A stretch of DNA of 64,000 nucleotides from Fodinisporobacter ferrooxydans (GTDB lineage: Bacteria; Bacillota; Bacilli; Tumebacillales; MYW30-H2): assembly GCF_022818495.1 (NCBI RefSeq), contig NZ_CP089291.1, forward strand, positions 3,613,501-3,677,500, in the 5' to 3' direction. Every line of letters starts with the position of its first letter. Positions within the stretch are counted from its first letter, which is position 1. The position numbers and the translations under genes were made by a program. Under the pieces are notes generated by a model. The model did not search any database, was not told where the DNA came from, and saw only the letters and a list, made by a program, of their open reading frames with translations. Of this stretch, positions 1 through 64,000 are shown in pieces.

Positions 1-138
1 GAACTTCAAACAGAAGGGCTCAACTCGAGTCTTGTTCACGTCGATTTTATGATCGGATCAAGAGATATGGATATTGACGGCATCCTGCAGAACGGTACAA
101 AGGAAGCAATTTTCCGCAACGGAAATTGGGCATTTTAA
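1..138 (+). CDS. M29 aminopeptidase, C-terminal 45 residues (partial)
   Basis: The window opens inside this gene. The visible tail reads SLVHVDFMIGSRDMDIDG and ends in FRNGNWAF. This matches the C-terminus of thermophilic-type M29 metallo-aminopeptidases (AmpS/PepS), where the His and Asp in this stretch help bind the dinuclear metal centre. These are cytoplasmic enzymes that trim N-terminal residues from peptides. The frame is open from base 1 to the TAA at 136-138, and a hairpin follows within a few bases. The rest of the gene lies outside the window. Confidence 0.85.
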   Translation, partial: ELQTEGLNSSLVHVDFMIGSRDMDIDGILQNGTKEAIFRNGNWAF

Positions 139-142
139 ACGA

Positions 143-167
143 AACCCATCTCGGAATGAGATGGGTT
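143..167 (+). terminator. Hairpin after aminopeptidase
   Basis: A 10-bp perfect stem (AACCCATCTC at 143-152, GAGATGGGTT at 158-167) with a 5-base loop begins five bases after the aminopeptidase stop. The T-rich tail is weak. It also sits just past the end of the leftward holin-like gene, so it may serve both. Confidence 0.6.
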
Positions 168-174
168 CTTGAAT

Positions 175-471
175 TTACTTCTTTAGTTTGGAGGAGATAT
201 CTGTCAAATATTTTGCTACAACACCTAAAGCGCCTAAATAATACATCAGGGCGACGACCCAGCTTGTTGGATCCAGTTGTTGCACTTTCGCCAATACCAG
301 CAGCGGCAATACATAATTGAGGATGCCCGTTCCCAGAAAACTTGCAAGCTTTGCAAAGGAAAATGAATTTGAGATCATTGCTCGATATAAACCTGTGAGT
401 ATATCAAGGGCAATCAAACCTAGCACTGCCCACATGGAGTATAACATATATCCAGTTAACATTATATTCAC
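175..471 (-). CDS. Phage holin-like small membrane protein
   Basis: 98 residues with about three hydrophobic segments (near 8-28, 40-60 and 68-88) and a short basic C-terminus (SSKLKK). The pattern ALDILTGLYRAMISNSFSFAKLASFLGTGILNYVLPLL fits the phage-holin/toxin-secretion holin families, small inner-membrane proteins that form pores or act as accessory membrane proteins. No endolysin is nearby, so a role in lysis is not supported; such orphan holins are common in spore formers. The start is either the GTG at 471 or the ATG three codons inside, both served by the GAGAGGGG ribosome site. Confidence 0.6.
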   Translation of the reverse strand: MNIMLTGYMLYSMWAVLGLIALDILTGLYRAMISNSFSFAKLASFLGTGILNYVLPLLVLAKVQQLDPTSWVVALMYYLGALGVVAKYLTDISSKLKK

Positions 472-603
472 CCCTCTCTCCCTAAAACGGGTTTACTTAT
501 TACATTTATATGAAAGTTTTTGGAAAAGGTGAATAAGCTATAACCGATGTAGAAGGCGATGGGAGCGGAAATTTTGAAACATATTTAAAGGAGATGTTCG
601 GTC

Positions 604-1482
604 ATGCGTCTTGCAACAATAAAAAGAAATGGTGCTGAGGTGGCAGTTGTTGTTTCAAAGCATGGTGTAGTGTTGGTAGAAACATTGAATCAAAATTTAA
701 ACAAAAATTGGTCTGCCGATTTATTCGATATCATTTGGACTGGCCAGCTTGAAGAAATGAAAACATGGTATCAAAACGGTGGTCAGGAGGAGCTTGAAAC
801 ATTTGCGAATTGCGAAATTCCTGCAAATCAAGTAAAATATGGTCCCCTATACCGTCATCCCCGCAAAATCTGGGGAATTGGCCTGAATTATGTCGAGCAT
901 GCTGCAGACCTGCATGAAAAAGCGCCGAATTCTGAACCGGCAAGTTTTATGAAACCGGATACTACCATTATCGGGCCTTACGACACGATTGAAATCCCAC
1001 TTCAATCCGATCGCACAACTGCAGAATCAGAATTGGGAATTATTATAGGAAAAGAATGCAAGGATGTATCCGAGGCGGATGCGCAAAGTGTGATTGCCGG
1101 TTTTACGACAATTATCGATATGACAACAGAAGATATTTTGGCTAAAAATCCGCGCTATCTTACCCGTTCCAAGAGTTTTGATACATTTTTCAGTTTTGGA
1201 CCGCAACTGGTAACACCGGATGAAGTACATGATATTCATAATTTACATGTCGCAACCGTTATAAACGGTCAAGTTCATCGGAAAAATAGCATTTCGAACA
1301 TGACATTCCGTCCTTGGTTTCTGGTGTCGTTTCATTCGAAAGTTATGAAACTGTTGCCTGGAGATATCATTTCCACAGGAACACCAGGAGCTGTCGTGAT
1401 TCGAAACGGTGACGTGGTCGAGTGCCGGATCGATGGTTTTGAAACATTGATCAACCCTGTGAGGGAGTTGAAGGTAAAGTAG
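604..1482 (+). CDS. Fumarylacetoacetate hydrolase family protein
   Basis: 292 residues. The C-terminal two thirds carry the FAH fold: GIGLNYVEHA, the metal-ligand segment AESELGIIIGK and the late motif LLPGDIISTGTPGAV. Family members hydrolyse or decarboxylate beta-keto acids, or dehydrate 2-keto-3-deoxy sugar acids, using Mg2+ or Mn2+. The first 75 residues are a variable cap. It starts the catabolic island ahead of the sulfatase and dehydrogenases, so a step on a keto-deoxy sugar acid is a plausible inference. The ATG is preceded by AAAGGAG at good spacing. The exact substrate is unknown. Confidence 0.85.
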   Translation: MRLATIKRNGAEVAVVVSKHGVVLVETLNQNLNKNWSADLFDIIWTGQLEEMKTWYQNGGQEELETFANCEIPANQVKYGPLYRHPRKIWGIGLNYVEHAADLHEKAPNSEPASFMKPDTTIIGPYDTIEIPLQSDRTTAESELGIIIGKECKDVSEADAQSVIAGFTTIIDMTTEDILAKNPRYLTRSKSFDTFFSFGPQLVTPDEVHDIHNLHVATVINGQVHRKNSISNMTFRPWFLVSFHSKVMKLLPGDIISTGTPGAVVIRNGDVVECRIDGFETLINPVRELKVK

Positions 1483-1531
1483 TTACATGTTTGAAATGAT
1501 TTTAGTTGTTTAACAATTGAAAAAATTTTTG

Positions 1532-1596
1532 GATAATGCCCCCCACGGGTGCAGGATTCCCCCTTGGCAAGATTGATTTTTGATCGTCTGCATAAT
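1532..1596 (+). promoter_or_regulatory. Paired C-tract boxes and -10 upstream of sulfatase
   Basis: GGATAATGCCCCCC begins at 1531 and AGGATTCCCCC begins at 1554, about 20 bases apart, followed by CATAAT at 1591. The arrangement matches the regions before 4284 and 10425. I read these as direct-repeat operators for the AraC-type regulator at 3129-4052. Confidence 0.5.
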
Positions 1597-1638
1597 GCCA
1601 GATTTCAAAAACCAGCGAAGTAGGAGAGGAGGAAAAGT

Positions 1639-3030
1639 TTGAATACATTACCTAACATCCTTTTTATAATGGTTGATCAGCAACGATATGATTGCTTAGG
1701 ATATAGAAACCTTTTTCCAGTACAAACCCCCTATATTGATCAACTTGCAACGGAAGGCATATCTTTTTCGAATGCATTTACCGCAATTCCGCTTTGTAGT
1801 CCTGCACGGCAAGCTTTATTGAGCGGTAAGCGGCCTGAAGCATTAGGGACATTATGGAATTATGATCTGGGTTCAAAAATCCCGTCACTTGAACCTTCAG
1901 AAGATACCTGGGTTCATGAGTTAAAACGAGCCGGATACATAACAGGTTATATTGGCAAATGGCATGTAAACCCTAAGCATGATCCAAGAAAATATGGCTA
2001 CGAAGACTATGTTCCCATTTCCGCTTATGAGAAACTCAGGAATCAAAAGTACCCTGATGTAACGTATAAAAATGGTTGGTTTGGAGAGACAAATTTGGTT
2101 CCTGTGGAAGACTCCCGAACTCATTGGCTGGCGAAACAGGCAAACACAATGATTTCTAAGTATGTTGCCTCAGGACAACCTTGGCATGTACGGGTTGACT
2201 TTCCCGAGCCCCATTTGCCATGTCGGCCAAGTGGAAAGTTTTCCACAATGTATAGTCCGGAAGAAATCCCTCAATGGCCCAATTTTGCAGAAACTTTCCA
2301 AAATAAACCATATATCCAAAAACAACAATTGGTTAATTGGCGGATCGATCAGTATACATGGGAACAATGGTCACCGATCGTGGCTCGTTATTACGGGATA
2401 ATAAGTCAAATTGATGATGCGGTTGGACTTGTTCTTGCCGCCTTAAAAACATTTGGCATAGAGGAAAATACCATCGTAATCTATACGTCCGACCATGGGG
2501 ATATGTGTGGAGCTCACAGGATGATGGATAAACATTATGTGCTTTATGATGAAATAATTAGAGTTCCCTTCATTGTGAAATGGCCTTTGAAAATTAGCCC
2601 CGGACAAAACAGCGAGTCATTCGTCTATAATGTCCTCGATCTCTATCCGACTATTCTTGAGATAATCCAATCTGAAATGATGGACACCTGCACAGGACGT
2701 TCACTGTACCCTATTTTGCAAGGGAAAGTTCCTGATTCCTGGAGAACTTCGATCATATCAACATATAACGGACAGCAGTTTGGATTATATTCACAACGGA
2801 TGATCAGAAATAAAGAATGGAAATATATTTGGAATGCTACAGATACGGATGAATTATATGATTTAACGAATGATCCGTATGAACTGGTGAATGCGATTCA
2901 TATCCCAAAATATCAAGATATTATATCTGCTTTGCGAAAGGAACTGTATACAACCTTACTTGCCGAGGGGGACACACTTATAGATAATGAGTGGTTGCGG
3001 GATCAACTGCTGAACGGGCGAAAACTGTAG
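1639..3030 (+). CDS. Cys-type sulfatase
   Basis: 463 residues of the alkaline-phosphatase/sulfatase fold. The N-terminus NILFIMVDQQRYDCLG supplies metal-binding acidic residues. C53-S-P-A-R57 is the formylglycine signature, so C53 should be oxidised by a formylglycine-generating enzyme, which is not in this window. TSDHGDMCGAH near residue 281 adds further metal ligands. No signal peptide is visible, so it probably acts in the cytoplasm on an imported sulfated sugar or small sulfate ester. The start is TTG behind GGAGAGGAGG. It stands alone between the hydrolase and the AraC gene, with its own C-tract promoter region. The substrate cannot be told from sequence. Confidence 0.88.
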   Translation: MNTLPNILFIMVDQQRYDCLGYRNLFPVQTPYIDQLATEGISFSNAFTAIPLCSPARQALLSGKRPEALGTLWNYDLGSKIPSLEPSEDTWVHELKRAGYITGYIGKWHVNPKHDPRKYGYEDYVPISAYEKLRNQKYPDVTYKNGWFGETNLVPVEDSRTHWLAKQANTMISKYVASGQPWHVRVDFPEPHLPCRPSGKFSTMYSPEEIPQWPNFAETFQNKPYIQKQQLVNWRIDQYTWEQWSPIVARYYGIISQIDDAVGLVLAALKTFGIEENTIVIYTSDHGDMCGAHRMMDKHYVLYDEIIRVPFIVKWPLKISPGQNSESFVYNVLDLYPTILEIIQSEMMDTCTGRSLYPILQGKVPDSWRTSIISTYNGQQFGLYSQRMIRNKEWKYIWNATDTDELYDLTNDPYELVNAIHIPKYQDIISALRKELYTTLLAEGDTLIDNEWLRDQLLNGRKL

Positions 3031-3128
3031 CGGAAAGTTGCTTTGTAAATCACATAACGCAAGTTGGGTAGCCTTCTGCGGCTACCCTAGGTTCATGAAA
3101 CGTATACTAGCGATAACGAGAGGTTCAC

Positions 3129-4052
3129 CTATGGATTTTGATTTGAGTGGATCCCCCTAACTTGGGTTGGGGATTTACCTGTGATTTTTTTGAACAGATT
3201 TGTAAAGTGTTTGATATCAGCATATCCTACAAATTCAGCAATTTGTGCAATGGTCCAATGTGTAGACTGTAAGAGCTCAATTGATTTTTCTATACGAATA
3301 GTTTGAATATATTCAATAATGGTTAATCCGGTCGTTTCCTTAAATAATCTGGATAAATAACTTTTGCTAATAAAAGCAGCGCGGGCCAGATCTTCGATGC
3401 GGAGGTCTTTTTGAAAATCACGTTCAATCCTCTTCAAAACTGTCTGGATTTCGGAGCGTGTGTTTTCATCGTATTGTTTCGATTGTGTTTTGTATTTATC
3501 ATCCATTTTCCGCAAGATGGCAATCAGGAGATGCAATACATGACCGCGCAAAACTGTGAGATATCCCTTTTTTTGCTGCGTATATTCTTCGTACATTTCG
3601 GCTAATAGCCTTTCAATTTCTGAACGTTCATGTACTTGCCAATGTACATCCGCGTCATATGAGTTATAACCGGGAACAAATGATTGAAACAGATTATACA
3701 TAAACAGATCCTGGAAGTCGTGGACAGAGCTCATATCTTCATCAATAAATTCAGGTTTGACAACACAGTTTATTACGAGCAGCGGGGAATGAGGTGTTTC
3801 CGGCATGAAAACATGGGGAATGGAGTGGTTAATAATAAACAGGTCACCGCGGGTGACCTTGTATGTCAATTCTCCAATCCTATGATAGCCATGACCTTCT
3901 TTAACGTAAGTTAATTCGAAAAAGTCATGCTTATGAAATGGTGTATTACCATTTTCCCAAAAATAATTCATGAAAAAACTCTCACCCTCACGAAAGTAGC
4001 GTTGACCTGGGAAAAATATCGGCTTGTTTGTATCCAGGGTCGTGTTTGCCAC
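3129..4052 (-). CDS. AraC-family regulator with cupin sensor domain
   Basis: 307 residues. The N-terminal cupin-like domain (about 1-170, with FHKHDFFELTYVKEGHGYHRIGE) should bind a sugar-like ligand. The C-terminal double HTH (about 205-300) contains IEDLARAAFISKSYLSRLFKETTG and IAEFVGYADIKHFTNLFKKITGKSP. It is divergent from the isomerase/dehydrogenase operon and flanked by the sulfatase, so it is the likely local activator. The paired C-tract boxes at three promoters are its probable targets. The start is GTG behind GGGAGAGAG. Ligand and direction of control are inferred. Confidence 0.9.
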   Translation of the reverse strand: MANTTLDTNKPIFFPGQRYFREGESFFMNYFWENGNTPFHKHDFFELTYVKEGHGYHRIGELTYKVTRGDLFIINHSIPHVFMPETPHSPLLVINCVVKPEFIDEDMSSVHDFQDLFMYNLFQSFVPGYNSYDADVHWQVHERSEIERLLAEMYEEYTQQKKGYLTVLRGHVLHLLIAILRKMDDKYKTQSKQYDENTRSEIQTVLKRIERDFQKDLRIEDLARAAFISKSYLSRLFKETTGLTIIEYIQTIRIEKSIELLQSTHWTIAQIAEFVGYADIKHFTNLFKKITGKSPTQVRGIHSNQNP

Positions 4053-4166
4053 TCAACTCTCTCCCTTATTTTCTGATTATTCTGCCAATTTTTCTATCGG
4101 AAACAGTTAATTTTCATATGTGATAACACTATTCATGTCAAGTAACATCACGAGTTATTGATACAA

Positions 4167-4228
4167 GATAATCCCCCCTACTTTAGAATAGGATCGCCCC
4201 TACTATTCTAATTTTGCTTTTTTATAAT
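4167..4228 (+). promoter_or_regulatory. Paired C-tract boxes and TATAAT upstream of isomerase operon
   Basis: GATAATCCCCCCTACT (from 4167) and GGATCGCCCCTACT (from 4191) form a direct repeat about 22 bases apart. A TATAAT lies at 4223-4228, so the downstream box overlaps the -35 position, the usual geometry of AraC-type activation. It lies in the divergent region between the AraC gene and the operon. Confidence 0.55.
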
Positions 4229-4283
4229 AATTGTATGAAAGTTATCAAGCAGCTATAACTTTTTGAAAGAGGGGAATATGTCC

Positions 4284-5117
4284 ATGAAAATGGGAGTCAA
4301 TACGGTATTATTTGGTGGATATGATTTAAAAACTGCCATTCAGTACATCCGATTTACAGGTTATGAAGGTGTAGAACTTTCTTCTATTGTAGGAATGGCG
4401 GAACATGTATCCGATACTGCATCCGATACTGAAATACAAGAAATTCGGAACTTGGTTGGAGATGCAGGTCTTGAACTTTACTCTGTTGAAGCAGCAACGG
4501 ACATTTTGGTCGAAGCGAATCGTGAACGATCCAAGCGGGTATTCGAGCGTGCTGCCAAACTTGGCATTCCAATTGTAACAATTGGCAGTTCAGGTGTTTC
4601 TGAAGATGAGAAAAAAACACAAGAATCGATTCAAGCGATTCACGAGCTTGCACAAGCTGCCGGGGATGTTGGTATCAAGTTTGCTTTAAAGATTCATTAT
4701 GGGCAAAGCGTTTATAACACGAAAACGGCTTTGCGCCTGATGGAGGAAGTAAAACATCCGGCACTTGGATTGAATTTTGATGCAACGCATATTGGCCGTG
4801 TTGGTGATGATCCGGTTGCAGCTTTGGAAGCCTTAAAAGATCACATTATTCATATGCACATTCGGGATACCTTGTTGGAACAATTGCAAATCGCTCCACC
4901 GCCTTTGCAAATAGCCGGTCGCGGCACTACACCACTAGCTGATATCGTTCGCAAAACAATTGAAATTGGATATAAAGGTGCTGTCAGCCTGGAAATCATC
5001 GGGGCTAAGTCATTTGATCTTCCGCAAGTGGTAGCGATTGCAGCAGAAAGCCGTGGGTATTTAAAACGTTTGTTTGAAGAGGCAGAAGAACAAACACAGT
5101 CACAAGTTTCGGTTTGA
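4284..5117 (+). CDS. Sugar phosphate isomerase/epimerase (TIM barrel)
   Basis: About 277 residues of the xylose-isomerase-like AP-endonuclease-2 TIM-barrel family. Typical segments are GYEGVELSS, KFALKIHYGQSV, LGLNFDATHIGRVGDD, HIIHMHIRD and GAVSLEIIGA, which provide the acidic and His metal ligands. Relatives isomerise or epimerise keto-sugars and inositols, or dehydrate 2-keto-inositol. It heads an operon with two Gfo/Idh dehydrogenases 19 and 36 bases apart. That pairing suggests an oxidise, epimerise, reduce route on a cyclitol or unusual sugar. I chose the ATG at 4284 because the GAGGGG site is too close to the ATG at 4278. Confidence 0.85.
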   Translation: MKMGVNTVLFGGYDLKTAIQYIRFTGYEGVELSSIVGMAEHVSDTASDTEIQEIRNLVGDAGLELYSVEAATDILVEANRERSKRVFERAAKLGIPIVTIGSSGVSEDEKKTQESIQAIHELAQAAGDVGIKFALKIHYGQSVYNTKTALRLMEEVKHPALGLNFDATHIGRVGDDPVAALEALKDHIIHMHIRDTLLEQLQIAPPPLQIAGRGTTPLADIVRKTIEIGYKGAVSLEIIGAKSFDLPQVVAIAAESRGYLKRLFEEAEEQTQSQVSV

Positions 5118-5136
5118 TTCAAGAGAGGACGACAAC

Positions 5137-6144
5137 ATGATCAAAGTTGCCGTTGTCGGAGTAAACAAAATTGGACTGAGGCATTGTGAAGCATATAGGC
5201 AAAATCAAGATGCAAAAATAGTTGCCGTTTGTGATTTGCTCCCGGAAAGAGCATCTTCTGCTGCCGTACAGTATGGTGCAAAAGCCTATACGGATGTAAG
5301 GAAATTGTTGGAAAATGAGGAGATTGACATAGTAAGTATTGCAACAGCTGGTCCGGAAAATGGCGGACACCATTTTGAACCGACCATGCTTGCAATCAAG
5401 GCAGGAAAAAATGTATTAGTCGAGAAACCGCTTTCCAATACTATTGAGGAAGCAAGAGAAATGGTTGCAGTGGCAAGACAACACAAAGCAAGGCTTGCTT
5501 GTAATTTAAATCATCGCTTTGTACCTGCAGCTTACAAAGGAAAAGAGTTAATTCAAAATGGCGTTCTTGGTCAAATTCTATTTGCCAATATGAAGCTTAC
5601 GATTAAAAACCCAAGTGAAACCGGCCCATGGATTCACTTGCGAGCTCTGCATCCGCATTCGATTGATGTGATTCGGTATTTTGCCGGGGATATCAAACGA
5701 GTTCAAACATTTATGACAAAAGCTCCAGGTCGTTCGATTTGGTCGACTGCATCGATAAATCTGGAGTTTACATCGGGAGCTGTCGGGCATCTTACAGGAA
5801 GTTATGATATGTCTAATTTTCATCCGATTGAATACTGTGAAGTAGCCGGTGATAAAGGTCGATTTGTGATTGAAAATATTTATGATAATTTTACGTTTTA
5901 TCCGCATAACAGCAATGAACAACTTGTGATTCGAAACCCGGTTTTGGGAAACTCCATAAATTTTCTGGATACGTTTAAAAATCGTCTAAACGAATTTGTC
6001 AAACAAGTAAAAGAGGGAGTTCCTGCTGACAAGATCACAGGTTCGGGAGAGGACGCCCTTGCCGCACAAGAAGTGATCGAAGCAGCGATTCGTTCCCAAA
6101 TGACAAATGGTGCTGTGGTAGAAGTTCCAAATACAGTTGAATAA
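5137..6144 (+). CDS. Gfo/Idh/MocA oxidoreductase 1
   Basis: 335 residues. The N-terminal Rossmann fold starts IKVAVVGVNKIGLRH and reaches the hallmark EKP motif in VLVEKPLSNT. The C-terminal alpha/beta dimerisation domain contains LNHRFVPAA and RALHPHSIDVIRYFAGDI, whose His residues fit the active-site position of inositol and sugar dehydrogenases. It should oxidise or reduce a sugar or cyclitol with NAD(P). It is closely related to the next gene, so the pair probably arose by duplication. The ATG at 5137 follows AAGAGAGGA. Confidence 0.88.
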   Translation: MIKVAVVGVNKIGLRHCEAYRQNQDAKIVAVCDLLPERASSAAVQYGAKAYTDVRKLLENEEIDIVSIATAGPENGGHHFEPTMLAIKAGKNVLVEKPLSNTIEEAREMVAVARQHKARLACNLNHRFVPAAYKGKELIQNGVLGQILFANMKLTIKNPSETGPWIHLRALHPHSIDVIRYFAGDIKRVQTFMTKAPGRSIWSTASINLEFTSGAVGHLTGSYDMSNFHPIEYCEVAGDKGRFVIENIYDNFTFYPHNSNEQLVIRNPVLGNSINFLDTFKNRLNEFVKQVKEGVPADKITGSGEDALAAQEVIEAAIRSQMTNGAVVEVPNTVE

Positions 6145-6180
6145 ATAATGGAAAATTCGGAATGTGATGGAGGAGTTCTT

Positions 6181-7170
6181 ATGACGTTAAAAGTAGGTGT
6201 CGTTGGAGTAGGTAACATTGGGAGTATTCATGCATCTGTCTACAAAGATAACCCCAAAACAGAGCTCGTTGCTGTTTGTGATATTGTGAAAGAAAAGGCG
6301 GATGCTGCGGCAGTGAAATTTGGTGCTCGTCCATTTTATAGCGTTAGAGAAATGTTAGAAAGTGGTATTCATTTGGATGCGTGCAGTGTTGCGACAAAGG
6401 GTGTGGAAAACGGCGGCGAACATTTTACACCGACGATGGAATTGCTTGAGGCGGGCATTCCTGTTTTGGGTGAGAAACCGATTTCGAATAGAATCGAAGA
6501 AGCAATCCAAATGGTAGAATGTGCGTTAGACAAAAAACTGCCGTACGGGATCAATTTAAATCATCGATTTACTCCCGCAGCTATCCGTGCAAAAGATTGG
6601 GTAGAAAGCGGTCGACTTGGAATGGTACATATGATCAACATGCGGATGTGGATTAACAACCCTGTGGAAAGCTCATTATGGTTTCATCTTCGTGCCCTGC
6701 ACCCACACTCCTTTGATGTGATGCGCTACTTCTGTGGAGATGTGAAAAAAGTAGCAGCGTTCATGATGAAGGGGGAAGGTCGAACCATATGGTCCAATAC
6801 GCAAATTATTCTTCAATTCGAAAATGGTGTGATTGGCAATTTGGTTGGAAGTTATGATGCAGGTTTGAGTTATGGCTTGGAGCGTTGTGAAGTTGTTGGA
6901 TCGAAAGGGAGATTTGTATTAGACGACGCTTGTGAACAACTTACATTTTATCCACGGCACAGTATTGAGACAGAAACCTATCATTACTTGGGCGGCATGC
7001 GTTCATTTAATGAGACGTTTAAAAGTAGAATTACCGATTTTATTGATCAGCTAGCTGCCGGTATGAGCCATGACGAAATAGATGGATCAGCAGAAGATGC
7101 ATTAAAAGCTCAATTGATTATCGAAGCAGCGATCCGGTCATGGGAAACGAATCAAATTGTTGAGTTATAG
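6181..7170 (+). CDS. Gfo/Idh/MocA oxidoreductase 2
   Basis: 329 residues, colinear with the preceding paralogue: GVVGVGNIGSIH nucleotide loop, GEKPISNR motif, LNHRFTPAA, and RALHPHSFDVMRYFCGDV. Two tandem dehydrogenases beside an isomerase suggest one oxidises C-n of the substrate and the other reduces the epimerised ketone, or that they serve two epimers. The start at 6181 is fixed by GGAGG seven bases upstream. The operon appears to continue 78 bases later into the sulfatase-fold gene. Confidence 0.88.
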   Translation: MTLKVGVVGVGNIGSIHASVYKDNPKTELVAVCDIVKEKADAAAVKFGARPFYSVREMLESGIHLDACSVATKGVENGGEHFTPTMELLEAGIPVLGEKPISNRIEEAIQMVECALDKKLPYGINLNHRFTPAAIRAKDWVESGRLGMVHMINMRMWINNPVESSLWFHLRALHPHSFDVMRYFCGDVKKVAAFMMKGEGRTIWSNTQIILQFENGVIGNLVGSYDAGLSYGLERCEVVGSKGRFVLDDACEQLTFYPRHSIETETYHYLGGMRSFNETFKSRITDFIDQLAAGMSHDEIDGSAEDALKAQLIIEAAIRSWETNQIVEL

Positions 7171-7248
7171 AAACTATACGCACTTGAAACGAATCTGCCA
7201 TATATGAGAACCAAGTTGCTAAATTCCAACCGAAAAGGATGATTACGA

Positions 7249-8619
7249 TTGATAAAGAAACCAAACCTCTTAGTTCTCGGCATTGATAGTTTATGGTCAG
7301 AACATATGAGCTTATATGGATACGGCCGTTTGACAACACCGCATATTGATAAATTCGCTCTCGGTGGTGCTGTATTTGAAAATCATTTTAGTCCCAGTAT
7401 TCCGACAACTCCTGGATACGCCTCTATGTTAACGGGAATGGACTGTTTTGGTACTGATATTGTTGCACTTCGTCATAAAGGTGTTTTAGGGAATCATGTT
7501 ACCACTTTGGCAGAAATTTTAGATAAAAATGGATATTTAACCACATGTATTGGATTTACGGGAAATCCGTCTGCCAGGGGATTTCAAACCTACCTGGATT
7601 ATGAAGCATGGGGAGAATACAAAGCAGAAAAATTAAACGATGTAGTGATACCGGAACTAAAAAGACTGGCAGAGGCTGATCAACCATTCTTTCTTTTTAT
7701 TCGTCACATGGACCCACATTCCCCTTACTTGCCGCCGCAACAATATCAACGGATGTTCTATGGCAACAATGAATTTGATCCTGACAATGAGTCATTAAAA
7801 CAAGTCTATGAATTCAAGCCATTTGCCGATTATTTTAAATCATGGTTCCCGGACGGATGCACGGATAAAGAATACATCAACGCTCAATATGACGGTGCCG
7901 TTACATATATGGATGCATGTATTCAGAATATATTTACGATGATTGCTTCATTAGGAATTGCAGAGGAAACTCTGGTTATTGTAACATCGGACCACGGTGA
8001 AACGCTGGATGAGCATGATTGTTATTATGACCATCATGGCCTTTACGAGTGTACGTTAAAAGTCCCGCTTATTTTCCGTTTTCCAGGTAAAGTTCCTGCG
8101 GGGAAACGGTATTCAACATATTCTCAAATACAAGATATCATGCCTACAATTATCGAATTGTTAGAAATTGATACGGATATCGAATTTAACGGACGCAGTT
8201 TGAAACCGTTGTTTCGAAGGGAAGAGCGGATTCCAGATACAGAATTTTATCTGACAGAATGCACTTGGATGCGGAAACATGGTTGGCGTACACCAGAATG
8301 GAAACTTATTATTGCACTCGAACCGGATTTTCATTTTAAACCTAGAGTAGAATTGTATAATTTGCTAAAGGATCCAAAGGAATTAAATAATATGGCGGAA
8401 CAAGAACCGGAAATTGTTGCAATGCTGGAAGGGCGTATGCATGCACACATCGAGAAACGGGAAAGAGAAACCGGGCGTATGAACCCGATCTATACCAATC
8501 TTGATTGGCATGGACATAGTACCGGACCTTTCCAATCTTCCCAACAGGCGTATGATACATTGTATCTCGGCTCAAGAAAAGTAGCGCAATCGCTTCAGAA
8601 TAGAGAAGTAAAAAAATAG
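7249..8619 (+). CDS. Sulfatase-fold hydrolase with Thr at formylglycine position
   Basis: 456 residues of the alkaline-phosphatase superfamily: NLLVLGIDSL at the N-terminus and VTSDHGETLDEHDCYYDHHGLYE near residue 245 keep the metal ligands. The place of the sulfatase C-x-P-x-R motif reads T53-T-P-G-Y57 followed by ASMLTG, so the Cys that becomes formylglycine and the partner Arg are both missing. A Thr nucleophile, as in phosphotransfer branches of this fold, or a phosphodiesterase or phosphonate activity is more likely than classical sulfatase chemistry. No signal peptide is seen. The start is TTG behind AAAGGATG. It ends the dehydrogenase operon, followed by the ASRT gene. Confidence 0.8.
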   Translation: MIKKPNLLVLGIDSLWSEHMSLYGYGRLTTPHIDKFALGGAVFENHFSPSIPTTPGYASMLTGMDCFGTDIVALRHKGVLGNHVTTLAEILDKNGYLTTCIGFTGNPSARGFQTYLDYEAWGEYKAEKLNDVVIPELKRLAEADQPFFLFIRHMDPHSPYLPPQQYQRMFYGNNEFDPDNESLKQVYEFKPFADYFKSWFPDGCTDKEYINAQYDGAVTYMDACIQNIFTMIASLGIAEETLVIVTSDHGETLDEHDCYYDHHGLYECTLKVPLIFRFPGKVPAGKRYSTYSQIQDIMPTIIELLEIDTDIEFNGRSLKPLFRREERIPDTEFYLTECTWMRKHGWRTPEWKLIIALEPDFHFKPRVELYNLLKDPKELNNMAEQEPEIVAMLEGRMHAHIEKRERETGRMNPIYTNLDWHGHSTGPFQSSQQAYDTLYLGSRKVAQSLQNREVKK

Positions 8620-8695
8620 AAAAATAGCCTTGCAGATTGTGATGAAGATTTTGTTTAACGACAAGACGAATTTAAATAAAATTGGAGGAATCGAG

Positions 8696-9070
8696 ATGGA
8701 ACAACCCAAAAAAGGCGAGTTGTTATGGATGATTCCGGATGCTTATATTCCACCTCAAAGCTCAGGGAGTATGGAAAGCCACGAATCCGTATGTGTACTC
8801 AATTGCTATGCGGAGGATGCGTATCTTAAATTTAATATATATTTTGAAGACCGCACACCGATCGAAAATATCCAAGTAGTTGTCAAAGGCAAAAGAACAC
8901 TGCATATCCGGACAAGTACACTCGAGAAAAATGGTGTCTATATCCCAAAAGGTACCTCTTATGCAATCGAGGTAGAAAGTAATATTCCGGTCATTGTACA
9001 ATATAGCCGACTTGATACAACTCAATCCGAAAATGCATTGATGACAACGATTGCTTATCCTATTAAATGA
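8696..9070 (+). CDS. ASRT-family protein (sensory rhodopsin transducer-like)
   Basis: 124 residues matching the Anabaena sensory rhodopsin transducer family along its whole length. Shared stretches are AYIPPQSSG, SHESVCVLN, EDAYLKFNIYFEDRTPI, NIPVIVQYSRLDT and SENALMTTIAYP. The family is a small all-beta sandwich forming a tetramer. In Anabaena it interacts with a rhodopsin, but most homologues sit in sugar-catabolic loci without any rhodopsin. Here it closes the dehydrogenase/sulfatase-fold operon, 76 bases downstream. A carbohydrate-binding or sensing role is an inference. The ATG at 8696 has GGAGG seven bases upstream. Confidence 0.85.
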   Translation: MEQPKKGELLWMIPDAYIPPQSSGSMESHESVCVLNCYAEDAYLKFNIYFEDRTPIENIQVVVKGKRTLHIRTSTLEKNGVYIPKGTSYAIEVESNIPVIVQYSRLDTTQSENALMTTIAYPIK

Positions 9071-9150
9071 CGGTTCGTAGTTCATTCAATCCTATCGATG
9101 ACCTAACAGGATTTCCTCTATACAAAATTAAGAGTTTCAGCTATTTGCCC

Positions 9151-9194
9151 AATCATTTATGGTACTGCCCTTTTGAGAGGTACCATAAATGATT
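9151..9194. repeat. 15-bp perfect inverted repeat (large hairpin)
   Basis: AATCATTTATGGTAC at 9151-9165 is exactly complementary to 9180-9194, with a 14-base loop. It lies between the ends of the converging ASRT and lipoprotein genes and has no T-run. It may be a transcription end, an mRNA stabiliser or a small palindromic element. Confidence 0.7.
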
Positions 9195-9311
9195 AGGAAT
9201 CTTTCGAATTGCTTCATAGTTTTTGGGATTTAAATGATGAAAATGGATCAGCAGTCTATTAACCTGCACATCCAGACACAACTGGCAGCAATTCTTTGCA
9301 CTTCTGGCATT

Positions 9312-9941
9312 TTACTGGAATAATTCCGGAGGAAATGAGTAAACAGGCGGTGCCACAACAGGTGTCCCTACCTCAAGTGTAATTTCTTCATGTGATTTTA
9401 AAACAATATTTCGTGGATCTCCGGAAAATGGTACTGTGTTTACATATACATGAACAGGACCTTGGAAACCGGCGATATTATCAGAATTGAGTGGCTTTCC
9501 CCAAATATCAAAGAAATTTCCGAGAGTAAACTTGGTCTCAACAGGTGATTCGATATGAATAATGCCTGAAGAGTCATGCGTATGGAGCCAATAAAGGGAA
9601 TTCCCATGTCGGATAAAGTTATTTTCAACGACCCATGGTTTCATGATTCCAATTCCTTTTGGGATCATGATTTGTTTTCCATTCACAAAAAGGCTTACAT
9701 GAGCATGAACATGATAATTTGTTTCTTCCATTTGGGAAGGCGGTATCTCATCAATAACTTGTCCTTGTCCTCCGTGTTCGGTGTCTCCTTCCGGAAAATG
9801 AACTTCCCCAATAGCTTGGCCCTGGACTAAGGGAAAGAAGTCAGCTACTGTTTGTGATTGTGTTGATGAGCTTGATGATGCACAACCGGATAATAATAAG
9901 GATGCAGCGAGAATGCAGATATTGGTGTATAGTTTTGCCAT
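9312..9941 (-). CDS. Lipoprotein with HxHxH and HTHD motifs
   Basis: 209 residues. A lipoprotein signal peptide with lipobox LLLSGC places Cys19 at the outer face of the membrane. A Ser-rich linker follows. The mature domain carries YHVHAHVSLFVNGKQIMIPKGIGI, WLHTHDSSGIIHIESP and FTLGNFFDIWGKPL. The dense His pattern suggests metal binding, perhaps copper or iron, but I know no established function for this family, which occurs in Firmicutes and Actinobacteria. It is leftward and separate from the sugar operons. It has its own promoter region between 9942 and about 10080. Confidence 0.75.
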   Translation of the reverse strand: MAKLYTNICILAASLLLSGCASSSSSTQSQTVADFFPLVQGQAIGEVHFPEGDTEHGGQGQVIDEIPPSQMEETNYHVHAHVSLFVNGKQIMIPKGIGIMKPWVVENNFIRHGNSLYWLHTHDSSGIIHIESPVETKFTLGNFFDIWGKPLNSDNIAGFQGPVHVYVNTVPFSGDPRNIVLKSHEEITLEVGTPVVAPPVYSFPPELFQ

Positions 9942-10088
9942 GCAAGGAGACCCCCGAATATTTCCTTTTTTTGGTTGGTTAAGCTATTTCAAAACAGTTA
10001 GGGTTTAAGTATGAATATATTAAAAAATGACTGCTAGTCAAATAATACTATATAATTGACATTTAACCTTTTTGGAAGTCTTAAAATG

Positions 10089-10152
10089 ATAGTATCCCCC
10101 CCCAATCTGTATAGTATCCCCCCTACTTAATCTTTGATATCTATCCTATAAT
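10089..10152 (+). promoter_or_regulatory. Paired C-tract boxes and TATAAT upstream of ABC importer
   Basis: GATAGTATCCCCCCCC (from 10088) and TAGTATCCCCCCTACTT (from 10112) form a direct repeat with C-tracts starting at 10096 and 10118. TATAAT lies at 10147-10152, 29 bases after the second C-tract, almost the same distance as before the isomerase operon (28). It marks the importer as part of the same regulon. Confidence 0.55.
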
Positions 10153-10231
10153 TAATTAAGAAATATTTCAAAATAAATCTTCAGATTAAGGGGTGATTGT
10201 TATAACTAACCCAATCAATCTTTTAGAGGAT

Positions 10232-10374
10232 GTTCAAAAAGTAGTCAAAACTCCACAGCGGATTGCTTTGCCGAATCCCAAAAAGGCTTACTCATGTACC
10301 AAACACGTACACTCCGTCGCCTTTTCGTGCTTCGGCTTCGCACTCCTTGTGTCTTACTTAACCACTTTTTGAAC
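10232..10374. mobile_element. MITE-like element with 14-bp terminal inverted repeats
   Basis: GTTCAAAAAGTAGT at 10232-10245 pairs with ACCACTTTTTGAAC at 10361-10374 (one mismatch), bounding about 143 bases without a coding frame. It sits between the promoter and the first ribosome site of the ABC importer operon, so it is part of that leader. No clear target duplication is visible. A non-autonomous element is the likeliest reading. Confidence 0.55.
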
Positions 10375-10392
10375 ACGCGCTTTTAGTTTATC

Positions 10393-10406
10393 AGAAAGCG
10401 ATTACA
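10393..10406. promoter_or_regulatory. cre-like CcpA site
   Basis: AGAAAGCGATTACA differs from the CcpA cre consensus TGWAANCGNTNWCA only at the first base. It lies 19 bases before the permease start and downstream of the promoter, where bound CcpA would act as a roadblock under good carbon supply. Confidence 0.5.
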
Positions 10407-10424
10407 TAATTGGGGGAGGATTTT

Positions 10425-11363
10425 TTGGAACAAGATATGATGTCAGAGCAAAATCCCGTCGTTTATGTTCGTACCGAGTTTAAAAGACGTATAAGTGCTC
10501 ATAGGTTGACGAAGTACTTGCGTTTATTGCTAATTTTACCCAGTTTGGCGTTGGTTGTATTATTCAGTTACTATCCAGCAATTGAGAGTATAATGGGTTC
10601 TTTTACGGCATGGAACGGATTCACACCTCCTTCGTTTGTAGGGTTTCAGAATTTTAGTGATTATTTCAAAGATCCCATATTCTTTACGGAAATTAAAAAT
10701 ATTTCCATTTTAGTTATTGGGGGTGTGTTTACAACAGTTGTATTCCCTTTCATAGGTGCTGAATTAGTACTCTCATTACCTGAGGGGAGATTTCAAAACG
10801 CCGTTAAGTATCTTTTCGTCATTCCAATGGTAATACCTCAAGTAGTATTGATTGATATCTGGGCGAACTTGCTGAATCCAAATACCGGTTTAGTGGATGC
10901 TTTCTTAGGATTGATTCATTTGCCGATTGTTCAGTGGTTCAGCAGTTCCCATACCGCATTGATATCAATCCTATTAATTGGCTTTCCATGGATTTCACAC
11001 CTTAGTTTTCTGATTTTTTTAGCCGGACTACAAGGAATCGGACAAGATATAAAAGATGCATCAAAACTTGATGGTTGTACCGGTGTCCGTAGAGTATTAC
11101 GGATTGATTTGCCGCTCATTCTGGCTCAGATTCAGTTTGTAGTTGTGGTTGCTGGGGTAGGTATTGTCCAAAATTTTATACCTATTTTACTGCTAACCCA
11201 AGGAGGACCTGGCAATGCGACCATGGTGCCAGGTCTTGATATGTATAACCAGGCGTTTCAGAATAACCAATTAGGTTATGGAATGGCAATTGGAACATTT
11301 CTGTTTGTCGGGATGCTGATTGTATCAATGATTGTACTGCGATTTTTAAAACCACGCACATAA
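10425..11363 (+). CDS. ABC sugar transporter permease (MalF/UgpA type)
   Basis: 312 residues, six predicted membrane segments. The EAA-loop near residue 210 reads DASKLDGCTGVRRVLRIDLPLILAQI and docks the ATPase. It forms a heterodimeric channel with the permease at 13011. The preferred start is the TTG at 10425 with GGGGGAGG six bases upstream, rather than the TTG five codons earlier. No ATPase gene occurs in this operon, so a shared MsmX-type ATPase elsewhere is implied. Context suggests uptake of the sulfated or modified sugar handled by the nearby enzymes. Confidence 0.9.
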   Translation: MEQDMMSEQNPVVYVRTEFKRRISAHRLTKYLRLLLILPSLALVVLFSYYPAIESIMGSFTAWNGFTPPSFVGFQNFSDYFKDPIFFTEIKNISILVIGGVFTTVVFPFIGAELVLSLPEGRFQNAVKYLFVIPMVIPQVVLIDIWANLLNPNTGLVDAFLGLIHLPIVQWFSSSHTALISILLIGFPWISHLSFLIFLAGLQGIGQDIKDASKLDGCTGVRRVLRIDLPLILAQIQFVVVVAGVGIVQNFIPILLLTQGGPGNATMVPGLDMYNQAFQNNQLGYGMAIGTFLFVGMLIVSMIVLRFLKPRT

Positions 11364-11422
11364 ACCCAAGTATCTCCCGTTATCATTTAATTTTAACCAA
11401 TATAATCAGTAGGGGGTAAATT

Positions 11423-12946
11423 ATGAATAAACAAGGAAAATGGGGAAGTGTCGGCACTGTTGTAATCATAATGTCCGGCCTTTTGGTTGGGTGCGGCAGT
11501 CAAATTGCCAGTTCAAGTGCTGCAAATGGCAGTTCCGGTAACGGTAAGATCGTAATTACAATGCAATTACAATCAAACACCGGTGACGCTTCATCCAAAC
11601 AAAATAAATCTTTAGTAGATCTGACGAAAAAGTATGAACAGCAGCATCCGAATGTACAGGTTCAATTCTTGCCGAATCCTTATCATGATATTTCCCAAGC
11701 AAACGCTGCATTACTGACAAAAGCGGCGGCTCGCTCAGCACCCGATATCGTTTTTGAACAATATGGACCAGCGAATTCCGGGGCGATACCTGATGGCATT
11801 TTATTAAATTTAAACACATATTTGAATCAACCTGATCCATATATTCCGGGGAACAAAAAATGGATCGATGCATGGAAGTCTCAGTATATTCCGTATATGA
11901 CGAAAAAACCTGGTGAAATGTACATTCTGTTAGCATCTGCTATCGCTACTGAAATCGTTTACAATAAAGAGGATTTTGCCAAGGCTGGCATTACGTCAAC
12001 TCCGAAGACGTTTGCCGAGTGGTTGGATGATATGAAAAAACTGCAAGCGGTTGGTATAACTCCTTTTATGTTTAACGCAGCTGGTCAATGCAATCCATCC
12101 TGGTTTGAAAGAAAAATTTCATCATCCTTGTTAGCTCCGGATCTCTCTCAATTCAATGTGAATCATAGCCAGGTTGTAACTGGATTAGGTGTGGCAGTTG
12201 GCATTAAAAAGGGCATCATTTCGATGAAAAACCCGACGTATAAGGCTGGTTGGCAGTTATTAGATCAAATGAAACCTTATTTGGCGCCAGGTGCATCACA
12301 ATATGATGCGTGTGCACCGGTAAACTCTGTGAGTCCGCCGTTGTCGCCTGTTACTCCTTTTATTCAAAACAAATTTGCAATGACTTGGCTCCATACGGGG
12401 TATTTGCCGCAGTTGAATACACTTGGTTTTGCAGGAAAATATGGATTCTTCTCATTCCCGACTATAACGAAAGAGTCAACGCCTTATGCTTCCGGTACCA
12501 ATGTTACCGGTGTCGTAGGCGGACCGAACGGCAGTGGCGAATGGTCCGTTACCACACAGGCAGCAAATGCCACAATGACGCCTGAAAAGACAAAACAGGT
12601 AATTGATTATCTGCAGTATCTGTACTCCCCACAAAATATCGGACCTTTAGTAAAAGACATGGGGAATGGCGCGTATATTCCGATCCTGACAGGGGCCGAT
12701 GGCGGTGGTATGCCTGGAGCATCCGATCTATTGCCAGTAGGCGCACCGCCGAAAACTGTTGACGGTGTCATTGATGAAGGTTTAACAAATGCAGCGCATG
12801 ACGAAGGTGAACGTGTTTTACAAAACTACATTAATGGCACATTAAGTTTTGATCAGTTTGCCAATCAATGGGATGCAATATTACAGAAAGCAGCAGACAC
12901 TTGGGCACAAACAAACCATGTAGATTTAAGCAAATATACAAAATAA
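11423..12946 (+). CDS. ABC transporter sugar-binding lipoprotein
   Basis: 507 residues, longer than many family members. The signal peptide ends in lipobox GLLVGC, anchoring Cys24 to the outer membrane face. The mature protein has the family-1 solute-binding layout: KIVITMQLQ strand, TKKYEQQHPNVQVQFLPN, LTKAAARSAPDIVFEQ, and a late hinge with GSGEWSVTTQA. It captures the substrate for the two flanking permeases. Its position between the two permease genes and the stem-loop immediately after it would allow a higher dosage of binding protein. Start at an ATG behind AGGGGG. Confidence 0.9.
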   Translation: MNKQGKWGSVGTVVIIMSGLLVGCGSQIASSSAANGSSGNGKIVITMQLQSNTGDASSKQNKSLVDLTKKYEQQHPNVQVQFLPNPYHDISQANAALLTKAAARSAPDIVFEQYGPANSGAIPDGILLNLNTYLNQPDPYIPGNKKWIDAWKSQYIPYMTKKPGEMYILLASAIATEIVYNKEDFAKAGITSTPKTFAEWLDDMKKLQAVGITPFMFNAAGQCNPSWFERKISSSLLAPDLSQFNVNHSQVVTGLGVAVGIKKGIISMKNPTYKAGWQLLDQMKPYLAPGASQYDACAPVNSVSPPLSPVTPFIQNKFAMTWLHTGYLPQLNTLGFAGKYGFFSFPTITKESTPYASGTNVTGVVGGPNGSGEWSVTTQAANATMTPEKTKQVIDYLQYLYSPQNIGPLVKDMGNGAYIPILTGADGGGMPGASDLLPVGAPPKTVDGVIDEGLTNAAHDEGERVLQNYINGTLSFDQFANQWDAILQKAADTWAQTNHVDLSKYTK

Positions 12947-12955
12947 AAAATAACC

Positions 12956-12976
12956 GGGCGGAGAATTTCTCCGCCC
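12956..12976 (+). terminator. Intra-operon GC-rich stem-loop
   Basis: GGGCGGAGA (12956-12964) pairs with TCTCCGCCC (12968-12976) with a 3-base loop, then ATCTTTT. Placed between the binding protein and the second permease, it probably acts as a partial terminator or a 3' barrier that raises binding-protein mRNA relative to permease. Confidence 0.65.
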
Positions 12977-13010
12977 ATCTTTTAAACGAAGAAAGGAGCT
13001 GACTGAATCC

Positions 13011-13832
13011 TTGAAACGATTTTCATTTGGCAATATCTTTTCAATATTGTTGTTAGTGTTGTTTACTTATATTCCCTTTTTTACAGTGTTGGAGAACTCT
13101 ATAAAAAGCGACACCCAAATCGCAGCAAATCCACTTGGAATTCTGTGGACATTTCATTCAGGGAACTACATGAGTGCTTGGAATGGCATGGTGCGCTATC
13201 TCGGCAATACTGTCATAGTTGCCATCATATCGGTCATGATCGCGATCCCCGTTGCAGCAGCAGCTGGATATGTATTTGCAACGATGAGATTTCGAGGTAA
13301 AACTTTACTCTTTTACTGTTTTTTGGGTTTGTTGATGATACCTTGGACTTTAACTCTGATTCCGCTATTTTTGGAAGTCAAAACCTTTCATTTATATGGT
13401 ACATGGTGGGCGCTGATATTACCTTATGCCGCCGGCAGCCAGCCGTTGCTTGTGTATCTGTTTCGAGTATTTTTCGAGGGTATTCCGGAAGAGTTATTTG
13501 AAAGTGCCCGTCTCGATGGATGTTCCGAGTTTGGGATTTTGCTGAGAATTGTGACGCCCCTTTCTGTTCCCATTTTACTGACGGGGACCGTCTTGATGTT
13601 TATTAACATTTGGGGTGATTATTTGTGGCCGACGGTAGCCATTTCTGATTATCATCTCTTTACGGTTTCCGCCGGATTACAAACATACCTTGGAAGCTTT
13701 GGCCAGAGCGGGCATGGTGCAGGTGCCGCATATGCAGCGTATTTGTTGGCGATGGGACCGATTATTCTATTATTACTCGGGTCAATGAAATACTTTGTTA
13801 ACGGAGTTACTGCCGGCGCAGTTAAAGGTTGA
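13011..13832 (+). CDS. ABC sugar transporter permease (MalG type)
   Basis: 273 residues with six membrane segments. The EAA-loop reads ELFESARLDGCSEFGILLRIVTPLSVPIL near residue 165, and the tail FVNGVTAGAVKG is typical of MalG-like permeases. It pairs with the permease at 10425. The start is TTG, with AAAGGAG 12 bases upstream, slightly long spacing. It is the last gene of the importer operon. Confidence 0.9.
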   Translation: MKRFSFGNIFSILLLVLFTYIPFFTVLENSIKSDTQIAANPLGILWTFHSGNYMSAWNGMVRYLGNTVIVAIISVMIAIPVAAAAGYVFATMRFRGKTLLFYCFLGLLMIPWTLTLIPLFLEVKTFHLYGTWWALILPYAAGSQPLLVYLFRVFFEGIPEELFESARLDGCSEFGILLRIVTPLSVPILLTGTVLMFINIWGDYLWPTVAISDYHLFTVSAGLQTYLGSFGQSGHGAGAAYAAYLLAMGPIILLLLGSMKYFVNGVTAGAVKG

Positions 13833-13862
13833 GCTAGAGTATTCAATGAATCGCCATCATGA

Positions 13863-14003
13863 GTGATAGCTCGAGTTGTTTCCAACCTCGCTGAAGTCAC
13901 GGATGCGCAAGAAAGACATGATGTGCTTGGCGTGGAAAATGCAGTTCGAGCAGCGTTTGAATTTGACGTAACACCTCTGTTGCGCTCTTTCGGCACCAAC
14001 TGA
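13863..14003 (+). pseudogene. Unidentified 46-codon coding-like remnant
   Basis: A short open frame from GTG reads VVSNLAEVTDAQERHDVLGVENAVRAAFEFDVTPLLRSFGTN. It looks protein-like (amphipathic, normal codon use) but has no ribosome site and follows an in-frame stop. I do not recognise it. It may be the tail of a lost gene. The rest of 13833-14180 holds AT-rich sequence and the leader of the cysteine desulfurase. Confidence 0.3.
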
Positions 14004-14180
14004 AAACTTAAGTTAAGTTAATGTGTAAACTACTGCGTTTTCTTAGTTTTTACTAAAAATCAGCAACAAAAACAGATGAAAGAGAATGACAATGATTTTA
14101 TAATGATCGAGTAGGGGATATATTTGAAATCGATAAGCGATCAACAGTAACAGTAACAGCGACAAGGAGGAAACATAGGA

Positions 14181-15296
14181 GTGCAAAGAATCTATCTTGA
14201 CTACAATGCCAGTACACCCATTGCCCCGGAAGTTGCAGAAGCAATGAAACCTTTTTTAACAGATTATTATGGCAATCCGTCAACTAGTCACTGGGCCGGA
14301 AAACCCGCAAGACAGGCGTTTGAAAAGGCGCGGCAGCAAGTTGCCAATTTGTTAGGCTGTGAACCTGATGAAATCATTTTTACAAGCGGTGGCAGTGAAT
14401 CAAATAACCATGCCTTAAAAGGGGTATTCTTTGCCCTCAAAGAAAAAGGCAGCCATATCATAACGACACAGATCGAACACCCGGCTATCATCAATCCGTG
14501 TAAATTTTTAGAAAAACTAGGAGCGAAAGTTACATATGTCGGTGTGGATCGTTATGGTCAGGTGTCGCCGACAGATATTGAGCAGGCGATTACACATGAA
14601 ACGATTTTGATATCGGTGATGCATGCGAACAATGAGGTGGGGACGATTCAACCGATCGCCGACATTGCCAAAATCGCCAAGAAATACGGCGTTCTGCTCC
14701 ATACCGATGCAGCCCAATCGGTCGGAAAAATCCCGACAAGAGTTGACGAGTTGGGTGTGGATTTATTGTCGGTGGCCGGGCACAAAGTATATGCGCCAAA
14801 AGGTATCGGTGCATTGTATATAAAAAGAGGAACACAGCTTGAACCGTTTGTGCACGGAGCCGGCCATGAGGGAGGAAGACGAGCCGGAACCGAAAATATT
14901 CTGCTTGCCGTCGGCCTCGGCAAGGCTTGTGAACTGGCAGCGGAACATCTGAACGATGCCAAAATCAAAGATTTGCGGGACTATTTTTGGGATGAATTAA
15001 AGAAGCACTTCAAAGAGGATATTGTCTTGAACGGTCATCCGGAGGAATGCATCCCCAATACAGTAAGCGTCAGCTTTATTGGAAAGGTCGGTCAGGACAT
15101 ACTGGAGAACATTCCTGAACTTGCTGCTTCTACAGGTTCTGCGTGTCATTCCGGGATGGTTCAGCTGTCTTCCGTGTTACGAGCGATGGAAGTTGAGGAA
15201 CATGTCGGCAAAGGAACGATTCGTTTCAGCTTGGGAAGATATACGACCAAAGAAGAGATCGATCAAGTCGTACGGCGGTTAAAAGAAAGTGTTTGA
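14181..15296 (+). CDS. Cysteine desulfurase (NifS/IscS family)
   Basis: 371 residues, class V aminotransferase fold. YLDYNASTPI at the start, the PLP-contact segments TSGGSESNNHALKG and HTDAAQSVGKI, and the Schiff-base Lys in SVAGHKVYAPKG are all present. The catalytic Cys lies in TGSACHSG, the form seen in NifS/DndA-like enzymes. It would mobilise sulfur from cysteine for Fe-S or thio-modified products. No isc, suf or dnd partner is adjacent, so the acceptor is unknown. The start is GTG with AAGGAGG upstream. Confidence 0.92.
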   Translation: MQRIYLDYNASTPIAPEVAEAMKPFLTDYYGNPSTSHWAGKPARQAFEKARQQVANLLGCEPDEIIFTSGGSESNNHALKGVFFALKEKGSHIITTQIEHPAIINPCKFLEKLGAKVTYVGVDRYGQVSPTDIEQAITHETILISVMHANNEVGTIQPIADIAKIAKKYGVLLHTDAAQSVGKIPTRVDELGVDLLSVAGHKVYAPKGIGALYIKRGTQLEPFVHGAGHEGGRRAGTENILLAVGLGKACELAAEHLNDAKIKDLRDYFWDELKKHFKEDIVLNGHPEECIPNTVSVSFIGKVGQDILENIPELAASTGSACHSGMVQLSSVLRAMEVEEHVGKGTIRFSLGRYTTKEEIDQVVRRLKESV

Positions 15297-15321
15297 AGAA
15301 GGTGCTGAGAAAGCGTAAAAT

Positions 15322-15344
15322 CATCCCCCTTTGCCAGGGGGATG
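15322..15344 (+). terminator. Terminator hairpin after cysteine desulfurase
   Basis: CATCCCCC (15322-15329) pairs with GGGGGATG (15337-15344), followed by a T-rich run. It lies between the converging desulfurase and GntR genes and can serve both strands. Confidence 0.75.
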
Positions 15345-15371
15345 CAAGTTTCCTTTTCAGCATTTCGGTGA

Positions 15372-16148
15372 TCAAGTGCGGATTTGTCTGTGTAATTGAA
15401 TCACATACTGGAAATAGTCGGGCCGGTATTTAGCCTTTAAAAACTCGATCGGTTTCCCATCCTGAGATTTTGTCAATCGCTCAATATATAACAGAGCATC
15501 TCTTTCGAAAATATTTAACATGAGTGCTTCTTCTTTGCTGGCGTTTACTGCTGTAATAAGTTGTTTCGCCTCATGTAAGCCGATCTTTAAATCTTGTTCG
15601 ATAAAACGATACGTAATCATATTGTCCAAGTCGCCTTGCATCTCAAGCACCGAACCTATTTCAGGTATGAAAAAGGATTCTTCAATTGCAATTGGTTGGG
15701 TGTTTGCAAACCTTAGCCTCTTAAACCGCCATGCTTTCGTTGTTTGTAATTGTTCGCAAATTGCCTTCGGCAATTTCTGTGTCATGCCTTTGTCTAATAC
15801 TTTACCATTTGGGCTAAATCCGGCAGCTGAAATAGTTTCAGAAAATCCCATAAGTTTCCCAACCCAATTTTCTACCCGATTCGTGTTAAGATATGTTCCG
15901 CTTCCTCTTTTTCTCCATAAAAGACCTTCATTTACCAAGGCTTCCATTGCTGTGCGAACGGTTATTCGACTGACTTTAAAACGATTCGATAATTCTGTCT
16001 CAGTAGGCACTTTTCCATCTTGTCCCACTAATTTCCCGGCAAGTATGTTGCTTCGAATAATTTCTTTAAGCTGGTAATGCAAAGGAATGGGACTATTATG
16101 GTCCAAATTATTTTCGATCTCATCGTAAGCCGAATTCATTTTATCCAT
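15372..16148 (-). CDS. GntR-family regulator (HutC/UTRA type)
   Basis: 258 residues. The N-terminal winged helix (about 15-85) has IPLHYQLKEIIRSNILAGKL and VPTETELSNRFKVSRITVRTAMEALVNEGLLWRKRGSGTYL. The C-terminal UTRA effector domain (about 105-250) includes IEESFFIPE and YIERLTKSQDGKPIEFLKAKYRPDYFQY. It is divergent from the dehydrogenase/MFS/aldehyde dehydrogenase genes and probably controls them in response to a pathway metabolite. ATG behind AGGAG. Ligand unknown. Confidence 0.92.
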   Translation of the reverse strand: MDKMNSAYDEIENNLDHNSPIPLHYQLKEIIRSNILAGKLVGQDGKVPTETELSNRFKVSRITVRTAMEALVNEGLLWRKRGSGTYLNTNRVENWVGKLMGFSETISAAGFSPNGKVLDKGMTQKLPKAICEQLQTTKAWRFKRLRFANTQPIAIEESFFIPEIGSVLEMQGDLDNMITYRFIEQDLKIGLHEAKQLITAVNASKEEALMLNIFERDALLYIERLTKSQDGKPIEFLKAKYRPDYFQYVIQLHRQIRT

Positions 16149-16292
16149 GTGAGACTCCTATGCTTTTTGATTTTGTGCAGAATGTCTTAGAAAATGAAAT
16201 TTACGAAATGCATTAAAATTCTGTATATTCTAGATTCACTTACGCATAATGAAATAGGCTGCAGCATAACTTTATTTTAAACTATATCCAAA

Positions 16293-16302
16293 TGTTATAA
16301 CA
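16293..16302. promoter_or_regulatory. Palindrome TGTTATAACA, possible GntR operator
   Basis: A perfect 10-base palindrome in the divergent region between the GntR gene and the dehydrogenase. HutC-type regulators bind short AT-rich palindromes of this kind. The match is short, so it is only a candidate. Confidence 0.35.
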
Positions 16303-16430
16303 ATAATACTTAATGCTCGAGAATTGGATTGAAAAAATGGCTTAAGGCAGTATCTTCGAAATGTAATCAAATACTGTTGATCGAGTTTAAAATTGTGATT
16401 AATTATTAAGCCGGAAAAGAGGGGATTTCT

Positions 16431-17288
16431 ATGAGGATCGGATGTATTGGAGTGGGAAAGATGGGAGGAGGATTGGCTCGTAATCTCATTCGCTCAGGTT
16501 ACGATGTAGTGGTTTATGATATTGATAGAGAAGCGGTTAAAAGGGTTTTGAAGGTTGGAGGGAGTGCTGTACATTCACCATCGGAAATGGCTGCTATGGT
16601 TGACGTACTATTCACAAGTTTGCCTTTGCCGAAACATCTGACAGATTTATTAATCGATGAATCTGGTATCTTAGATCAAATGCAACCCGGTTCTACTGTA
16701 ATAGACGTGAGCACGATCGATCCACGGACTGCGCGCTTGATTTCCGATGCCGCATCCCAAAGGGGATTGCAATTTCTCGCCTGTCCTTTGGGGAAAGGGC
16801 CCGTGCAAGCAGAGGAAGGCACGCAACCAATCTATGCCGGCGGCAAGCGAGAGGTTTTTGATCAGTTCGAGTCCCATCTTAATAAAATCAGCACATCTGT
16901 ACATTATATTGGCGATGTAGAGCAAGCGACTGCATTTAAGATCATAAGTAATCTTATTGGAATGACCAATGTCATCGTTTTATGTGAAAGTCTTCGTTTG
17001 GGAGAAAAATTTGGCATTGAACAGCAATTCCTGCAAAAACTTCTTGCCACTACTGGTGCAGATTCCTATCAGTTGACATTGCGTGGACCAAAAATCTTAA
17101 ACCAAGAGTATACCCCCGGATTCTCGGTGAATCTTACCCTGAAAGATATTCGTTTGGGAGTCAGTATGGCGAATGATTTAAACCAACCCACACCGTTTGG
17201 CTCATTGGCGATGGAATTTTTCCAACGGGCACAGAACAGCGGATTGGGCGAAGAGGATTGTGCTGCAGTCTATAAGCTCTTCGAATAA
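16431..17288 (+). CDS. NAD(P)-dependent beta-hydroxyacid dehydrogenase
   Basis: 285 residues of the 3-hydroxyisobutyrate/tartronate-semialdehyde dehydrogenase family. The N-terminal GCIGVGKMGGGLARNL loop binds the nucleotide and DVSTIDPRTARL precedes the substrate site. The usual PVSGG motif is altered to CPLGKGPVQAEEG. The catalytic Lys sits in AFKIISNL. It should interconvert a small beta-hydroxyacid and its semialdehyde, which fits the aldehyde dehydrogenase two genes on. ATG behind AGAGGGG. Confidence 0.88.
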   Translation: MRIGCIGVGKMGGGLARNLIRSGYDVVVYDIDREAVKRVLKVGGSAVHSPSEMAAMVDVLFTSLPLPKHLTDLLIDESGILDQMQPGSTVIDVSTIDPRTARLISDAASQRGLQFLACPLGKGPVQAEEGTQPIYAGGKREVFDQFESHLNKISTSVHYIGDVEQATAFKIISNLIGMTNVIVLCESLRLGEKFGIEQQFLQKLLATTGADSYQLTLRGPKILNQEYTPGFSVNLTLKDIRLGVSMANDLNQPTPFGSLAMEFFQRAQNSGLGEEDCAAVYKLFE

Positions 17289-17406
17289 ACGATCAGGGAG
17301 ATGATCAAAAAGTTGAAAAGTTTGCGGTTCGAGGCAAAAGTAGTTTAGTTGTCATTGGATAAAAGGTCATGGCTTCTTTCCCTGAAGCCATCATGTAAGA
17401 ACAATA

Positions 17407-17430
17407 TTGACATAATAGAAAGCGCTTTCT
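17407..17430 (+). promoter_or_regulatory. TTGACA box with cre-type palindrome
   Basis: A perfect -35 TTGACA at 17407-17412 is followed by the 14-base palindrome AGAAAGCGCTTTCT at 17417-17430, matching the core of CcpA cre sites. The -10 is poor. Bound CcpA would sit in the promoter spacer and block the MFS/aldehyde dehydrogenase transcript. Confidence 0.6.
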
Positions 17431-17529
17431 AAGCAAGGGCGAAGAATGGCAAAATTCGTAGGTGAAATGCTGTTTGGGCTGTAATGAAACAAAACATCGC
17501 GTGTTGCCAATCGGGGAGGTGGTATTTTT

Positions 17530-18945
17530 ATGGAGAAAAAAAGATTAATCATTCATTCCAAAGAAGATGTTATTGATTTCGTGAATTTGAACCCCGTTCA
17601 AAAAAGGGGCATGTTGCTTATATTTGTTGCACTTGGCGGAATTTTTATCGATGCCTATGACTTTGTCAGCCTTGGAATCGGAAGTGCGCAAATTACCCAA
17701 CAATTTCACTTGTCATCTTTTGCACTTGGTTTTGTAACTTCGATTATGGCGTTAGGCGCTTTCATCGGTGCGTTGATCGGGGGAGCAATCACCGACAAGT
17801 TTGGGAGAAACATCGTTTTTCTCCTTGATTTGGTATTGCTCGTAATCGCCGCATTTGGAGCCGGATTATCTCCGAACTATACTTGGTTGTTGATATTCCG
17901 GCTCTTGATGGGGGTAGGGGTTGGGATTGATATGCCGGTAGCATTAAGTTTTATTTCAGAGTTTAGTAACATCCGGACAAAAAGCAGGAACGTAAACTTT
18001 TGGCAGGGATTTTGGTATATAGCAACGGTTTCGTCCGGAGTGATCGGTTTCATTCTTTATGTTTTTGGTGTAAATGAAACGATGTGGAGATGGTCGGTGG
18101 CGTTTGGTGGAATCGTTGCCTTGGTGGTTTTGATTCTGCGATATTTCTATATGAACGAAAGTCCGATGTGGGCAGCCAACAATTTGCCTTTGACTGATGT
18201 TGCAAAAATACTGGAAAATACCTACGGAGTATCTGTCGTATTAGATGAAACGGATGTAAAAAACCAAGGAAAAAATAACGCCAAAATTCCATTCTCCATA
18301 TTATTTTCCAAAAAGTATCGACCGCGAACACTACTATCCATGATCATATCAGCCACGCAATCGATGCAATATTATGCCATAGGATTTTATATTCCCGTAA
18401 TTTCTACGTTTATTTTTGGGAAAGGCATGCTAAATAGCGTCACAGGAACCATTATATTCAACGTATTTGGCATATTAGGCGGTTTTACCGGAGCGTATCT
18501 TAGCACAAAATATGGAACGAGGAAATTGGCGATATATGGGTATTTAGTTGTTGCCGCCAGTTTGTTGTTTGCCGGTTTTACAAACGGCCATGTTCCTATA
18601 CTATTGTCTGCATTGCCAATTGCAACTTTTATATTTGGTCATTCCACCGGGCCAGGAGCACAAGGGAAGACGATGGCGGCACTTTCCTATCCAACCGCTC
18701 TTCGCGCCATAGGTACCGGAGGGGCTGAAGCCGCAAGTCGAGTGGGAAGTATCATCGGATTTTTCTTCTTCCCGATCCTTCTTTCTGATGTAGGACTCTC
18801 AAACACATTGCTGATTTTAACTTTTTGTCCTGTAATTGGATTACTTTCAGGAGTATTGATTAAGTGGGAACCAAACGGTAAAGATCTGGAAAAAGAGACG
18901 TATGAGATTGCTGAGTATAATTCAGAGGCAGTAACCAGTGTTTGA
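17530..18945 (+). CDS. MFS transporter, metabolite:H+ symporter type
   Basis: 471 residues with twelve predicted membrane helices. FIDAYDFVSLGIGSAQ in helix 1 and GGAITDKFGRNIVF in the loop between helices 2 and 3 are the hallmarks of the sugar/aromatic-acid:proton symporter branch. The central loop (about 215-255) is cytoplasmic. It lies between the hydroxyacid dehydrogenase and the aldehyde dehydrogenase, so uptake of an organic acid feeding those enzymes is inferred. ATG behind GGGGAGG. Confidence 0.88.
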   Translation: MEKKRLIIHSKEDVIDFVNLNPVQKRGMLLIFVALGGIFIDAYDFVSLGIGSAQITQQFHLSSFALGFVTSIMALGAFIGALIGGAITDKFGRNIVFLLDLVLLVIAAFGAGLSPNYTWLLIFRLLMGVGVGIDMPVALSFISEFSNIRTKSRNVNFWQGFWYIATVSSGVIGFILYVFGVNETMWRWSVAFGGIVALVVLILRYFYMNESPMWAANNLPLTDVAKILENTYGVSVVLDETDVKNQGKNNAKIPFSILFSKKYRPRTLLSMIISATQSMQYYAIGFYIPVISTFIFGKGMLNSVTGTIIFNVFGILGGFTGAYLSTKYGTRKLAIYGYLVVAASLLFAGFTNGHVPILLSALPIATFIFGHSTGPGAQGKTMAALSYPTALRAIGTGGAEAASRVGSIIGFFFFPILLSDVGLSNTLLILTFCPVIGLLSGVLIKWEPNGKDLEKETYEIAEYNSEAVTSV

Positions 18946-19027
18946 TATACATTTGACCAAATAATCGATTCGAATAATTCTAGCCATAGCATAAAATAAA
19001 TAAATTTTCCATAAGGAGATGTTGAAT

Positions 19028-20467
19028 TTGAGTCATGTGAAAGAATTTCCCCTCTATATAAATGGAATGGAGGTATGGGCAGGGAATGGATGGCTTCCCG
19101 TTATAAATCCTGCCACTCAGGAGCAGATCGGTCGAGTTCCTGTTATGTCGAGGCAACAGGTTCGTGAATCGATTCAGTGTGCAATGGACGCATTTCAGGG
19201 ATGGTCAAAGCTTCCTGCCAAAGATAGGGCAAAATTATTGCGTGACGCAGCTGTTGTCATCTATGAGGAAATAGATCGTCTGAGTCGGATTCTCACTGCA
19301 GAACAAGGAAAGCCTCTGTCGGAGGCGCGTGGAGAGTTAACCATGGCAGCAGAATACTTGGAATGGTTTAGCGAAGAGTCCAGACGAATTTACGGCGAGT
19401 TAATCCCTGCATCTGCAGTAAACAAGCGACTTCAGGTTATTCGGCAGCCTGTAGGAGTTGTTGGAGCGATTACACCTTGGAATTTTCCGGCTTCCATGGT
19501 GACTCGCAAAATTGCCCCGGCCCTCGCCGCTGGTTGTACGGTCGTGCTTAAACCAGCCTCTGCAACACCTTTAACAGCAATTGCCTTGTTTGAAATTTTT
19601 CAAAGAATCGGTTTTCCGCCAGGGGTGACAAATCTTGTTGTTGGATCTGCAAAGGATATTGCTGACGAATTTCTGAGCAATCCGATCGTTAGGAAGGTGT
19701 CATTTACTGGTTCTACAGAAGTCGGTCGAACACTTATTCGGGGAGGAGCGGAACAGATTAAGAAATTGTCTTTGGAGCTTGGAGGCCATGCGCCGTTTCT
19801 CGTATTTGACGACTGTGATTTAAACGATGCCGTCCAAGGGGTGATTGCTTCAAAGTATCGAAACGCAGGGCAGACTTGTATCTGCGCCAATCGTCTGTAC
19901 GTACAATCAAATGTACTTGAAGAATTTCAATATAAACTTGCTGCTGCCGTATCGCACTTGAAAGTCGGAAACGGACTTGATGACGGTGTGGATATCGGAC
20001 CGATGATCAATACGGAGGCGCGCGATCACGTTATCAACCAAGTAAGAGATGCGGTTCAGAGAGGCGGAAAGGTACTGACCGGCGGGAAAATAGCGGATGT
20101 AGGATTGCCGGGTGCATTTTATAGTCCGACCTTACTGGCAAATGTATCGGATGATGCGATGTTGACTCGTGAGGAGACATTTGGGCCGCTCATTGGGATC
20201 CGAAGTTTCGAGTCGGAAGAAGAAGCGATACGTTTAGCGAATGATACACCGTATGGATTGGCTGCCTATGTATATACCCGTGACTTGGGCCGTGTCACAC
20301 GTGTATCGGAAGCGTTGGAATACGGCATTGTCGGGGTAAATGACCCTGTACCAACAGTCGTTCAAGCGCCTTTTGGCGGAATCAAGGAGAGTGGTTGGGG
20401 GCGCGAAGGAGGCTGGCAGGGGATTGATGCTTATTTAGAGACGAAATTTATTTCTATACGGTATTGA
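19028..20467 (+). CDS. NAD(P)-dependent aldehyde dehydrogenase (succinate-semialdehyde type)
   Basis: 479 residues. The oxyanion Asn lies in TPWNFPASM, the general base Glu in LELGGHAPF, and the catalytic Cys in NAGQTCICANR. GSTEVGR forms the nucleotide loop. The TCICANR variant and IRQPVGVVGAITPWNFP are typical of succinate-semialdehyde dehydrogenases (GabD). It would oxidise a semialdehyde to the acid for entry into central metabolism. AAGGAG abuts the ATG at 19019, so the TTG at 19028 is the better start. Confidence 0.9.
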   Translation: MSHVKEFPLYINGMEVWAGNGWLPVINPATQEQIGRVPVMSRQQVRESIQCAMDAFQGWSKLPAKDRAKLLRDAAVVIYEEIDRLSRILTAEQGKPLSEARGELTMAAEYLEWFSEESRRIYGELIPASAVNKRLQVIRQPVGVVGAITPWNFPASMVTRKIAPALAAGCTVVLKPASATPLTAIALFEIFQRIGFPPGVTNLVVGSAKDIADEFLSNPIVRKVSFTGSTEVGRTLIRGGAEQIKKLSLELGGHAPFLVFDDCDLNDAVQGVIASKYRNAGQTCICANRLYVQSNVLEEFQYKLAAAVSHLKVGNGLDDGVDIGPMINTEARDHVINQVRDAVQRGGKVLTGGKIADVGLPGAFYSPTLLANVSDDAMLTREETFGPLIGIRSFESEEEAIRLANDTPYGLAAYVYTRDLGRVTRVSEALEYGIVGVNDPVPTVVQAPFGGIKESGWGREGGWQGIDAYLETKFISIRY

Positions 20468-20640
20468 CAAATGTTTTGACTGTGTTTTGAAATCAAGTGA
20501 TCAAAGTACATTTGAGAAACATTTGGCATGAAATCCAAAGCATAAAATTGAACCATAGCTTTTGAGGATTAGGATCAAAAATGCAAAGGCGACTGAATTT
20601 GAAATACATTTCTCGAAAATTGAGTAGTCCCAAGTATAAT

Positions 20641-20676
20641 ACATATTTGTGTCAATCGCCGTTGACACAAATATGT
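20641..20676. repeat. 15-bp perfect inverted repeat between convergent genes
   Basis: ACATATTTGTGTCAA (20641-20655) is exactly complementary to 20662-20676 with a 6-base spacer. AAGTATA at 20632-20638 and TATACTT at 20676-20682 extend it with a bulge. It lies between the convergent aldehyde dehydrogenase and SMR genes. No T-run is present; a bidirectional transcription end or an operator are both possible. Confidence 0.7.
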
Positions 20677-20705
20677 ATACTTTGTCGCGCAAAAAACTTG
20701 TGTCT

Positions 20706-21020
20706 TTAATTTTTAAAGGAAAGTCCTACAACGCCAACAATGATAAGCCCCGTAAAAAATAATTTACTGACCGTGACCGGCTCTTTAAAATACCACATGC
20801 CTACAATGGCGGTAAACGCAATGCCAAGTCCCGACCAAACGGCATATCCAATGGATACGTCGATTTTTTTTAAAGCGAAATTCCACGTAATCATGGAACC
20901 GAAATAAAAAATAAACATCAAAACAGAAGGAAGGGTTCTTTCGAATCCATGGGACAATTTGGTACAAAACGTTCCTAAAAATTCAAGTATGATTGCAAAA
21001 AACAACAAAACCCAACTCAT
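20706..21020 (-). CDS. SMR-family multidrug efflux protein
   Basis: 104 residues with four membrane helices, the exact size of EmrE/QacE-type exporters. The key Glu of helix 1 is in FAIILEFLGTFCTKLS, and SIGYAVWSGLGIAFTAIVGMWYF covers the helix-3 signature. Such proteins form antiparallel dimers that swap protons for lipophilic cations or guanidinium. It has no SMR partner beside it. The ATG at 21020 is preferred because GGAGAGG lies 12 bases upstream, inside the longer frame. Confidence 0.88.
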   Translation of the reverse strand: MSWVLLFFAIILEFLGTFCTKLSHGFERTLPSVLMFIFYFGSMITWNFALKKIDVSIGYAVWSGLGIAFTAIVGMWYFKEPVTVSKLFFTGLIIVGVVGLSFKN

Positions 21021-21211
21021 TACGCATATTTCCTCTCCGTGTTTCACTCCATGTTTTATTTTAATATTGAATTTTTTAAAATCTAAGATGCTGCAATTAA
21101 TCGTTTTACTACCTCATTTTCGTCTAAAAAAGTTGTGATCGCAACTGGGATTTGCGCTGAATCGACAGTGGTTGCAGTATGCCAATGATACAACCGAATA
21201 CGAACCATATG

Positions 21212-21249
21212 TTGACATTTGTCTATTCAACTACTACTATGGTAGTAGT
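21212..21249 (+). promoter_or_regulatory. TrmB promoter with overlapping palindromic operator
   Basis: TTGACA (21212-21217), a 17-base spacer and TACTAT (21235-21240) make a near-ideal promoter. A perfect inverted repeat ACTACTAC / GTAGTAGT with spacer TATG covers 21230-21249 and overlaps the -10. TrmB-type regulators bind TACT...AGTA palindromes, so autorepression is likely. Confidence 0.75.
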
Positions 21250-21265
21250 GACGGAGGTGGTAATT

Positions 21266-22036
21266 GTGCCCATAGAATTGGCCGAAGAACTACGTAACAT
21301 CGGATTTACCGAATACGAGGCCAAAATCTATATTGCATTGGTCAAGCGAAGCCCATTAACCGGTTCAGAGGTGGCGCGGCTGTCAGGGGTTCCAAGTGCG
21401 AAGGTGTATGCGACCTTGGAAAAACTGACCCAACGGAATCTTGTCAGCACGATTTTTGGGGACTCGGTGCGCTATGTGGCAATAAACCCTGATGAACTGA
21501 TAGAGCGTTATAAATTTTCCATGGTTTCGACTCTTGAAAAGGTTCGGGACGGACTCATGTCATTACAAGATGGAGGTGACTCCGACCGATTCCTGTGGAA
21601 CATTCAAGAATACGAGGTGTTTATGCAGAAGGCAAAAACACTGATTCAGGAGTCTCAAGAGGACATTCGGGCCATTCTTTGGTCTCATGAGTATCAAACA
21701 TTTGCAGATGATCTGTCCAAGGCCGCAAAACGTGGAGTACACATCCACGTCATTACCGATACAAAGGAAATGATTTCGGGTATTCATACATATCATCACG
21801 TTTCCCTGTTCGCACAAGGCAGCGTTCCTCGACCTATGATCGTAGTACGGGATGAAAAAGAGGTTCTGATTGGTCTCAACGAGCAGGAGTGTCAGGCGAT
21901 CTGGTCTACGAATCCAGTTCTAAAAGAAATTGCACTTACACATATGAGGCACGAGATTGCCATTCATCAACTCTCCGGAAGTATTGGAGAGAACTCAATA
22001 CGTCAACATATTTTGGAAGCGGAGGGAGCAGAATGA
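21266..22036 (+). CDS. TrmB-family transcriptional regulator
   Basis: 256 residues. The winged helix at the N-terminus reads LRNIGFTEYEAKIYIALVKRSPLTGSEVARLSGVPSAKVYATLEKL. The C-terminal part resembles the PLD-like sensor of TrmB proteins (IRAILWSHEYQTFADDLSKAAKRGVHIHVI). The start is GTG at 21266, five bases after GGAGGTGG; the longer frame would begin upstream of the promoter. Its stop overlaps the next ATG (ATGA), coupling it to the AhpD/CMD gene, which is the probable target of its control together with itself. Confidence 0.85.
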   Translation: MPIELAEELRNIGFTEYEAKIYIALVKRSPLTGSEVARLSGVPSAKVYATLEKLTQRNLVSTIFGDSVRYVAINPDELIERYKFSMVSTLEKVRDGLMSLQDGGDSDRFLWNIQEYEVFMQKAKTLIQESQEDIRAILWSHEYQTFADDLSKAAKRGVHIHVITDTKEMISGIHTYHHVSLFAQGSVPRPMIVVRDEKEVLIGLNEQECQAIWSTNPVLKEIALTHMRHEIAIHQLSGSIGENSIRQHILEAEGAE

Positions 22037-22587
22037 CTCGTATTTCAGGCGTTTCTCAAGAAACCGCACAAGGATTCATTCGGGAAGTATTCGATGCGCA
22101 ATTGGAACGGTATGGAAAAGTTCTCGAAAATCATAAGCTTTATGCCAGAAGGCCATCGATCTTCAAAGCGGTACGTGGGATGTGGGCGGGGCTTGAAGAA
22201 TCCGGTCTTATCCCGGAACAGCTCGTTGCGCTCGTGAATATTCGAGTAGCCAACCTAAACGGTTGCCCTTTCTGAATGGACATTAACGCTGCCGTTGGCA
22301 GTTCGATTGGAATTCCATCAGAAAAAATTCTCGCTTTGCCACAATACAAAACGAGTCCGTTGTTCGGCGAACGTGAAAAGCTGGTTTTGGAGTATGCGGA
22401 TGCTATCACGTTTTCCGATCAGAATGTAGATGATCGTTTATTTCAGCGATTACGTGAGGAGTTCTCTGAAAATGAGATCGTTGAACTTACGGCCTTGATC
22501 GCTTGGGAGAACTTTTCCAGTAAATTTAATCGGGCATTGCGAATTCCATCTCAAGGATTTTTTCATGCAGAATGTGACACTGACTAG
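22033..22587 (+). CDS. AhpD/CMD-family selenoprotein candidate (CxxU, in-frame TGA)
   Basis: 184 residues if the TGA at 22273-22275 is read through as codon 81. Before it the frame ends RVANLNGCPF, and after it continues MDINAAVGSSIGIPSEK without a frame change. In CMD/AhpD proteins this place is NGCxxC, so TGA replaces the second, peroxidatic-type Cys, giving C78-P-F-U81. The C-terminal half (VLEYADAITF, EIVELTALIAWENFSSKFN) is intact family sequence. A hairpin with G at the start of its loop lies 19 bases after the TGA. It would be a thiol/selenol peroxidase-like enzyme. The ATG overlaps the TrmB stop and follows GGAGGGAG. A nonsense mutation is the alternative, since neighbours are decayed. 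No sel genes are in the window. Confidence 0.7.
22273..22305 (+). promoter_or_regulatory. Candidate bacterial SECIS hairpin
   Basis: The TGA at 22273-22275 is followed by CTGCC (22289-22293), loop GTT, and GGCAG (22297-22301). CG at 22287-22288 and CG at 22304-22305 extend the stem across a TT bulge. Loop G to TGA distance is 19 bases, inside the range usual for bacterial SECIS elements, which need a G near the start of the apical loop. Confidence 0.55.
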
Positions 22588-22601
22588 GGAGAGGATCGAA
22601 C

Positions 22602-22655
22602 ATGAGCAAGATTTCCAAAACGCCTGAGCCACTCTATTACGCCTTTAAAATTTAA
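22602..22655 (+). pseudogene. Truncated antibiotic-biosynthesis monooxygenase remnant
   Basis: Only 17 codons remain: MSKISKTPEPLYYAFKI then TAA. The opening TPEPxYYA is the conserved start of ABM-domain monooxygenases, and GGGAGAGG stands upstream. The body of the gene has been deleted. Confidence 0.5.
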
Positions 22656-22686
22656 AATAAACGATTAAACTGGGAGTGGGTATCGA

Positions 22687-22794
22687 TTGAAAACGATTAA
22701 AAAGATGTATGATCGTTTAAATTGGGCAAACCAACGCATTCTGGAATCCTTGAAAAATATTGAAAATGAAATCGAACATGCGAAACGCTTATGA
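22687..22794 (+). pseudogene. Truncated DinB-family protein remnant
   Basis: 35 codons from TTG, reading LKTIKKMYDRLNWANQRILESLKNIENEIEHAKRL. This is the first helix region of DinB/YfiT-like four-helix-bundle proteins, which are normally about 150 residues. It is preceded by GGGAGTGG, and then the frame stops, so the gene is broken. Confidence 0.55.
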
Positions 22795-22848
22795 TGATCA
22801 AATAGTACGGTGGTTAAAAGTAAAAGCTTAAAGAAAAGGGTGGATACA

Positions 22849-23523
22849 ATGGCTTTGTTTGATGAAAAAGCGAACACCTATGATGATTTCTGTCTCACTC
22901 CAATCGGTACATTTGTCGATCGGATAGAACGTGATATGATGGCTGCCATAGCACGTCCGGTACGAGGGGAAAAGGCGATCGATCTTGGCTGCGGAACAGG
23001 AACCTACGCCTATTGGTTACGTGATATGGGACTTTCTGTGGTAGGTGTCGATCTTTCACAGGACATGCTTGAGGTAGCACGCGGCAAGCGGAAGAATGAG
23101 GTTACTTTTCAGAAAGCCGACCTCGCTCATTTACCTTTTGGCGACAATACGTTTGATTTGGCAATTTGTAACGTTGTTCTTGAATTTATAGACGAACCGG
23201 CAACTGTTTTGCGTGAAGGATTTCGTGTTTTAAAACCCGGTGGTCGCTTGATTGTCGGTTGTATCAATAAATATGGGGCATGGGGAAAGAAGTATACGAG
23301 GCGTGGGCAAGAAGATCCCATGAGTATATACAGCCACGCTCAATTTTTATCTTATGAGGACATTCTAAAAATCGGCCCAAACAAGCCGACTGACGTTCGA
23401 TTTGGTCTCTTTGTAGAACCTGAGGAGTTTCGGGATTTTGAAATTGCCATCCAGTTGGAGCAGACACACCGTCAAAGACAAGATAATATAGGTGGTTATT
23501 TTGTAATTCGATTTGAAAAATGA
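22849..23523 (+). CDS. Class I SAM-dependent methyltransferase
   Basis: 224 residues. Motif I is AIDLGCGTGTYAYWL, followed by VVGVDLSQDML, FQKADLAHLPFGDNTFDLAICNVVLEF and RVLKPGGRLIVGCINKYG. This is the UbiE/COQ5-like methyltransf_11 family; the substrate, a small molecule, cannot be told. The ATG at 22849 with AAAGGGTGG upstream is preferred to the GTG at 22810. It is intact but surrounded by gene remnants. Confidence 0.85.
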   Translation: MALFDEKANTYDDFCLTPIGTFVDRIERDMMAAIARPVRGEKAIDLGCGTGTYAYWLRDMGLSVVGVDLSQDMLEVARGKRKNEVTFQKADLAHLPFGDNTFDLAICNVVLEFIDEPATVLREGFRVLKPGGRLIVGCINKYGAWGKKYTRRGQEDPMSIYSHAQFLSYEDILKIGPNKPTDVRFGLFVEPEEFRDFEIAIQLEQTHRQRQDNIGGYFVIRFEK

Positions 23524-23577
23524 TGCGCCCCAAAGTGCTGCTAATCCGAACAACATTAGAATATCTTTTGGTTTCAT
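23521..23577 (-). pseudogene. EamA/DMT transporter N-terminal remnant
   Basis: On the minus strand MKPKDILMLFGLAALWGAS matches the usual opening of EamA drug/metabolite transporters. After 19 codons the frame runs into the antisense of the methyltransferase end, so the transporter is truncated. Confidence 0.5.
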
Positions 23578-23592
23578 GAAAATACCTTCATT

Positions 23593-23724
23593 GTGTATTC
23601 AAAACTGACACGAATCGGTTTTAACACGTTTGTATGCGGAATTGCGATTACGGTCGGATTTCCTAATGCTGCTCATTTTTCTACTGTGTTTCAAAAACAA
23701 TCAGCTCTCCGGATTTTTTTTTGA
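23593..23724 (+). pseudogene. Possible AraC-type HTH remnant
   Basis: The frame reads VCGIAITVGFPNAAHFSTVFQKQSALRIFF then TGA. The stretch VGFPNAAHFSTVFQK resembles the second HTH of AraC regulators. The upstream part is gone. This is a weak identification. Confidence 0.35.
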
Positions 23725-23758
23725 AAGTTATTAAACTAAAGGAAGGTTGGTTAGAACA

Positions 23759-24412
23759 TTGCAGACAAAAAATCGTATTGTAAGAGTAGCTTCAGCGATT
23801 GTAGTCGCTACTTTGCTTGTTGGAGGCTGGTCGTGGTACCATACACGGCAAATCGCTGTACAGACGGAGCAAAAATATCAGCAACTCATGGCATTGACTA
23901 GATTAAACAATCCTATTGTTCAAGCACCTGATTTCAAATTGACTGATCAAAACGGAAAAACTATTACCTTATCATCGCTTCGTGGGAAAATCGTGGTACT
24001 CGAATTCATGGACCCAGAGTGTACGGATATCTGCCCAATTGTATCACAAGAAATCATCAAGACGAATCAGCTCTTAGGGAATAAGTCATCTCAGGTTGAG
24101 TTTCTTGCAGTAAACGTGAATCAGTACCATGAGTCGCAAAAGGACATAATGGGATTCTCCAAGGAACAAGGACTTAATAAGCTATCAAACTGGCACTTTT
24201 TAACTGGAACGACCTCTGAATTACAATCCATCTGGAAGGCATATGGAATAGAAGTGATTTCGAATCCCTCCGGGGATGTACAACACAGTGCGTTTATGTA
24301 TTTCATCGACAAGGGTGGAACTGAGGTCTATTTAGCAAATCCGGACAACTCAAAGATCACAATTCCCGAATGGAGCCAAGGAATCAGTTATGTCACGAAT
24401 AAATTGATGTGA
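23759..24412 (+). CDS. SCO1/SenC-family thioredoxin-like protein
   Basis: 217 residues. One N-terminal membrane segment (about 8-25) anchors a thioredoxin fold outside the cell. APDFKLTDQNGKTITLSSLRGKIVVLEFMDPECTDICPIV carries the CxxxCP copper/redox motif, and the later His is in VQHSAFMYFIDKGG. SCO proteins deliver copper to cytochrome oxidase or reduce its Cys ligands; no oxidase gene is nearby. The start is TTG, either at 23759 or four codons earlier at 23747, which would crowd the GGAAGG site. Confidence 0.82.
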   Translation: MQTKNRIVRVASAIVVATLLVGGWSWYHTRQIAVQTEQKYQQLMALTRLNNPIVQAPDFKLTDQNGKTITLSSLRGKIVVLEFMDPECTDICPIVSQEIIKTNQLLGNKSSQVEFLAVNVNQYHESQKDIMGFSKEQGLNKLSNWHFLTGTTSELQSIWKAYGIEVISNPSGDVQHSAFMYFIDKGGTEVYLANPDNSKITIPEWSQGISYVTNKLM

Positions 24413-24682
24413 TCGACTTGATCTATAATTTCTGATTAAATCTTTATAACGGTTAGCCTGATATCAGAAAAATGCAGTAAAAATTGTCAACCATTTGGAT
24501 TGGTCTTGTATAACGGAAGGTTCATGTTTCCACCATTTATCATCCTGAATTCCTGTAAAAGATGCCATGGAAGGTCATTTATACTGACTTGTGAAGCGCA
24601 TAGCCCCTTAGGGCATAAACGAAAAGGGATGCCGTGTGAAGGGCATCTCTAAGCATTGGTCCCTATGGTAGACTTTTTCCTT

Positions 24683-26245
24683 CTATCGATGAGCGGGCGG
24701 TATGCTCTGAGGATAATGAAAGATGTTCTCCGGATCATATTTACTCTTTACCCGTGTCAACCGAGCAAAGTTGCCTCCGTAGTACGCCTGCGGCCAGTTC
24801 TTGATTGAAAGGTCTGGTGTATTGACGTAAACACCTTGGGTAAAGGGGAGCATTGCCCTGCGAAAGTTCTCTATCCAGCGAATACCTTGGGCAGCTCCTT
24901 CCGGTGTATTCCAGGTCGCAAAGAGTGACATGTTCGATAGCGCCTTGCGGTAGAAGTAGGCCGTAGCCCGATTGGGTACCTTGGCCACCGCCCCACCCAG
25001 GCCGTGGAAAAAGACGGATACCGAGGCGGTGGGTGGCTTGTTGATGAACCGGCGAATTGTGTCGATGCCCTTGTCCGGCAGCAGGCGATTAACGAAGGGG
25101 CCTACACTCTTGAAGGGTAGGGGGGAATCCGGTTGGGTTGCCGCTATCCGTTTTATCGCCGCAGTCCAGGGGATCTCTTCGACGAACACCTGCCGTGGTG
25201 AGCCGGCTCGAAGCAGTGGTTGCAGTAACTGGCGCAACTTTGCAGCCGTACCGAGGAAGACCCCTTGCATCAGCAGTGGGAAAGACTCTGTAGACTGTTG
25301 TTTTGAGGAACTTGATTGCAATCCGTTAAAAATCGAGAGGAGGGGAGTGAGCCTCTCGTCGGCGCCAGGGAGGGTATACTGCTGCCAGGTCCGCAGCACC
25401 GGCTCCAGATCACGCAAGTCCCAGCCGATATTGGCATAGGCGACAGTATCAATGGGATGCGTGCGGAAGCGGAAGGTGGTGCAGATGCCGAAATTGCCGC
25501 CGCCGCCCCCACGTGAGGCCCAGAACAGATCCGAATTGCGATCGGCATTGGCGTGGAGCACTCGGCCGTTGGCATCGACCATTTCCAACTCAAGCAGGCT
25601 GTCGATAATCAGACCTAACGGACGGGATAGGGCACTCTGACCGCCGCCCAGAGTAAACCCGGCGATGCCCGTGGTAGGGCAGAGACCGCCCGGCACCACC
25701 AACCCATCGGAACCAAGCGTCTCTTCCAGGTCGAAGTCCCGCACGCCGGTCTGCACCGTGGCGGTGCCACGCCTGCGGTTGATCTCCACCTGATTCATAT
25801 CACTAACGTCGATCACGATCCCCCCGTTGACGACCGACAGACCCTCGTAGTTGTGGCGGCCTGAGCGCATACGGATCGGCACGTTATGATGACGCGCCCA
25901 GCGCACAGCGTTGACGACATCTCTCGTCTCTTGGGCGAAAACGATCACCCGCGGGAACCTGTTAAAAAACAGGTTGAACTCCCGGCGAGCCGTCTTGTAT
26001 TGCGGGTTTCCTGGTACGACGATGCGTCCGGTCAGCTCAGGTTCTTTACCACGTCTTAACAAACCTAAGGTGCTTCTCTTTTCAAATCCCGTCCCCTTCT
26101 TTTTGGCACTCTTAATCTTTAAGTGTCGAACAAAAATCTTCGGTTTTTGAAAATTTTCAAGGGAATCTTTTACTTTGCGTATTGCCCGTTTCCCTTCGCG
26201 CACACTTCTCACATCCGTATCGTTAAAGATTTTATTATTGCTCAA
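24683..26245 (-). CDS. FAD-linked oxidase, berberine-bridge type
   Basis: 520 residues. A basic, AT-rich N-terminal extension (about 1-75) precedes the FAD_binding_4 domain. His in RSGRHNYEG and Cys in GGLCPTTGIAGFTLGGG are placed for bicovalent FAD attachment, as in berberine bridge enzyme-like oxidases. The C-terminal BBE motif is YYGGNFARLTRVKSKYDPENIFHYPQSI. It would oxidise an alcohol, sugar or alkaloid with O2. The body of the gene is visibly richer in GC than its neighbours and its N-terminal extension is not, suggesting horizontal transfer. It is a single gene. Confidence 0.88.
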   Translation of the reverse strand: MSNNKIFNDTDVRSVREGKRAIRKVKDSLENFQKPKIFVRHLKIKSAKKKGTGFEKRSTLGLLRRGKEPELTGRIVVPGNPQYKTARREFNLFFNRFPRVIVFAQETRDVVNAVRWARHHNVPIRMRSGRHNYEGLSVVNGGIVIDVSDMNQVEINRRRGTATVQTGVRDFDLEETLGSDGLVVPGGLCPTTGIAGFTLGGGQSALSRPLGLIIDSLLELEMVDANGRVLHANADRNSDLFWASRGGGGGNFGICTTFRFRTHPIDTVAYANIGWDLRDLEPVLRTWQQYTLPGADERLTPLLSIFNGLQSSSSKQQSTESFPLLMQGVFLGTAAKLRQLLQPLLRAGSPRQVFVEEIPWTAAIKRIAATQPDSPLPFKSVGPFVNRLLPDKGIDTIRRFINKPPTASVSVFFHGLGGAVAKVPNRATAYFYRKALSNMSLFATWNTPEGAAQGIRWIENFRRAMLPFTQGVYVNTPDLSIKNWPQAYYGGNFARLTRVKSKYDPENIFHYPQSIPPAHR

Positions 26246-26783
26246 GATTCATAAGACAATAAAAGATTTTCTCAATTTCAGCAAGAATTCTTAAACCTTT
26301 GATGTTGCGAAGCTTTGCATATCGTAGTTCTTAACTGGCTGCATTTAGCTTCTAAAAAACACATTTTTACGAGCAACTATACAGGGTCTCTGTAATACAT
26401 AGAATGTAAGTCTGAAGAAATTTGAGTGGGTAAACGGAGGGGTAATTCGTGTAATTTTGGCACATGGAGGAGAGATGTAGCTGTCCGAGATGGCTAAACA
26501 GGCAAATGTCCAAATCGCCTTTGCTCAGAAGCTTCAGTAGTAAGTTACTGTGATTTTGGGTTAGTTGAAAGCTGATCTTCGGGAATTGGCCAAGGAAAAT
26601 GCCAATTATGACACTCCGTCATAAAAAATATATAGTTTATTCATAACTTACAATGCATTGATATCATACATTTAATAAATTATACATTATGATTCGTCGA
26701 TGGTAGTATAAAATGTAGAGATACGCATCGTTTGACATACCTGAATGTTGTGATCATTATTTTCGTTTAAGGGGTGTAGCAAG
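26246..26783. other. 538-base intergenic region
   Basis: No gene I can support. The sequence from about 26480 to 26625 has short coding-like fragments (for example LKADLRELAKENANYDTPS on the plus strand) interrupted by stops, possibly a decayed gene. The last 150 bases are AT-rich and probably hold the promoter of the hydratase operon. Confidence 0.5.
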
Positions 26784-27566
26784 ATGTCATTTGTTCAGTT
26801 GAGCAGAGTTGGAACAAACAGAACTATTGCTGAATTAATTTTAGATCGGCCTGAAGCCCGAAATGCATTTAATACCGAAATGGCGAGACAACTATTAGAG
26901 ATATGTAGAGAGATAGCAAATACAGATATACGAGCAGTAATTCTTACTTCTTCCAATCATAAAGCATTTTGTGCAGGGGCCGATCTTAAAGAGCGAAATG
27001 GTATGACAGAGGAAGCATGGCGTGAACAACATCGATTATTTGAGGAAATGTTTTATGCTATTGCTGATCTTCCGCAACCCGTGATAGCGGCAGTGGATGG
27101 TTATGCACTCGCAGGTGGTTTCGAATTGATATTAAATTGTGACATGATAGTGGCCGCAAATACTGCGACATTTGGTTTGCCAGAAGTTACACGCGGTATT
27201 ATGCCGGGTGGTGGTGGAACTAGGTTATTAGCAAAACGGGTTGGGGTTCATAGAGCAAAAGAGTGGCTTTGTACAGGACGACATGTAAGCGCTGCAGAGG
27301 CTGATCGTGCTGGACTCCTGAATCGATTGACAGATTCCGAAAACCTTAAATTAGCCGCACTTGAACTGGCTGAAATGATTTCACAAAACGCACCGATTGC
27401 CGTTCAAAATTGCAAAGCAGCAGTTGAATCGTTATTTGGAACGAAGGATGCTGAAGCACGCGTTGAAGAACTGGTTTATTACAATCGTTGTATAGAAACG
27501 GAAGATCGTTTGGAAGGTGTTAAGGCTTTTGTTGAAAAACGGGCTCCAGAATTTAAAGGAAGATAA
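26784..27566 (+). CDS. Enoyl-CoA hydratase (methylglutaconyl-CoA hydratase-like)
   Basis: 260 residues of the crotonase fold. The oxyanion-hole segments are AFCAGADLKER and GYALAGGFELILNCDMIVA; the catalytic region reads FGLPEVTRGIMPGGGGTRLL. The RAVILTSSNHKAFCAGADLKER form is close to AUH-type methylglutaconyl-CoA hydratases. With the acyl-CoA dehydrogenase and HMG-CoA lyase downstream it fits leucine/isovalerate breakdown, though the biotin carboxylase of that route is missing here. ATG behind AAGGGGTG. Confidence 0.88.
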   Translation: MSFVQLSRVGTNRTIAELILDRPEARNAFNTEMARQLLEICREIANTDIRAVILTSSNHKAFCAGADLKERNGMTEEAWREQHRLFEEMFYAIADLPQPVIAAVDGYALAGGFELILNCDMIVAANTATFGLPEVTRGIMPGGGGTRLLAKRVGVHRAKEWLCTGRHVSAAEADRAGLLNRLTDSENLKLAALELAEMISQNAPIAVQNCKAAVESLFGTKDAEARVEELVYYNRCIETEDRLEGVKAFVEKRAPEFKGR

Positions 27567-27637
27567 ATATATGAAATTGAATCCCAAAATCTAGTCATTA
27601 TGTTTACTGAAACAAATATATTTGGAGGTAGTTTACT

Positions 27638-28795
27638 ATGAAAAACAATACGTTACATGATGAACTGAGACAAGGTGTACGGGCCATTTGCAAGAACTTC
27701 CCAGATAGCTATTGGCGTGAATTGGATGCACAACATGCATACCCAGAACAGTTTGTAAATGCTTTAACAAACTCTGGCTATTTAACTGCACTTATACCGG
27801 AGGAATATAGCGGCGCGGGTTTAGGCATAACGGAAGCTTCAATCATCCTGGAAGAGATTAATCGTTCGGGCGGAAATGCGGGGGCATGCCATGCACAGAT
27901 GTACACAATGGGGACTTTACTAAGGCATGGTTCTGACAAACAAAAGCAGGAGTATCTGCCGAATATCTCTGATGGCTCTTTGCGTTTACAAGCTTTTGGG
28001 GTAACGGAACCAAATACGGGAACAGATACAACACAATTAAAGACGACTGCTGTACGGAAAGGTGATAAATACGTTGTTAATGGACAAAAAGTATTTATTT
28101 CAAGAGCTGAACATTCGGATCTCATGATACTTCTCGTACGGACTACACCACTTGACCAGGTGAAAAAGCGTACGGAAGGCCTCTCGGTATTACTCGTTGA
28201 TTTACGCGATGCAGTTGGTAATGGTTTAACAATACGCCCCATCCGAACCATGATGAATCATGCAACAACAGAATTGTTTTTCGAAGATTTAGAGGTGCCA
28301 GTCGAAAACTTAATTGGGGAAGAAGGAAAAGGTTTTCGCTATATCTTGGACGGCATGAATGCAGAAAGAATTTTAATTGCCTCTGAATGTATTGGAGATG
28401 GCAAATGGTTTGTCGAACGGGCAACCAATTATGCAAATCAACGTGTCGTTTTTCAGAGACCGATTGGTCAAAACCAAGGAGTGCAATTTCCGATTGCAAG
28501 AGCTTATGTAAATGTAGAAGCAGCGGATCTCATGCGTTTTCGTGCAGCCGAACTTTTTGATGCTGGTCAAAAATGTGGCACTGAAGCAAATATGGCCAAA
28601 TTGTTGGCTGCTGATGCATCCTGGGAAGCAGCAAATGCGGCGTTGCAAACACATGGTGGTTTCGGGTTTGCCGAGGAATACGATATTGAGCGTAAGTTTC
28701 GGGAAACTCGGCTTTATCAAGTAGCTCCTATTTCAACGAATCTCATTTTATCATTTGTTTCTGAACACGTACTAGGATTGCCACGTTCCTATTAA
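27638..28795 (+). CDS. Acyl-CoA dehydrogenase
   Basis: 385 residues with the full three-domain layout: LIPEEYSGAGLGITEASIILEEI, the FAD-binding LQAFGVTEPNTGTDTTQLKTTA, and the C-terminal QTHGGFGFAEEYDIERKFRETRLYQVAP. The usual YEGT Glu near the C-terminus is absent. An alternative Glu lies in MNAERILIASECIG, the place of the catalytic base in isovaleryl-CoA and long-chain enzymes. That supports a branched-chain substrate but does not prove it. GGAGG lies nine bases before the ATG; 71 bases separate it from the hydratase. Confidence 0.88.
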   Translation: MKNNTLHDELRQGVRAICKNFPDSYWRELDAQHAYPEQFVNALTNSGYLTALIPEEYSGAGLGITEASIILEEINRSGGNAGACHAQMYTMGTLLRHGSDKQKQEYLPNISDGSLRLQAFGVTEPNTGTDTTQLKTTAVRKGDKYVVNGQKVFISRAEHSDLMILLVRTTPLDQVKKRTEGLSVLLVDLRDAVGNGLTIRPIRTMMNHATTELFFEDLEVPVENLIGEEGKGFRYILDGMNAERILIASECIGDGKWFVERATNYANQRVVFQRPIGQNQGVQFPIARAYVNVEAADLMRFRAAELFDAGQKCGTEANMAKLLAADASWEAANAALQTHGGFGFAEEYDIERKFRETRLYQVAPISTNLILSFVSEHVLGLPRSY

Positions 28796-28820
28796 TTAAA
28801 TTGTGTGAGGTGGAAGTTTT

Positions 28821-29684
28821 ATGTTTTTTCCTAAAAAAGTCGAGATCATCGAGGTTGGACCTAGGGATGGCCTGCAAAATGAAAAAATCCCTGTCTCAAC
28901 AGAACAAAAAAAAGAGCTGATACGCCAACTGGTGGAAGTAGGGTTTAAAAGAATTGAAACAACGTCCTTTGTCCACCCTAAATGGGTTCCACAGATGGCA
29001 GATGCTTATGAGATTGCAACATATTGTAATGAAATAGGGTTGAAATATATAGCATTAACTCCTAATTTGCGTGGATTGGAACGGGCCATAGATGTGGGTG
29101 TACCGCAAATCGCGGTCTTTATAGGTGCCAGTACTACATTTAATAAGAAAAATATTAATAAATCAACAGAAGAATCTTTACTTGAATGTATCCCATTGTT
29201 TGAAAAAGCGAAAGCACACAATATATTCATTCGGGCATATATATCAATGGCATTTACGTGCCCTTTTCAGGGCAATGTATCATTTGAAGAAGTGAACCAG
29301 GTATGTAAGCGGTTTGTTGAATTGGGTGCGGATGAAATTGACATAGGCGACACGAATGGATTTGCCAATCCCAAACTCGTATATGAGCGTTTTTCAAGAT
29401 TACGAGAATTATATCCGAAATCTACCTTTGTGGGCCATTTCCATGATACTAGAAAAATGGCATTAGCAAATACACTTGCGGCATTGCAAGCTGGAATTGA
29501 TAAATTTGATTCAGCGATCGGTGGTTTGGGTGGATGTCCGTATTCGCCGGGAGCAACTGGTAATCTGGCAACAGAAGATTTGGTACTGATGCTGTCAGAA
29601 ATGGGTATTGAAACTGGAATTCAGTATGAACAAACCAAACAAGTCAGCCCATACGCTAAATCTCTTTCTTCCAGGGATAGATAA
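28821..29684 (+). CDS. Hydroxymethylglutaryl-CoA lyase
   Basis: 287 residues, DRE-TIM metallolyase. VEIIEVGPRDGLQNE supplies the catalytic Arg and the metal Asp, GHFHDTRKMALAN the metal His residues, and GLGGCPYSPGATGN the mobile active-site Cys loop. It cleaves HMG-CoA to acetyl-CoA and acetoacetate, the last step of leucine catabolism. It is 25 bases after the dehydrogenase with GAGGTGG before the ATG, so the three genes form one operon. Confidence 0.93.
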   Translation: MFFPKKVEIIEVGPRDGLQNEKIPVSTEQKKELIRQLVEVGFKRIETTSFVHPKWVPQMADAYEIATYCNEIGLKYIALTPNLRGLERAIDVGVPQIAVFIGASTTFNKKNINKSTEESLLECIPLFEKAKAHNIFIRAYISMAFTCPFQGNVSFEEVNQVCKRFVELGADEIDIGDTNGFANPKLVYERFSRLRELYPKSTFVGHFHDTRKMALANTLAALQAGIDKFDSAIGGLGGCPYSPGATGNLATEDLVLMLSEMGIETGIQYEQTKQVSPYAKSLSSRDR

Positions 29685-29710
29685 CTATCCTTGCTATTAT
29701 AAAGTGTGCC

Positions 29711-29841
29711 AGGAGTCTGTCCGACGAAGTGAATCCAACGAATAATTAATCATTTTGTATTTGCTTACGCACCGAAACGCTACGTATATACAACGAAAAT
29801 GAATAATCATTCATTAAAAATGTTTCGTCGGACAGACTCCT
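29711..29841. mobile_element. MITE-like element with 18-bp perfect terminal repeats
   Basis: AGGAGTCTGTCCGACGAA (29711-29728) is perfectly complementary to 29824-29841. TGCC outside the left end and GGCA outside the right end extend the pairing with one bulge. The 131-base interior is non-coding and partly self-complementary. A non-autonomous transposable element is likely; a long hairpin terminator for the lyase operon is the alternative. Confidence 0.6.
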
Positions 29842-29878
29842 AGGCAGTTAGGTTAATACTAAGTTTCATTCTTAGTAA

Positions 29879-29904
29879 AAATCCCCCGTTGAGCAGGGGG
29901 ATTT
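29879..29904 (-). terminator. Terminator hairpin
   Basis: AAATCCCCC (29879-29887) pairs with GGGGGATTT (29896-29904). Read leftward it is followed by a T-run, so it ends the leftward AraC fragment and any read-through from the toxin-antitoxin genes. Confidence 0.7.
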
Positions 29905-29922
29905 CATACGTTTATCGCTTGG

Positions 29923-30195
29923 TCATATTGCGCCCTTAAGCGCTTTATGTCTTCTATGGGTGGGAAAACCAAACATGCGGGAATATTCACGGCTGAATTG
30001 CGATGGACTTTCATATCCTACCCGGAATGCAGCATCAGCGGCATCTGTGGACTCGGACAATAAGAGGCGCCGGGCTTCCTGCAATCTCAATTGTTTTTGG
30101 AATTGAATGGGGCTCATTGCGGTTACCTCTTTAAAGTGCCTATGAAGCGAAGCAACACTCATATTCGCTATATCCGCAAGCTCCTCATTTTTAAA
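29923..30195 (-). pseudogene. AraC-family regulator, C-terminal fragment
   Basis: About 85 codons remain of the DNA-binding domain: [43 protein letters not shown] and [24 protein letters not shown]. The whole effector domain is missing, and the fragment runs straight into the end of the toxin gene. The break probably came with insertion of the neighbouring mobile region. Confidence 0.75.
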
Positions 30196-30210
30196 AAGAT
30201 ATGGACTGAT

Positions 30211-30474
30211 TTATTTATATATCCCACCGCGAGAGTCGATGGCACGTATATAAACAATTTTCTCACTGTGCTGTATCTCAAAGAGAAGGCGTAACGTGCC
30301 AATCCGCAGACGGTATATTCCAGCTTGACCCTTCATCCGTTTAATGTCGCCAACTGGCGGGACGGTAAGTAAGCCTTTCAGCCCTTGCGCGATCCGCTCT
30401 TGAATGACTTTCTCTTGTTTGGCAATAAATTTCACAGCTTCTTTATGGTAAGTCAACTTGTAGCCCGAACTCAC
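30211..30474 (-). CDS. RelE/ParE-family toxin
   Basis: About 87 residues: YKLTYHKEAVKFIAKQEKVIQERIAQGLKGL, then MKGQAGIYRLRIGTLRLLFEIQHSEKIVYIRAIDSRGGIYK. The basic core strand with GxYRLRIGxLRLLFEI is typical of RelE mRNA interferases and their relatives. The GTG at 30474 has GGGGGAGG nine bases upstream. It overlaps the end of the antitoxin gene by about 30 bases, so the pair is co-translated. Confidence 0.82.
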   Translation of the reverse strand: MSSGYKLTYHKEAVKFIAKQEKVIQERIAQGLKGLLTVPPVGDIKRMKGQAGIYRLRIGTLRLLFEIQHSEKIVYIRAIDSRGGIYK

Positions 30475-30700
30475 GCTTGGCATCCTCCCCCGACACATAT
30501 CCTTCATCGCTACTCAACTGCCGGAGTTCTTCTTCACTTAATGGTTCATCGTCGGGTTCTTGCCGGTCTATTTCTTCCCAACCATTCGGTTTTTTATCTG
30601 AACGATCAATCAGGTACTGAAGGAAGTCTAAGGCCGTTTTTTGATCGGATTCTTGAAGGCGTTCAATCAGGTTATGCAAATCATCTTTACGAACTACCAT
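30443..30700 (-). CDS. Antitoxin partner of RelE toxin
   Basis: 85 residues, acidic. The N-terminal helix region MVVRKDDLHNLIERLQESDQKTALDFLQYLID resembles DUF2281-type antitoxins. The C-terminal half (DEPLSEEELRQLSSDEGYVSGEDAKREFGL) is the acidic, flexible part expected to wrap the toxin. It lies directly upstream of and overlaps the toxin. AGGAGG precedes the ATG at 30700 by ten bases. Confidence 0.75.
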   Translation of the reverse strand: MVVRKDDLHNLIERLQESDQKTALDFLQYLIDRSDKKPNGWEEIDRQEPDDEPLSEEELRQLSSDEGYVSGEDAKREFGLQVDLP

Positions 30701-30722
30701 GACGGATGTACCTCCTGCTTCA

Positions 30723-30824
30723 ATGTCCACTAATTAAGATTAGCGGTTGTTAGGTGTGATCAAAACATACACTTGATGTCCGCTAATGTTTCAGTTAATA
30801 TGAGAATAACATGTCCGCTAATGT
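30723..30824. repeat. Repeated ATGTCCRCTAAT motifs before the recombinase
   Basis: ATGTCCACTAAT at 30723, ATGTCCGCTAATGT at 30776-30789 and again at 30811-30824 are direct copies. ATTAGCGG at 30739-30746 is an inverted copy. The set lies between the antitoxin and the integrase, where arm or core sites of a tyrosine recombinase, or an autoregulatory operator, would be expected. Confidence 0.55.
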
Positions 30825-30849
30825 AAGTCAATATTTGGAGGCTTCACGA

Positions 30850-31764
30850 ATGAGAGAGAGTACCGGAATTTCGGAACAAGGGGAGCAGACGATTCAAGAC
30901 TTCATTCAAGCTCTCACCATCCAGGAAGATTTGAACCCTAAAACGCTCAAGGAATATGCGAGCGATCTGAAACATTTTATTGGTTGGTTTGAGACAGCCG
31001 ACCATCATGAAGACGACATATTTCGAATTGAAGATGTGGCTACTCCAACAATAACACGTTACCGGGATGCCATGCAAAAATCGATGAAATTAAAACCTTC
31101 AACTATAAACAGGCGGCTTATTACTCTGAAACGATATTTTGATTGGGCCGTGTCGGAATCCAAGATTCGCCGCGATCCCTCAAAGCCGGTCAAATTGGTT
31201 CCGGAAGAAAAGGTAAGCCCTCGGCAAATGACAGACAAGGAAGAGGCGGCGTTAGTCGCTGCCGCCGAGCATGGCGGTTCTCTCCGGGATCAGACGATCC
31301 TTATTGTCATGCTTCATACCGGCCTAAGAACGATGGAGGTTTGCGACCTGGCCCCCGGCGACATTCAAATTGGTAAGCGTAGCGGCCAGCTTACGGTACG
31401 GTCCGGAAAAAGAAATAAACAGAGAGAAGTCCCGTTGAACGCTACGTGCAGGGCCGCTTTGGAAAGATACATGTACGTTCTTCCTCCGGATAGTCCTTAT
31501 CTATTTCCGTCGGAGAAAACTGGTGATCGATTAACTGAACGGGCTTTACGGCACTTGATACAAAAATATATGAAAGCAGCGCGACTCGAAGGATTGAGCG
31601 CCCACGATCTGCGGCACCGGTTCGGGTACGTAATGGCAGAAAATACACCATTGCACCGGTTAGCGCAAATCATGGGACACGATAGTCTAGATACAACGAT
31701 GATTTACGTCAGGGCGACTCGTGCGGATCTGCAATCCGAAGTTGAAAAAATAGCTTGGCAATAA
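30850..31764 (+). CDS. Tyrosine recombinase/integrase (XerC/D-like)
   Basis: 304 residues. The N-terminal SAM-like domain (about 15-110) has LNPKTLKEYASDLKHFIGWF. The catalytic domain has Arg in HTGLRTMEVCDL, Lys in VRSGKRNKQREVPL, HDLRHRFG, the His in MGHDSLDTTMIYV and the nucleophile Tyr of that stretch, so all residues of the family are present. TTTGGAGG places the start at 30850 rather than 30811. It is divergent from the toxin-antitoxin pair and likely belongs to a small mobile island. Confidence 0.88.
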   Translation: MRESTGISEQGEQTIQDFIQALTIQEDLNPKTLKEYASDLKHFIGWFETADHHEDDIFRIEDVATPTITRYRDAMQKSMKLKPSTINRRLITLKRYFDWAVSESKIRRDPSKPVKLVPEEKVSPRQMTDKEEAALVAAAEHGGSLRDQTILIVMLHTGLRTMEVCDLAPGDIQIGKRSGQLTVRSGKRNKQREVPLNATCRAALERYMYVLPPDSPYLFPSEKTGDRLTERALRHLIQKYMKAARLEGLSAHDLRHRFGYVMAENTPLHRLAQIMGHDSLDTTMIYVRATRADLQSEVEKIAWQ

Positions 31765-31768
31765 GGGG

Positions 31769-31954
31769 ATGAAAAGCGATGTACGTGAGAGTAAGGGAAT
31801 TGCTAATTCAATGTTAGTTCTCCTGGCTAAAGAATATATTCGGCACGATATGATGATGAAAGTTGTTACGGACAAATTTGGAAATGACAAGTTTAATTCA
31901 TTATGGCAAGGGAGTGACCTATTAACTTATATTGTTCAAAACGTGAAGAGATAA
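31769..31954 (+). CDS. Small hypothetical protein
   Basis: 61 residues: KGIANSMLVLLAKEYIRHDMMMKVVTDKFGNDKFNSLWQGSDLLTYIVQ. It has no recognised domain, is mostly helical in appearance, and starts five bases after the recombinase stop. The AAGGGG ribosome site is almost next to the ATG. It may be a small partner of the recombinase or not a gene at all. Confidence 0.4.
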   Translation: MKSDVRESKGIANSMLVLLAKEYIRHDMMMKVVTDKFGNDKFNSLWQGSDLLTYIVQNVKR

Positions 31955-31967
31955 GGATGTGTTTTTT

Positions 31968-32591
31968 ATGTATGTGGAAATTTTTTTAATTGGTGTTTTA
32001 GCAGCAATATCACCTGGTCCAGATTTTGTAGTTGTTATGAAAAATAGTTTAGGGATAGGAAGAAAATATGGCATTGCTACAGCATTAGGTATTGCCAGTG
32101 CATTAATTGTTCATGTTACGTACACCATTTTGGGTTTTACAATTATTATAAAAAAATTTCCAAGTCTTTTTAATATCATTAAACTTGCTGGGGCTATCTA
32201 TTTACTATGGTTAGGGTATAAAGGTATTCGTTCGAAAGCACAATCTGAAAGTTCAAATGAAATAAGCATAGAACAGAAATTGAAACCCTCTATAAGAGAA
32301 GGTTTTCGTGAGGGATTTTTATGTAACCTTTTAAATCCAAAGGCTCCTTTATTTTTTTTAAGTGTGTTTTCTCAATTTCTCGGACACAACACTTCCGATT
32401 GGGTGCGATGGGTATATGGTGGAGAAACCATTTTTGCTATTGGTCTTTGGTTTGTCTCGTTAGCGGTACTTATTTCAAATAATTATTTCAGAAACATGTA
32501 TCAAAAATATATGCATTGGTTTGACCGAGGACTTGGTGTTGTTTTAATTGTGTTCGCCGTTACTATCGGGATAACTGCGTTTTCAAGTTAA
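31968..32591 (+). CDS. LysE/RhtB-family amino acid exporter
   Basis: 207 residues with about six hydrophobic segments. The helix-1 signature is LAAISPGPDFVVVMKNSLGIGRKYG, and the second part has FREGFLCNLLNPKAPLFFLSVFSQFL, both hallmarks of the LysE translocator family. It exports an amino acid or related metabolite. The start at ATG 31968 has AAGGAT nine bases upstream. It has no regulator partner beside it. Confidence 0.88.
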   Translation: MYVEIFLIGVLAAISPGPDFVVVMKNSLGIGRKYGIATALGIASALIVHVTYTILGFTIIIKKFPSLFNIIKLAGAIYLLWLGYKGIRSKAQSESSNEISIEQKLKPSIREGFREGFLCNLLNPKAPLFFLSVFSQFLGHNTSDWVRWVYGGETIFAIGLWFVSLAVLISNNYFRNMYQKYMHWFDRGLGVVLIVFAVTIGITAFSS

Positions 32592-33121
32592 AGTTTTTCA
32601 AGTCCACCTAAATATCGTAGCCTATTGCACTAAAGGGGATCTATAGCGTAATAATGCTGCTACAGTTATATAACGAAAACAACAATCGCACACGGGAAAA
32701 GAGCGGGACTACAAATTTTCACAGATCTCACAGGAAGCTGGTCATGATCGAAAAACCGTGAGAATGTACATTGAAAAAGACGACTGGAATGAAGAAACAC
32801 CTAAAACGCAAAACGAATCAGAATTCCCAAAACTTGCCCATTTGGCTCATCGGACAGCAATGGGGGTATTATTATGTCGCAAATTAGTTACCATTCATAT
32901 GTGACGCTTGTAATAACTCAACGTGAATGGGGGATTTACTTGTCGTCCGACATTTATACAACACTTCGCGAAAGAATCTTGAAAATGGTCAATTTTATAT
33001 AAATAAAATACATCGCATAACACAGGTTATATGATGTATTTTGTAAAAATATATTAAATCAAGTGAATTCTATGTGAAAAAAATTCTAATTTTGTGGATT
33101 ACTTCAGCAGTCTTTCAGAAC
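32592..33121. other. 530-base intergenic region
   Basis: It holds the IS21 IstA fragment listed separately (32695-32904) and otherwise AT-rich sequence with no supported gene. The segment after 33000 lies downstream of the hydrogenase operon. Confidence 0.6.
32695..32904 (+). pseudogene. IS21-family transposase IstA fragment
   Basis: The frame reads YKFSQISQEAGHDRKTVRMYIEKDDWNEETPKTQNESEFPKL, the N-terminal HTH of IstA-type IS21 transposases. About 60 codons survive before the sequence degenerates. No IstB partner or inverted repeat is seen. Confidence 0.7.
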
Positions 33122-33445
33122 CTATTCATCAATCTTTTCTAATAATTGGATGGTATTTTTAAGACGATTGTTAAAAAGTTGTTTGGCCAAATCCAACATA
33201 TCGAAAATGATCGGATCAACGACCGTATACATGACCTTTGCCCCGTCTTTACTACCATATACAATATCTTTGTTGCGCAGGATGGAAAGCTGTTGCGAGA
33301 CTACCGAACTATCCACGTTCATGTGTTCCTGCAGCTCATGTACATATTTATCTCCATCACGAAGAAGTTCAAGGATTCGAATCCGCAACGGATTGCTCAA
33401 CGCTTTAAAAAACTCCGCTTTAAATATTTGCAATTCATGTGGCAT
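33122..33445 (-). CDS. ArsR-family regulator
   Basis: 107 residues, winged helix: FFKALSNPLRIRILELLRDGDKYVHELQEHMNVDSSVVSQQLSILRNKDIVYGSKDGAKVMYTVVD. There is no Cys, so it is not an arsenic- or cadmium-type thiol sensor; other metal, redox or ligand sensing is possible. It is the last gene of the hydrogenase operon, 20 bases after the HyfI-like subunit, and probably controls that operon from the AT-rich region upstream of hyfB. Confidence 0.85.
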   Translation of the reverse strand: MPHELQIFKAEFFKALSNPLRIRILELLRDGDKYVHELQEHMNVDSSVVSQQLSILRNKDIVYGSKDGAKVMYTVVDPIIFDMLDLAKQLFNNRLKNTIQLLEKIDE

Positions 33446-33464
33446 CTGGAGCGCTCCTTTTGAT

Positions 33465-33944
33465 TCAGATTTTTAACATGATTTTGCTTTTTTCATACGT
33501 TTTTGCTGCATATGTTTCGATTGCTAATAAAAGACCTTGCAAAATTGCCTGTGGACGCGGAGGGCATCCTGGGATATATACAGATACAGGAATGATTTGA
33601 TCCAATCCCCCATAATTTGCATACGTTTCGCCGATCATCCCTCCCCCACATGCACACGCACCGACTGCAAGGACAATTTTTGGGGATGAAGTAGCTTCAT
33701 ATGTTTTTCGCACCGCCTCTTCCAAATTCCGTGTGACACCACCCGTGACAAGCAATACATCCGCATGGCGCGGTGATGCTACAAAATCAATTCCAAATCG
33801 TTGGATATCGTACACCGGATTTAACAGCGCCGCAGCTTCCCATTCACAACCGTTGCATGAACCGGAATCCAGATGTCGAATATGCAGAGATCTTTGGAAA
33901 TGTTTCCGAATGACATTCGATAATCGCTCCAGTGTCTGTTGCAT
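33465..33944 (-). CDS. hyfI: Group-4 hydrogenase small subunit (HyfI/HycG/NuoB-like)
   Basis: 159 residues. LDSGSCNGCEWE, VGACACGGGM and IPGCPPRPQAILQGL supply the four Cys of the proximal [4Fe-4S] cluster, the core of NuoB/HyfI subunits. It passes electrons between the NiFe site of the large subunit and the ferredoxin-like subunit. It begins two bases after the ferredoxin-like gene. The ATG at 33944 is preferred; the longer frame overlaps that gene. Confidence 0.9.
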   Translation of the reverse strand: MQQTLERLSNVIRKHFQRSLHIRHLDSGSCNGCEWEAAALLNPVYDIQRFGIDFVASPRHADVLLVTGGVTRNLEEAVRKTYEATSSPKIVLAVGACACGGGMIGETYANYGGLDQIIPVSVYIPGCPPRPQAILQGLLLAIETYAAKTYEKSKIMLKI

Positions 33945-33946
33945 GA

Positions 33947-34306
33947 TTACACCTCCAATATCGGCTCTTTTGTCATGACGACAAACTCCTCTTGCAGTTC
34001 CCTCAGACTTGCGGAAGGGGCGGACAGTTCCCTCGACATATGAAACGCTGAATCTTTGCAAACTGTAACACATTCACCACACGAGATACAAGCAGCATAA
34101 AAAATGGTTAAGCATTTTGAGTTTTTTCCAGTTTCTTCTAAGGAAATCGCATCTGTAGGACAAGCAGATGCACACTCTCCACAGCCGTCGCATCTTTCCT
34201 GATGGAAAACAGGTCTTCCCGCCCCTGCGATCACAGAGCTCATCAATTCGTTCTTTTTGACCGTTCCGATTCCTGACTGAAGCAATCTCTTTACTACTTG
34301 ATACAT
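33947..34306 (-). CDS. hyfH: Group-4 hydrogenase ferredoxin-like subunit (HyfH/HycF-like)
   Basis: 119 residues with two [4Fe-4S] motifs: CDGCGECASACP and CISCGECVTVC. This is the HycF/HyfH/NuoI type of electron-transfer subunit. It lies 90 bases after the large subunit, the widest gap in the operon. One extra Cys (SKCLTIF) lies between the clusters. It should receive or deliver electrons from an unknown partner, since no formate dehydrogenase or CO dehydrogenase is in the window. Confidence 0.85.
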   Translation of the reverse strand: MYQVVKRLLQSGIGTVKKNELMSSVIAGAGRPVFHQERCDGCGECASACPTDAISLEETGKNSKCLTIFYAACISCGECVTVCKDSAFHMSRELSAPSASLRELQEEFVVMTKEPILEV

Positions 34307-34396
34307 TTGCAGTCACCTCTGGAAATTCTATGCAATTCTATTATGTGAAACTCTATTATGCAGCTCTACATAGAAAGATAGAAAGAATGAATGAAA

Positions 34397-35902
34397 TTAT
34401 CGATCACAACATGCGTAACATAGTTCAAAACTTTTATTAATGAGCGGAAAATCAGCAATGATCGTACCGGGAACGGTAAAAGGGACAACCGGCCAATTGG
34501 CATAGGATGCGGATCGCACACGGTACCGATAAATCGTATTTCCCTTTCCGATCATTAAAAAGTGTATAGTTTCGCCCCGTGGGGATTCAGTAATCCCGAT
34601 TCCATATTGATAGGGTTCCAAATTGGGGATGTGGATCTGCAAATCCCCTTCTGGAAGTGTTTCGATTGCCTCTTGCAAGATTCGGATGGATTGATTTGCT
34701 TCGAGTATCCGAATGCGATAACGTGCCAGCACATCGCCTTCCGCAAGAGTTGGTACGGCGATATCGAAATGCTCATACGCAGCATACGGGAAATCTACAC
34801 GGGCATCGACTTCCAGACCGGAAGCCCGGGCAGTCGGACCTGTAGCGGCAAACGCCTTGGCAATCTCTTGTTCCAGACGGCCCGTATTTGCAAAACGATC
34901 GATAACAATATCGTTTGCTAGTATGACATCTACGATTTCTTGCAAATTTTTTTGCACATCCTGCAGAACTTGTAAAATATCTTCTTGGTTCTGTATCGTC
35001 AAATCCTTGCGAACCCCGCCTAAATCAATCATTCCGCGCAGGTATCGATGACCTGTCACGCGGTCATTCAATTGCATCAGTGTTTCTTTCAGACGGGCTC
35101 CATGATTGGAGCCATATGCAAATCCAACGCCGGCGCAGATATTTCCGATATCCCCAACATGGTTGTAGAGCCGCTCCAATTCAGCAACGATCGTACGAAT
35201 ATAGGCGGCTCGCGGAGAAACCGTTATGCCGGCGATGTGTTCAACGGCTTGGGAATACGACAACGCATGGGATACGGAACAGACACCGCAAATTCGTTCC
35301 GCCAAAAATAAGCCTCTTTTCAGCGGCATCCCTTCACTCCGCTTCTCAATCCCGCGATGCGTATAAAACAACTTTGCTTCCAAATGCAAAACAGAATCCC
35401 CCATCACTTGAAACCGAAAATGCCCCGGTTCAATGATTCCTGCGTGTATGGGTCCTACGGGAACTTCAAAAACACCCTCCCCTTCTACCTGCGGATATAT
35501 GAATTTTCCTTCGATGCGCGGCTGTTTCATTTGCACCGGATATTCGCGGCGCAGCGGATATACATGCGTTGGCCAATCCTCATGCAAGATCAACGGTCTC
35601 AGATCGGGATGCTGTTGCGGATGAATGCCAAAAAGATCATGGATCTCCCGTTCATACCAGGAAGCTGCCGGTAAAACGGGCGTCACCGATGCAAAAGAAG
35701 GGTCTCTCACGGGAACCAACGATTCCACGATGACGATTTCTGTTTCCATAGGAACAAGAAAGAAATACCGCAAAACAAAGCGATCGACACCCGCTTCGAT
35801 TTCATCCGTCGCAACCATCGTAAGAAAACGCGCGCCAGTCAAGAGAATCCGGGAACAAACTGCAGGCAATTCAAAACGATCTGCCCGAATGATAGTCTCC
35901 AT
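34397..35902 (-). CDS. hyfG: Group-4 [NiFe] hydrogenase large subunit, NuoC-NuoD fusion (HyfG-like)
   Basis: 501 residues. A NuoC-like domain (about 1-120; ASWYEREIHDLFGIHPQQHPDLRPLI) is fused to the NiFe domain. The L1 motif is ERICGVC (Cys205, Cys208) and the L2 motif ends the protein: SFELC495-YAC498-CDR501. All four NiFe-binding Cys are therefore present. The chain ends exactly at L2, with no C-terminal peptide for a maturation protease to cut, unlike HycE of E. coli. The Asp-Pro normally before the L2 Cys is replaced by Glu-Leu. The first bases overlap the hyfF stop. Confidence 0.88.
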   Translation of the reverse strand: METIIRADRFELPAVCSRILLTGARFLTMVATDEIEAGVDRFVLRYFFLVPMETEIVIVESLVPVRDPSFASVTPVLPAASWYEREIHDLFGIHPQQHPDLRPLILHEDWPTHVYPLRREYPVQMKQPRIEGKFIYPQVEGEGVFEVPVGPIHAGIIEPGHFRFQVMGDSVLHLEAKLFYTHRGIEKRSEGMPLKRGLFLAERICGVCSVSHALSYSQAVEHIAGITVSPRAAYIRTIVAELERLYNHVGDIGNICAGVGFAYGSNHGARLKETLMQLNDRVTGHRYLRGMIDLGGVRKDLTIQNQEDILQVLQDVQKNLQEIVDVILANDIVIDRFANTGRLEQEIAKAFAATGPTARASGLEVDARVDFPYAAYEHFDIAVPTLAEGDVLARYRIRILEANQSIRILQEAIETLPEGDLQIHIPNLEPYQYGIGITESPRGETIHFLMIGKGNTIYRYRVRSASYANWPVVPFTVPGTIIADFPLINKSFELCYACCDR

Positions 35903-37383
35903 TACTTACCACTTCCTTCGATTACTAACATCGCCTGTTGAAACAACTGTTGGCCCGTTTCCGGCATATAAAGTCCGAGAAGCAAAACAAACGCCAGTGG
36001 AATGAAGAGCGAAACGGTCGATAATCTTCCCACTTCGCCAATATCCATTCGTTCCCTTTTCTCGCCAAATGCCATTTTTGCCATATGAAACATCATGGCA
36101 CCGAATATAATCGCAACAAACAGTACAAGCGTACTTGCCAAAACTGCATGTCCTTGTGCAAACCCTGCCGTAATGATTCCAAATTCGCTTGTAAAAATGC
36201 TCATGGGAGGAACACCTGTGATCGCAAGTCCACCAATCAAAAAGACGACACCCGTATAAGGCATGACTTTCATGATTCCCGAAACACGGGCGATGTGTTT
36301 CGTATGATATTTCTGTGCGATGTTTCCGGATGCCAAAAACAGCATGGATTTTGCCATGGAATGATGAAACATCTGGATCAAGGCAGCCGTCCAACCGATC
36401 TTCCCGCCGATTCCGATCGCAACCGCGATGATTCCCATGTGCTCGACCGTTGAAAATGCGAGCATGCGTTTAAAATCTTGTTGTACGATGATAAACGGGA
36501 TGGCAATGAATATGGATATGATGCCAAAACCGATAAACAGATGTTGAACAAACGCTGCCCCGACAGCATGGCTTGTTACGATGCCGAAGCGAATCAAACC
36601 TAGCATTGCACAGTTCAGCAAAACACCGGACAAAACGGCGCTGATGGGGGCCGGAGCTTGGCTGTGGGCGTCAGGCAGCCAGGAATGCATGGGTGCAAGT
36701 CCAACTTTTGTACCGAATCCGATCATGATACAGACAAAAGCCAATACCATAAACCTTGCATCGAGGTGATTCGTAGCGGAATGCAAGAGTGTCCAGTTTA
36801 AGACTTCATTAGCGGAACCCAAAGAGCGAACCGATGATGCATATACGAGAATGACGCCAAGCAGAGCGATCGCAATGCCGGCACTGCAAACCATCAGGTA
36901 TTTCCAGGCTGCTTCAATCGCCTCTCCTTTTCGATAGATGGCCACCAAAAATGCGGAAACAATCGTTGTGGCTTCAATCGCAACCCATAACATCCCCATA
37001 TTGTTTACCATACAAACCAATACCATCGTGGCGATGAACAAATGAAACAAAACGTAATAGCGCTTGATCTGGTTGTATTGCAAACTCCCCTCTTGTATTT
37101 CCTTTCGAATATAGCTGATCGAATGCAAAGCAGCCGTAAAACCGACAATTGCGATGCTTACAAGTACAACTCCACTTAAAGAGTCTACATAAAAAAAGCC
37201 TCCCGGGCTTTCTATTGCGCCGTGTATCAAGACATCCCATACCGTTCGAAGACTGAATGCCGTCGTCGCCAAACTGCCTGCAATATGGATCCATTCCATT
37301 TTGCTCCGCTCTTTCAACAAAAGGAGTATGCATGCAGTTAAAACGGGGGTCCACACCACCCAAAGCTCAATCATGAAACTCAT
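35902..37383 (-). CDS. hyfF: Hydrogenase-4 membrane subunit (HyfF, NuoN/M-like)
   Basis: 493 residues, about fourteen membrane helices. FGTKVGLAPMHSWLPDAHSQAPAPISAVLSGVLLN and KRMLAFSTVEHMGIIAVAIGIGG are the antiporter-like signatures of Nuo/Mrp subunits, with the helix Lys that carries protons. It is probably one of two ion-pumping modules with HyfB. The ATG overlaps the hyfE stop (ATGA), and its own end overlaps hyfG, which shows tight coupling. Confidence 0.9.
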   Translation of the reverse strand: MSFMIELWVVWTPVLTACILLLLKERSKMEWIHIAGSLATTAFSLRTVWDVLIHGAIESPGGFFYVDSLSGVVLVSIAIVGFTAALHSISYIRKEIQEGSLQYNQIKRYYVLFHLFIATMVLVCMVNNMGMLWVAIEATTIVSAFLVAIYRKGEAIEAAWKYLMVCSAGIAIALLGVILVYASSVRSLGSANEVLNWTLLHSATNHLDARFMVLAFVCIMIGFGTKVGLAPMHSWLPDAHSQAPAPISAVLSGVLLNCAMLGLIRFGIVTSHAVGAAFVQHLFIGFGIISIFIAIPFIIVQQDFKRMLAFSTVEHMGIIAVAIGIGGKIGWTAALIQMFHHSMAKSMLFLASGNIAQKYHTKHIARVSGIMKVMPYTGVVFLIGGLAITGVPPMSIFTSEFGIITAGFAQGHAVLASTLVLFVAIIFGAMMFHMAKMAFGEKRERMDIGEVGRLSTVSLFIPLAFVLLLGLYMPETGQQLFQQAMLVIEGSGK

Positions 37384-38030
37384 CCTTTCAAGCGACGCAA
37401 CTGGTCGGTATTCGTACTTTGAAACATTTGCTCCATTCGACGTGTGAGCGTACTGATCAAGACAACTGCGACAACAACGTCAAAAAATACGCCGATCTCT
37501 ACCAAGGACGGCATGCCGTATGTCATGGAAAGCGCCGTAAGAAACAGACCGTTCTCCATTACGATCAGCCCGATTCCCTGCATGACCGCTTTTTTGTGTG
37601 TCATCATGACAAACAATCCGATCAAAAGGATCGCAATGGAAATCGGCAAATATTGTTTTTCAATATACGTATCATTCAACCCTAGCCGATAGATGGCAGA
37701 ATATCCAACAATCAGTAAAGCAGTTGAAATCAAAATCGACCATTCACGTGAAAATACTTTTTCCGTTTGACGATACAAGCCAATCTTGCGCATCGTGAAA
37801 TGCAGAATCCAGGGAATGATGATTCCTTTTAAAAGAATCGTCAAAAACGCAATGCCGTACAACTCCGTTACATGTGTACGATATGCTGTTGCAATCGCAA
37901 CACCTCCCAAAATAAAGGATTGTAAAGCCAAGATGCGAATCGCTGTCACAATCCTTTGACATCCAACGATCGCGATGGAGCAAATCATTAAAGCAAATGA
38001 CAACACATCAAACATATCGCTTATAAGCAC
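37380..38030 (-). CDS. hyfE: Hydrogenase-4 membrane subunit (HyfE-like)
   Basis: 216 residues with about seven helices. The C-terminal part (KKAVMQGIGLIVMENGLFLTALSMTYGMPSLVEIGVFFDVVVAVVL) resembles the NuoK-like core of HyfE. Its partner position between HyfC and HyfF is the standard order of hyf operons. The start is the GTG at 38030, seven bases after the GGAGG that lies inside the end of hyfC. Confidence 0.87.
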   Translation of the reverse strand: MLISDMFDVLSFALMICSIAIVGCQRIVTAIRILALQSFILGGVAIATAYRTHVTELYGIAFLTILLKGIIIPWILHFTMRKIGLYRQTEKVFSREWSILISTALLIVGYSAIYRLGLNDTYIEKQYLPISIAILLIGLFVMMTHKKAVMQGIGLIVMENGLFLTALSMTYGMPSLVEIGVFFDVVVAVVLISTLTRRMEQMFQSTNTDQLRRLKG

Positions 38031-38034
38031 ATCT

Positions 38035-38970
38035 CTACCTCCAAAATTCGGATACGACTGCAAAGATTGCAATGAAAAACGCAGCTGTCAGCATCTGGGG
38101 TACCTTGAATAATCGCATTTTCGCGTAGGACATTTCTACAAACGCAACAATCACTCCAAGTACAATCGTTTTGATCGCAAACGAACCAATTGCCAACAAG
38201 AAGGAAAACGGGGTTAAAACCGCAATGATTCCATAGGGAAAACAAAAATCCAGGAATAAAGCAAACAGCAATACCTGCTTCAACCATGCACTCCACAGCA
38301 TCAATCCCAGTTGCTTGCCCGAATACTCCAACAGCATCCCTTCGTGAATCATCGTCAATTCCAAATGTGTATCCGGATTGTCGATGGGAAGACGACCGGT
38401 TTCCGTCAATAGAATAAGAAAAAATGCAAGAACGATCATCCAATACGACGGTGCGACAAAGGAAACGCCGTGATCCGAAAGGTATCCGACAACATGGGAC
38501 AAATTTGTTGTTTTCATGGGCCATGCAATCGCAACAAACGTTATAAATAAAACGGGTTCGGCAAGACCGGAAAGGAACATATCCCGGCTTGCCCCCATTC
38601 CGCCGAAGGATCCTCCAGTATCCATGCCCGCCAGTGCAGTAAAAATGCGCGACAATCCAAACATATAAACAATGAGGATAAAGTCACCTGTCATGGAAAA
38701 CCAACTGTTTGCAGATAGTAACGGGATCAAAGTAGTTGCTGCTGTCATAAGACCAAAACATACATAAGGAGTTATGGAGAAAATCCACGATGCATGTTCC
38801 GATACCATGGAGTCCTTGCACATATATTTTCGCAAATCATGGTAGGATTGGAACAAGGATGGTCCGATTCTTCCTTGCAAAAGAGCCTTTGTCTTGCGAA
38901 TGATCCCATGTAAGAGAGGCGCGAAGAGCAACAGGAAACACGTTTGCAACAATCCATAGTAAACTGACAC
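38035..38970 (-). CDS. hyfC: Hydrogenase-4 membrane subunit (HyfC, NuoH-like)
   Basis: 311 residues, eight helices. GIIRKTKALLQGRIGPSLFQSYHDLRKYMCKDSM near the start and FILLTETGRLPIDNPDTHLELTMIHEGMLLEYSG in the middle are the NuoH/HycD motifs that dock the small subunit and link it to the membrane arm. The likely start is the GTG at 38970 with GAGGG upstream; a TTG two codons earlier is also possible. It lies just after hyfB. Confidence 0.88.
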   Translation of the reverse strand: MSVYYGLLQTCFLLLFAPLLHGIIRKTKALLQGRIGPSLFQSYHDLRKYMCKDSMVSEHASWIFSITPYVCFGLMTAATTLIPLLSANSWFSMTGDFILIVYMFGLSRIFTALAGMDTGGSFGGMGASRDMFLSGLAEPVLFITFVAIAWPMKTTNLSHVVGYLSDHGVSFVAPSYWMIVLAFFLILLTETGRLPIDNPDTHLELTMIHEGMLLEYSGKQLGLMLWSAWLKQVLLFALFLDFCFPYGIIAVLTPFSFLLAIGSFAIKTIVLGVIVAFVEMSYAKMRLFKVPQMLTAAFFIAIFAVVSEFWR

Positions 38971-38980
38971 CGGCAATCCC

Positions 38981-41035
38981 TCATTTCTTGACTAGCAACA
39001 GAACCAAAAGTAACGTTGCGAATAGATAAACCAAATATGTCTGGAGATGTCCATTTTGCATCACTCGAATTTGCTTGGAGACCCAAACGACAACGAACAT
39101 GACCGGTTTGTACAGAGTCTCTTCCCAAATATTGCGCACACGACTGTTGTATATGTATTTTGGAATAAAATAGCGTGCGTGATCTGGTTTTGCCGCCTTT
39201 AATTGTCGTGACGGCAGCAGAATCTTGTCAAATACGACACGGATCGGTTTTGTAAAGCCGGTAGCCGTATACGACATCCGCGGCACCAGTGTCCCCCCGC
39301 ATGTCCAGGTTTCCACTTTCATTCGTTTTGTCTTTCCGCCGAACACTCGAGTGAAAAGCCAGGAAACACCGATCGCAACAAGCACGATGAACAATACATG
39401 ACCGATCCCCATTTGCGGTCCGCTGTCTGCTCCGTGCAATGGCATAAACCAAGGAATCGATGTTGGCGCAACCGATAACGGACGCAATGCAGCCAAAGAA
39501 ATGCCGGCCTGACGAAGAACTATGGACGGAATGATTCCCAATACGATACATGCCGCCGCCAACATTGCCATCGATACCCGCATGGTGAACGACACTTCCT
39601 GCGCATGCTCGGCATGTTCGGAACGCGGCAATGCCAAAAATGAAGCGGCAAACGCTTTTACTCCCAGCATGGCAACCAAGGCACCCGTCAATACGAGGGC
39701 GGAAAGACCAAGAATGCCGAACAACGATCCTGACCAATCGGAAATGGTGCTAAGTGCGAACAACGATTGCAGCAAAAGCCATTCACCGATAAAGCCGTTG
39801 AACGGCGGCAGAGCCGAAATGGACAAAAATCCGACGAGTACGAAAAGAGCCGTCCAAGGCATTTTACGGATCAATCCCCCAAGGAGATCCATATGTTTCA
39901 CATGTGTCGCATTTAAAATTGCGCCAGCCCCTAAAAATAATAGACTTTTAAAAACTGCGTGGTTGATAAGATGGATCATGGCGGCAAGCAAAGCGAAGGC
40001 AGCCAATGATTGATGTTGATAGGAATCAAACAAAAGGGATGCACCGAAACCCAAAAAAACAATGCCCATATTTTCAATGCTGCTATATGCCAGCATGCGT
40101 TTAAAATCAGAGACATTCAAGGCATACAGAATGCCATAAATGGCTGTAATCCCGCCAAGGATCAGAACGGCTGCCCCAAAGCTCCGAAATGAGCCGGCAT
40201 CTGATGCGGATACAGTCGCCGGCTGCAAAAATTGAAAGACAATGAGCATAAATCCATATGCGGCTGTTTTAATCATTACGCCCGACATCAGTGCGGAAAC
40301 ATGGCTCGGTGCTACAGGATGCGCTTTTGGAAGCCAGACATGCAATGGAACAAGTCCCGCTTTTGTGCCAAATCCAATGAGTGCACAGACAAATACAAGT
40401 GTTTTCATCGCTTGCGGCATTTGCAGATGCTGAAACTCTGAAAAGGAATCACTGTGTGCATATGTAGAGAGAATAAAAAATCCGATCATTAAAAAGACTG
40501 TGCCCAGATGTGTCATGACGATGTAAACAAAACCGGATCTCTGTACATCCGCTTTTTCATGCTCGAACATCACCAGAAAATACGAGATAATCGACATAAG
40601 CTCCCAAAAAACCAGAAAAGTAAACACATTGCCTGCCAAGACAACGGCAGCCATTGAAAAAATAAATCCTTGCAATCCTGCAGAAAGCAATACAATTGAC
40701 TTTCCCTCTTCAAATTCCTTAGAGTATCCGATCCCGTAAACGGTTGCAAGCAGTCCGATCAGAGCGATTAGGAAAAGAAAAAGTGCCGAAAAAGCATCCA
40801 TCCTGAAATCTAGCGATGCAAATGGCAGATACCCTTTGACGTGCAAGAGTCGGATCGACCCGTTTGACCACCCCTCCATCGCTCCGACAAGCAAAAATCC
40901 GGATGAAACGCAAGCAAAACCATTTCCAATCCGAACACCCCATTTGGAAAACCGTTGCAAAACAACGGTAATAAGAACTCCAAACAAAAGCATTCCTAAA
41001 GGGAGAAGGATCAGATACGAGACAGAATTGTCCAA
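38981..41035 (-). CDS. hyfB: Hydrogenase-4 membrane subunit (HyfB, NuoL/M-like)
   Basis: 684 residues. The first two thirds form the NuoL-like antiporter module: EFEEGKSIVLLSAGLQGFIFSMAAVVLAGNVFTFLVFWELMSIISYFLVMFEHE, FGTKAGLVPLHVWLPKAHPVAPSHVSALMSGVMIK and KRMLAYSSIENMGIVFLGFG. The last 120 residues (TWTCGGTLVPRMSYTATGFTKPIR) are typical of HyfB/HycC. It is the first gene of the operon and should pump H+ or Na+. The start is TTG behind AAGAGGTG. Confidence 0.9.
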   Translation of the reverse strand: MDNSVSYLILLPLGMLLFGVLITVVLQRFSKWGVRIGNGFACVSSGFLLVGAMEGWSNGSIRLLHVKGYLPFASLDFRMDAFSALFLFLIALIGLLATVYGIGYSKEFEEGKSIVLLSAGLQGFIFSMAAVVLAGNVFTFLVFWELMSIISYFLVMFEHEKADVQRSGFVYIVMTHLGTVFLMIGFFILSTYAHSDSFSEFQHLQMPQAMKTLVFVCALIGFGTKAGLVPLHVWLPKAHPVAPSHVSALMSGVMIKTAAYGFMLIVFQFLQPATVSASDAGSFRSFGAAVLILGGITAIYGILYALNVSDFKRMLAYSSIENMGIVFLGFGASLLFDSYQHQSLAAFALLAAMIHLINHAVFKSLLFLGAGAILNATHVKHMDLLGGLIRKMPWTALFVLVGFLSISALPPFNGFIGEWLLLQSLFALSTISDWSGSLFGILGLSALVLTGALVAMLGVKAFAASFLALPRSEHAEHAQEVSFTMRVSMAMLAAACIVLGIIPSIVLRQAGISLAALRPLSVAPTSIPWFMPLHGADSGPQMGIGHVLFIVLVAIGVSWLFTRVFGGKTKRMKVETWTCGGTLVPRMSYTATGFTKPIRVVFDKILLPSRQLKAAKPDHARYFIPKYIYNSRVRNIWEETLYKPVMFVVVWVSKQIRVMQNGHLQTYLVYLFATLLLVLLLVKK

Positions 41036-41363
41036 ACGGAAACACCTCTTATAATCATATTAGGATTTTATAATATATATATACTACAATATATTCATAT
41101 TAAATTTCAATACTCGTTTTAATCACCCTTCCATAAAACAACCACTTTCACCTATTTAGGCAAATGTTAGAATTTTTCAAAAAAAGATATTCGTTTAGTA
41201 CATGCAGGATATGCGATACGTATACATATAGCACAACTGTCAACCGAGGTGAAATAACTCGGAAAGCAATCCGCCTAATTCATGCACAAACGTCTCAAAG
41301 AGAAACAGATTCATCAAAGAGAAACCGATTCAAATGATCGAAACAGTTAGGGAATGATGAAAA
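41036..41363. promoter_or_regulatory. Divergent AT-rich region, hyf and permease promoters
   Basis: The first 70 bases are almost pure A/T (TATAATATATATATACT and AATATATTCATATTA among them) and probably hold the hyf promoter and an ArsR-type operator. The remainder leads to the permease. No gene is supported here. Confidence 0.45.
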
Positions 41364-42755
41364 ATGTCTGATTTGACAGTATTTCTAACGGTCATTACGT
41401 TTTTAATAACCATACTCTTTATTTTTTGGCGGCCGCGGGGATTGAACGAGGCGATTCCGGCAATGCTTGGGGCGATTGTAGTGATTATGAGCGGCAGCAT
41501 TACTCGATCGGATTTAGGGGTTATCGTCACTACGGTCGGTGGTGCGGCAACGACAATCGTAGCGACATTCATGATGGCGATTGTATTTGAGAGCTTTGGT
41601 TTTTTTCAATGGGTGGTGGATTGGATTTCCCGAAAAGCGAAAGGTTCTGGAATACGATTATTCTGGTATATCAATCTACTCTGTTTTTTCATGACACTGT
41701 TTTTTAATAATGATGGAGGCATTTTCATTACTACGCCGATTTTATTGCAGTTGCTAAAACATGTAGGATTAAAACCTCATCAGAAAATTCCATATCTGAT
41801 CAGCGGAGCTTTAATTACTACTGCGGCAAGCGCACCGATTGGGGTAAGCAATATCGTCAATCTTATTTCGTTAAAAATCGTAGGAATGAGTCTATATATG
41901 TACTCTGCCCTATTATTTGTACCGGCCACACTTGGATTGATGCTCTTGGTTCTTCTATTATTTGCATACTATTATCGGGAACTTCCCCATAGATTGCCGA
42001 TGCAATATCGCCAACCAATTGCAAAGCAACCGATTTCTTACGGCTTGCATTTTCATCATCCGCTGAAATCACCGCCCAAGTTGCCAAAGGAAGAATCGAA
42101 CATTCCACTATCGAAAAACAAACAAACCAAATGGATCCGCAACTTATTTTCATATGTAGTAGCAGTTCGGCTCAGCTTATTTGTCGCATCCTATTTTGGC
42201 ATACCCGTACCTTTAACGGCTGTGATTGGATCTGCTTTGCTGCTCGCCTGGAGATGGCTGTACTTCAAGATGCCGCCGGTCGACATCGTAAAAAAAACTC
42301 CTTGGCACATTTTTCTATTTGCATTTGGAATGTATGTAATCATCTACGGTCTGCATAAAATCGGACTGACACAATTTTTGACTGATTTTTTGCAGCCATT
42401 TGTAACACAAAGTGTATTCCATGCCATTGTCATTATGGGTGTTTTAGTCACCTTTATGTCAGATTTGTTTAACAATCATCCTGCACTCATGATTGGAACA
42501 CTCGCCTTGACAAACATGGGATTAGATCCGACTTCGTTAAAAATCGCATATGTGGCGAATGTGATTGGAAGCGATATCGGCTCCTTGCTCTTGCCGATCG
42601 GAACTTTGGCAACGCTGATTTGGATGCACAAGCTGAATCAGGAACATGTAAAAATCGGATGGCTCCACTATATAAAAATTTCATTTCTGGTCATCCCGAT
42701 TACCGTATTGTTTACATTGGTTTGTCTGTATTTCTGGGTACGCATCATTTTTTAA
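41364..42755 (+). CDS. ArsB/NhaD-superfamily permease
   Basis: 463 residues, about eleven helices. The motif FFMTLFFNNDGGIFITTPILLQLLKHVGL and the later MSDLFNNHPALMIGTLALTNMGL are the paired NN-containing hairpins of the ion-transporter superfamily (ArsB, NhaD, CitM). It most resembles arsenite/anion permeases. A soluble loop of about 50 residues (about 210-260) sits mid-protein. No arsR/arsC gene accompanies it. It precedes a spore-coat gene by 33 bases. Confidence 0.82.
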   Translation: MSDLTVFLTVITFLITILFIFWRPRGLNEAIPAMLGAIVVIMSGSITRSDLGVIVTTVGGAATTIVATFMMAIVFESFGFFQWVVDWISRKAKGSGIRLFWYINLLCFFMTLFFNNDGGIFITTPILLQLLKHVGLKPHQKIPYLISGALITTAASAPIGVSNIVNLISLKIVGMSLYMYSALLFVPATLGLMLLVLLLFAYYYRELPHRLPMQYRQPIAKQPISYGLHFHHPLKSPPKLPKEESNIPLSKNKQTKWIRNLFSYVVAVRLSLFVASYFGIPVPLTAVIGSALLLAWRWLYFKMPPVDIVKKTPWHIFLFAFGMYVIIYGLHKIGLTQFLTDFLQPFVTQSVFHAIVIMGVLVTFMSDLFNNHPALMIGTLALTNMGLDPTSLKIAYVANVIGSDIGSLLLPIGTLATLIWMHKLNQEHVKIGWLHYIKISFLVIPITVLFTLVCLYFWVRIIF

Positions 42756-42788
42756 ATAAACGGATTTGCGTAGAAAGGAACAATAACG

Positions 42789-43469
42789 ATGAGCAATCTG
42801 CAAACTCTTCTGGGAAAACTGGTCGATGTAGAGATATCGGGAAACAATTGTTTTCAAGGAATTTTAATCGATTATGGGTTGGATATTCTCACGGTTTATA
42901 ATAAACGCTTTTTGTATATCCCCATCGTACACATCCAACAGATAAAATTAAGCCAATGGAAAGGAACGGAGTTGGATCCGATCGGCGAGTTGCCAATCAA
43001 GGAAGAATCCGAAAAAGAATCCGAAACGATTTCTTTTCGCAAAATATTGAATCATGCCAAAGGGAGCTTTATTGAAATTTATGTGACTGGAAATAAGACA
43101 TTGCATGGGTATCTGACGAGTATCATGAATGATTACTTTGTTTTCCACTCCCCCGTATATAAAACCGTATACGTTTCCATGAACCATTTAAAATGGCTGA
43201 TTCCCTACTCTGCCAACGATACACCATACCAACTGAATCATGATACGATACCATTCCATCCTGCCAACGTTTCATTGGCACGCACATTTCGGGACCAGTG
43301 CAAGAAAATGGAAGGTAAGCTGGCCGTTTTTGATCTGGGCGACCATCCCAATAAGATTGGACTTTTAAAACAAGTAAATGTTGACAACAACTTGTTGGAA
43401 TTGGTCGTTGCAAATGGTGAACAAGTACATTGGAATCTGCAGCATTTAAAAACACTGTTTATTCCTTAA
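42789..43469 (+). CDS. CotB-like spore coat protein 1
   Basis: 226 residues built of three Sm-like beta-barrel repeats. They appear as LLGKLVDVEISGNNCFQGILIDYGLDILTVYNKRFLYIPIVHIQQI, then KGSFIEIYVTGNKTLHGYLTSIMNDYFVFHS, then MEGKLAVFDLGDHPNKIGLLKQVNVDNN. The scheme of a short SH3/Sm barrel with a HIQ/HLK ending matches the N-terminal repeats of B. subtilis CotB. It lacks the Ser/Lys-rich tail. It lies beside the CotH cluster. AAAGGAA precedes the ATG. Confidence 0.7.
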   Translation: MSNLQTLLGKLVDVEISGNNCFQGILIDYGLDILTVYNKRFLYIPIVHIQQIKLSQWKGTELDPIGELPIKEESEKESETISFRKILNHAKGSFIEIYVTGNKTLHGYLTSIMNDYFVFHSPVYKTVYVSMNHLKWLIPYSANDTPYQLNHDTIPFHPANVSLARTFRDQCKKMEGKLAVFDLGDHPNKIGLLKQVNVDNNLLELVVANGEQVHWNLQHLKTLFIP

Positions 43470-43524
43470 CGTTAGCAATAAATTAATGACAGCAACAAGT
43501 TCCGCCACATGCAATGCTGCATGA

Positions 43525-43565
43525 AAAAGCCATTTCCTGCGTACTGCTTTTCGGGAATGGCTTTT
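43525..43565. terminator. Bidirectional terminator between convergent coat genes
   Basis: AAAAGCCATT (43525-43534) pairs with AATGGCTTTT (43556-43565). A and T tracts on both sides allow use from either direction, and the two coat genes converge here. Confidence 0.75.
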
Positions 43566-43610
43566 ACTTGGAATTCCTTTCTAATATTCAGAGTTTTTAT
43601 TAAAAATTCT

Positions 43611-44522
43611 TTATCTATATTTTTTTTGAAATGTTTTGTTGTCAATGACTAAGGAAGGGTATTTTGCTGAATGATTTTTCGACCAAAACATCGTACTGTC
43701 ACTGTACATCTGCTTGCCTGGAAAATGCCTGCTTGGAATATATGGATCCGGTTGTTTTTTGATTCGTCTGCGTTTCATTTTGTGTTTGGAACCGAATAAG
43801 AGCAACGGAACCATTCCGGAGTTTTCGCAGCTTAATTCGCAATTCTCGTCAAAATATTCGATTCGTTCAAAAGAAGATTTGCTTTCATCATAAGAAGATT
43901 TGCTTTCATCATAGACTGTTTTTCGGACGGGAGTATTGTTTCTGTCGTCAGTAGCCAATTCAATGGAATCTCCTTCGCCATTTGCTGAAGTGAATTCCGC
44001 ACTGCCCGATTTTTCTTTCTTCGCGGTTCCTGAAGTTCCTGAAGTTCCTGAAGTTCCTGAAGTTCCTGAAGGATCTGAAAGTTGAGTCGTCGCAGTTGTT
44101 TTGGAAGATGAAGCGATTCTAAAGATGGGAGCGACATTTTTGACTTGCTCTTTGGGAAAGTGGATGATTTCCTTCATATTCAGAATCAGACTGATAGAAT
44201 TGTCAGTAATGCCATGCAAAACACCCAGTTTTGAATCTTTTCCATGCTCGATTTGCACGAACATCTGGAGCATTGTTGAAAGCAGCTCAAAAAATGTTTC
44301 AGGCAGATTCATTTCAGGAATCGGGACAATTTTCGGAAGTTCTGTTATGTTTGTGATAATCGATTTGATTTGTGAATACGGATAATGAATGAGTGTATTA
44401 TCCTTTGTCAACAGACTCGCATAATCTGACTGCACATTTACAAGAACGCCATTCATCCCTATCTCATCTGTTTGTGCAATTTGAACGACCGTGTTTAAGA
44501 ATGGTTCTAATAATTGTTTCAC
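43611..44522 (-). CDS. CotB-like spore coat protein 2
   Basis: 303 residues. Two Sm-like repeats in the first 135 residues (MNGVLVNVQSDYASLLTKDNTLIHYPYSQIKSI and LGVLHGITDNSISLILNMKEIIHFPKEQVKNV) match CotB N-terminal modules. The tail is low complexity: five tandem GTS-type triplets, a repeated YDESKSS, and a basic end (KMKRRRIKKQPDPYIPSRHFPGKQ). Such Ser/Lys-rich tails are CotH phosphorylation targets in B. subtilis. It follows the next coat gene by 28 bases in one operon. Confidence 0.78.
   Translation of the reverse strand: MKQLLEPFLNTVVQIAQTDEIGMNGVLVNVQSDYASLLTKDNTLIHYPYSQIKSIITNITELPKIVPIPEMNLPETFFELLSTMLQMFVQIEHGKDSKLGVLHGITDNSISLILNMKEIIHFPKEQVKNVAPIFRIASSSKTTATTQLSDPSGTSGTSGTSGTSGTAKKEKSGSAEFTSANGEGDSIELATDDRNNTPVRKTVYDESKSSYDESKSSFERIEYFDENCELSCENSGMVPLLLFGSKHKMKRRRIKKQPDPYIPSRHFPGKQMYSDSTMFWSKNHSAKYPSLVIDNKTFQKKYR
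44026..44070. repeat. Five tandem 9-base repeats (GTTCCTGAA)
   Basis: Five exact copies of GTTCCTGAA inside the minus-strand coat gene. They encode repeated Ser-Gly-Thr in the linker. Copy-number change by slippage is likely between strains. Confidence 0.9.
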
Positions 44523-44550
44523 ATTCTCAACCCTCTTACCATTCTATTTT

Positions 44551-45105
44551 TCATTGGGGTTTCTTTTGATCGTTATTCCCTTTTACTTGTTCTTGCTTTT
44601 TTTCATCCGCTTTCTTATCTTCCTGTTTCTGATACAAGACTGTTACACTTTTGATATGCTGTATCGGCATGTGTACAAAATCTTTCATGGCATGGATCAG
44701 GGTAACAGACTCGGAGCCGGCAACGGAGCGTATATCTGTCACTACTCCATCAAGCGCTTCTCCTCCTTGGTTTACACGAACCAACCGGTTTTGCAAATTC
44801 GTCAACAGTTCTACAAAGCTTGCCGCTTCAATGATCGGCGGCTGGGGTTCGATCGGTACAGGCGTGTATGGAGGATTAGGATTGTATACGGGTGCAGGAA
44901 CCTGTGTCATTTGAATTTCTTCCATAATGGGTTCTGCCAATGTTTTCACATGCAGTGTATACACATACGTAATTTCTCCGTTTTCTTTTTCAAGGGTGAG
45001 AAAGTCTCCTTGAATTTTGAGCAGCTTCCCCACAATTTTATTCGGTCCTCCGCGCTCAATCTGTACCATTTTCCCAATCGAATTATTTAAAAAACTGAAA
45101 TCCAT
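44551..45105 (-). CDS. CotB-like spore coat protein 3
   Basis: 184 residues. MDFSFLNNSIGKMVQIERGGPNKIVGKLLKIQGDFLTLEKENGEITYVYTLHVKTL has the RGGPxxxxGKL motif and length of B. subtilis CotB repeats, and NRLVRVNQGGEALDGVVTDIRSVAGSESVTLIHAMKDFVHMPIQHIKSVTVL is a second repeat. A Pro-rich linker joins them, and a basic Lys/Glu-rich tail closes the protein. GGAGGG precedes the ATG. It heads a two-gene operon next to CotH. Confidence 0.8.
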   Translation of the reverse strand: MDFSFLNNSIGKMVQIERGGPNKIVGKLLKIQGDFLTLEKENGEITYVYTLHVKTLAEPIMEEIQMTQVPAPVYNPNPPYTPVPIEPQPPIIEAASFVELLTNLQNRLVRVNQGGEALDGVVTDIRSVAGSESVTLIHAMKDFVHMPIQHIKSVTVLYQKQEDKKADEKKQEQVKGNNDQKKPQ

Positions 45106-45240
45106 TTATAACCCTCCTAGGCGTAAATGTGCATTTTCAATATGGCAATTAGCTGAACTGGATACTACACAGTATTCAGGCGCTTCATATACTTGTGTTA
45201 GGTGAATGACCATTTTGCCTAACGAATCCTATGAAAATAT

Positions 45241-46341
45241 TCAATCGCCTAGTTTTGGCAAGTTCTCCCGCAAATAAAGATTGCGCTTGGAAATAAAGGT
45301 TAAAATCACATTGACTTCCGAATCAAATGCCCCGATTTGTTTTCCTCGATATGGATCTGATAAAATATACGGACGAAGAGCATCATGCAAGGACTCAATC
45401 CTATGTTCGAGACATTTTAAAGTAAAATGTGTTTCCAGAACTTCTTCAAGCAGCTTCCGATATTTATGCCGAAACTCCGGTATATCAAGAATACGGGCAG
45501 TAAGTGTATTGTATCCTTCAATCGGCACGTAATCATATTCCATTGGCCTGCCTTTGACATCTCTTCCCCAAGTGGCGTCATAATCCCACGGGATCATTTG
45601 AAATTGACCTGCAGCCTTATTTGCATAGAGTGCGTAATTTTGAATAAAGCCATCAAAGTTTTGCGTACATACCACTCCGGTTAACCAGCGCAAATACAGA
45701 TCCACATCCAGAAACTGCATGATTTCCCTGGCAAAATCCGCACGGGGAATGGTGTTAATGCGATAAATAAATGTACGCAAATACGCATCATCCGTTTCAT
45801 TTCCAAGCTTTCTGGTATATCCATCCAGCAAGGATTTTTTCACTGCATCATCGTCAGGACTCAGCAATGAAAAGTTTGCATCATCATTGGAAGCATAATA
45901 AATGGCTCCTTCCGGCATTCCTCGTTTCTGCAGGAAGCAATCATCGACAGATTCGATCTGCAAATAAAGCCCGAGAATCGAACCGTTCAATTTGAGCAAC
46001 ACATGTTGAGCGGCAGGAGTCAACACACCGATATTTTCAAAAAATTCAAAGGAAAGTTTTGTGCGCATTAAGGATGGATCGTTATACTCCGCATTCCAGT
46101 GCATCTCACGGGCGCCAAAAAGCAATGGGGGATTTTTGCATTCCATCCGAAATGATTTTCTCGGCAAATTCCGCGTATAAGCGCCACGATAGGAAATTTC
46201 GATTTCCTTTTGTTTCTTCCCGATTTTCCATTTTGCAGGAACCGTTTCATCGCTCCATACATCATTTTTTAAAGTTGCCAAATCTTTGGGATGAATAAAC
46301 AAGGAATATGTTCGTACATCATCTTTTTCCGGTGCTGACAT
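45241..46341 (-). CDS. cotH: CotH-family spore coat protein kinase
   Basis: 366 residues. The CotH kinase-like fold is visible as ISYRGAYTRNLPRKSFRMECK, LLKLNGSILGLYLQIESVDD (the Lys/Glu region), TQNFDGFIQNYALYANK and IPWDYDATWGRD, where the Asp residues match catalytic and metal positions of CotH. CotH phosphorylates Ser in CotB and CotG and is needed for outer coat assembly. Its position between CotB-like genes and a divergent GSK-repeat protein gives obvious substrates. The ATG at 46341 follows GGAGAGGTGA. A near-perfect sigma-K promoter lies upstream. Confidence 0.9.
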   Translation of the reverse strand: MSAPEKDDVRTYSLFIHPKDLATLKNDVWSDETVPAKWKIGKKQKEIEISYRGAYTRNLPRKSFRMECKNPPLLFGAREMHWNAEYNDPSLMRTKLSFEFFENIGVLTPAAQHVLLKLNGSILGLYLQIESVDDCFLQKRGMPEGAIYYASNDDANFSLLSPDDDAVKKSLLDGYTRKLGNETDDAYLRTFIYRINTIPRADFAREIMQFLDVDLYLRWLTGVVCTQNFDGFIQNYALYANKAAGQFQMIPWDYDATWGRDVKGRPMEYDYVPIEGYNTLTARILDIPEFRHKYRKLLEEVLETHFTLKCLEHRIESLHDALRPYILSDPYRGKQIGAFDSEVNVILTFISKRNLYLRENLPKLGD

Positions 46342-46371
46342 AAGTCTCACCTCTCCATACATTCCTTTTGT

Positions 46372-46398
46372 TATGCTATGTCATGCTGTTCGTATGGT
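46372..46398 (-). promoter_or_regulatory. Sigma-K-type promoter of cotH
   Basis: On the minus strand AC, 16 bases, then CATAGCATA, which fits the sigma-K consensus (AC...CATANNNTA). It lies about 30 bases before the cotH start and implies late mother-cell expression. Confidence 0.6.
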
Positions 46399-46454
46399 TT
46401 ACACCGGACACTTGCTTATTTTTAAAGGAAATCATGCAAAATCACAGCTTTCGG

Positions 46455-46463
46455 CATAAAATA
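46455..46463 (+). promoter_or_regulatory. Sigma-K-type -10 of the GSK-repeat gene
   Basis: CATAAAATA preceded by G matches the sigma-K -10 (CATANNNTA), 54 bases before the GSK-repeat start. The -35 AC is not well placed, so the site is weaker than that of cotH. Confidence 0.4.
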
Positions 46464-46517
46464 CTATACCCTTAAACGATGTATATAGAAGGGATAGGAA
46501 TGGAAAGGTGATAAAAC

Positions 46518-47000
46518 ATGAGCGTTTTAACTGAACCTAATATGCAGGAGTTAGTGGAACAGGCGATTGAATCTGGACTTGGCGAATTTTTAATACAAAA
46601 CCCGGTGGAACTAAAGGGCAAGGGTTCCAAAGGCTCCAAAGGCTCCAAAGGTTCCAAAGGTTCTAAAGGTTCTAAAGGTTCTAAAGGTTCCAAAGGTTCC
46701 AAAGGTTCCAAAGGTTCCAAAGGTTTCAAAGGCTCCAAAGGCTCCAAAGGCTCCAAAGGCTCAAAAGCCTCTAAAGGCTCAAAAGGCTCAAAAGGCTCAA
46801 AAGGCTCAAAAGGCTCTAAAGGCTCTAAAGGCTCTAAAGGCTCTAAAGGCTCTAAAGGCTCTAAAGGCTCAAAAGGCTCAAAAGGCTCAAAAGGCTCAAA
46901 AGGCTCAAAAGGCTCTAAAGGCTCAAAAGGCTCAAAAGGCTCAAAAGGCTCTAAAGGCTCCAAAAGTCATAAAAGTTCTAAGAGTCGCAAGGGTCATTAG
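46518..47000 (+). CDS. Gly-Ser-Lys repeat protein, probable CotG-like coat protein
   Basis: 160 residues. A 35-residue N-terminal region (SVLTEPNMQELVEQAIESGLGEFLIQNPVELKGK) looks helical. Then 38 tandem GSK triplets follow (one GFK, one ASK), and a basic tail SHKSSKSRKGH. One Ser and one Lys every three residues makes a highly positive chain with a dense row of phosphorylation sites, as in CotG, though the repeat unit differs. It is divergent from cotH, which should phosphorylate it. GGAAAGGTGA precedes the ATG. The reverse-strand open frame here is only the mirror of the repeat. Confidence 0.8.
   Translation: MSVLTEPNMQELVEQAIESGLGEFLIQNPVELKGKGSKGSKGSKGSKGSKGSKGSKGSKGSKGSKGSKGFKGSKGSKGSKGSKASKGSKGSKGSKGSKGSKGSKGSKGSKGSKGSKGSKGSKGSKGSKGSKGSKGSKGSKGSKGSKGSKSHKSSKSRKGH
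46623..46964. repeat. 38 tandem 9-base repeats (GGYTCNAAA)
   Basis: Uninterrupted 9-base units encode Gly-Ser-Lys. Third bases vary in blocks (TCC, TCT, TCA), which shows local duplication of groups of units by slippage. Copy number should differ among strains. Confidence 0.95.
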
Positions 47001-47040
47001 GTTGTCAAAAATTAACGATCTCGGTTCGAACAACATGCGA

Positions 47041-47071
47041 AAAACGGGATTGCACATAGCTTTCCCGTTTT
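47041..47071. terminator. Bidirectional terminator
   Basis: AAAACGGGA (47041-47049) pairs with TCCCGTTTT (47063-47071). It separates the converging GSK-repeat and topoisomerase genes. Confidence 0.75.
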
Positions 47072-49316
47072 ATGAAAACTTCAGAGTCAATCGTTCCTTT
47101 TCCAACGCAATATATGCTTCAAAATCTTTATTTTTGGCGTTTGAATGAAGTTTTACTTTTTTGGCTGTTTGCCCCTTTGCAATCAACTGCTTGGCCTCTG
47201 TCAGGGTAATTTTCTTCTTCCCGAATTTCTCAATCGCATTTTTCCAAATGGCGAATTTGCATCCGGACTGATATTCTGAACAACCGTACGCTTTTTCGTA
47301 TTCAAGAATCTTGCCTTTTTTGCAGGCAGGGCAGATTCCTAATTCTTTTCTCCCGCCGGAAACGCCAGGTTTTATTTTTTTTGTCGACAATCCGGGTTTT
47401 GCAGCCGTTTGCTTGCGCTCGCCGGAGTTCAATTTGACTCCTGCAGAAGTTTGAACTTGCGACACCATTGTTTGAATCACTGCTTGCATCTCTTTCATGA
47501 ACTGCTGGTATGAGCGTTTTCCCTGCTCAATTTCTCCTAGTTTCATTTCCCACTCAGCCGTCATTTGTGGAGATTTCAAGATCTCTACTGGTAAAACCTC
47601 GAAAAGCGCCATGCCTTTTTCAGGCGTTGGTCGAAGCAATTTTTTCTCTTCTTTTACATATCCCCGTTTTTTTAATTCGTCAATGATTCCCGCACGTGTT
47701 GCGACAGTTCCAATTCCTTCAACTTCTTTGAGAATATCCTTTGCATCTTGATCTTCTACAAACTTTCCCGCATTTGCCATTGCTTTGACAAGTTCTGTCG
47801 AGTCATAGCGCTTGGGTGGTTGGGTTTGCTTTGCCATCAGTTTCGCATCTTTGCCATTCACCGTTTCCTGACGTGAAACAAGAGGAAGAATTTTTGCGTT
47901 TGGTGTGCCTTCTACTTCCCGCCATCCGATCTGTTTTACGGTTTTTCCGTTTGCAGCAAACGTCTCTCCCTCTACGATCGTAACGACATTTGTGATTTCC
48001 CAGATACAGGGCGGAAAAAAGGCTGCGACAAAGCGTTTTACAATCAATTCGTACACATGTTTCTCTTCCGGAGAAAGTTTTTCCAGATGCGGCGTTTTGG
48101 CTGTTGGCAGGATCGCTTCGTGATCGGTTGTCTTGGAATCATCAATGAACGTTTTTGCCATAACCCAATTGTTTTGCAACGCTTTTTGCGCAAAAGGATA
48201 AATGGATTGCAGCGCCTGCAATCGAGTGGTCACCGTTTTTCCTGTTCCGCTGGCAATGTATCGGCTTGCTGTGCGGGGGTATGTAATCAGTTTGTGTTCG
48301 TCATAGAGGGCTTGGGCATATTTCAACGTATTGGACGCAGAATATCCGAATATTTTTCCCGCCGTCCGCTGCAATTCCGTTAAATCGAAAAGTTTGGGAT
48401 TTCCCTCCTTCTCTTCTTTTGTGGAAAGAGACGTGATTGTCCCTGGCTTTCCCTGGACTTTTTGAAGTATCACGTTTCCTTCGTGCTCTGTTTTAAATCG
48501 TTCTTGTTTTTCTCCGTTCCTTTCTTTAAACCAGGCACTTTCATATGTGCCTTTTTTTGCCTCAAACGTAACGGTTAGCGTCCAGTAGTTTTCAGGCTTA
48601 AAGTTGAGTATTTCCAGTTCTCGTTGCACCAAAATGGCAAGTGTTGGCGTTTGCACGCGACCGATACTTAAAACATTTTTATAGCCCCCAAACCGAATCG
48701 TCATGGCGCGGGTTATATTCATCCCCACCAAGTAATCGGCTTCGGCACGGGATTTTGCCGCACTGGCCAAATTATCGTATGCTTTGCCGCTTTTACGATC
48801 CAGGTAAGCTTTACGAAGCCCATCTTCCGTTTGGTCTTTGATCCACATTCGCTCAAACGGCTTTTTGCACCGAATGTAGTTGTAAATGGTTCGAAAAATA
48901 TGTTCACCTTCCCGCCCGGCATCCGTAGCGACAATAATTTTCTCGGTTTTCGGATCATTGCATAACTTTTTCAGCGTATCCAGCTGTTTTTTGTTATTTG
49001 CGTACGTAGCTCCACCTGTAATTTTTAAGGGGATGTTCTCAATATGAAACGGCAGTGTCTCCATTTTCCAGGATTTTAACGATGGATTCACTTCATCCGG
49101 TTCCCTTAAAGTGAGAAGATGGCCAAATGCATATGTCACAATATGCTTTTTTCCTTTAAAGTAGCCATCTTTCCTTGCTCCTTTAATCAAACGGTCATAT
49201 TTGGGATTTGTCATATGATCCGTTTTCAAAATCTCCCCATTTGGGAGTTCGATTTCCCCTAACATCGCAGCGATACCAGTCGCCACACTCGGTTTCTCCG
49301 CAAGAATGACGAACAC
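47070..49316 (-). CDS. topB: DNA topoisomerase III (type IA)
   Basis: 748 residues. The TOPRIM domain opens with FVILAEKPSVATGIAAMLG and continues to IVATDAGREGEHIFR. The active-site Tyr lies in HKLITYPRTASRYI. The Cys-rich end GICPACKKGKILEYEKAYGCSEYQSGCKFAIWK is a zinc-ribbon-like DNA-binding module. It relaxes and decatenates DNA through a 5' phosphotyrosine. The GTG at 49316 follows GGAGGTG and gives the usual N-terminus; the longer frame only adds seven residues containing that ribosome site. Confidence 0.93.
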   Translation of the reverse strand: MFVILAEKPSVATGIAAMLGEIELPNGEILKTDHMTNPKYDRLIKGARKDGYFKGKKHIVTYAFGHLLTLREPDEVNPSLKSWKMETLPFHIENIPLKITGGATYANNKKQLDTLKKLCNDPKTEKIIVATDAGREGEHIFRTIYNYIRCKKPFERMWIKDQTEDGLRKAYLDRKSGKAYDNLASAAKSRAEADYLVGMNITRAMTIRFGGYKNVLSIGRVQTPTLAILVQRELEILNFKPENYWTLTVTFEAKKGTYESAWFKERNGEKQERFKTEHEGNVILQKVQGKPGTITSLSTKEEKEGNPKLFDLTELQRTAGKIFGYSASNTLKYAQALYDEHKLITYPRTASRYIASGTGKTVTTRLQALQSIYPFAQKALQNNWVMAKTFIDDSKTTDHEAILPTAKTPHLEKLSPEEKHVYELIVKRFVAAFFPPCIWEITNVVTIVEGETFAANGKTVKQIGWREVEGTPNAKILPLVSRQETVNGKDAKLMAKQTQPPKRYDSTELVKAMANAGKFVEDQDAKDILKEVEGIGTVATRAGIIDELKKRGYVKEEKKLLRPTPEKGMALFEVLPVEILKSPQMTAEWEMKLGEIEQGKRSYQQFMKEMQAVIQTMVSQVQTSAGVKLNSGERKQTAAKPGLSTKKIKPGVSGGRKELGICPACKKGKILEYEKAYGCSEYQSGCKFAIWKNAIEKFGKKKITLTEAKQLIAKGQTAKKVKLHSNAKNKDFEAYIALEKERLTLKFS

Positions 49317-49337
49317 CGAATTCGCACCTCCATGCAC

Positions 49338-49674
49338 GATACGTGTATCAAATGAACCGCGTCTCTTTGATTTTTTTATACCAGTTCAAGATATCACAGG
49401 AACTCACAATGTTGTATATCTATATCAAGATTTTATATAGAAAAGTTAGTAAATAAGAGGGATCTTATAGAATCAATGCTGTAAGCGCTTGAATTTGATG
49501 CTAAATCATTTATTCACAAAAATTTCACATATAGAAACAGTTGTTTCATTTGGTTTTCTATTTTAAAATACTCGTTAAAACATAATGCATCCGGATCTTT
49601 TCAAACGTATATTGATTGTAAAGAGAAATGCGGCTGAAAAAGTCGCACAACAAATAGGAATAGGGGTGCTGAAG
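49338..49674. other. Intergenic region with weak cre-like site
   Basis: AT-rich region between topB and the small membrane protein gene. TGTAAGCGCTTGAA at 49480-49493 is one base away from a CcpA cre site. Nothing else is clear. Confidence 0.35.
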
Positions 49675-49809
49675 ATGAAACATGTGATTTCTTTTAGTAA
49701 AGGTATGATTCTTGCTGCGATTGCTCTTCCATTGTTGCCGATCCTTGTCGTTAACAGTTACATTGATTTCGATACATTAAGCCAAATGATTGCTCAGTTC
49801 TTGTCATAA
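49675..49809 (+). CDS. Small single-pass membrane protein
   Basis: 44 residues: MKHVISFSKGMILAAIALPLLPILVVNSYIDFDTLSQMIAQFLS. One membrane helix (about 10-28) and a short hydrophilic tail. AGGGGTG precedes the ATG, and a strong terminator follows at once, so the short gene looks real. A longer open frame from 49585 has no ribosome site. I do not recognise a family. Confidence 0.6.
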   Translation: MKHVISFSKGMILAAIALPLLPILVVNSYIDFDTLSQMIAQFLS

Positions 49810-49838
49810 AAAGAAACTCGTTCGAGTTTCTTTTTTTT
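49810..49838. terminator. Strong terminator
   Basis: AAAGAAACTCG (49810-49820) pairs with CGAGTTTCTTT (49823-49833) and is followed by T8. It ends the small membrane protein gene and can also end the opposite small gene. Confidence 0.85.
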
Positions 49839-49848
49839 TACTATTTTT

Positions 49849-50049
49849 CTATTCATGAAAAGCCTTTTGCAAAAGTTGTTCGAATGTTTCTTGATCCATT
49901 AGGCTCTGGAGTTTCGAAGTATAATTCCAAAGCAAGCGCCGATACTCATTGTCTGAAATGGATCCTTCTTCCATTAATTCTCTCAAACGTTTTATGGAAA
50001 ATATAATTTTTGCTTCCAGTTCCGGACTCAACGAAATTCCTTCTCTCAA
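49849..50049 (-). CDS. Small helical hypothetical protein
   Basis: 66 residues, MREGISLSPELEAKIIFSIKRLRELMEEGSISDNEYRRLLWNYTSKLQSLMDQETFEQLLQKAFHE. It appears fully helical, with heptad-like spacing of hydrophobic residues. No known domain is evident. It faces the small membrane protein across a shared terminator. Confidence 0.5.
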   Translation of the reverse strand: MREGISLSPELEAKIIFSIKRLRELMEEGSISDNEYRRLLWNYTSKLQSLMDQETFEQLLQKAFHE

Positions 50050-50119
50050 TCCATGATGGATACACTTGGATCACGTATATAAGCACATAATATATTTTAT
50101 GTTAACTAATCAAGAATCC

Positions 50120-50137
50120 AGACGTATAAATACGTCT
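50120..50137. promoter_or_regulatory. 18-base palindrome, possible operator
   Basis: AGACGTAT and ATACGTCT face each other across AA, in the region between the small leftward gene and the histidine kinase. It looks like a regulator binding site, but the regulator is unknown. Confidence 0.4.
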
Positions 50138-50331
50138 AATCCACCGGCTTTGGAAATATTCATTAATATAACCAATTTTCCTCATTTTTTCACCCCTATT
50201 TTTGAACCAGCCGTTCGGGACACTCCAAAAAATTTCTCTTCAAACTTTGCATACAAATTGTTACAATATAGAATTGTGATCTTTACACACATGTATTAAA
50301 AATTTCTCGGGAAGTTTGAAGGAGATTCTTC

Positions 50332-51954
50332 ATGGAAACAGAACCCAGCTATTTGGTTGAATCAAGAAATCGTTGTAAAGCAGCAGGCCTGGATCCTGCA
50401 AAGTTTCCTGTTCCAGCACACGTGCTTTCACATTCCCAATTGATCAGACAGCAGATAAAATATGGTGAAATCCTTTCTGTAGCCAGATTTTTCAGTGACA
50501 GAATATTATCTTTGTTAAACAATACGCCGCTCGTTATTTTAATTACAGACGATGCAGGCTATATTCTTGAAATATATGGCGACGAATCGATGAAAATGAT
50601 GATGGTCCAAACGGGTATCACCATTGGCATTCAAATGAATGAAAAAGATATGGGAACGAATGTAATTTCCCTTTCCCTGCAAGAAAGGAAACCGATTGAA
50701 ATCATCGGAGACGGTCATTATCATCATTTTCTCCATGATTCGGCATGTTATGGTGTTCCTTTTTCTTTCTCAGACATCAACGGTTTGGCGGGAACTGTAG
50801 CAATCATGACATCTGTTCAGTTTCAAAGCCCATTTCCACTGTCTCTTTTATCCAATATGGTAGACTCCATGGAACGGGAAATATTGCTGCGACGGAAAAA
50901 TCGCACGCAGCATTTACTGACACATATTATGTTAAATACCCTTCGCAGCGGCATCATTATCACAGACAAGTTTGGATCCATTACAGAATTCAATCAATTT
51001 GCTGAACAAATCACCTGTTATGAGAAAAAAGATGTCCTGTGTCAGTCTGTATTTTCTTTGGAGCCCATCGGTCAATATTTGTTCGAGGTATTGCGTCAGG
51101 GGGAAAAATTTGAAGATGTGGAACTCACAATTACAAATGGAAGTGGCCAAAAATTTATTTTGCTGTTCGATGCATTGCCAATTTATGACGATCATCATGA
51201 GTTAATGGGTGCATACGCTCAATTTCGCGATATCACCGATCGTTGTGAACTGGAAAAACAAGTCATCGTTTCAGAAAAGTATTCCGCCATCGGAAAAATG
51301 GCCGCCGGTTTTGCTCATGAGATACGCAACCCCCTTACATCCATCATGGGATTCATGCAATTATTAATGGAGCGCGCAAGGAAAACACAACAGGAGATTC
51401 CCTATGCAGATATCATGTATCTGGAACTTCAACGTGTAAATAAATTGGTAACCGATTTTGTTCTTATGGCAAAGCCGAGTGTACCGGATCGAAAACTTTG
51501 TATTGCCCAAAACGTTCTGACAGAGACGGTTCAATTGATGGAAAGCCAAACCATTCTGAATGGCATCACTCTCGATACCGATTTTCATACGGAGCCGCTT
51601 CCGCTTTTTATTGATCCGATTCAAATGAAGCAAGTATTTATTAATGTAATCCAAAATGCGATTGAAGCCATCGGATCGAGGCGAGGCAGGATTGTGGTGT
51701 CGTTAAAACAGGACCCGCACACACAATGTGCGGTCATTCAAATTCATGACAATGGCAGCGGAATGACAGAAGATGAAATCAAGCATATCGTGAATCCCTT
51801 CTTTACAACAAAAGAAGATGGTTTAGGACTTGGCTTATCTGTTTCTTACCGCATTATTGAAAATCATAAAGGGAAAATTTCGGTTTCTTCAGAAAAAGGC
51901 GTCGGAACCCTATTTACCATTCAATTGCCGATTCATCATGCTTCCGATTGTTAA
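50332..51954 (+). CDS. PAS-domain sensor histidine kinase
   Basis: 540 residues, no membrane segments, so cytoplasmic. The N-terminal part (about 1-185) resembles the GAF-like sensor of AcoR-type regulators (LILITDDAGYILEIYGDE). A PAS domain (about 200-300; RSGIIITDKFGSITEFNQFAEQITCYEKKDVLC) follows. The HisKA phospho-acceptor is in AAGFAHEIRNPLTSIMGFMQLL and the ATPase has QNAIEAIG, IHDNGSGM and GLGLGLSVSYRII. No response regulator is adjacent. It resembles the cytoplasmic sporulation kinases, but that is inference. ATG behind AAGGAG. Confidence 0.9.
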   Translation: METEPSYLVESRNRCKAAGLDPAKFPVPAHVLSHSQLIRQQIKYGEILSVARFFSDRILSLLNNTPLVILITDDAGYILEIYGDESMKMMMVQTGITIGIQMNEKDMGTNVISLSLQERKPIEIIGDGHYHHFLHDSACYGVPFSFSDINGLAGTVAIMTSVQFQSPFPLSLLSNMVDSMEREILLRRKNRTQHLLTHIMLNTLRSGIIITDKFGSITEFNQFAEQITCYEKKDVLCQSVFSLEPIGQYLFEVLRQGEKFEDVELTITNGSGQKFILLFDALPIYDDHHELMGAYAQFRDITDRCELEKQVIVSEKYSAIGKMAAGFAHEIRNPLTSIMGFMQLLMERARKTQQEIPYADIMYLELQRVNKLVTDFVLMAKPSVPDRKLCIAQNVLTETVQLMESQTILNGITLDTDFHTEPLPLFIDPIQMKQVFINVIQNAIEAIGSRRGRIVVSLKQDPHTQCAVIQIHDNGSGMTEDEIKHIVNPFFTTKEDGLGLGLSVSYRIIENHKGKISVSSEKGVGTLFTIQLPIHHASDC

Positions 51955-52268
51955 AACAGCCGCAGCAGCGCGATGCCGACAACACCGACAATCATCGTCC
52001 ACAATGGGCTCTTGGACAGCCAAGCGATACAAAGTGCGACAATGCTCGTCAACCACAGTTTCCAATCCGGATGTCCTGCGGTCCCAGGTTGCAGGACTAT
52101 GGAAGGCGTGATTAAAGCAGCAAAAACACCGATGGGAACATAATGAAGACCTTGCTCGATTTTGGGCGTAACGCGGATAAAACGCCCCAGCAGAAGTCCT
52201 GAAAATCGTACAAGATACGTGGCAAGAGCAGCAAAACCAATGGCAAGAAAAATGGTCATGGATGTCAT
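51951..52268 (-). CDS. azlD: AzlD-family branched-chain amino acid exporter subunit
   Basis: 105 residues with three to four helices. TIFLAIGFAALATYLVRFSGLLLG and LHYVPIGVFAALITPSIVL are AzlD hallmarks. It forms a two-subunit exporter with AzlC for branched-chain amino acids or analogues. Its ATG overlaps the azlC stop (ATGA). Its end overlaps the convergent histidine kinase stop by four bases. Confidence 0.88.
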   Translation of the reverse strand: MTSMTIFLAIGFAALATYLVRFSGLLLGRFIRVTPKIEQGLHYVPIGVFAALITPSIVLQPGTAGHPDWKLWLTSIVALCIAWLSKSPLWTMIVGVVGIALLRLF

Positions 52269-52978
52269 TCCGAACACACTCCTACAAGAAAAGCGACAAG
52301 CGCACCTGCAAACACAGCGCCCGTTGTTCCGAACCAATGATACGCCAGAACCGATGTGACTGCAGCTGCCAATCCTGCGAAAACGTGGCGATGATGCTGC
52401 AGCTGAGCGACCAATAAACCAATAAAAGCCCCGATAAAAACAAAATCCAGTCCAAATTGCTTCGGATCGTGAATCAATCCCCCCAGTTCAAATCCAAGCG
52501 CCCCACTTGCCAACCAAGAGAAAAATATGGGGCTTGCTGCACCGGCAAAATAACCGGCGTCAACCAGACCGTTTTTGACATTCACCATCGCCATGCTGTA
52601 ACTCTCATCTGTCAGTCCATGTGACAACCAGGCAAAATGACGTTTGGGAGTCTCGCGCATCGCCCGCCCCAATGACAATCCATAAATGATATAGCGTGCG
52701 TTGATCAGTAGAGTGCTTATAAACATCGTCAAAAAAGATGCATCTTGCTTCAAAAGCGTAAGCACGGAAAATTGGGCGGGGCCTGCAAATACAAAAAATG
52801 ACATGGCAATCGTCTGAACTAGCGTGAGATGTGTTGCATTATTCGCCAGCGCCCCAAAAGCAAGACCATACGCAAACACGTTTAAGGAAAGCGGAACCGT
52901 ATCAACTGCAGCACGAATAAACTCTTTTCGAAGTGGAGAAGTGTTTTGTGCTATACTTGTGGAAGTATAACTTAACAT
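52265..52978 (-). CDS. azlC: AzlC-family branched-chain amino acid exporter subunit
   Basis: 237 residues, about six helices. VPLSLNVFAYGLAFGALANNATHLTLVQTIAMSFFVFAGPAQFSVL and LLINARYIIYGLSLG are the AzlC family signature. It forms the larger half of the AzlCD exporter. It is divergent from an XRE-cupin regulator across a long palindrome, as is usual for this transporter pair, so amino acid-dependent control is likely. Confidence 0.9.
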   Translation of the reverse strand: MLSYTSTSIAQNTSPLRKEFIRAAVDTVPLSLNVFAYGLAFGALANNATHLTLVQTIAMSFFVFAGPAQFSVLTLLKQDASFLTMFISTLLINARYIIYGLSLGRAMRETPKRHFAWLSHGLTDESYSMAMVNVKNGLVDAGYFAGAASPIFFSWLASGALGFELGGLIHDPKQFGLDFVFIGAFIGLLVAQLQHHRHVFAGLAAAVTSVLAYHWFGTTGAVFAGALVAFLVGVCSE

Positions 52979-52998
52979 AATCGTTTGTGCCCCTCTTT

Positions 52999-53035
52999 GT
53001 ATGTTATATTATTCAAAATGTATCATATAACATAC
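52999..53035. promoter_or_regulatory. 11-bp perfect inverted repeat between azlC and regulator
   Basis: GTATGTTATAT (52999-53009) and ATATAACATAC (53025-53035) are perfect complements 15 bases apart. The divergent location marks it as the likely operator of the XRE-cupin regulator at 53160. Confidence 0.6.
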
Positions 53036-53159
53036 GATTTTGAGGGTCAAGTGTTTGGTGTATTTACAGAATTTTTCCTACAATTCAATCCAAATATACT
53101 ATGTAATGTGTGAAAAGATTGGGTTTGGTGATAAAAGATTTGGATCGAGGAGTGTTCAA

Positions 53160-53717
53160 ATGGAGAAAGATTTATCAATGCGAATCGGCCAACGTTTGCG
53201 TTTCTATCGACAGCAGCGGAAATTATCGCTGGATGACCTGGCGGAACTGACCGGCGTCAGCAAACCGATGCTTGGACAAATCGAACGCGGCACATCCAAT
53301 CCGACAGTTGCAACACTTTCAAAAATCGCGTTTGGACTGCAGGTTCCATTCACGGCATTTCTTGTAGAAAATCCGTCTGTAAAAATTTTTCGCGTTGAGG
53401 AACAACCTTTATTGCAAGAAGATCACGGCCGTTTTCAAACGTATAATACGTTTGCAGCGCCAGGTGTTCCTCTGGAAACCTTTCGCATCCGTTTGTTGCC
53501 AGGCTGCAATCATGATTCCGAGCCTCATGGCTTGGGAGTGATTGAATCCATTACCGTCTATTCCGGGACGCTTACCATCGAAATTGGCGCTGAGACCTGT
53601 ACGCTGGAACAGGGTGATTCTCTCTCATTTTCCGCAGATACGCATCATGTTTACAAAAATCAAACGGACAACGTATGCGAAATCGCCTTGCAGCTTTTTT
53701 ATTCTGTCCAGCAATAA
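53160..53717 (+). CDS. XRE-family regulator with cupin domain
   Basis: 185 residues. The HTH (about 8-65) is RIGQRLRFYRQQRKLSLDDLAELTGVSKPMLGQIERGTSNPTVATLSKIAFGLQV. The cupin sensor (about 105-180) has PHGLGVIESITVYSGTLTIEIGAETCTLEQGDSLSFSADTHHVYKN. This architecture is the common partner of azlCD and should sense an amino acid or analogue. GAGGAG places the start at 53160; the longer frame reaches into the operator region. It probably represses azlCD. Confidence 0.88.
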   Translation: MEKDLSMRIGQRLRFYRQQRKLSLDDLAELTGVSKPMLGQIERGTSNPTVATLSKIAFGLQVPFTAFLVENPSVKIFRVEEQPLLQEDHGRFQTYNTFAAPGVPLETFRIRLLPGCNHDSEPHGLGVIESITVYSGTLTIEIGAETCTLEQGDSLSFSADTHHVYKNQTDNVCEIALQLFYSVQQ

Positions 53718-53753
53718 TCGAAAAAGCAGGAGCAGCAAGCGCCAGAAGCGTTG

Positions 53754-54050
53754 CTATTCCGCTCCTTTGATTGCCTGCAGCAAATCAAACATATGTGAGA
53801 TAATCTGCTCGCGAAACGCATCCTTTGTTTCCAGTTCCCCGATTACCGCCACATCTGTCCGATATTCATGCAATAAATCCGCTTGCTCCATTAATTCAAG
53901 CAATTGCTCTTTCACCGGTCCCGCGGTTTCGTCCAGCAGCGGATGCACCTGTTTTTTAACCGCTTCCGATAATGTCATATCATGACGGGGCCCGCCATTG
54001 CTCTTCAGTAAATTTCTGATGACTTCCAGATGATGTGTTACAGTATCCAT
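53754..54050 (-). CDS. Hypothetical 98-residue helical protein
   Basis: DTVTHHLEVIRNLLKSNGGPRHDMTLSEAVKKQVHPLLDETAGPVKEQLLELMEQADLLHEYRTDVAVIGELETKDAFREQIISHMFDLLQAIKG: acidic, helical in appearance, with no membrane segment or signal. I do not recognise a family. It has a Shine-Dalgarno-like GGGAAGA and lies between the regulator and the ABC-F gene, transcribed leftward. Confidence 0.55.
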   Translation of the reverse strand: MDTVTHHLEVIRNLLKSNGGPRHDMTLSEAVKKQVHPLLDETAGPVKEQLLELMEQADLLHEYRTDVAVIGELETKDAFREQIISHMFDLLQAIKGAE

Positions 54051-54131
54051 CTTTCTATCTTCCCTTTCTGCGTTTACCTGCCTCCCCTATTCTTTCCTGT
54101 CTTGCATGGAACATACTTCATTTTCGAATAA

Positions 54132-54174
54132 AAAACAGCTCAAAATTCCATGTAAAGGCCATTTGAGCTGTTTT
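54132..54174. terminator. Terminator hairpin after ABC-F gene
   Basis: AAAACAGCTCAAA (54132-54144) pairs with TTTGAGCTGTTTT (54162-54174), with T-rich ends on both sides. It ends the leftward ABC-F transcript. Confidence 0.8.
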
Positions 54175-54198
54175 TGCCAGTTTAGCAATCGATTAAAA

Positions 54199-55812
54199 TC
54201 ACCGATACAAACTTTCCTGCAATTCTTTGACATGTGCATTCTCGAGATATTCATCGTAGGTCATCGATCTGTCAATGATTCCGTTCGGAGTGATTTCAAT
54301 GATCCGATTGGCAATTGTCTGTATTAGTTGATGGTCGTGGGATGCCAGCAAAACGGCTCCCTGGAATTGCATCAGTGCATTGTTGAGAGCGGTTATGGAT
54401 TCGAGATCCAGATGATTTGTCGGCTCGTCCAACAGCAGTACATTCGCTCCTGTGCACATCATTTTGGAAAACATGCAGCGCACTTTCTCGCCCCCGGACA
54501 GTACGCTAGCCTTTTTCAACGATTCATCGCCAGAAAACAGCATGCGTCCCAAGAAGCCGCGAATATACGTTTCGTCCTGTTCTTTTGAATATTGTCGCAG
54601 CCATTCGATCAGATTTAAGTCCGTAGCAAAAAATTCCTCGTTGTCTTTTGGGAAATACGCTTGCGATGTCGTAATCCCCCACTTGAATTCTCCGCTGTCA
54701 GGAGTGATTTCCCCCATTAATGTACGGAATAACGCGGTTTTGGCCAACTCATTCGTCCCTGCGAGTGCGATTTTATCGCCCCGGTTCACCGTAAAACTGA
54801 TGTTGTCCAATATTTTCTCGCCGTTTAGCGATACAGTTAATCCCGCAACAGACAGAACATCGTTTCCGAGCTCCCGATCCGGCTTGAAGTCGATAAACGG
54901 ATATTTCCGAGAGGATGGCTTGATATCGTCCAATGAAATTTTATCCAGCTGTTTTTTCCTTGATGTCGCTTGCTTCGACTTGGACGCATTTGCGCTGAAT
55001 CGGCGGATGAACTCTTCCAGCTCCTTGATCTTTTCTTCCTTTTTCTTGTTGGCGTTTTTCGCCAGCTTAAGCGCCAATTGGCTGGATTCGTACCAGAAAT
55101 CATAGTTGCCCACATACAACTGGATTTTGCCGAAATCGATATCTGCAATATGTGTGCAAACCTGATTGAGAAAATGTCTGTCATGGGAAACCACGATCAC
55201 CGTATTTTCATAGTCGTAAAGGAAATTTTCCAGCCATTGAATGGATTCCCGATCCAGGTGGTTCGTCGGCTCGTCAAGGAGCAGAATATCCGGATTTCCG
55301 AATAATGCCTGGGCCAGCAATACGCGTACCTTTTGATTCCCGTCCAACTCTTTCATTTTCATTTGGTGGCACGCAACATCGATGCCAAGTCCCTGTAAAA
55401 GTTCAGCAGCTTCCGGTTCCGCTTCCCAGCCATTCAGATCGGCAAATTCCGCTTCCAGTTCCCCTGCCCGCATGCCATCCGCATCGGTAAATTCTCCTTT
55501 TGCGTAGATGGCATCCCGCTCTTCCATGATTTCATAAAGCTTGCGATGCCCCATGATCACTGTTTTGAGGACTTCATACTCATCAAATTCGAAGTGATTT
55601 TGCTTTAAAACAGCCACCCTGGAACCCGGAGTGACAATCACTTCTCCATTGGTCGGTTCGATTTCTCCACACAATATTTTTAGAAATGTGGATTTCCCCG
55701 CTCCATTTGCACCGATCAGCCCGTAACAATTGCCCGGCGTAAATTTGATCGAGACATCTTCAAACAATGCGCGTTTTCCATAACGCAGCGTAATGCCATT
55801 TGTACTGATCAT
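54199..55812 (-). CDS. ABC-F family ATPase (YkpA/YbiT type)
   Basis: 537 residues, two ABC domains on one chain and no membrane part. The first Walker A is GANGAGKS, and both Walker B motifs read LLLDEPTNHLD. The linker between domains is basic and coiled (KLAKNANKKKEEKIKELEEFIRRF). The second Walker A is altered to GTNELAKT and the first signature is LDGNQKVRV, both as in the YkpA/YbiT branch. ABC-F proteins bind the ribosomal E site and affect translation. It is probably housekeeping rather than antibiotic resistance. Confidence 0.9.
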   Translation of the reverse strand: MISTNGITLRYGKRALFEDVSIKFTPGNCYGLIGANGAGKSTFLKILCGEIEPTNGEVIVTPGSRVAVLKQNHFEFDEYEVLKTVIMGHRKLYEIMEERDAIYAKGEFTDADGMRAGELEAEFADLNGWEAEPEAAELLQGLGIDVACHQMKMKELDGNQKVRVLLAQALFGNPDILLLDEPTNHLDRESIQWLENFLYDYENTVIVVSHDRHFLNQVCTHIADIDFGKIQLYVGNYDFWYESSQLALKLAKNANKKKEEKIKELEEFIRRFSANASKSKQATSRKKQLDKISLDDIKPSSRKYPFIDFKPDRELGNDVLSVAGLTVSLNGEKILDNISFTVNRGDKIALAGTNELAKTALFRTLMGEITPDSGEFKWGITTSQAYFPKDNEEFFATDLNLIEWLRQYSKEQDETYIRGFLGRMLFSGDESLKKASVLSGGEKVRCMFSKMMCTGANVLLLDEPTNHLDLESITALNNALMQFQGAVLLASHDHQLIQTIANRIIEITPNGIIDRSMTYDEYLENAHVKELQESLYR

Positions 55813-55906
55813 CTATCTGCTACCCCCTATTTTCACTAGGATTATATGTTATTTCCCGGCCAAATGGAAGTGTTGCCGGATGTTTTGCGCTGCACTTTTC
55901 AAATTT

Positions 55907-57694
55907 TTATTCTTCGAGATGCACGGGCACACATCCGCGCACACTATTGATAAACCATATGTGCTCTGCCCGCCGGATGTCCGAGCGGGTGAGACGCTTT
56001 TCCTCGATGCGTCCATCCGCGAGCAGTTGCGCCCGCATCGTTCCCGGCAACAGTCCGCATGCGACGGGTGGAGTCAGTTTTTGTCCATCGATTTGAACGA
56101 CGACATTCCCGTTTATAAATTCGGTAATTTCCTCGTCTTCATTCCATAACAGAACATCAAATATCCGATCCGATGCAGATCGATGTGCTTCATACATCGA
56201 CCGATGTGTAGTTTTATGGTAGAGAAATCGATTGTTTTTGGAAATCGCCGTTTGCGCAAGAGCAACAGCTTTTGATTCTCCGGAACTTGCAGCAAGGATT
56301 GCCGGAAGCGGTGTGCTCTCGATTCGAACTTGACCGCTTTGTGTCACAAGCAGCCTTACACGGCGTACTTCCTCGGCTGAAAACGAGTTGGCATAGTCCG
56401 TTAGCTTGCATTTTACATGGTCCAAATCGAGAGGAATCGCAAAATACTGGGCAGATTTTTGCAACCGTTCCAAATGGCGCTTGAACAAAATATAGTTTCT
56501 CTGTTCCATTTTCAGCGTTTCCAGCAACTCAAATGTCGGCATTTCTTCCGTGAGCAGGGCAGCTTTGGCGAACGCTTCCACATACTCCTCCTCGACTGCC
56601 GAATCCCAGGTAATCCCTCCGCCAACCCCGTATTCGGCCATACCGGTGGCTGCATCCAGGATCATGGTGCGAATGGCAACATTGAAGACCGCATTGCCGT
56701 TTGGTTTGATCAGTCCAATCGTTCCGCAGTATAATTCCCGCGGAGCCGTTTCCCATTCGGAAATCAGTTCCATGGTGCGGATTTTCGGAGCGCCGGTAAT
56801 AGAGCCGCATGGAAACAAGGCTTGCAGCACATCGATCCATGTTGCATGCGTGTGCAACTGGCCCACGACCGTCGATGTCAGTTGAAATACGGTAGGATAG
56901 CGTTCCAGTTCGAACAGTGCAGGTACATGAACAGACCCGGTTTCTGCAATACGGCCGATATCATTTCGCAATAAATCCACAATCATCACATTTTCCGCCC
57001 GGTTTTTGTCGGAAGCTTGCAGCCATGCCGCCATTTCCTGATCCTCTTCAAACCAGCGGCCCCGCTTGGCAGTGCCTTTCATTGGGCGAGTGGCGACCTG
57101 CCGATCCTTTACATGAAAAAACAGTTCAGGAGAAGCCGAGAGTATCCGATGTGAGCCGATATTCAAATAGGCGGAATAATTCCCTTTTTGGGCAGCGCGC
57201 AACAACTGGTAATACGCAAAATCGTCACCGGAAAAATGGGAACGCAGCCGCATCGTGTAATTGAGCTGATATGTTTCCCCGCGGCCTATCGCATCTTTGA
57301 TGCGTTGCATCTTGGACGCATATTCCTCTTTTGAAACAGTGGACTCCCATGGCATGAAATGAAATTCTCCTGTGCCGGCAAAAGGCTTTGCTAACACCGC
57401 ATGGGGTTCCTGCAAAGGCTCTTGAAAGATACCGAACCAAGCCAATGGAAGCTTATGGGAGTGCGCGGCAGAAAATGCCGGATCAAACGCGGGGGCTGCC
57501 TCATAGGTGAGAAATCCTGCCGCATACAGCCCTTTGTTTACTTCCATTTGAATCGCACATAGCGTTGGATACACATCTTCGATTGAATAGACTGCAAAGA
57601 TTTGAATGGGGTCACGGAACAACAGCGGTTGTCGACAGCCATTTTCATCAGTAAAATCAAACAGAAGGAACGGTGATGGGATACGATCATTCAT
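55907..57694 (-). CDS. PabB-PabC fusion: aminodeoxychorismate synthase I and lyase
   Basis: 595 residues. The N-terminal PabB part (about 1-350) has QLNYTMRLR, RPMKGTAKRGR, ENVMIVDLLRNDIGRIAETGSV and LFPCGSITGAPKIRTMELI. The C-terminal PabC part (about 370-595) has the PLP Lys in FLYHKTTHRSMYE and ITEFINGNVVV. It turns chorismate and ammonia into aminodeoxychorismate and then 4-aminobenzoate for folate. The glutaminase PabA is not here. The ATG at 57694 has AAAGGAG six bases upstream. Confidence 0.9.
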   Translation of the reverse strand: MNDRIPSPFLLFDFTDENGCRQPLLFRDPIQIFAVYSIEDVYPTLCAIQMEVNKGLYAAGFLTYEAAPAFDPAFSAAHSHKLPLAWFGIFQEPLQEPHAVLAKPFAGTGEFHFMPWESTVSKEEYASKMQRIKDAIGRGETYQLNYTMRLRSHFSGDDFAYYQLLRAAQKGNYSAYLNIGSHRILSASPELFFHVKDRQVATRPMKGTAKRGRWFEEDQEMAAWLQASDKNRAENVMIVDLLRNDIGRIAETGSVHVPALFELERYPTVFQLTSTVVGQLHTHATWIDVLQALFPCGSITGAPKIRTMELISEWETAPRELYCGTIGLIKPNGNAVFNVAIRTMILDAATGMAEYGVGGGITWDSAVEEEYVEAFAKAALLTEEMPTFELLETLKMEQRNYILFKRHLERLQKSAQYFAIPLDLDHVKCKLTDYANSFSAEEVRRVRLLVTQSGQVRIESTPLPAILAASSGESKAVALAQTAISKNNRFLYHKTTHRSMYEAHRSASDRIFDVLLWNEDEEITEFINGNVVVQIDGQKLTPPVACGLLPGTMRAQLLADGRIEEKRLTRSDIRRAEHIWFINSVRGCVPVHLEE

Positions 57695-57717
57695 GGGAAA
57701 CTCCTTTATTTCTCGAA

Positions 57718-58119
57718 TCAACTGATTTTTACCGGCTGATCCATTGCCTCAGCCAAAAGTTGCGTCAATTCTCCCGCATAATATACGAAAAAGTCATGCA
57801 ATGCCCGCGTACATGCCGTATAAAGCAATTTGCGATCCGACTTTCGCTGGTAAACGTTTGCACCTGCATTATAGAGAAGTACTCCATCAAATTCCAATCC
57901 TTTGGTGAGATATGCAGGTATGACAATGACGCCGCTGAAAAAGGATCGGGATGTTTTGGTCATTAAATGAATGCGCTTGGCTGATAAAGACTCCATCGTA
58001 TAATGTCCGATCTCTTTTTCAAATGTCATTGTATAGTCTTTGATAAATTTCCGCAAATGTTTGTATACGATATCCCCCTCGAAAATATGCGGCGCGTTTT
58101 TTACATTATTGCATACAAC
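57718..58119 (-). pseudogene. UvrD-like helicase (HelD type), C-terminal remnant
   Basis: About 130 codons survive. FFSGVIVIPAYLTKGLEFDGVLLYNAGANVY and DRKLLYTACTRALHDFFVYYAGELTQLL are helicase motifs V and VI. The upstream 600 or more codons with the ATP-binding motifs are gone and the frame starts after an in-frame stop. A RNA-polymerase-recycling HelD origin is the best guess. Confidence 0.7.
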
Positions 58120-58289
58120 TTATCGAACAAATACAGTGGATCTGGAAAATTCACATCGTGCATCTCGATTCTATTGTTTTTACATATCAAGTGCCGATTT
58201 GACTTTCACTGATTTTGACCAGACCCGTTATGATCTACTAGAATAAGAGAAAACAAGACAAATCAACGATGTTTGGGAGAGAAGTTTTG

Positions 58290-59273
58290 ATGGAACAGCA
58301 AAAAGAGATTCAAATTCCAAATCCATTCCTTCATTATCTTGATTTATACCTGGGGACATTGCTTGGAAAAGGGAAAGCGGCCAAAACCATCGAGAATTAC
58401 GGACGGGATATTCGGCTGTTTTTTGAGTATTTGGCGATTGCGTATCCTTCCGTGCAAGATGTGCCGGCCATTCGCCGGGAACATATGTATACCTATTTTA
58501 ATCATCATCTGACACTACAGAGGGGAAATGCACAAACGACCATTCAGCGCAGGCGGATTGCTTTGCGCCAGTTTTTTCAATTTCTTGTGATTGATGTAAA
58601 AGTAATCGCAGCATCCGATAATCCCTATCATGAGGAGTCAGCCATTCGGGAAAAAGTGGTTAAACAAGATAAATTGCCAATCTTTTTGGAAATCCATGAA
58701 GCGATTGCGTTTCTGGAAGCGATTTTCAAGCGGGACGACAAACGGGGCGGCCGCAAGGATTGGATGAAAGAACGGGATATTGCCCTTTTCAGCTTTATCC
58801 TCGGTACAGGCGTGCGCATTTCGGAGCTCTGCAACATGACAGTCGAGCGCTATGAGACATTGATATCGAGCGGCACTGCCAGGATCCTCGGCAAAGGAGA
58901 CAAAGATCGGGATATTCCCATGCGGGAAATTGATCTCAGACGATTGGAGCAATATATGAACGTACGTCCAAAGCCTGAGCCTGAGCATGGATGTATTTGG
59001 CTGACCAAATCCCTGCAGCCGATGGTGCCTAGAAACATTCAGGGCATCATCAAAACATATGCCGGACGGGCCGATCTTCCCATGGAAAAGAAACGCCGCC
59101 TGACACCGCATAAACTCCGTCATTCCTATGCATCGCTGCTTCTGGAAAACGGAGCCGATCTGCGCACCATCCAGGAACTGCTGGGACATGCAGATATTTC
59201 TACGACCCAGATTTATACACATATATTAAAAAGCAAAAAACAGCAGGCGATTGAAAATTTGCCGCAGTTTTAA
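58290..59273 (+). CDS. Tyrosine recombinase (XerC/XerD-like)
   Basis: 327 residues. The N-terminal core-binding domain (about 10-110) includes [29 protein letters not shown]. In the catalytic part, [13 protein letters not shown] has the first Arg, [11 protein letters not shown] the Lys, [41 protein letters not shown] the HxxR, His and Tyr. All catalytic residues are present. GGGAGAG selects the ATG at 58290. It stands beside a broken helicase gene, hinting at local rearrangement; a role in plasmid or phage dimer resolution is possible. Confidence 0.87.
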
Positions 59274-59332
59274 AGTATTCATCATACTGATTTCGGTATA
59301 TCACACAATTTCACTTTCATAATCGAAAACAT

Positions 59333-59370
59333 AAAAGCCGGAATCTCTTAATTTAAGGATTCCGGCTTTT
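59333..59370 (+). terminator. Strong terminator after recombinase
   Basis: AAAAGCCGGAATC (59333-59345) is complementary to GATTCCGGCTTTT (59358-59370), then T-rich. It ends the recombinase gene and can also stop the leftward glucosidase. Confidence 0.85.
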
Positions 59371-59456
59371 TATATTCCCATAATTTTTATTATGGTGGAT
59401 TTTACGTCATTTGGTTGGCGGCGCCCCTATGTGCATCCTTCTGTGCATCCTTCTGT

Positions 59457-61106
59457 TCATTTGCCGGCATTTTGTTGAAACGCATAGATTCTCGCTTCAT
59501 GCGGACGCAAAAGAATCGTATCCAAAGGATTTGCGAAAGAAGTTTCCGGATAATTGGCCAAAAGGAGTTTGTCGGGATTTCTATATTCCTTGGGAACGGA
59601 AAACGAACGGTCGCAATCCGAATGGTTGAGAACAATCAGCCAGCAAACGTCCTCCCATGTGCGAGCATATGCATAGATATGGAGATCCCCATCCGACACG
59701 TCTTGATATTCTCCATACACCATGACCGGATGTTGTTTCCGCAATTGAATCAACTGCTTATAAAAGGCGAGGACAGAGTTCGAATCTGCCAAATCTTTTT
59801 CCACATTGATTTCTGTATAATTGGGATTGACTTGAATCCAGGGCTCCCCTTTCGTAAACCCGGCATTCCCGGAATCATCCCACTGCATCGGCGTGCGCGA
59901 GTTGTCACGGGCCAATGGACGCAGCGTTTCCAACACTTCCTTGGGACTCCCCCCTTTTGCCACTTCTTCTGTATATTTGTTTTTGACCGCAATATCTTTG
60001 TATTCTTCAATCGACGGGAAATAGACGGCAGTCATTCCGATTTCTTCCCCTTGATAAATATAGGGAGTTCCCGGCAACGTATGGATCATCGTCGCCAAAA
60101 GCTTGGCCGATTCGATCCGATACTCCCGATCATTTCCATAGCGGCTGACTTGCCGCGTATGGTCATGATTGTTTAAGAACTGGGAATTCCAACCTTTCCC
60201 CCATAATCCTTGATACCAACGCTGCTGGATCTCCTTGAAGCGCAGCATGTCCCACTTGGGCATTTCATCACAGATTTCGAAATGAAAGATCGTATGCAAT
60301 TCATCCCGATCTTCCCCCACGTACAAGAGACCTTCCTTCGGCGTTACAAAGGCGGCTTCGCCAACCGTCAGAATATCATAATGACATAGCACTTCCTCAT
60401 TCATTTCCCGCAAAAACTTATGAATCCCCGGATTGTTGGTCAGATAGCGAATATCATCGGGATTTTCCGCATCGGGAAATCCGTTTGGCTTGGCCAAGAG
60501 AGCAATGGCATCCAAGCGGAATCCGTCAATTCCCTGATCCAGCCAAAATCGCATCATTTGATAAATTTCTTTCCGAACATTCGGATTTTCCCAATTTAAA
60601 TCCGGCTGTTCGACGGCAAAGGAATGAAAATAATAGGCATCTGTTGTTTCATCATATTCCCAGGCAGATGGCGTAAAATAAGACCGCCAATTGTTGGGGG
60701 GCGCTCCTGCTTTGGCATCTTTCCAAATGTAATAGTCCCGCTTTGGATTGGATTTGGACGAACGGGATTCCACAAACCAGGAATGTTCATCGGACGTGTG
60801 ATTCACGACCAGATCCATGATCAGTTTCATCCCCCGCTTGTGAACTTCCGCCAACAGCTGCTGCCACAAAGCAAATGTTCCCGCTTTTTCCATAATCGAA
60901 TAATAATCGCGAATATCATAGCCGTTATCCACATCCGGCGAATCATAGCAAGGGTTCAGCCAAATCACATCAACGCCCAGCTCTTTGATGTAATCCAATT
61001 TCTCGATGACCCCTTGCAAATCCCCGATGCCATCCCCATCCGTATCGTAAAAGCTGCGCCAATACACTTGGTACACAACCGCTTCTTTCCACCAGGTTCG
61101 CTTCAT
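59457..61106 (-). CDS. GH13 alpha-glucosidase (oligo-1,6-glucosidase type) 1
   Basis: 549 residues. WWKEAVVYQVYWRSFYDTDGDGIGDLQG, the nucleophile in GFRLDAIALL, the acid/base Glu in LTVGEAAF and the third Asp in FLNNHDHTRQVSRYG complete the GH13 catalytic triad. The fold is the 23/31-type intracellular alpha-glucosidase that hydrolyses isomaltose, sucrose or trehalose-6-phosphate. It is the last gene of the locus. AAAGGAG fits the ATG at 61106 better than the one three codons before. Confidence 0.9.
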   Translation of the reverse strand: MKRTWWKEAVVYQVYWRSFYDTDGDGIGDLQGVIEKLDYIKELGVDVIWLNPCYDSPDVDNGYDIRDYYSIMEKAGTFALWQQLLAEVHKRGMKLIMDLVVNHTSDEHSWFVESRSSKSNPKRDYYIWKDAKAGAPPNNWRSYFTPSAWEYDETTDAYYFHSFAVEQPDLNWENPNVRKEIYQMMRFWLDQGIDGFRLDAIALLAKPNGFPDAENPDDIRYLTNNPGIHKFLREMNEEVLCHYDILTVGEAAFVTPKEGLLYVGEDRDELHTIFHFEICDEMPKWDMLRFKEIQQRWYQGLWGKGWNSQFLNNHDHTRQVSRYGNDREYRIESAKLLATMIHTLPGTPYIYQGEEIGMTAVYFPSIEEYKDIAVKNKYTEEVAKGGSPKEVLETLRPLARDNSRTPMQWDDSGNAGFTKGEPWIQVNPNYTEINVEKDLADSNSVLAFYKQLIQLRKQHPVMVYGEYQDVSDGDLHIYAYARTWEDVCWLIVLNHSDCDRSFSVPKEYRNPDKLLLANYPETSFANPLDTILLRPHEARIYAFQQNAGK

Positions 61107-61176
61107 TGCTGACATAACTCCTTTAATACGTCTGTATTTATAGGATCGACCGCTAACAATTCGATTGATCGAGTAA

Positions 61177-61200
61177 AAAAGTCTCCGTATGGAGACTTTT
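61177..61200 (-). terminator. Hairpin between the two glucosidases
   Basis: AAAAGTCTCC (61177-61186) pairs perfectly with GGAGACTTTT (61191-61200) across a 4-base loop. It lies immediately after the upstream glucosidase gene in transcription order, so it may reduce expression of the second one. Confidence 0.8.
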
Positions 61201-61213
61201 GATTTTCAATTTT

Positions 61214-62932
61214 TCATTTTGAACCAATGTTTTTTGTTTTTTCATGCTCGTTTTCATATGCGTATACGCGCGCTTCGTAAGGCCGGAGTGTAAATGTTTC
61301 GATGTTTGTTGCGGAATCTTCCGGGTAATTGCTGATCAAAAGCTTGAAGCTGCGAAGCTCAAGCTGTGCAGGCAACTGGAACACCGGCGTACCTGCAAAG
61401 AAATTCAATACAACCAGAAGATGCGCATCGCCGAACGTTCTCGTATATGCATAAATCTCCGGATGATCGGCCAAAATCAACTGATAGTCTCCATATACCA
61501 TGACTTCATGTTGTTTGCGCAAGCGAATCAATTGCCGGTAATAGGCGAGAATCGAATCGGAATCCTGCAATTGCTGCTTGACGTTGATCCGGGTGTAATT
61601 CGGATTCACTTGGATCCAGGGCGTTCCGGTTGTAAACCCTGCTTGCAAACCGGCATCCCATTGCATCGGTGTGCGGGAATTGTCCCGCCCTTTTGCATAA
61701 ATGCTGTGCATGACAGTTTTTGCATCCTGCCCTTGCTCTACTGCTTTTTCTTTGTACATGTTTAAAATTTCTACATCTCGATATGCATCGATCGTGTCAA
61801 ACGCCACATTCGTCATGCCGATCTCTTCCCCTTGATAAACGTAAGGAGTACCACATAACGTATGAATATAAGTAGCCAATAATTTGGCCGATTCTTTCCA
61901 GTATTTCGCATCGTCGCCGAAGCGGGAAACGGCTCTCGGCTGGTCATGGTTGTTGAAATAAAGAGCATTCCAGCCTCTGCCGTATAATTCCTTTTGCCAT
62001 TTGCCCATGACCGACTTTAGATCAAGCAGGCTCCAAGGGCGTACATCCCATTTGCCGCCTGGTCCGGAATCGATCGACATATGTTCAAACTGAAACACCA
62101 TATTAAATTCCTCGCGGCCCTCTTCTACATACAGCAATGCTTCTGTAGGACCGACACCTGACGTCTCGCCGACTGTCATGATATCGTAGCGGCTCAATAC
62201 TTCTTGATGCAAGGATCGGATTTGTTTATGAACTTTCGGCAGATTGGCAAAATAACGATATCCGACCGTCCAGAAATTTTCTTCCGGATGCGGATCGTCC
62301 GGCAGTCCGTCCGCTTTTCCGATATGATTGATCGCATCGACACGGAATCCGTCAATGCCTTTGTCCAGCCACCACTTGACCATTTTATGAATTTCATCTA
62401 TGACTGCAGGATTTTCCCAATTCAAATCCGGTTGTTTCTTGGAGAATAAATGCAGATAGTATTCATCAGTCGTTTCATCGTATTCCCAGACGGAACCGCT
62501 GAAAAACGATTCCCAATTGTTTGGCTCTTTCCCTTCCTTGCCGTGACGCCATATATAATAATCCCGTTTGGCATTGTCTTTGGATGATCGCGATTCAATA
62601 AACCAGGGATGTTCATCGGAAGTATGATTCACAACCAGATCCATGATCAATTTCATTCCGCGATTGTGTACTTCTGCCAATAACCGGTCAAAATCCTCCA
62701 TTGTTCCAAACTCGTCCATAATGTCATAATAATCGCTGATATCATAACCGTTGTCATCGTTGGGCGATTTGTAAATCGGACTCAGCCAGATGACATCAAT
62801 CCCCAAATCTTTTAAATAATCCAGTTTTGCTAAAATTCCTTGCAAATCGCCGATCCCATCTCCATTGCTGTCTTGAAAGCTTCTCGGATAGATTTGATAT
62901 ACGACCGCTTCTTTCCACCATGTTTTTTTCAT
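61214..62932 (-). CDS. GH13 alpha-glucosidase (oligo-1,6-glucosidase type) 2
   Basis: 572 residues. VVYQIYPRSFQDSNGDGIGDLQGILAKLDYLKDLGIDVIWLSPIY, the nucleophile in GFRVDAINHI, Glu in MTVGETSGVG and Asp in YFNNHDQPRAVSRFGDD are all present. It is a paralogue of the downstream gene and lies directly after the MalG permease, so the two process imported alpha-glucosides. AGGAGAG places the start at 62932; the longer frame reaches into the permease end. Confidence 0.92.
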   Translation of the reverse strand: MKKTWWKEAVVYQIYPRSFQDSNGDGIGDLQGILAKLDYLKDLGIDVIWLSPIYKSPNDDNGYDISDYYDIMDEFGTMEDFDRLLAEVHNRGMKLIMDLVVNHTSDEHPWFIESRSSKDNAKRDYYIWRHGKEGKEPNNWESFFSGSVWEYDETTDEYYLHLFSKKQPDLNWENPAVIDEIHKMVKWWLDKGIDGFRVDAINHIGKADGLPDDPHPEENFWTVGYRYFANLPKVHKQIRSLHQEVLSRYDIMTVGETSGVGPTEALLYVEEGREEFNMVFQFEHMSIDSGPGGKWDVRPWSLLDLKSVMGKWQKELYGRGWNALYFNNHDQPRAVSRFGDDAKYWKESAKLLATYIHTLCGTPYVYQGEEIGMTNVAFDTIDAYRDVEILNMYKEKAVEQGQDAKTVMHSIYAKGRDNSRTPMQWDAGLQAGFTTGTPWIQVNPNYTRINVKQQLQDSDSILAYYRQLIRLRKQHEVMVYGDYQLILADHPEIYAYTRTFGDAHLLVVLNFFAGTPVFQLPAQLELRSFKLLISNYPEDSATNIETFTLRPYEARVYAYENEHEKTKNIGSK

Positions 62933-63015
62933 TGTTTCTCTCCTAGATCCGCTTTTTCTTATCTGATTGTTTTTTCTATCTGAATGTCTGTTTTCGTTCA
63001 ATGGCAATGCCGGAC

Positions 63016-63846
63016 TTACCCTTTGACAGCACCAGCCGTCAATCCGGATACGATCCATTTGCGGAAAATGATGACCAATATAAAGATCGGAATCACAGAT
63101 ACGACAGAACCCGCAAAAATCGTTCCATACGGCACATCATATTGGCCGCTGAACAACGCGATTCCCACCGGAATGGTGCGCATCGCATCGGATGAGTTGA
63201 ACACAAGGGCCATGAAAAATTCTGTCCAGGCAGCCACAAATGTAAAGACAGACGCTGTAAACAAGCCTGGCGTAGTGATCGGCAAATAAATCCGGTAAAA
63301 GGTTTGAAAAACGGTGGCGCCATCCACTTTGGCCGCTTCAAACAACGCTTTTGGCACTTGCAAGAAGTAATTGCGCATGATCCAAATGGCAAACGGCAAG
63401 TTAAATGCAACATATGGAACGATCAGCGCTTGATAGGAATTCAACCAGCCCAATGAACGAAGCAGCATGTACAACGGCGATATGATGGCAATCGGCGGGA
63501 ACATGGATATGACCAAAAGCACAATCATGATGGCCGTCTTGTTGCGGATCGGCAAGGAAGCGACAGCAAAACCTGCCATACTGGAAAAGAACAAGACAAG
63601 AAATGTTGAGACGATTGACACAATCACGCTATTGATGATGTACACCTGAAAATGAAAATGCGTAAACGCCTCCGTATAATGCTGGAACGTCCATTGTGTC
63701 GGCAACAGGGTTGGCGGATACACGCTGATTTCCGTGTTGGGTTTAAACGATGTGACGACCATCCAATAAAACGGAAGAATGATAAGCAACAGAAAAAAGA
63801 GCAAGACGAAATATCCGAACACTTTTCGCGATTTTGACTGGATCAT
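63016..63846 (-). CDS. ABC sugar transporter permease (MalG type)
   Basis: 276 residues with six membrane helices. KALFEAAKVDGATVFQTFYRIYLPITTPGLF near residue 165 is the EAA loop, and KWIVSGLTAGAVKG the tail. It is the second permease of an alpha-glucoside importer. The ATG overlaps the stop of the upstream permease (ATGA). Binding protein and ATPase lie outside the window or elsewhere. Confidence 0.9.
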   Translation of the reverse strand: MIQSKSRKVFGYFVLLFFLLLIILPFYWMVVTSFKPNTEISVYPPTLLPTQWTFQHYTEAFTHFHFQVYIINSVIVSIVSTFLVLFFSSMAGFAVASLPIRNKTAIMIVLLVISMFPPIAIISPLYMLLRSLGWLNSYQALIVPYVAFNLPFAIWIMRNYFLQVPKALFEAAKVDGATVFQTFYRIYLPITTPGLFTASVFTFVAAWTEFFMALVFNSSDAMRTIPVGIALFSGQYDVPYGTIFAGSVVSVIPIFILVIIFRKWIVSGLTAGAVKG

Positions 63847-64000
63847 GCCGATTCTCCTTCCACCAATGAGCGAAATGCCGATAAAAAGATCAAACAGGAA
63901 ATCAACACAAGAGCAACCGTACTGACGGCAATGGCGGAACCGACGCCAAAATGGAGATTTTGAAAGAGCGCCTGTTCACCGAGAATCGCCAGGGACTGCG
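63843..64000 (-). CDS. ABC sugar transporter permease (MalF type), C-terminal end (partial)
   Basis: The last 52 residues are visible: QSLAILGEQALFQNLHFGVGSAIAVSTVALVLISCLIFLSAFRSLVEGESA. The final hydrophobic helix and the ATGA overlap with the MalG-type gene fit the MalF partner. The rest lies beyond base 64000. Confidence 0.75.
   Translation of the reverse strand, partial: QSLAILGEQALFQNLHFGVGSAIAVSTVALVLISCLIFLSAFRSLVEGESA

Follow-up and report, generated by a model that had tools for sequence, protein, structure and literature searches.

An in-frame TGA at the active site of an AhpD-like protein of Fodinisporobacter ferrooxydans is very probably a selenocysteine codon

A stop codon that falls in the middle of an active site may be an ending or an instruction, and which of the two it is decides whether the gene that carries it is a ruin or a going concern. 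This is the question raised by a gene at 22033-22587 on the forward strand of the window, our term for the whole 64,000-nucleotide stretch of Fodinisporobacter ferrooxydans DNA that was analysed (G+C 42.8%). Read through, the frame comprises 184 codons and runs MTRISG...LNGCPF-TGA-MDINAAVG...CDTD-TAG without a shift to a TAG stop at 22585-22587. Its sole in-frame TGA, codon 81 (22273-22275), stands at the position of the second active-site cysteine in the motif C78-P-F-U81 of an AhpD-like (CMD domain, YciW-related) protein. A Shine-Dalgarno-like GGAGG, read from the sequence, lies on the same strand at 22021-22025, 7 nt 5' of the ATG at 22033, and in the read-through translation the Pfam CMD domain (PF02627) spans the TGA, covering residues 41-123 with 30.2 bits against a gathering cut-off of 23. 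The first-pass annotation had reported a TGA at exactly this cysteine, with family sequence on both sides and no shift, and had called the gene a probable selenoprotein. The TGA is real, and the call is supported by the decoding genes of the genome, by TGA in ten homologues and by a hairpin in all 11 genes of the clade that these homologues form with the window gene. On sequence grounds we consider it very probable that TGA codon 81 encodes selenocysteine (Sec) and that 22033-22587 is an intact selenoprotein gene.

The window and the Sec decoding genes lie on one contig of 4,856,687 bases. The genes that the first-pass annotation proposed looking for, selA, selB, selC and selD, are all accounted for: selA is found at 598.7 bits, selB at 352.5 bits (387.5 when a second piece is included), and tRNA-Sec at 60.5 bits against a gathering score of 47, with ARAGORN calling it tRNA-SeC(tca). 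There are two selD genes, of 412.9 and 364.9 bits, each of which itself contains one TGA, in the contexts AG-U-GCK and AG-U-ACK. The pair (L032, G000:C1:2685729-2686658, plus strand; L033, G000:C1:147069-147986, plus strand) carries the TGA at the usual Sec position, with a predicted hairpin downstream in both; one selD adjoins selA, and L033 is distant from it. About 17 kb before the window lies a formate dehydrogenase alpha-subunit gene (L076, G000:C1:3594769-3596778, plus strand) with an in-frame TGA in NRT-U-HAPSVVSL; three further formate dehydrogenase matches above the family cut-off in the same genome contain no internal stop. Since the window gene, the two selD genes and the formate dehydrogenase gene all carry TGA, the genome holds at least four predicted selenoprotein genes, a count for which formate dehydrogenase was the sole enzyme family searched besides selD, and 22033-22587 is the fourth of them. 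The genome also has a second CMD-type gene (L011, G000:C1:4068965-4069327, minus strand), with an ordinary CxxC and a His at +4.

A search for related loci returned 11, nine of which are 53-68% identical to the window protein over the best segment and have TGA at the same codon without exception (9/9); the remaining two (L021 and L022, 27-32% identity) have Cys there. By record title the nine belong to a Neobacillus, two Acidobacteriota, three Chloroflexi, one of the Gammaproteobacteria, one of the Planctomycetota and one metagenome-assembled genome (MAG) named only 'bacterium'. A tenth TGA homologue comes from G052, a genome of the host's own order. Aligned over their whole length the ten are 54-69% identical to the window protein, and together with it they bring TGA at this codon to 11 of 11 clade members. 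Among eight homologue genomes searched, selA scores above the cut-off in six (in one of them as two halves); in G405 only a 75-bit piece turned up, at the edge of a contig, and G404 gave no match, and in both cases the locus is titled MAG.

In a sample of the host's class, two of 398 genomes match at E<=1e-30, the host and G052, with TGA in both; in the host's order selA is above the cut-off in all 13 other genomes listed, and G052 alone among them has an AhpD-like Sec gene at E<=1e-30. A phylum sample yielded 15 matches at E<=1e-15 in 12 of 398 genomes, comprising, beyond the window gene, 11 with CxxC, one with Ser-x-x-Cys (L052), one that starts past the motif (L053) and one with TGA (L055). 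The comparison of CxxC and CxxU homologues suggested in the first-pass annotation thus gives ten genes with TGA, and Cys in the more distant ones with a readable motif, save L055. This last gene (G761:C50:791-1303), a distant AhpD-like relative from the same phylum, has its TGA in NSCRY-U-LSSH, followed 20 nt later by an 8-bp hairpin with the loop GTT, and stands as a Sec form of the fold separate from the clade.

Downstream of the TGA, RNAfold predicts a bSECIS-like hairpin at 22288-22302 (plus strand), with a 6-bp stem (22288-22293 paired with 22297-22302) and a GTT loop (22294-22296) whose first base is G (22294). The stem begins 12 bases past the TGA; counted the same way, the loop G is base 19, which leaves a spacer of 18 nt. 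The first-pass annotation had drawn a stem-loop at 22287-22305 with a loop-start G 19 bases after the TGA; the hairpin and the position of the G stand, and the extent was slightly too wide. Published constraints for bSECIS elements, as given in the legend to Fig. 2 of PMC13188914, are a loop of 3-9 nt, a stem of 4-16 bp, a G among the first two loop bases, a distance of 16-37 nt from the UGA and a minimum free energy of at most -7.5. In a scan that used our own coding of these constraints, not the bSECISearch program, 10 of the 11 clade genes fall within them, the exception being L016, and the window gene passes, in the kind of scan that the first-pass annotation had proposed, exactly at the limit of -7.5. 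Among the TGA trinucleotides of the window, 2361 with both strands counted, 51 satisfy the same constraints by chance. A simple stem counter favours another, overlapping pairing in the window gene and in L016, and an Rfam scan of 21900-22900 found no curated RNA family, with one chance match at E 7.8.

The weight of the hairpin lies less in its shape than in its company. The TGA has a hairpin after it in every clade gene (11/11), whereas each of the Cys genes examined (7/7) shows a weak one there or none; energies across columns 15-31 (17 columns) run from -7.5 to -11.9 in the former and from 0.0 to -5.5 in the latter. In one Cys gene, L068, a 6-bp hairpin lies further 3', 27 nt past the Cys codon. 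Silent sites under the hairpin are conserved, with Ala86 written as GCT in 10/11 genes, Ala87 as GCC in 9/11 and Gly89 as GGC in 10/11, against a top-codon share elsewhere of 0.36-0.50 in other conserved Ala columns and 0.36-0.55 in other conserved Gly columns; codon conservation is lower for Val88 (0.60), in the loop, and Ser90 (0.50), at the base of the stem. Because 19 of 200 shuffles of this stretch of the window gene fold at least as well as the native sequence (z -1.31), and because covariation comes down to a single compensatory cell, found in the Planctomycetota gene, and 39 of 500 shuffles attain its score, the hairpin is backed by conservation and not by covariation; the genes vary too little there for covariation to serve as proof, and that line was dropped. 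Taken by itself the window hairpin is weak evidence; its support beyond chance is its conservation in the ten homologues.

Upstream of the gene, on the same strand, a TrmB-family regulator gene (21179-22036) ends within the selenoprotein start, stop and start sharing the four bases ATGA at 22033-22036, an overlap from which it seems probable that the regulator controls the selenoprotein gene here. A search for a TrmB relative at the ten other loci, some with short flanks, found none (best tblastn E 0.30), and we rejected the coupling as a feature that defines the family: the TrmB-coupled version remarked on in the first-pass annotation is true of this genome and was not seen at the ten other loci searched. 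Downstream, between the selenoprotein and methyltransferase genes, lie a short ORF of 17 codons plus stop (22602-22655) and a plus-strand ORF of 35 codons (22687-22791), remnant-like and without a Pfam match at E<=1, which presumably resembles a DinB start and has no part in the proposed mechanism. Both look like leftovers of deleted genes; the first-pass annotation had described the neighbouring genes as decayed. A methyltransferase gene is found downstream here and in two of the three Chloroflexi loci, and no inference is drawn from it since the mutual likeness is weak (23-24%, E 3e-5 to 5e-5). In the three Chloroflexi MAG loci (L015, L017 and L018; about 5400-6530) the selenoprotein gene lies directly 3' of a gene like lspA, which encodes signal peptidase II, and the gene order is conserved, the lspA call resting on Pfam in L015 and on similarity of the translations in L017 and L018. 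At the Neobacillus locus a DinB-superfamily gene lies nearby, together with transposase-like fragments that were read from translations.

Two other readings of the TGA deny that it encodes an amino acid at all. One holds that an ordinary Cys-type AhpD-like gene in a decaying region has suffered a nonsense mutation, TGC or TGT to TGA, and can point to the two remnant-like ORFs downstream and to the Cys at position 81 of more distant homologues; the first-pass annotation had itself entered this caveat. A mutation of that kind would have had to strike the same codon in the ten other clade members (10/10), in several phyla, and would leave unexplained the hairpin, the conserved silent sites beneath it and the full Sec machinery in the genome. 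Nor does the frame decay beyond the TGA. In pairwise comparisons among the window gene and its counterparts in G052 and Neobacillus, dN (NG86) comes to 0.23-0.25 for the part 5' of the TGA and 0.25-0.27 for the part 3' of it, a likeness which indicates that both halves are under similar constraint; dS (NG86) was saturated and not computable in five of six comparisons and 2.39 in the other. Because dN is alike in both halves and the TGA is common across phyla, a recent nonsense mutation is excluded, and because TGA and hairpin are conserved in all 11 genes, with a weak hairpin or none in the Cys relatives, the caveat is untenable; we regard a pseudogene as exceedingly improbable. The other reading divides the frame into two genes, the first ending at the TGA and the second re-initiating at the ATG at 22276. 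It has in its favour that the codon after the TGA is ATG in the window gene, where the ORF listing splits the frame and begins a 103-aa ORF, and in the three Chloroflexi genes as well. The split would fall inside the active-site motif of the CMD domain, and seven of the 11 genes continue after the TGA with ACA, CAG, CGC or CAA, none of them a start, so re-initiation is excluded as a shared mechanism and strikes us as scarcely credible for the window gene. Mechanical ORF calling, in other words, cuts the gene in two at its active site, and reading the TGA as selenocysteine restores a complete enzyme.

With selenocysteine as the preferred reading of codon 81, the relatives that make do with cysteine become informative. 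A tblastn search of a plasmid collection matched 468 records, none at >=60% identity, and the seven homologues taken from them all have Cys at the Sec codon (7/7). In a tree of 22 rows the 11 TGA genes group together (96/99), separate from the Cys proteins, and five Cys proteins including E. coli YnjA form a clade of their own (98/99). The two clades join in a three-way fork with a Halocatena/Deinococcus pair, in a tree with long branches among its outer rows, and the Sec clade may or may not have the YnjA-type clade as its exact sister. Because L055, with its CRYU motif, falls outside the Sec clade, the Sec label needs two changes on the tree. The outcome is a clean contrast, of use in asking why Sec has been kept in active sites of the AhpD type, between 11 Sec members with a hairpin and nearby Cys relatives with a weak one or none.

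What such an enzyme would do is suggested by its predicted fold. AlphaFold2, given an alignment of 11 rows in which Cys replaced Sec, returned a best model with pLDDT 85.4 and pTM 0.82, the other four averaging 71-74. Foldseek ranks first by E-value PA0269 (2ijc, of unknown function), P. aeruginosa AhpD (7xw1) and, third, the debrominase Bmp8 (6ohj, TM 0.84), followed by D. radiodurans AhpD (6k40, TM 0.86) and 2oyo (TM 0.87); M. tuberculosis AhpD matches the model weakly, with E about 0.3 and TM 0.55-0.57. The good match to the AhpD proteins of D. radiodurans and P. aeruginosa points, as far as the model goes, to an AhpD-type fold with a CxxU active site. In AhpD the second residue of CxxC, whose position we equate with Sec81, is presumably the attacking nucleophile, and four residues past it stands H137 (M. 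tuberculosis numbering), which we take to be the proton-relay His. The clade has Asn85 at this +4 position in 11/11 members in place of the His of AhpD, whereas the shorter AhpD-like paralogues and relatives have His there, in a CxxCxxxH motif. The idea that Sec compensates for a lost proton-relay His was rejected, because four of the seven Cys homologues (L066-L069, from Aeromonas, Ilyobacter, Cupriavidus and Plesiomonas) also have Asn at +4.

By analogy with AhpD we infer that the most likely role of the window protein would be that of a thiol peroxidase whose nucleophile is Sec and whose resolving residue is Cys78. In the sequence of events we envisage, SelB, bound to the hairpin just 3' of the TGA, would deliver Sec-tRNA when UGA codon 81 is reached, and translation would run on to yield an all-helical AhpD-type protein of 184 residues with the active site Cys78-Pro-Phe-Sec81. 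Sec81 would then attack a peroxide or a similar oxidised substrate, Cys78 would resolve the resulting selenenic acid by forming a selenenylsulfide, and re-reduction of the enzyme would fall to a cellular thiol system. Judged from the fold, peroxide reduction is somewhat more likely than not to be the main activity. The protein might instead be a selenoprotein whose main reaction is a different one, such as reductive dehalogenation or reduction of another electrophile in the manner of Bmp8, a structurally similar protein titled a debrominase in the PDB, which works with a Cys pair. Besides its place in the Foldseek ranking, Bmp8 (6ohi) is the second-best PDB profile match, with 67.6 bits over positions 17-169 of the 178 in the profile, and the invariant Asn at +4 sets the clade apart from the paralogues with CxxCxxxH. 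Identity to Bmp8 is about 20%, however, the same Asn occurs in those four Cys relatives, and the other Foldseek matches at E<=0.001 are titled AhpD, 'peroxidase-related' or 'antioxidant defence', titles that for most of them point to no tested activity; we think a main reaction of this other kind unlikely. Less likely again is the compound proposition that the clade of 11, with its CxxU and its Asn at +4, is a distinct and strictly Sec-dependent family whose reaction is not peroxide reduction (Bmp8-like dehalogenation, for example) and which is here under the control of a TrmB-family regulator.

The gene adds, on well-supported grounds, a new member to a type of selenoprotein known from sequence surveys. 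The first-pass annotation had considered the class known, and so it proves: PMC1088965 labels 27 AhpD-like CxxU selenoproteins from the Sargasso Sea as COG2128 in 2005, PMC2398784 counts 299 'AhpD-like 1' sequences in the GOS survey of 2008, AhpD-like selenoproteins, MCB9421940.1 for example, are tabulated in the reviews PMC9312934 and PMC13188914, and an NCBIfam family already bears '(seleno)protein' in its name. Searches of the open-licence literature found no paper on a TrmB-linked selenoprotein gene, brought YciW and selenoprotein together only in one review already cited for its AhpD-like tables and, for the host group, returned no mention of a selenoprotein among the matches listed.

Set beside these known systems, the window protein lies closest to NF053654 (GroundWater_YciW, 'YciW-related (seleno)protein'), NCBIfam's nearest named family, which is matched by 11/11 clade proteins, at best with E 5.5e-88; for the window protein the score is 259.8 bits over model positions 1-177 of 179 and for that of G052 265 bits, both under the equivalog cut-off of 310, the former by 50 bits. 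Against TIGR01926, the peroxidase-related enzyme family, the window protein reaches 29.5 bits where the cut-off is 81.8. The COG2128 (YciW) AhpD-like family of the Sargasso Sea and GOS surveys, as described in PMC1088965, PMC2398784 and PMC9312934, shares with the window gene both the CxxU motif and a predicted bSECIS element; its members are marine metagenome sequences, likened to the window clade by description and not by sequence, and the tie to COG2128 runs through the YciW name of NF053654 and not through a COG search. The YnjA-type carboxymuconolactone decarboxylase family proteins of E. coli and others are the nearest well-supported Cys clade, with the motif C-x-F-C-V-D-[IA] in 5/5 rows, and differ from the Sec clade in having Cys and not Sec, and a hairpin that is weak or absent at that place. 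Further away, the AhpD of Deinococcus radiodurans (6k40) and the 'peroxidase-related' proteins 2oyo, 2prr and 2pfx share the fold over nearly the full length, yet lack Sec and are only about 19-21% identical to the window protein. The debrominase Bmp8 (6ohi, 6ohj) likewise has the same fold, a similar length and a Cys pair at the same place, but no Sec, similarly low identity and a specialised substrate.
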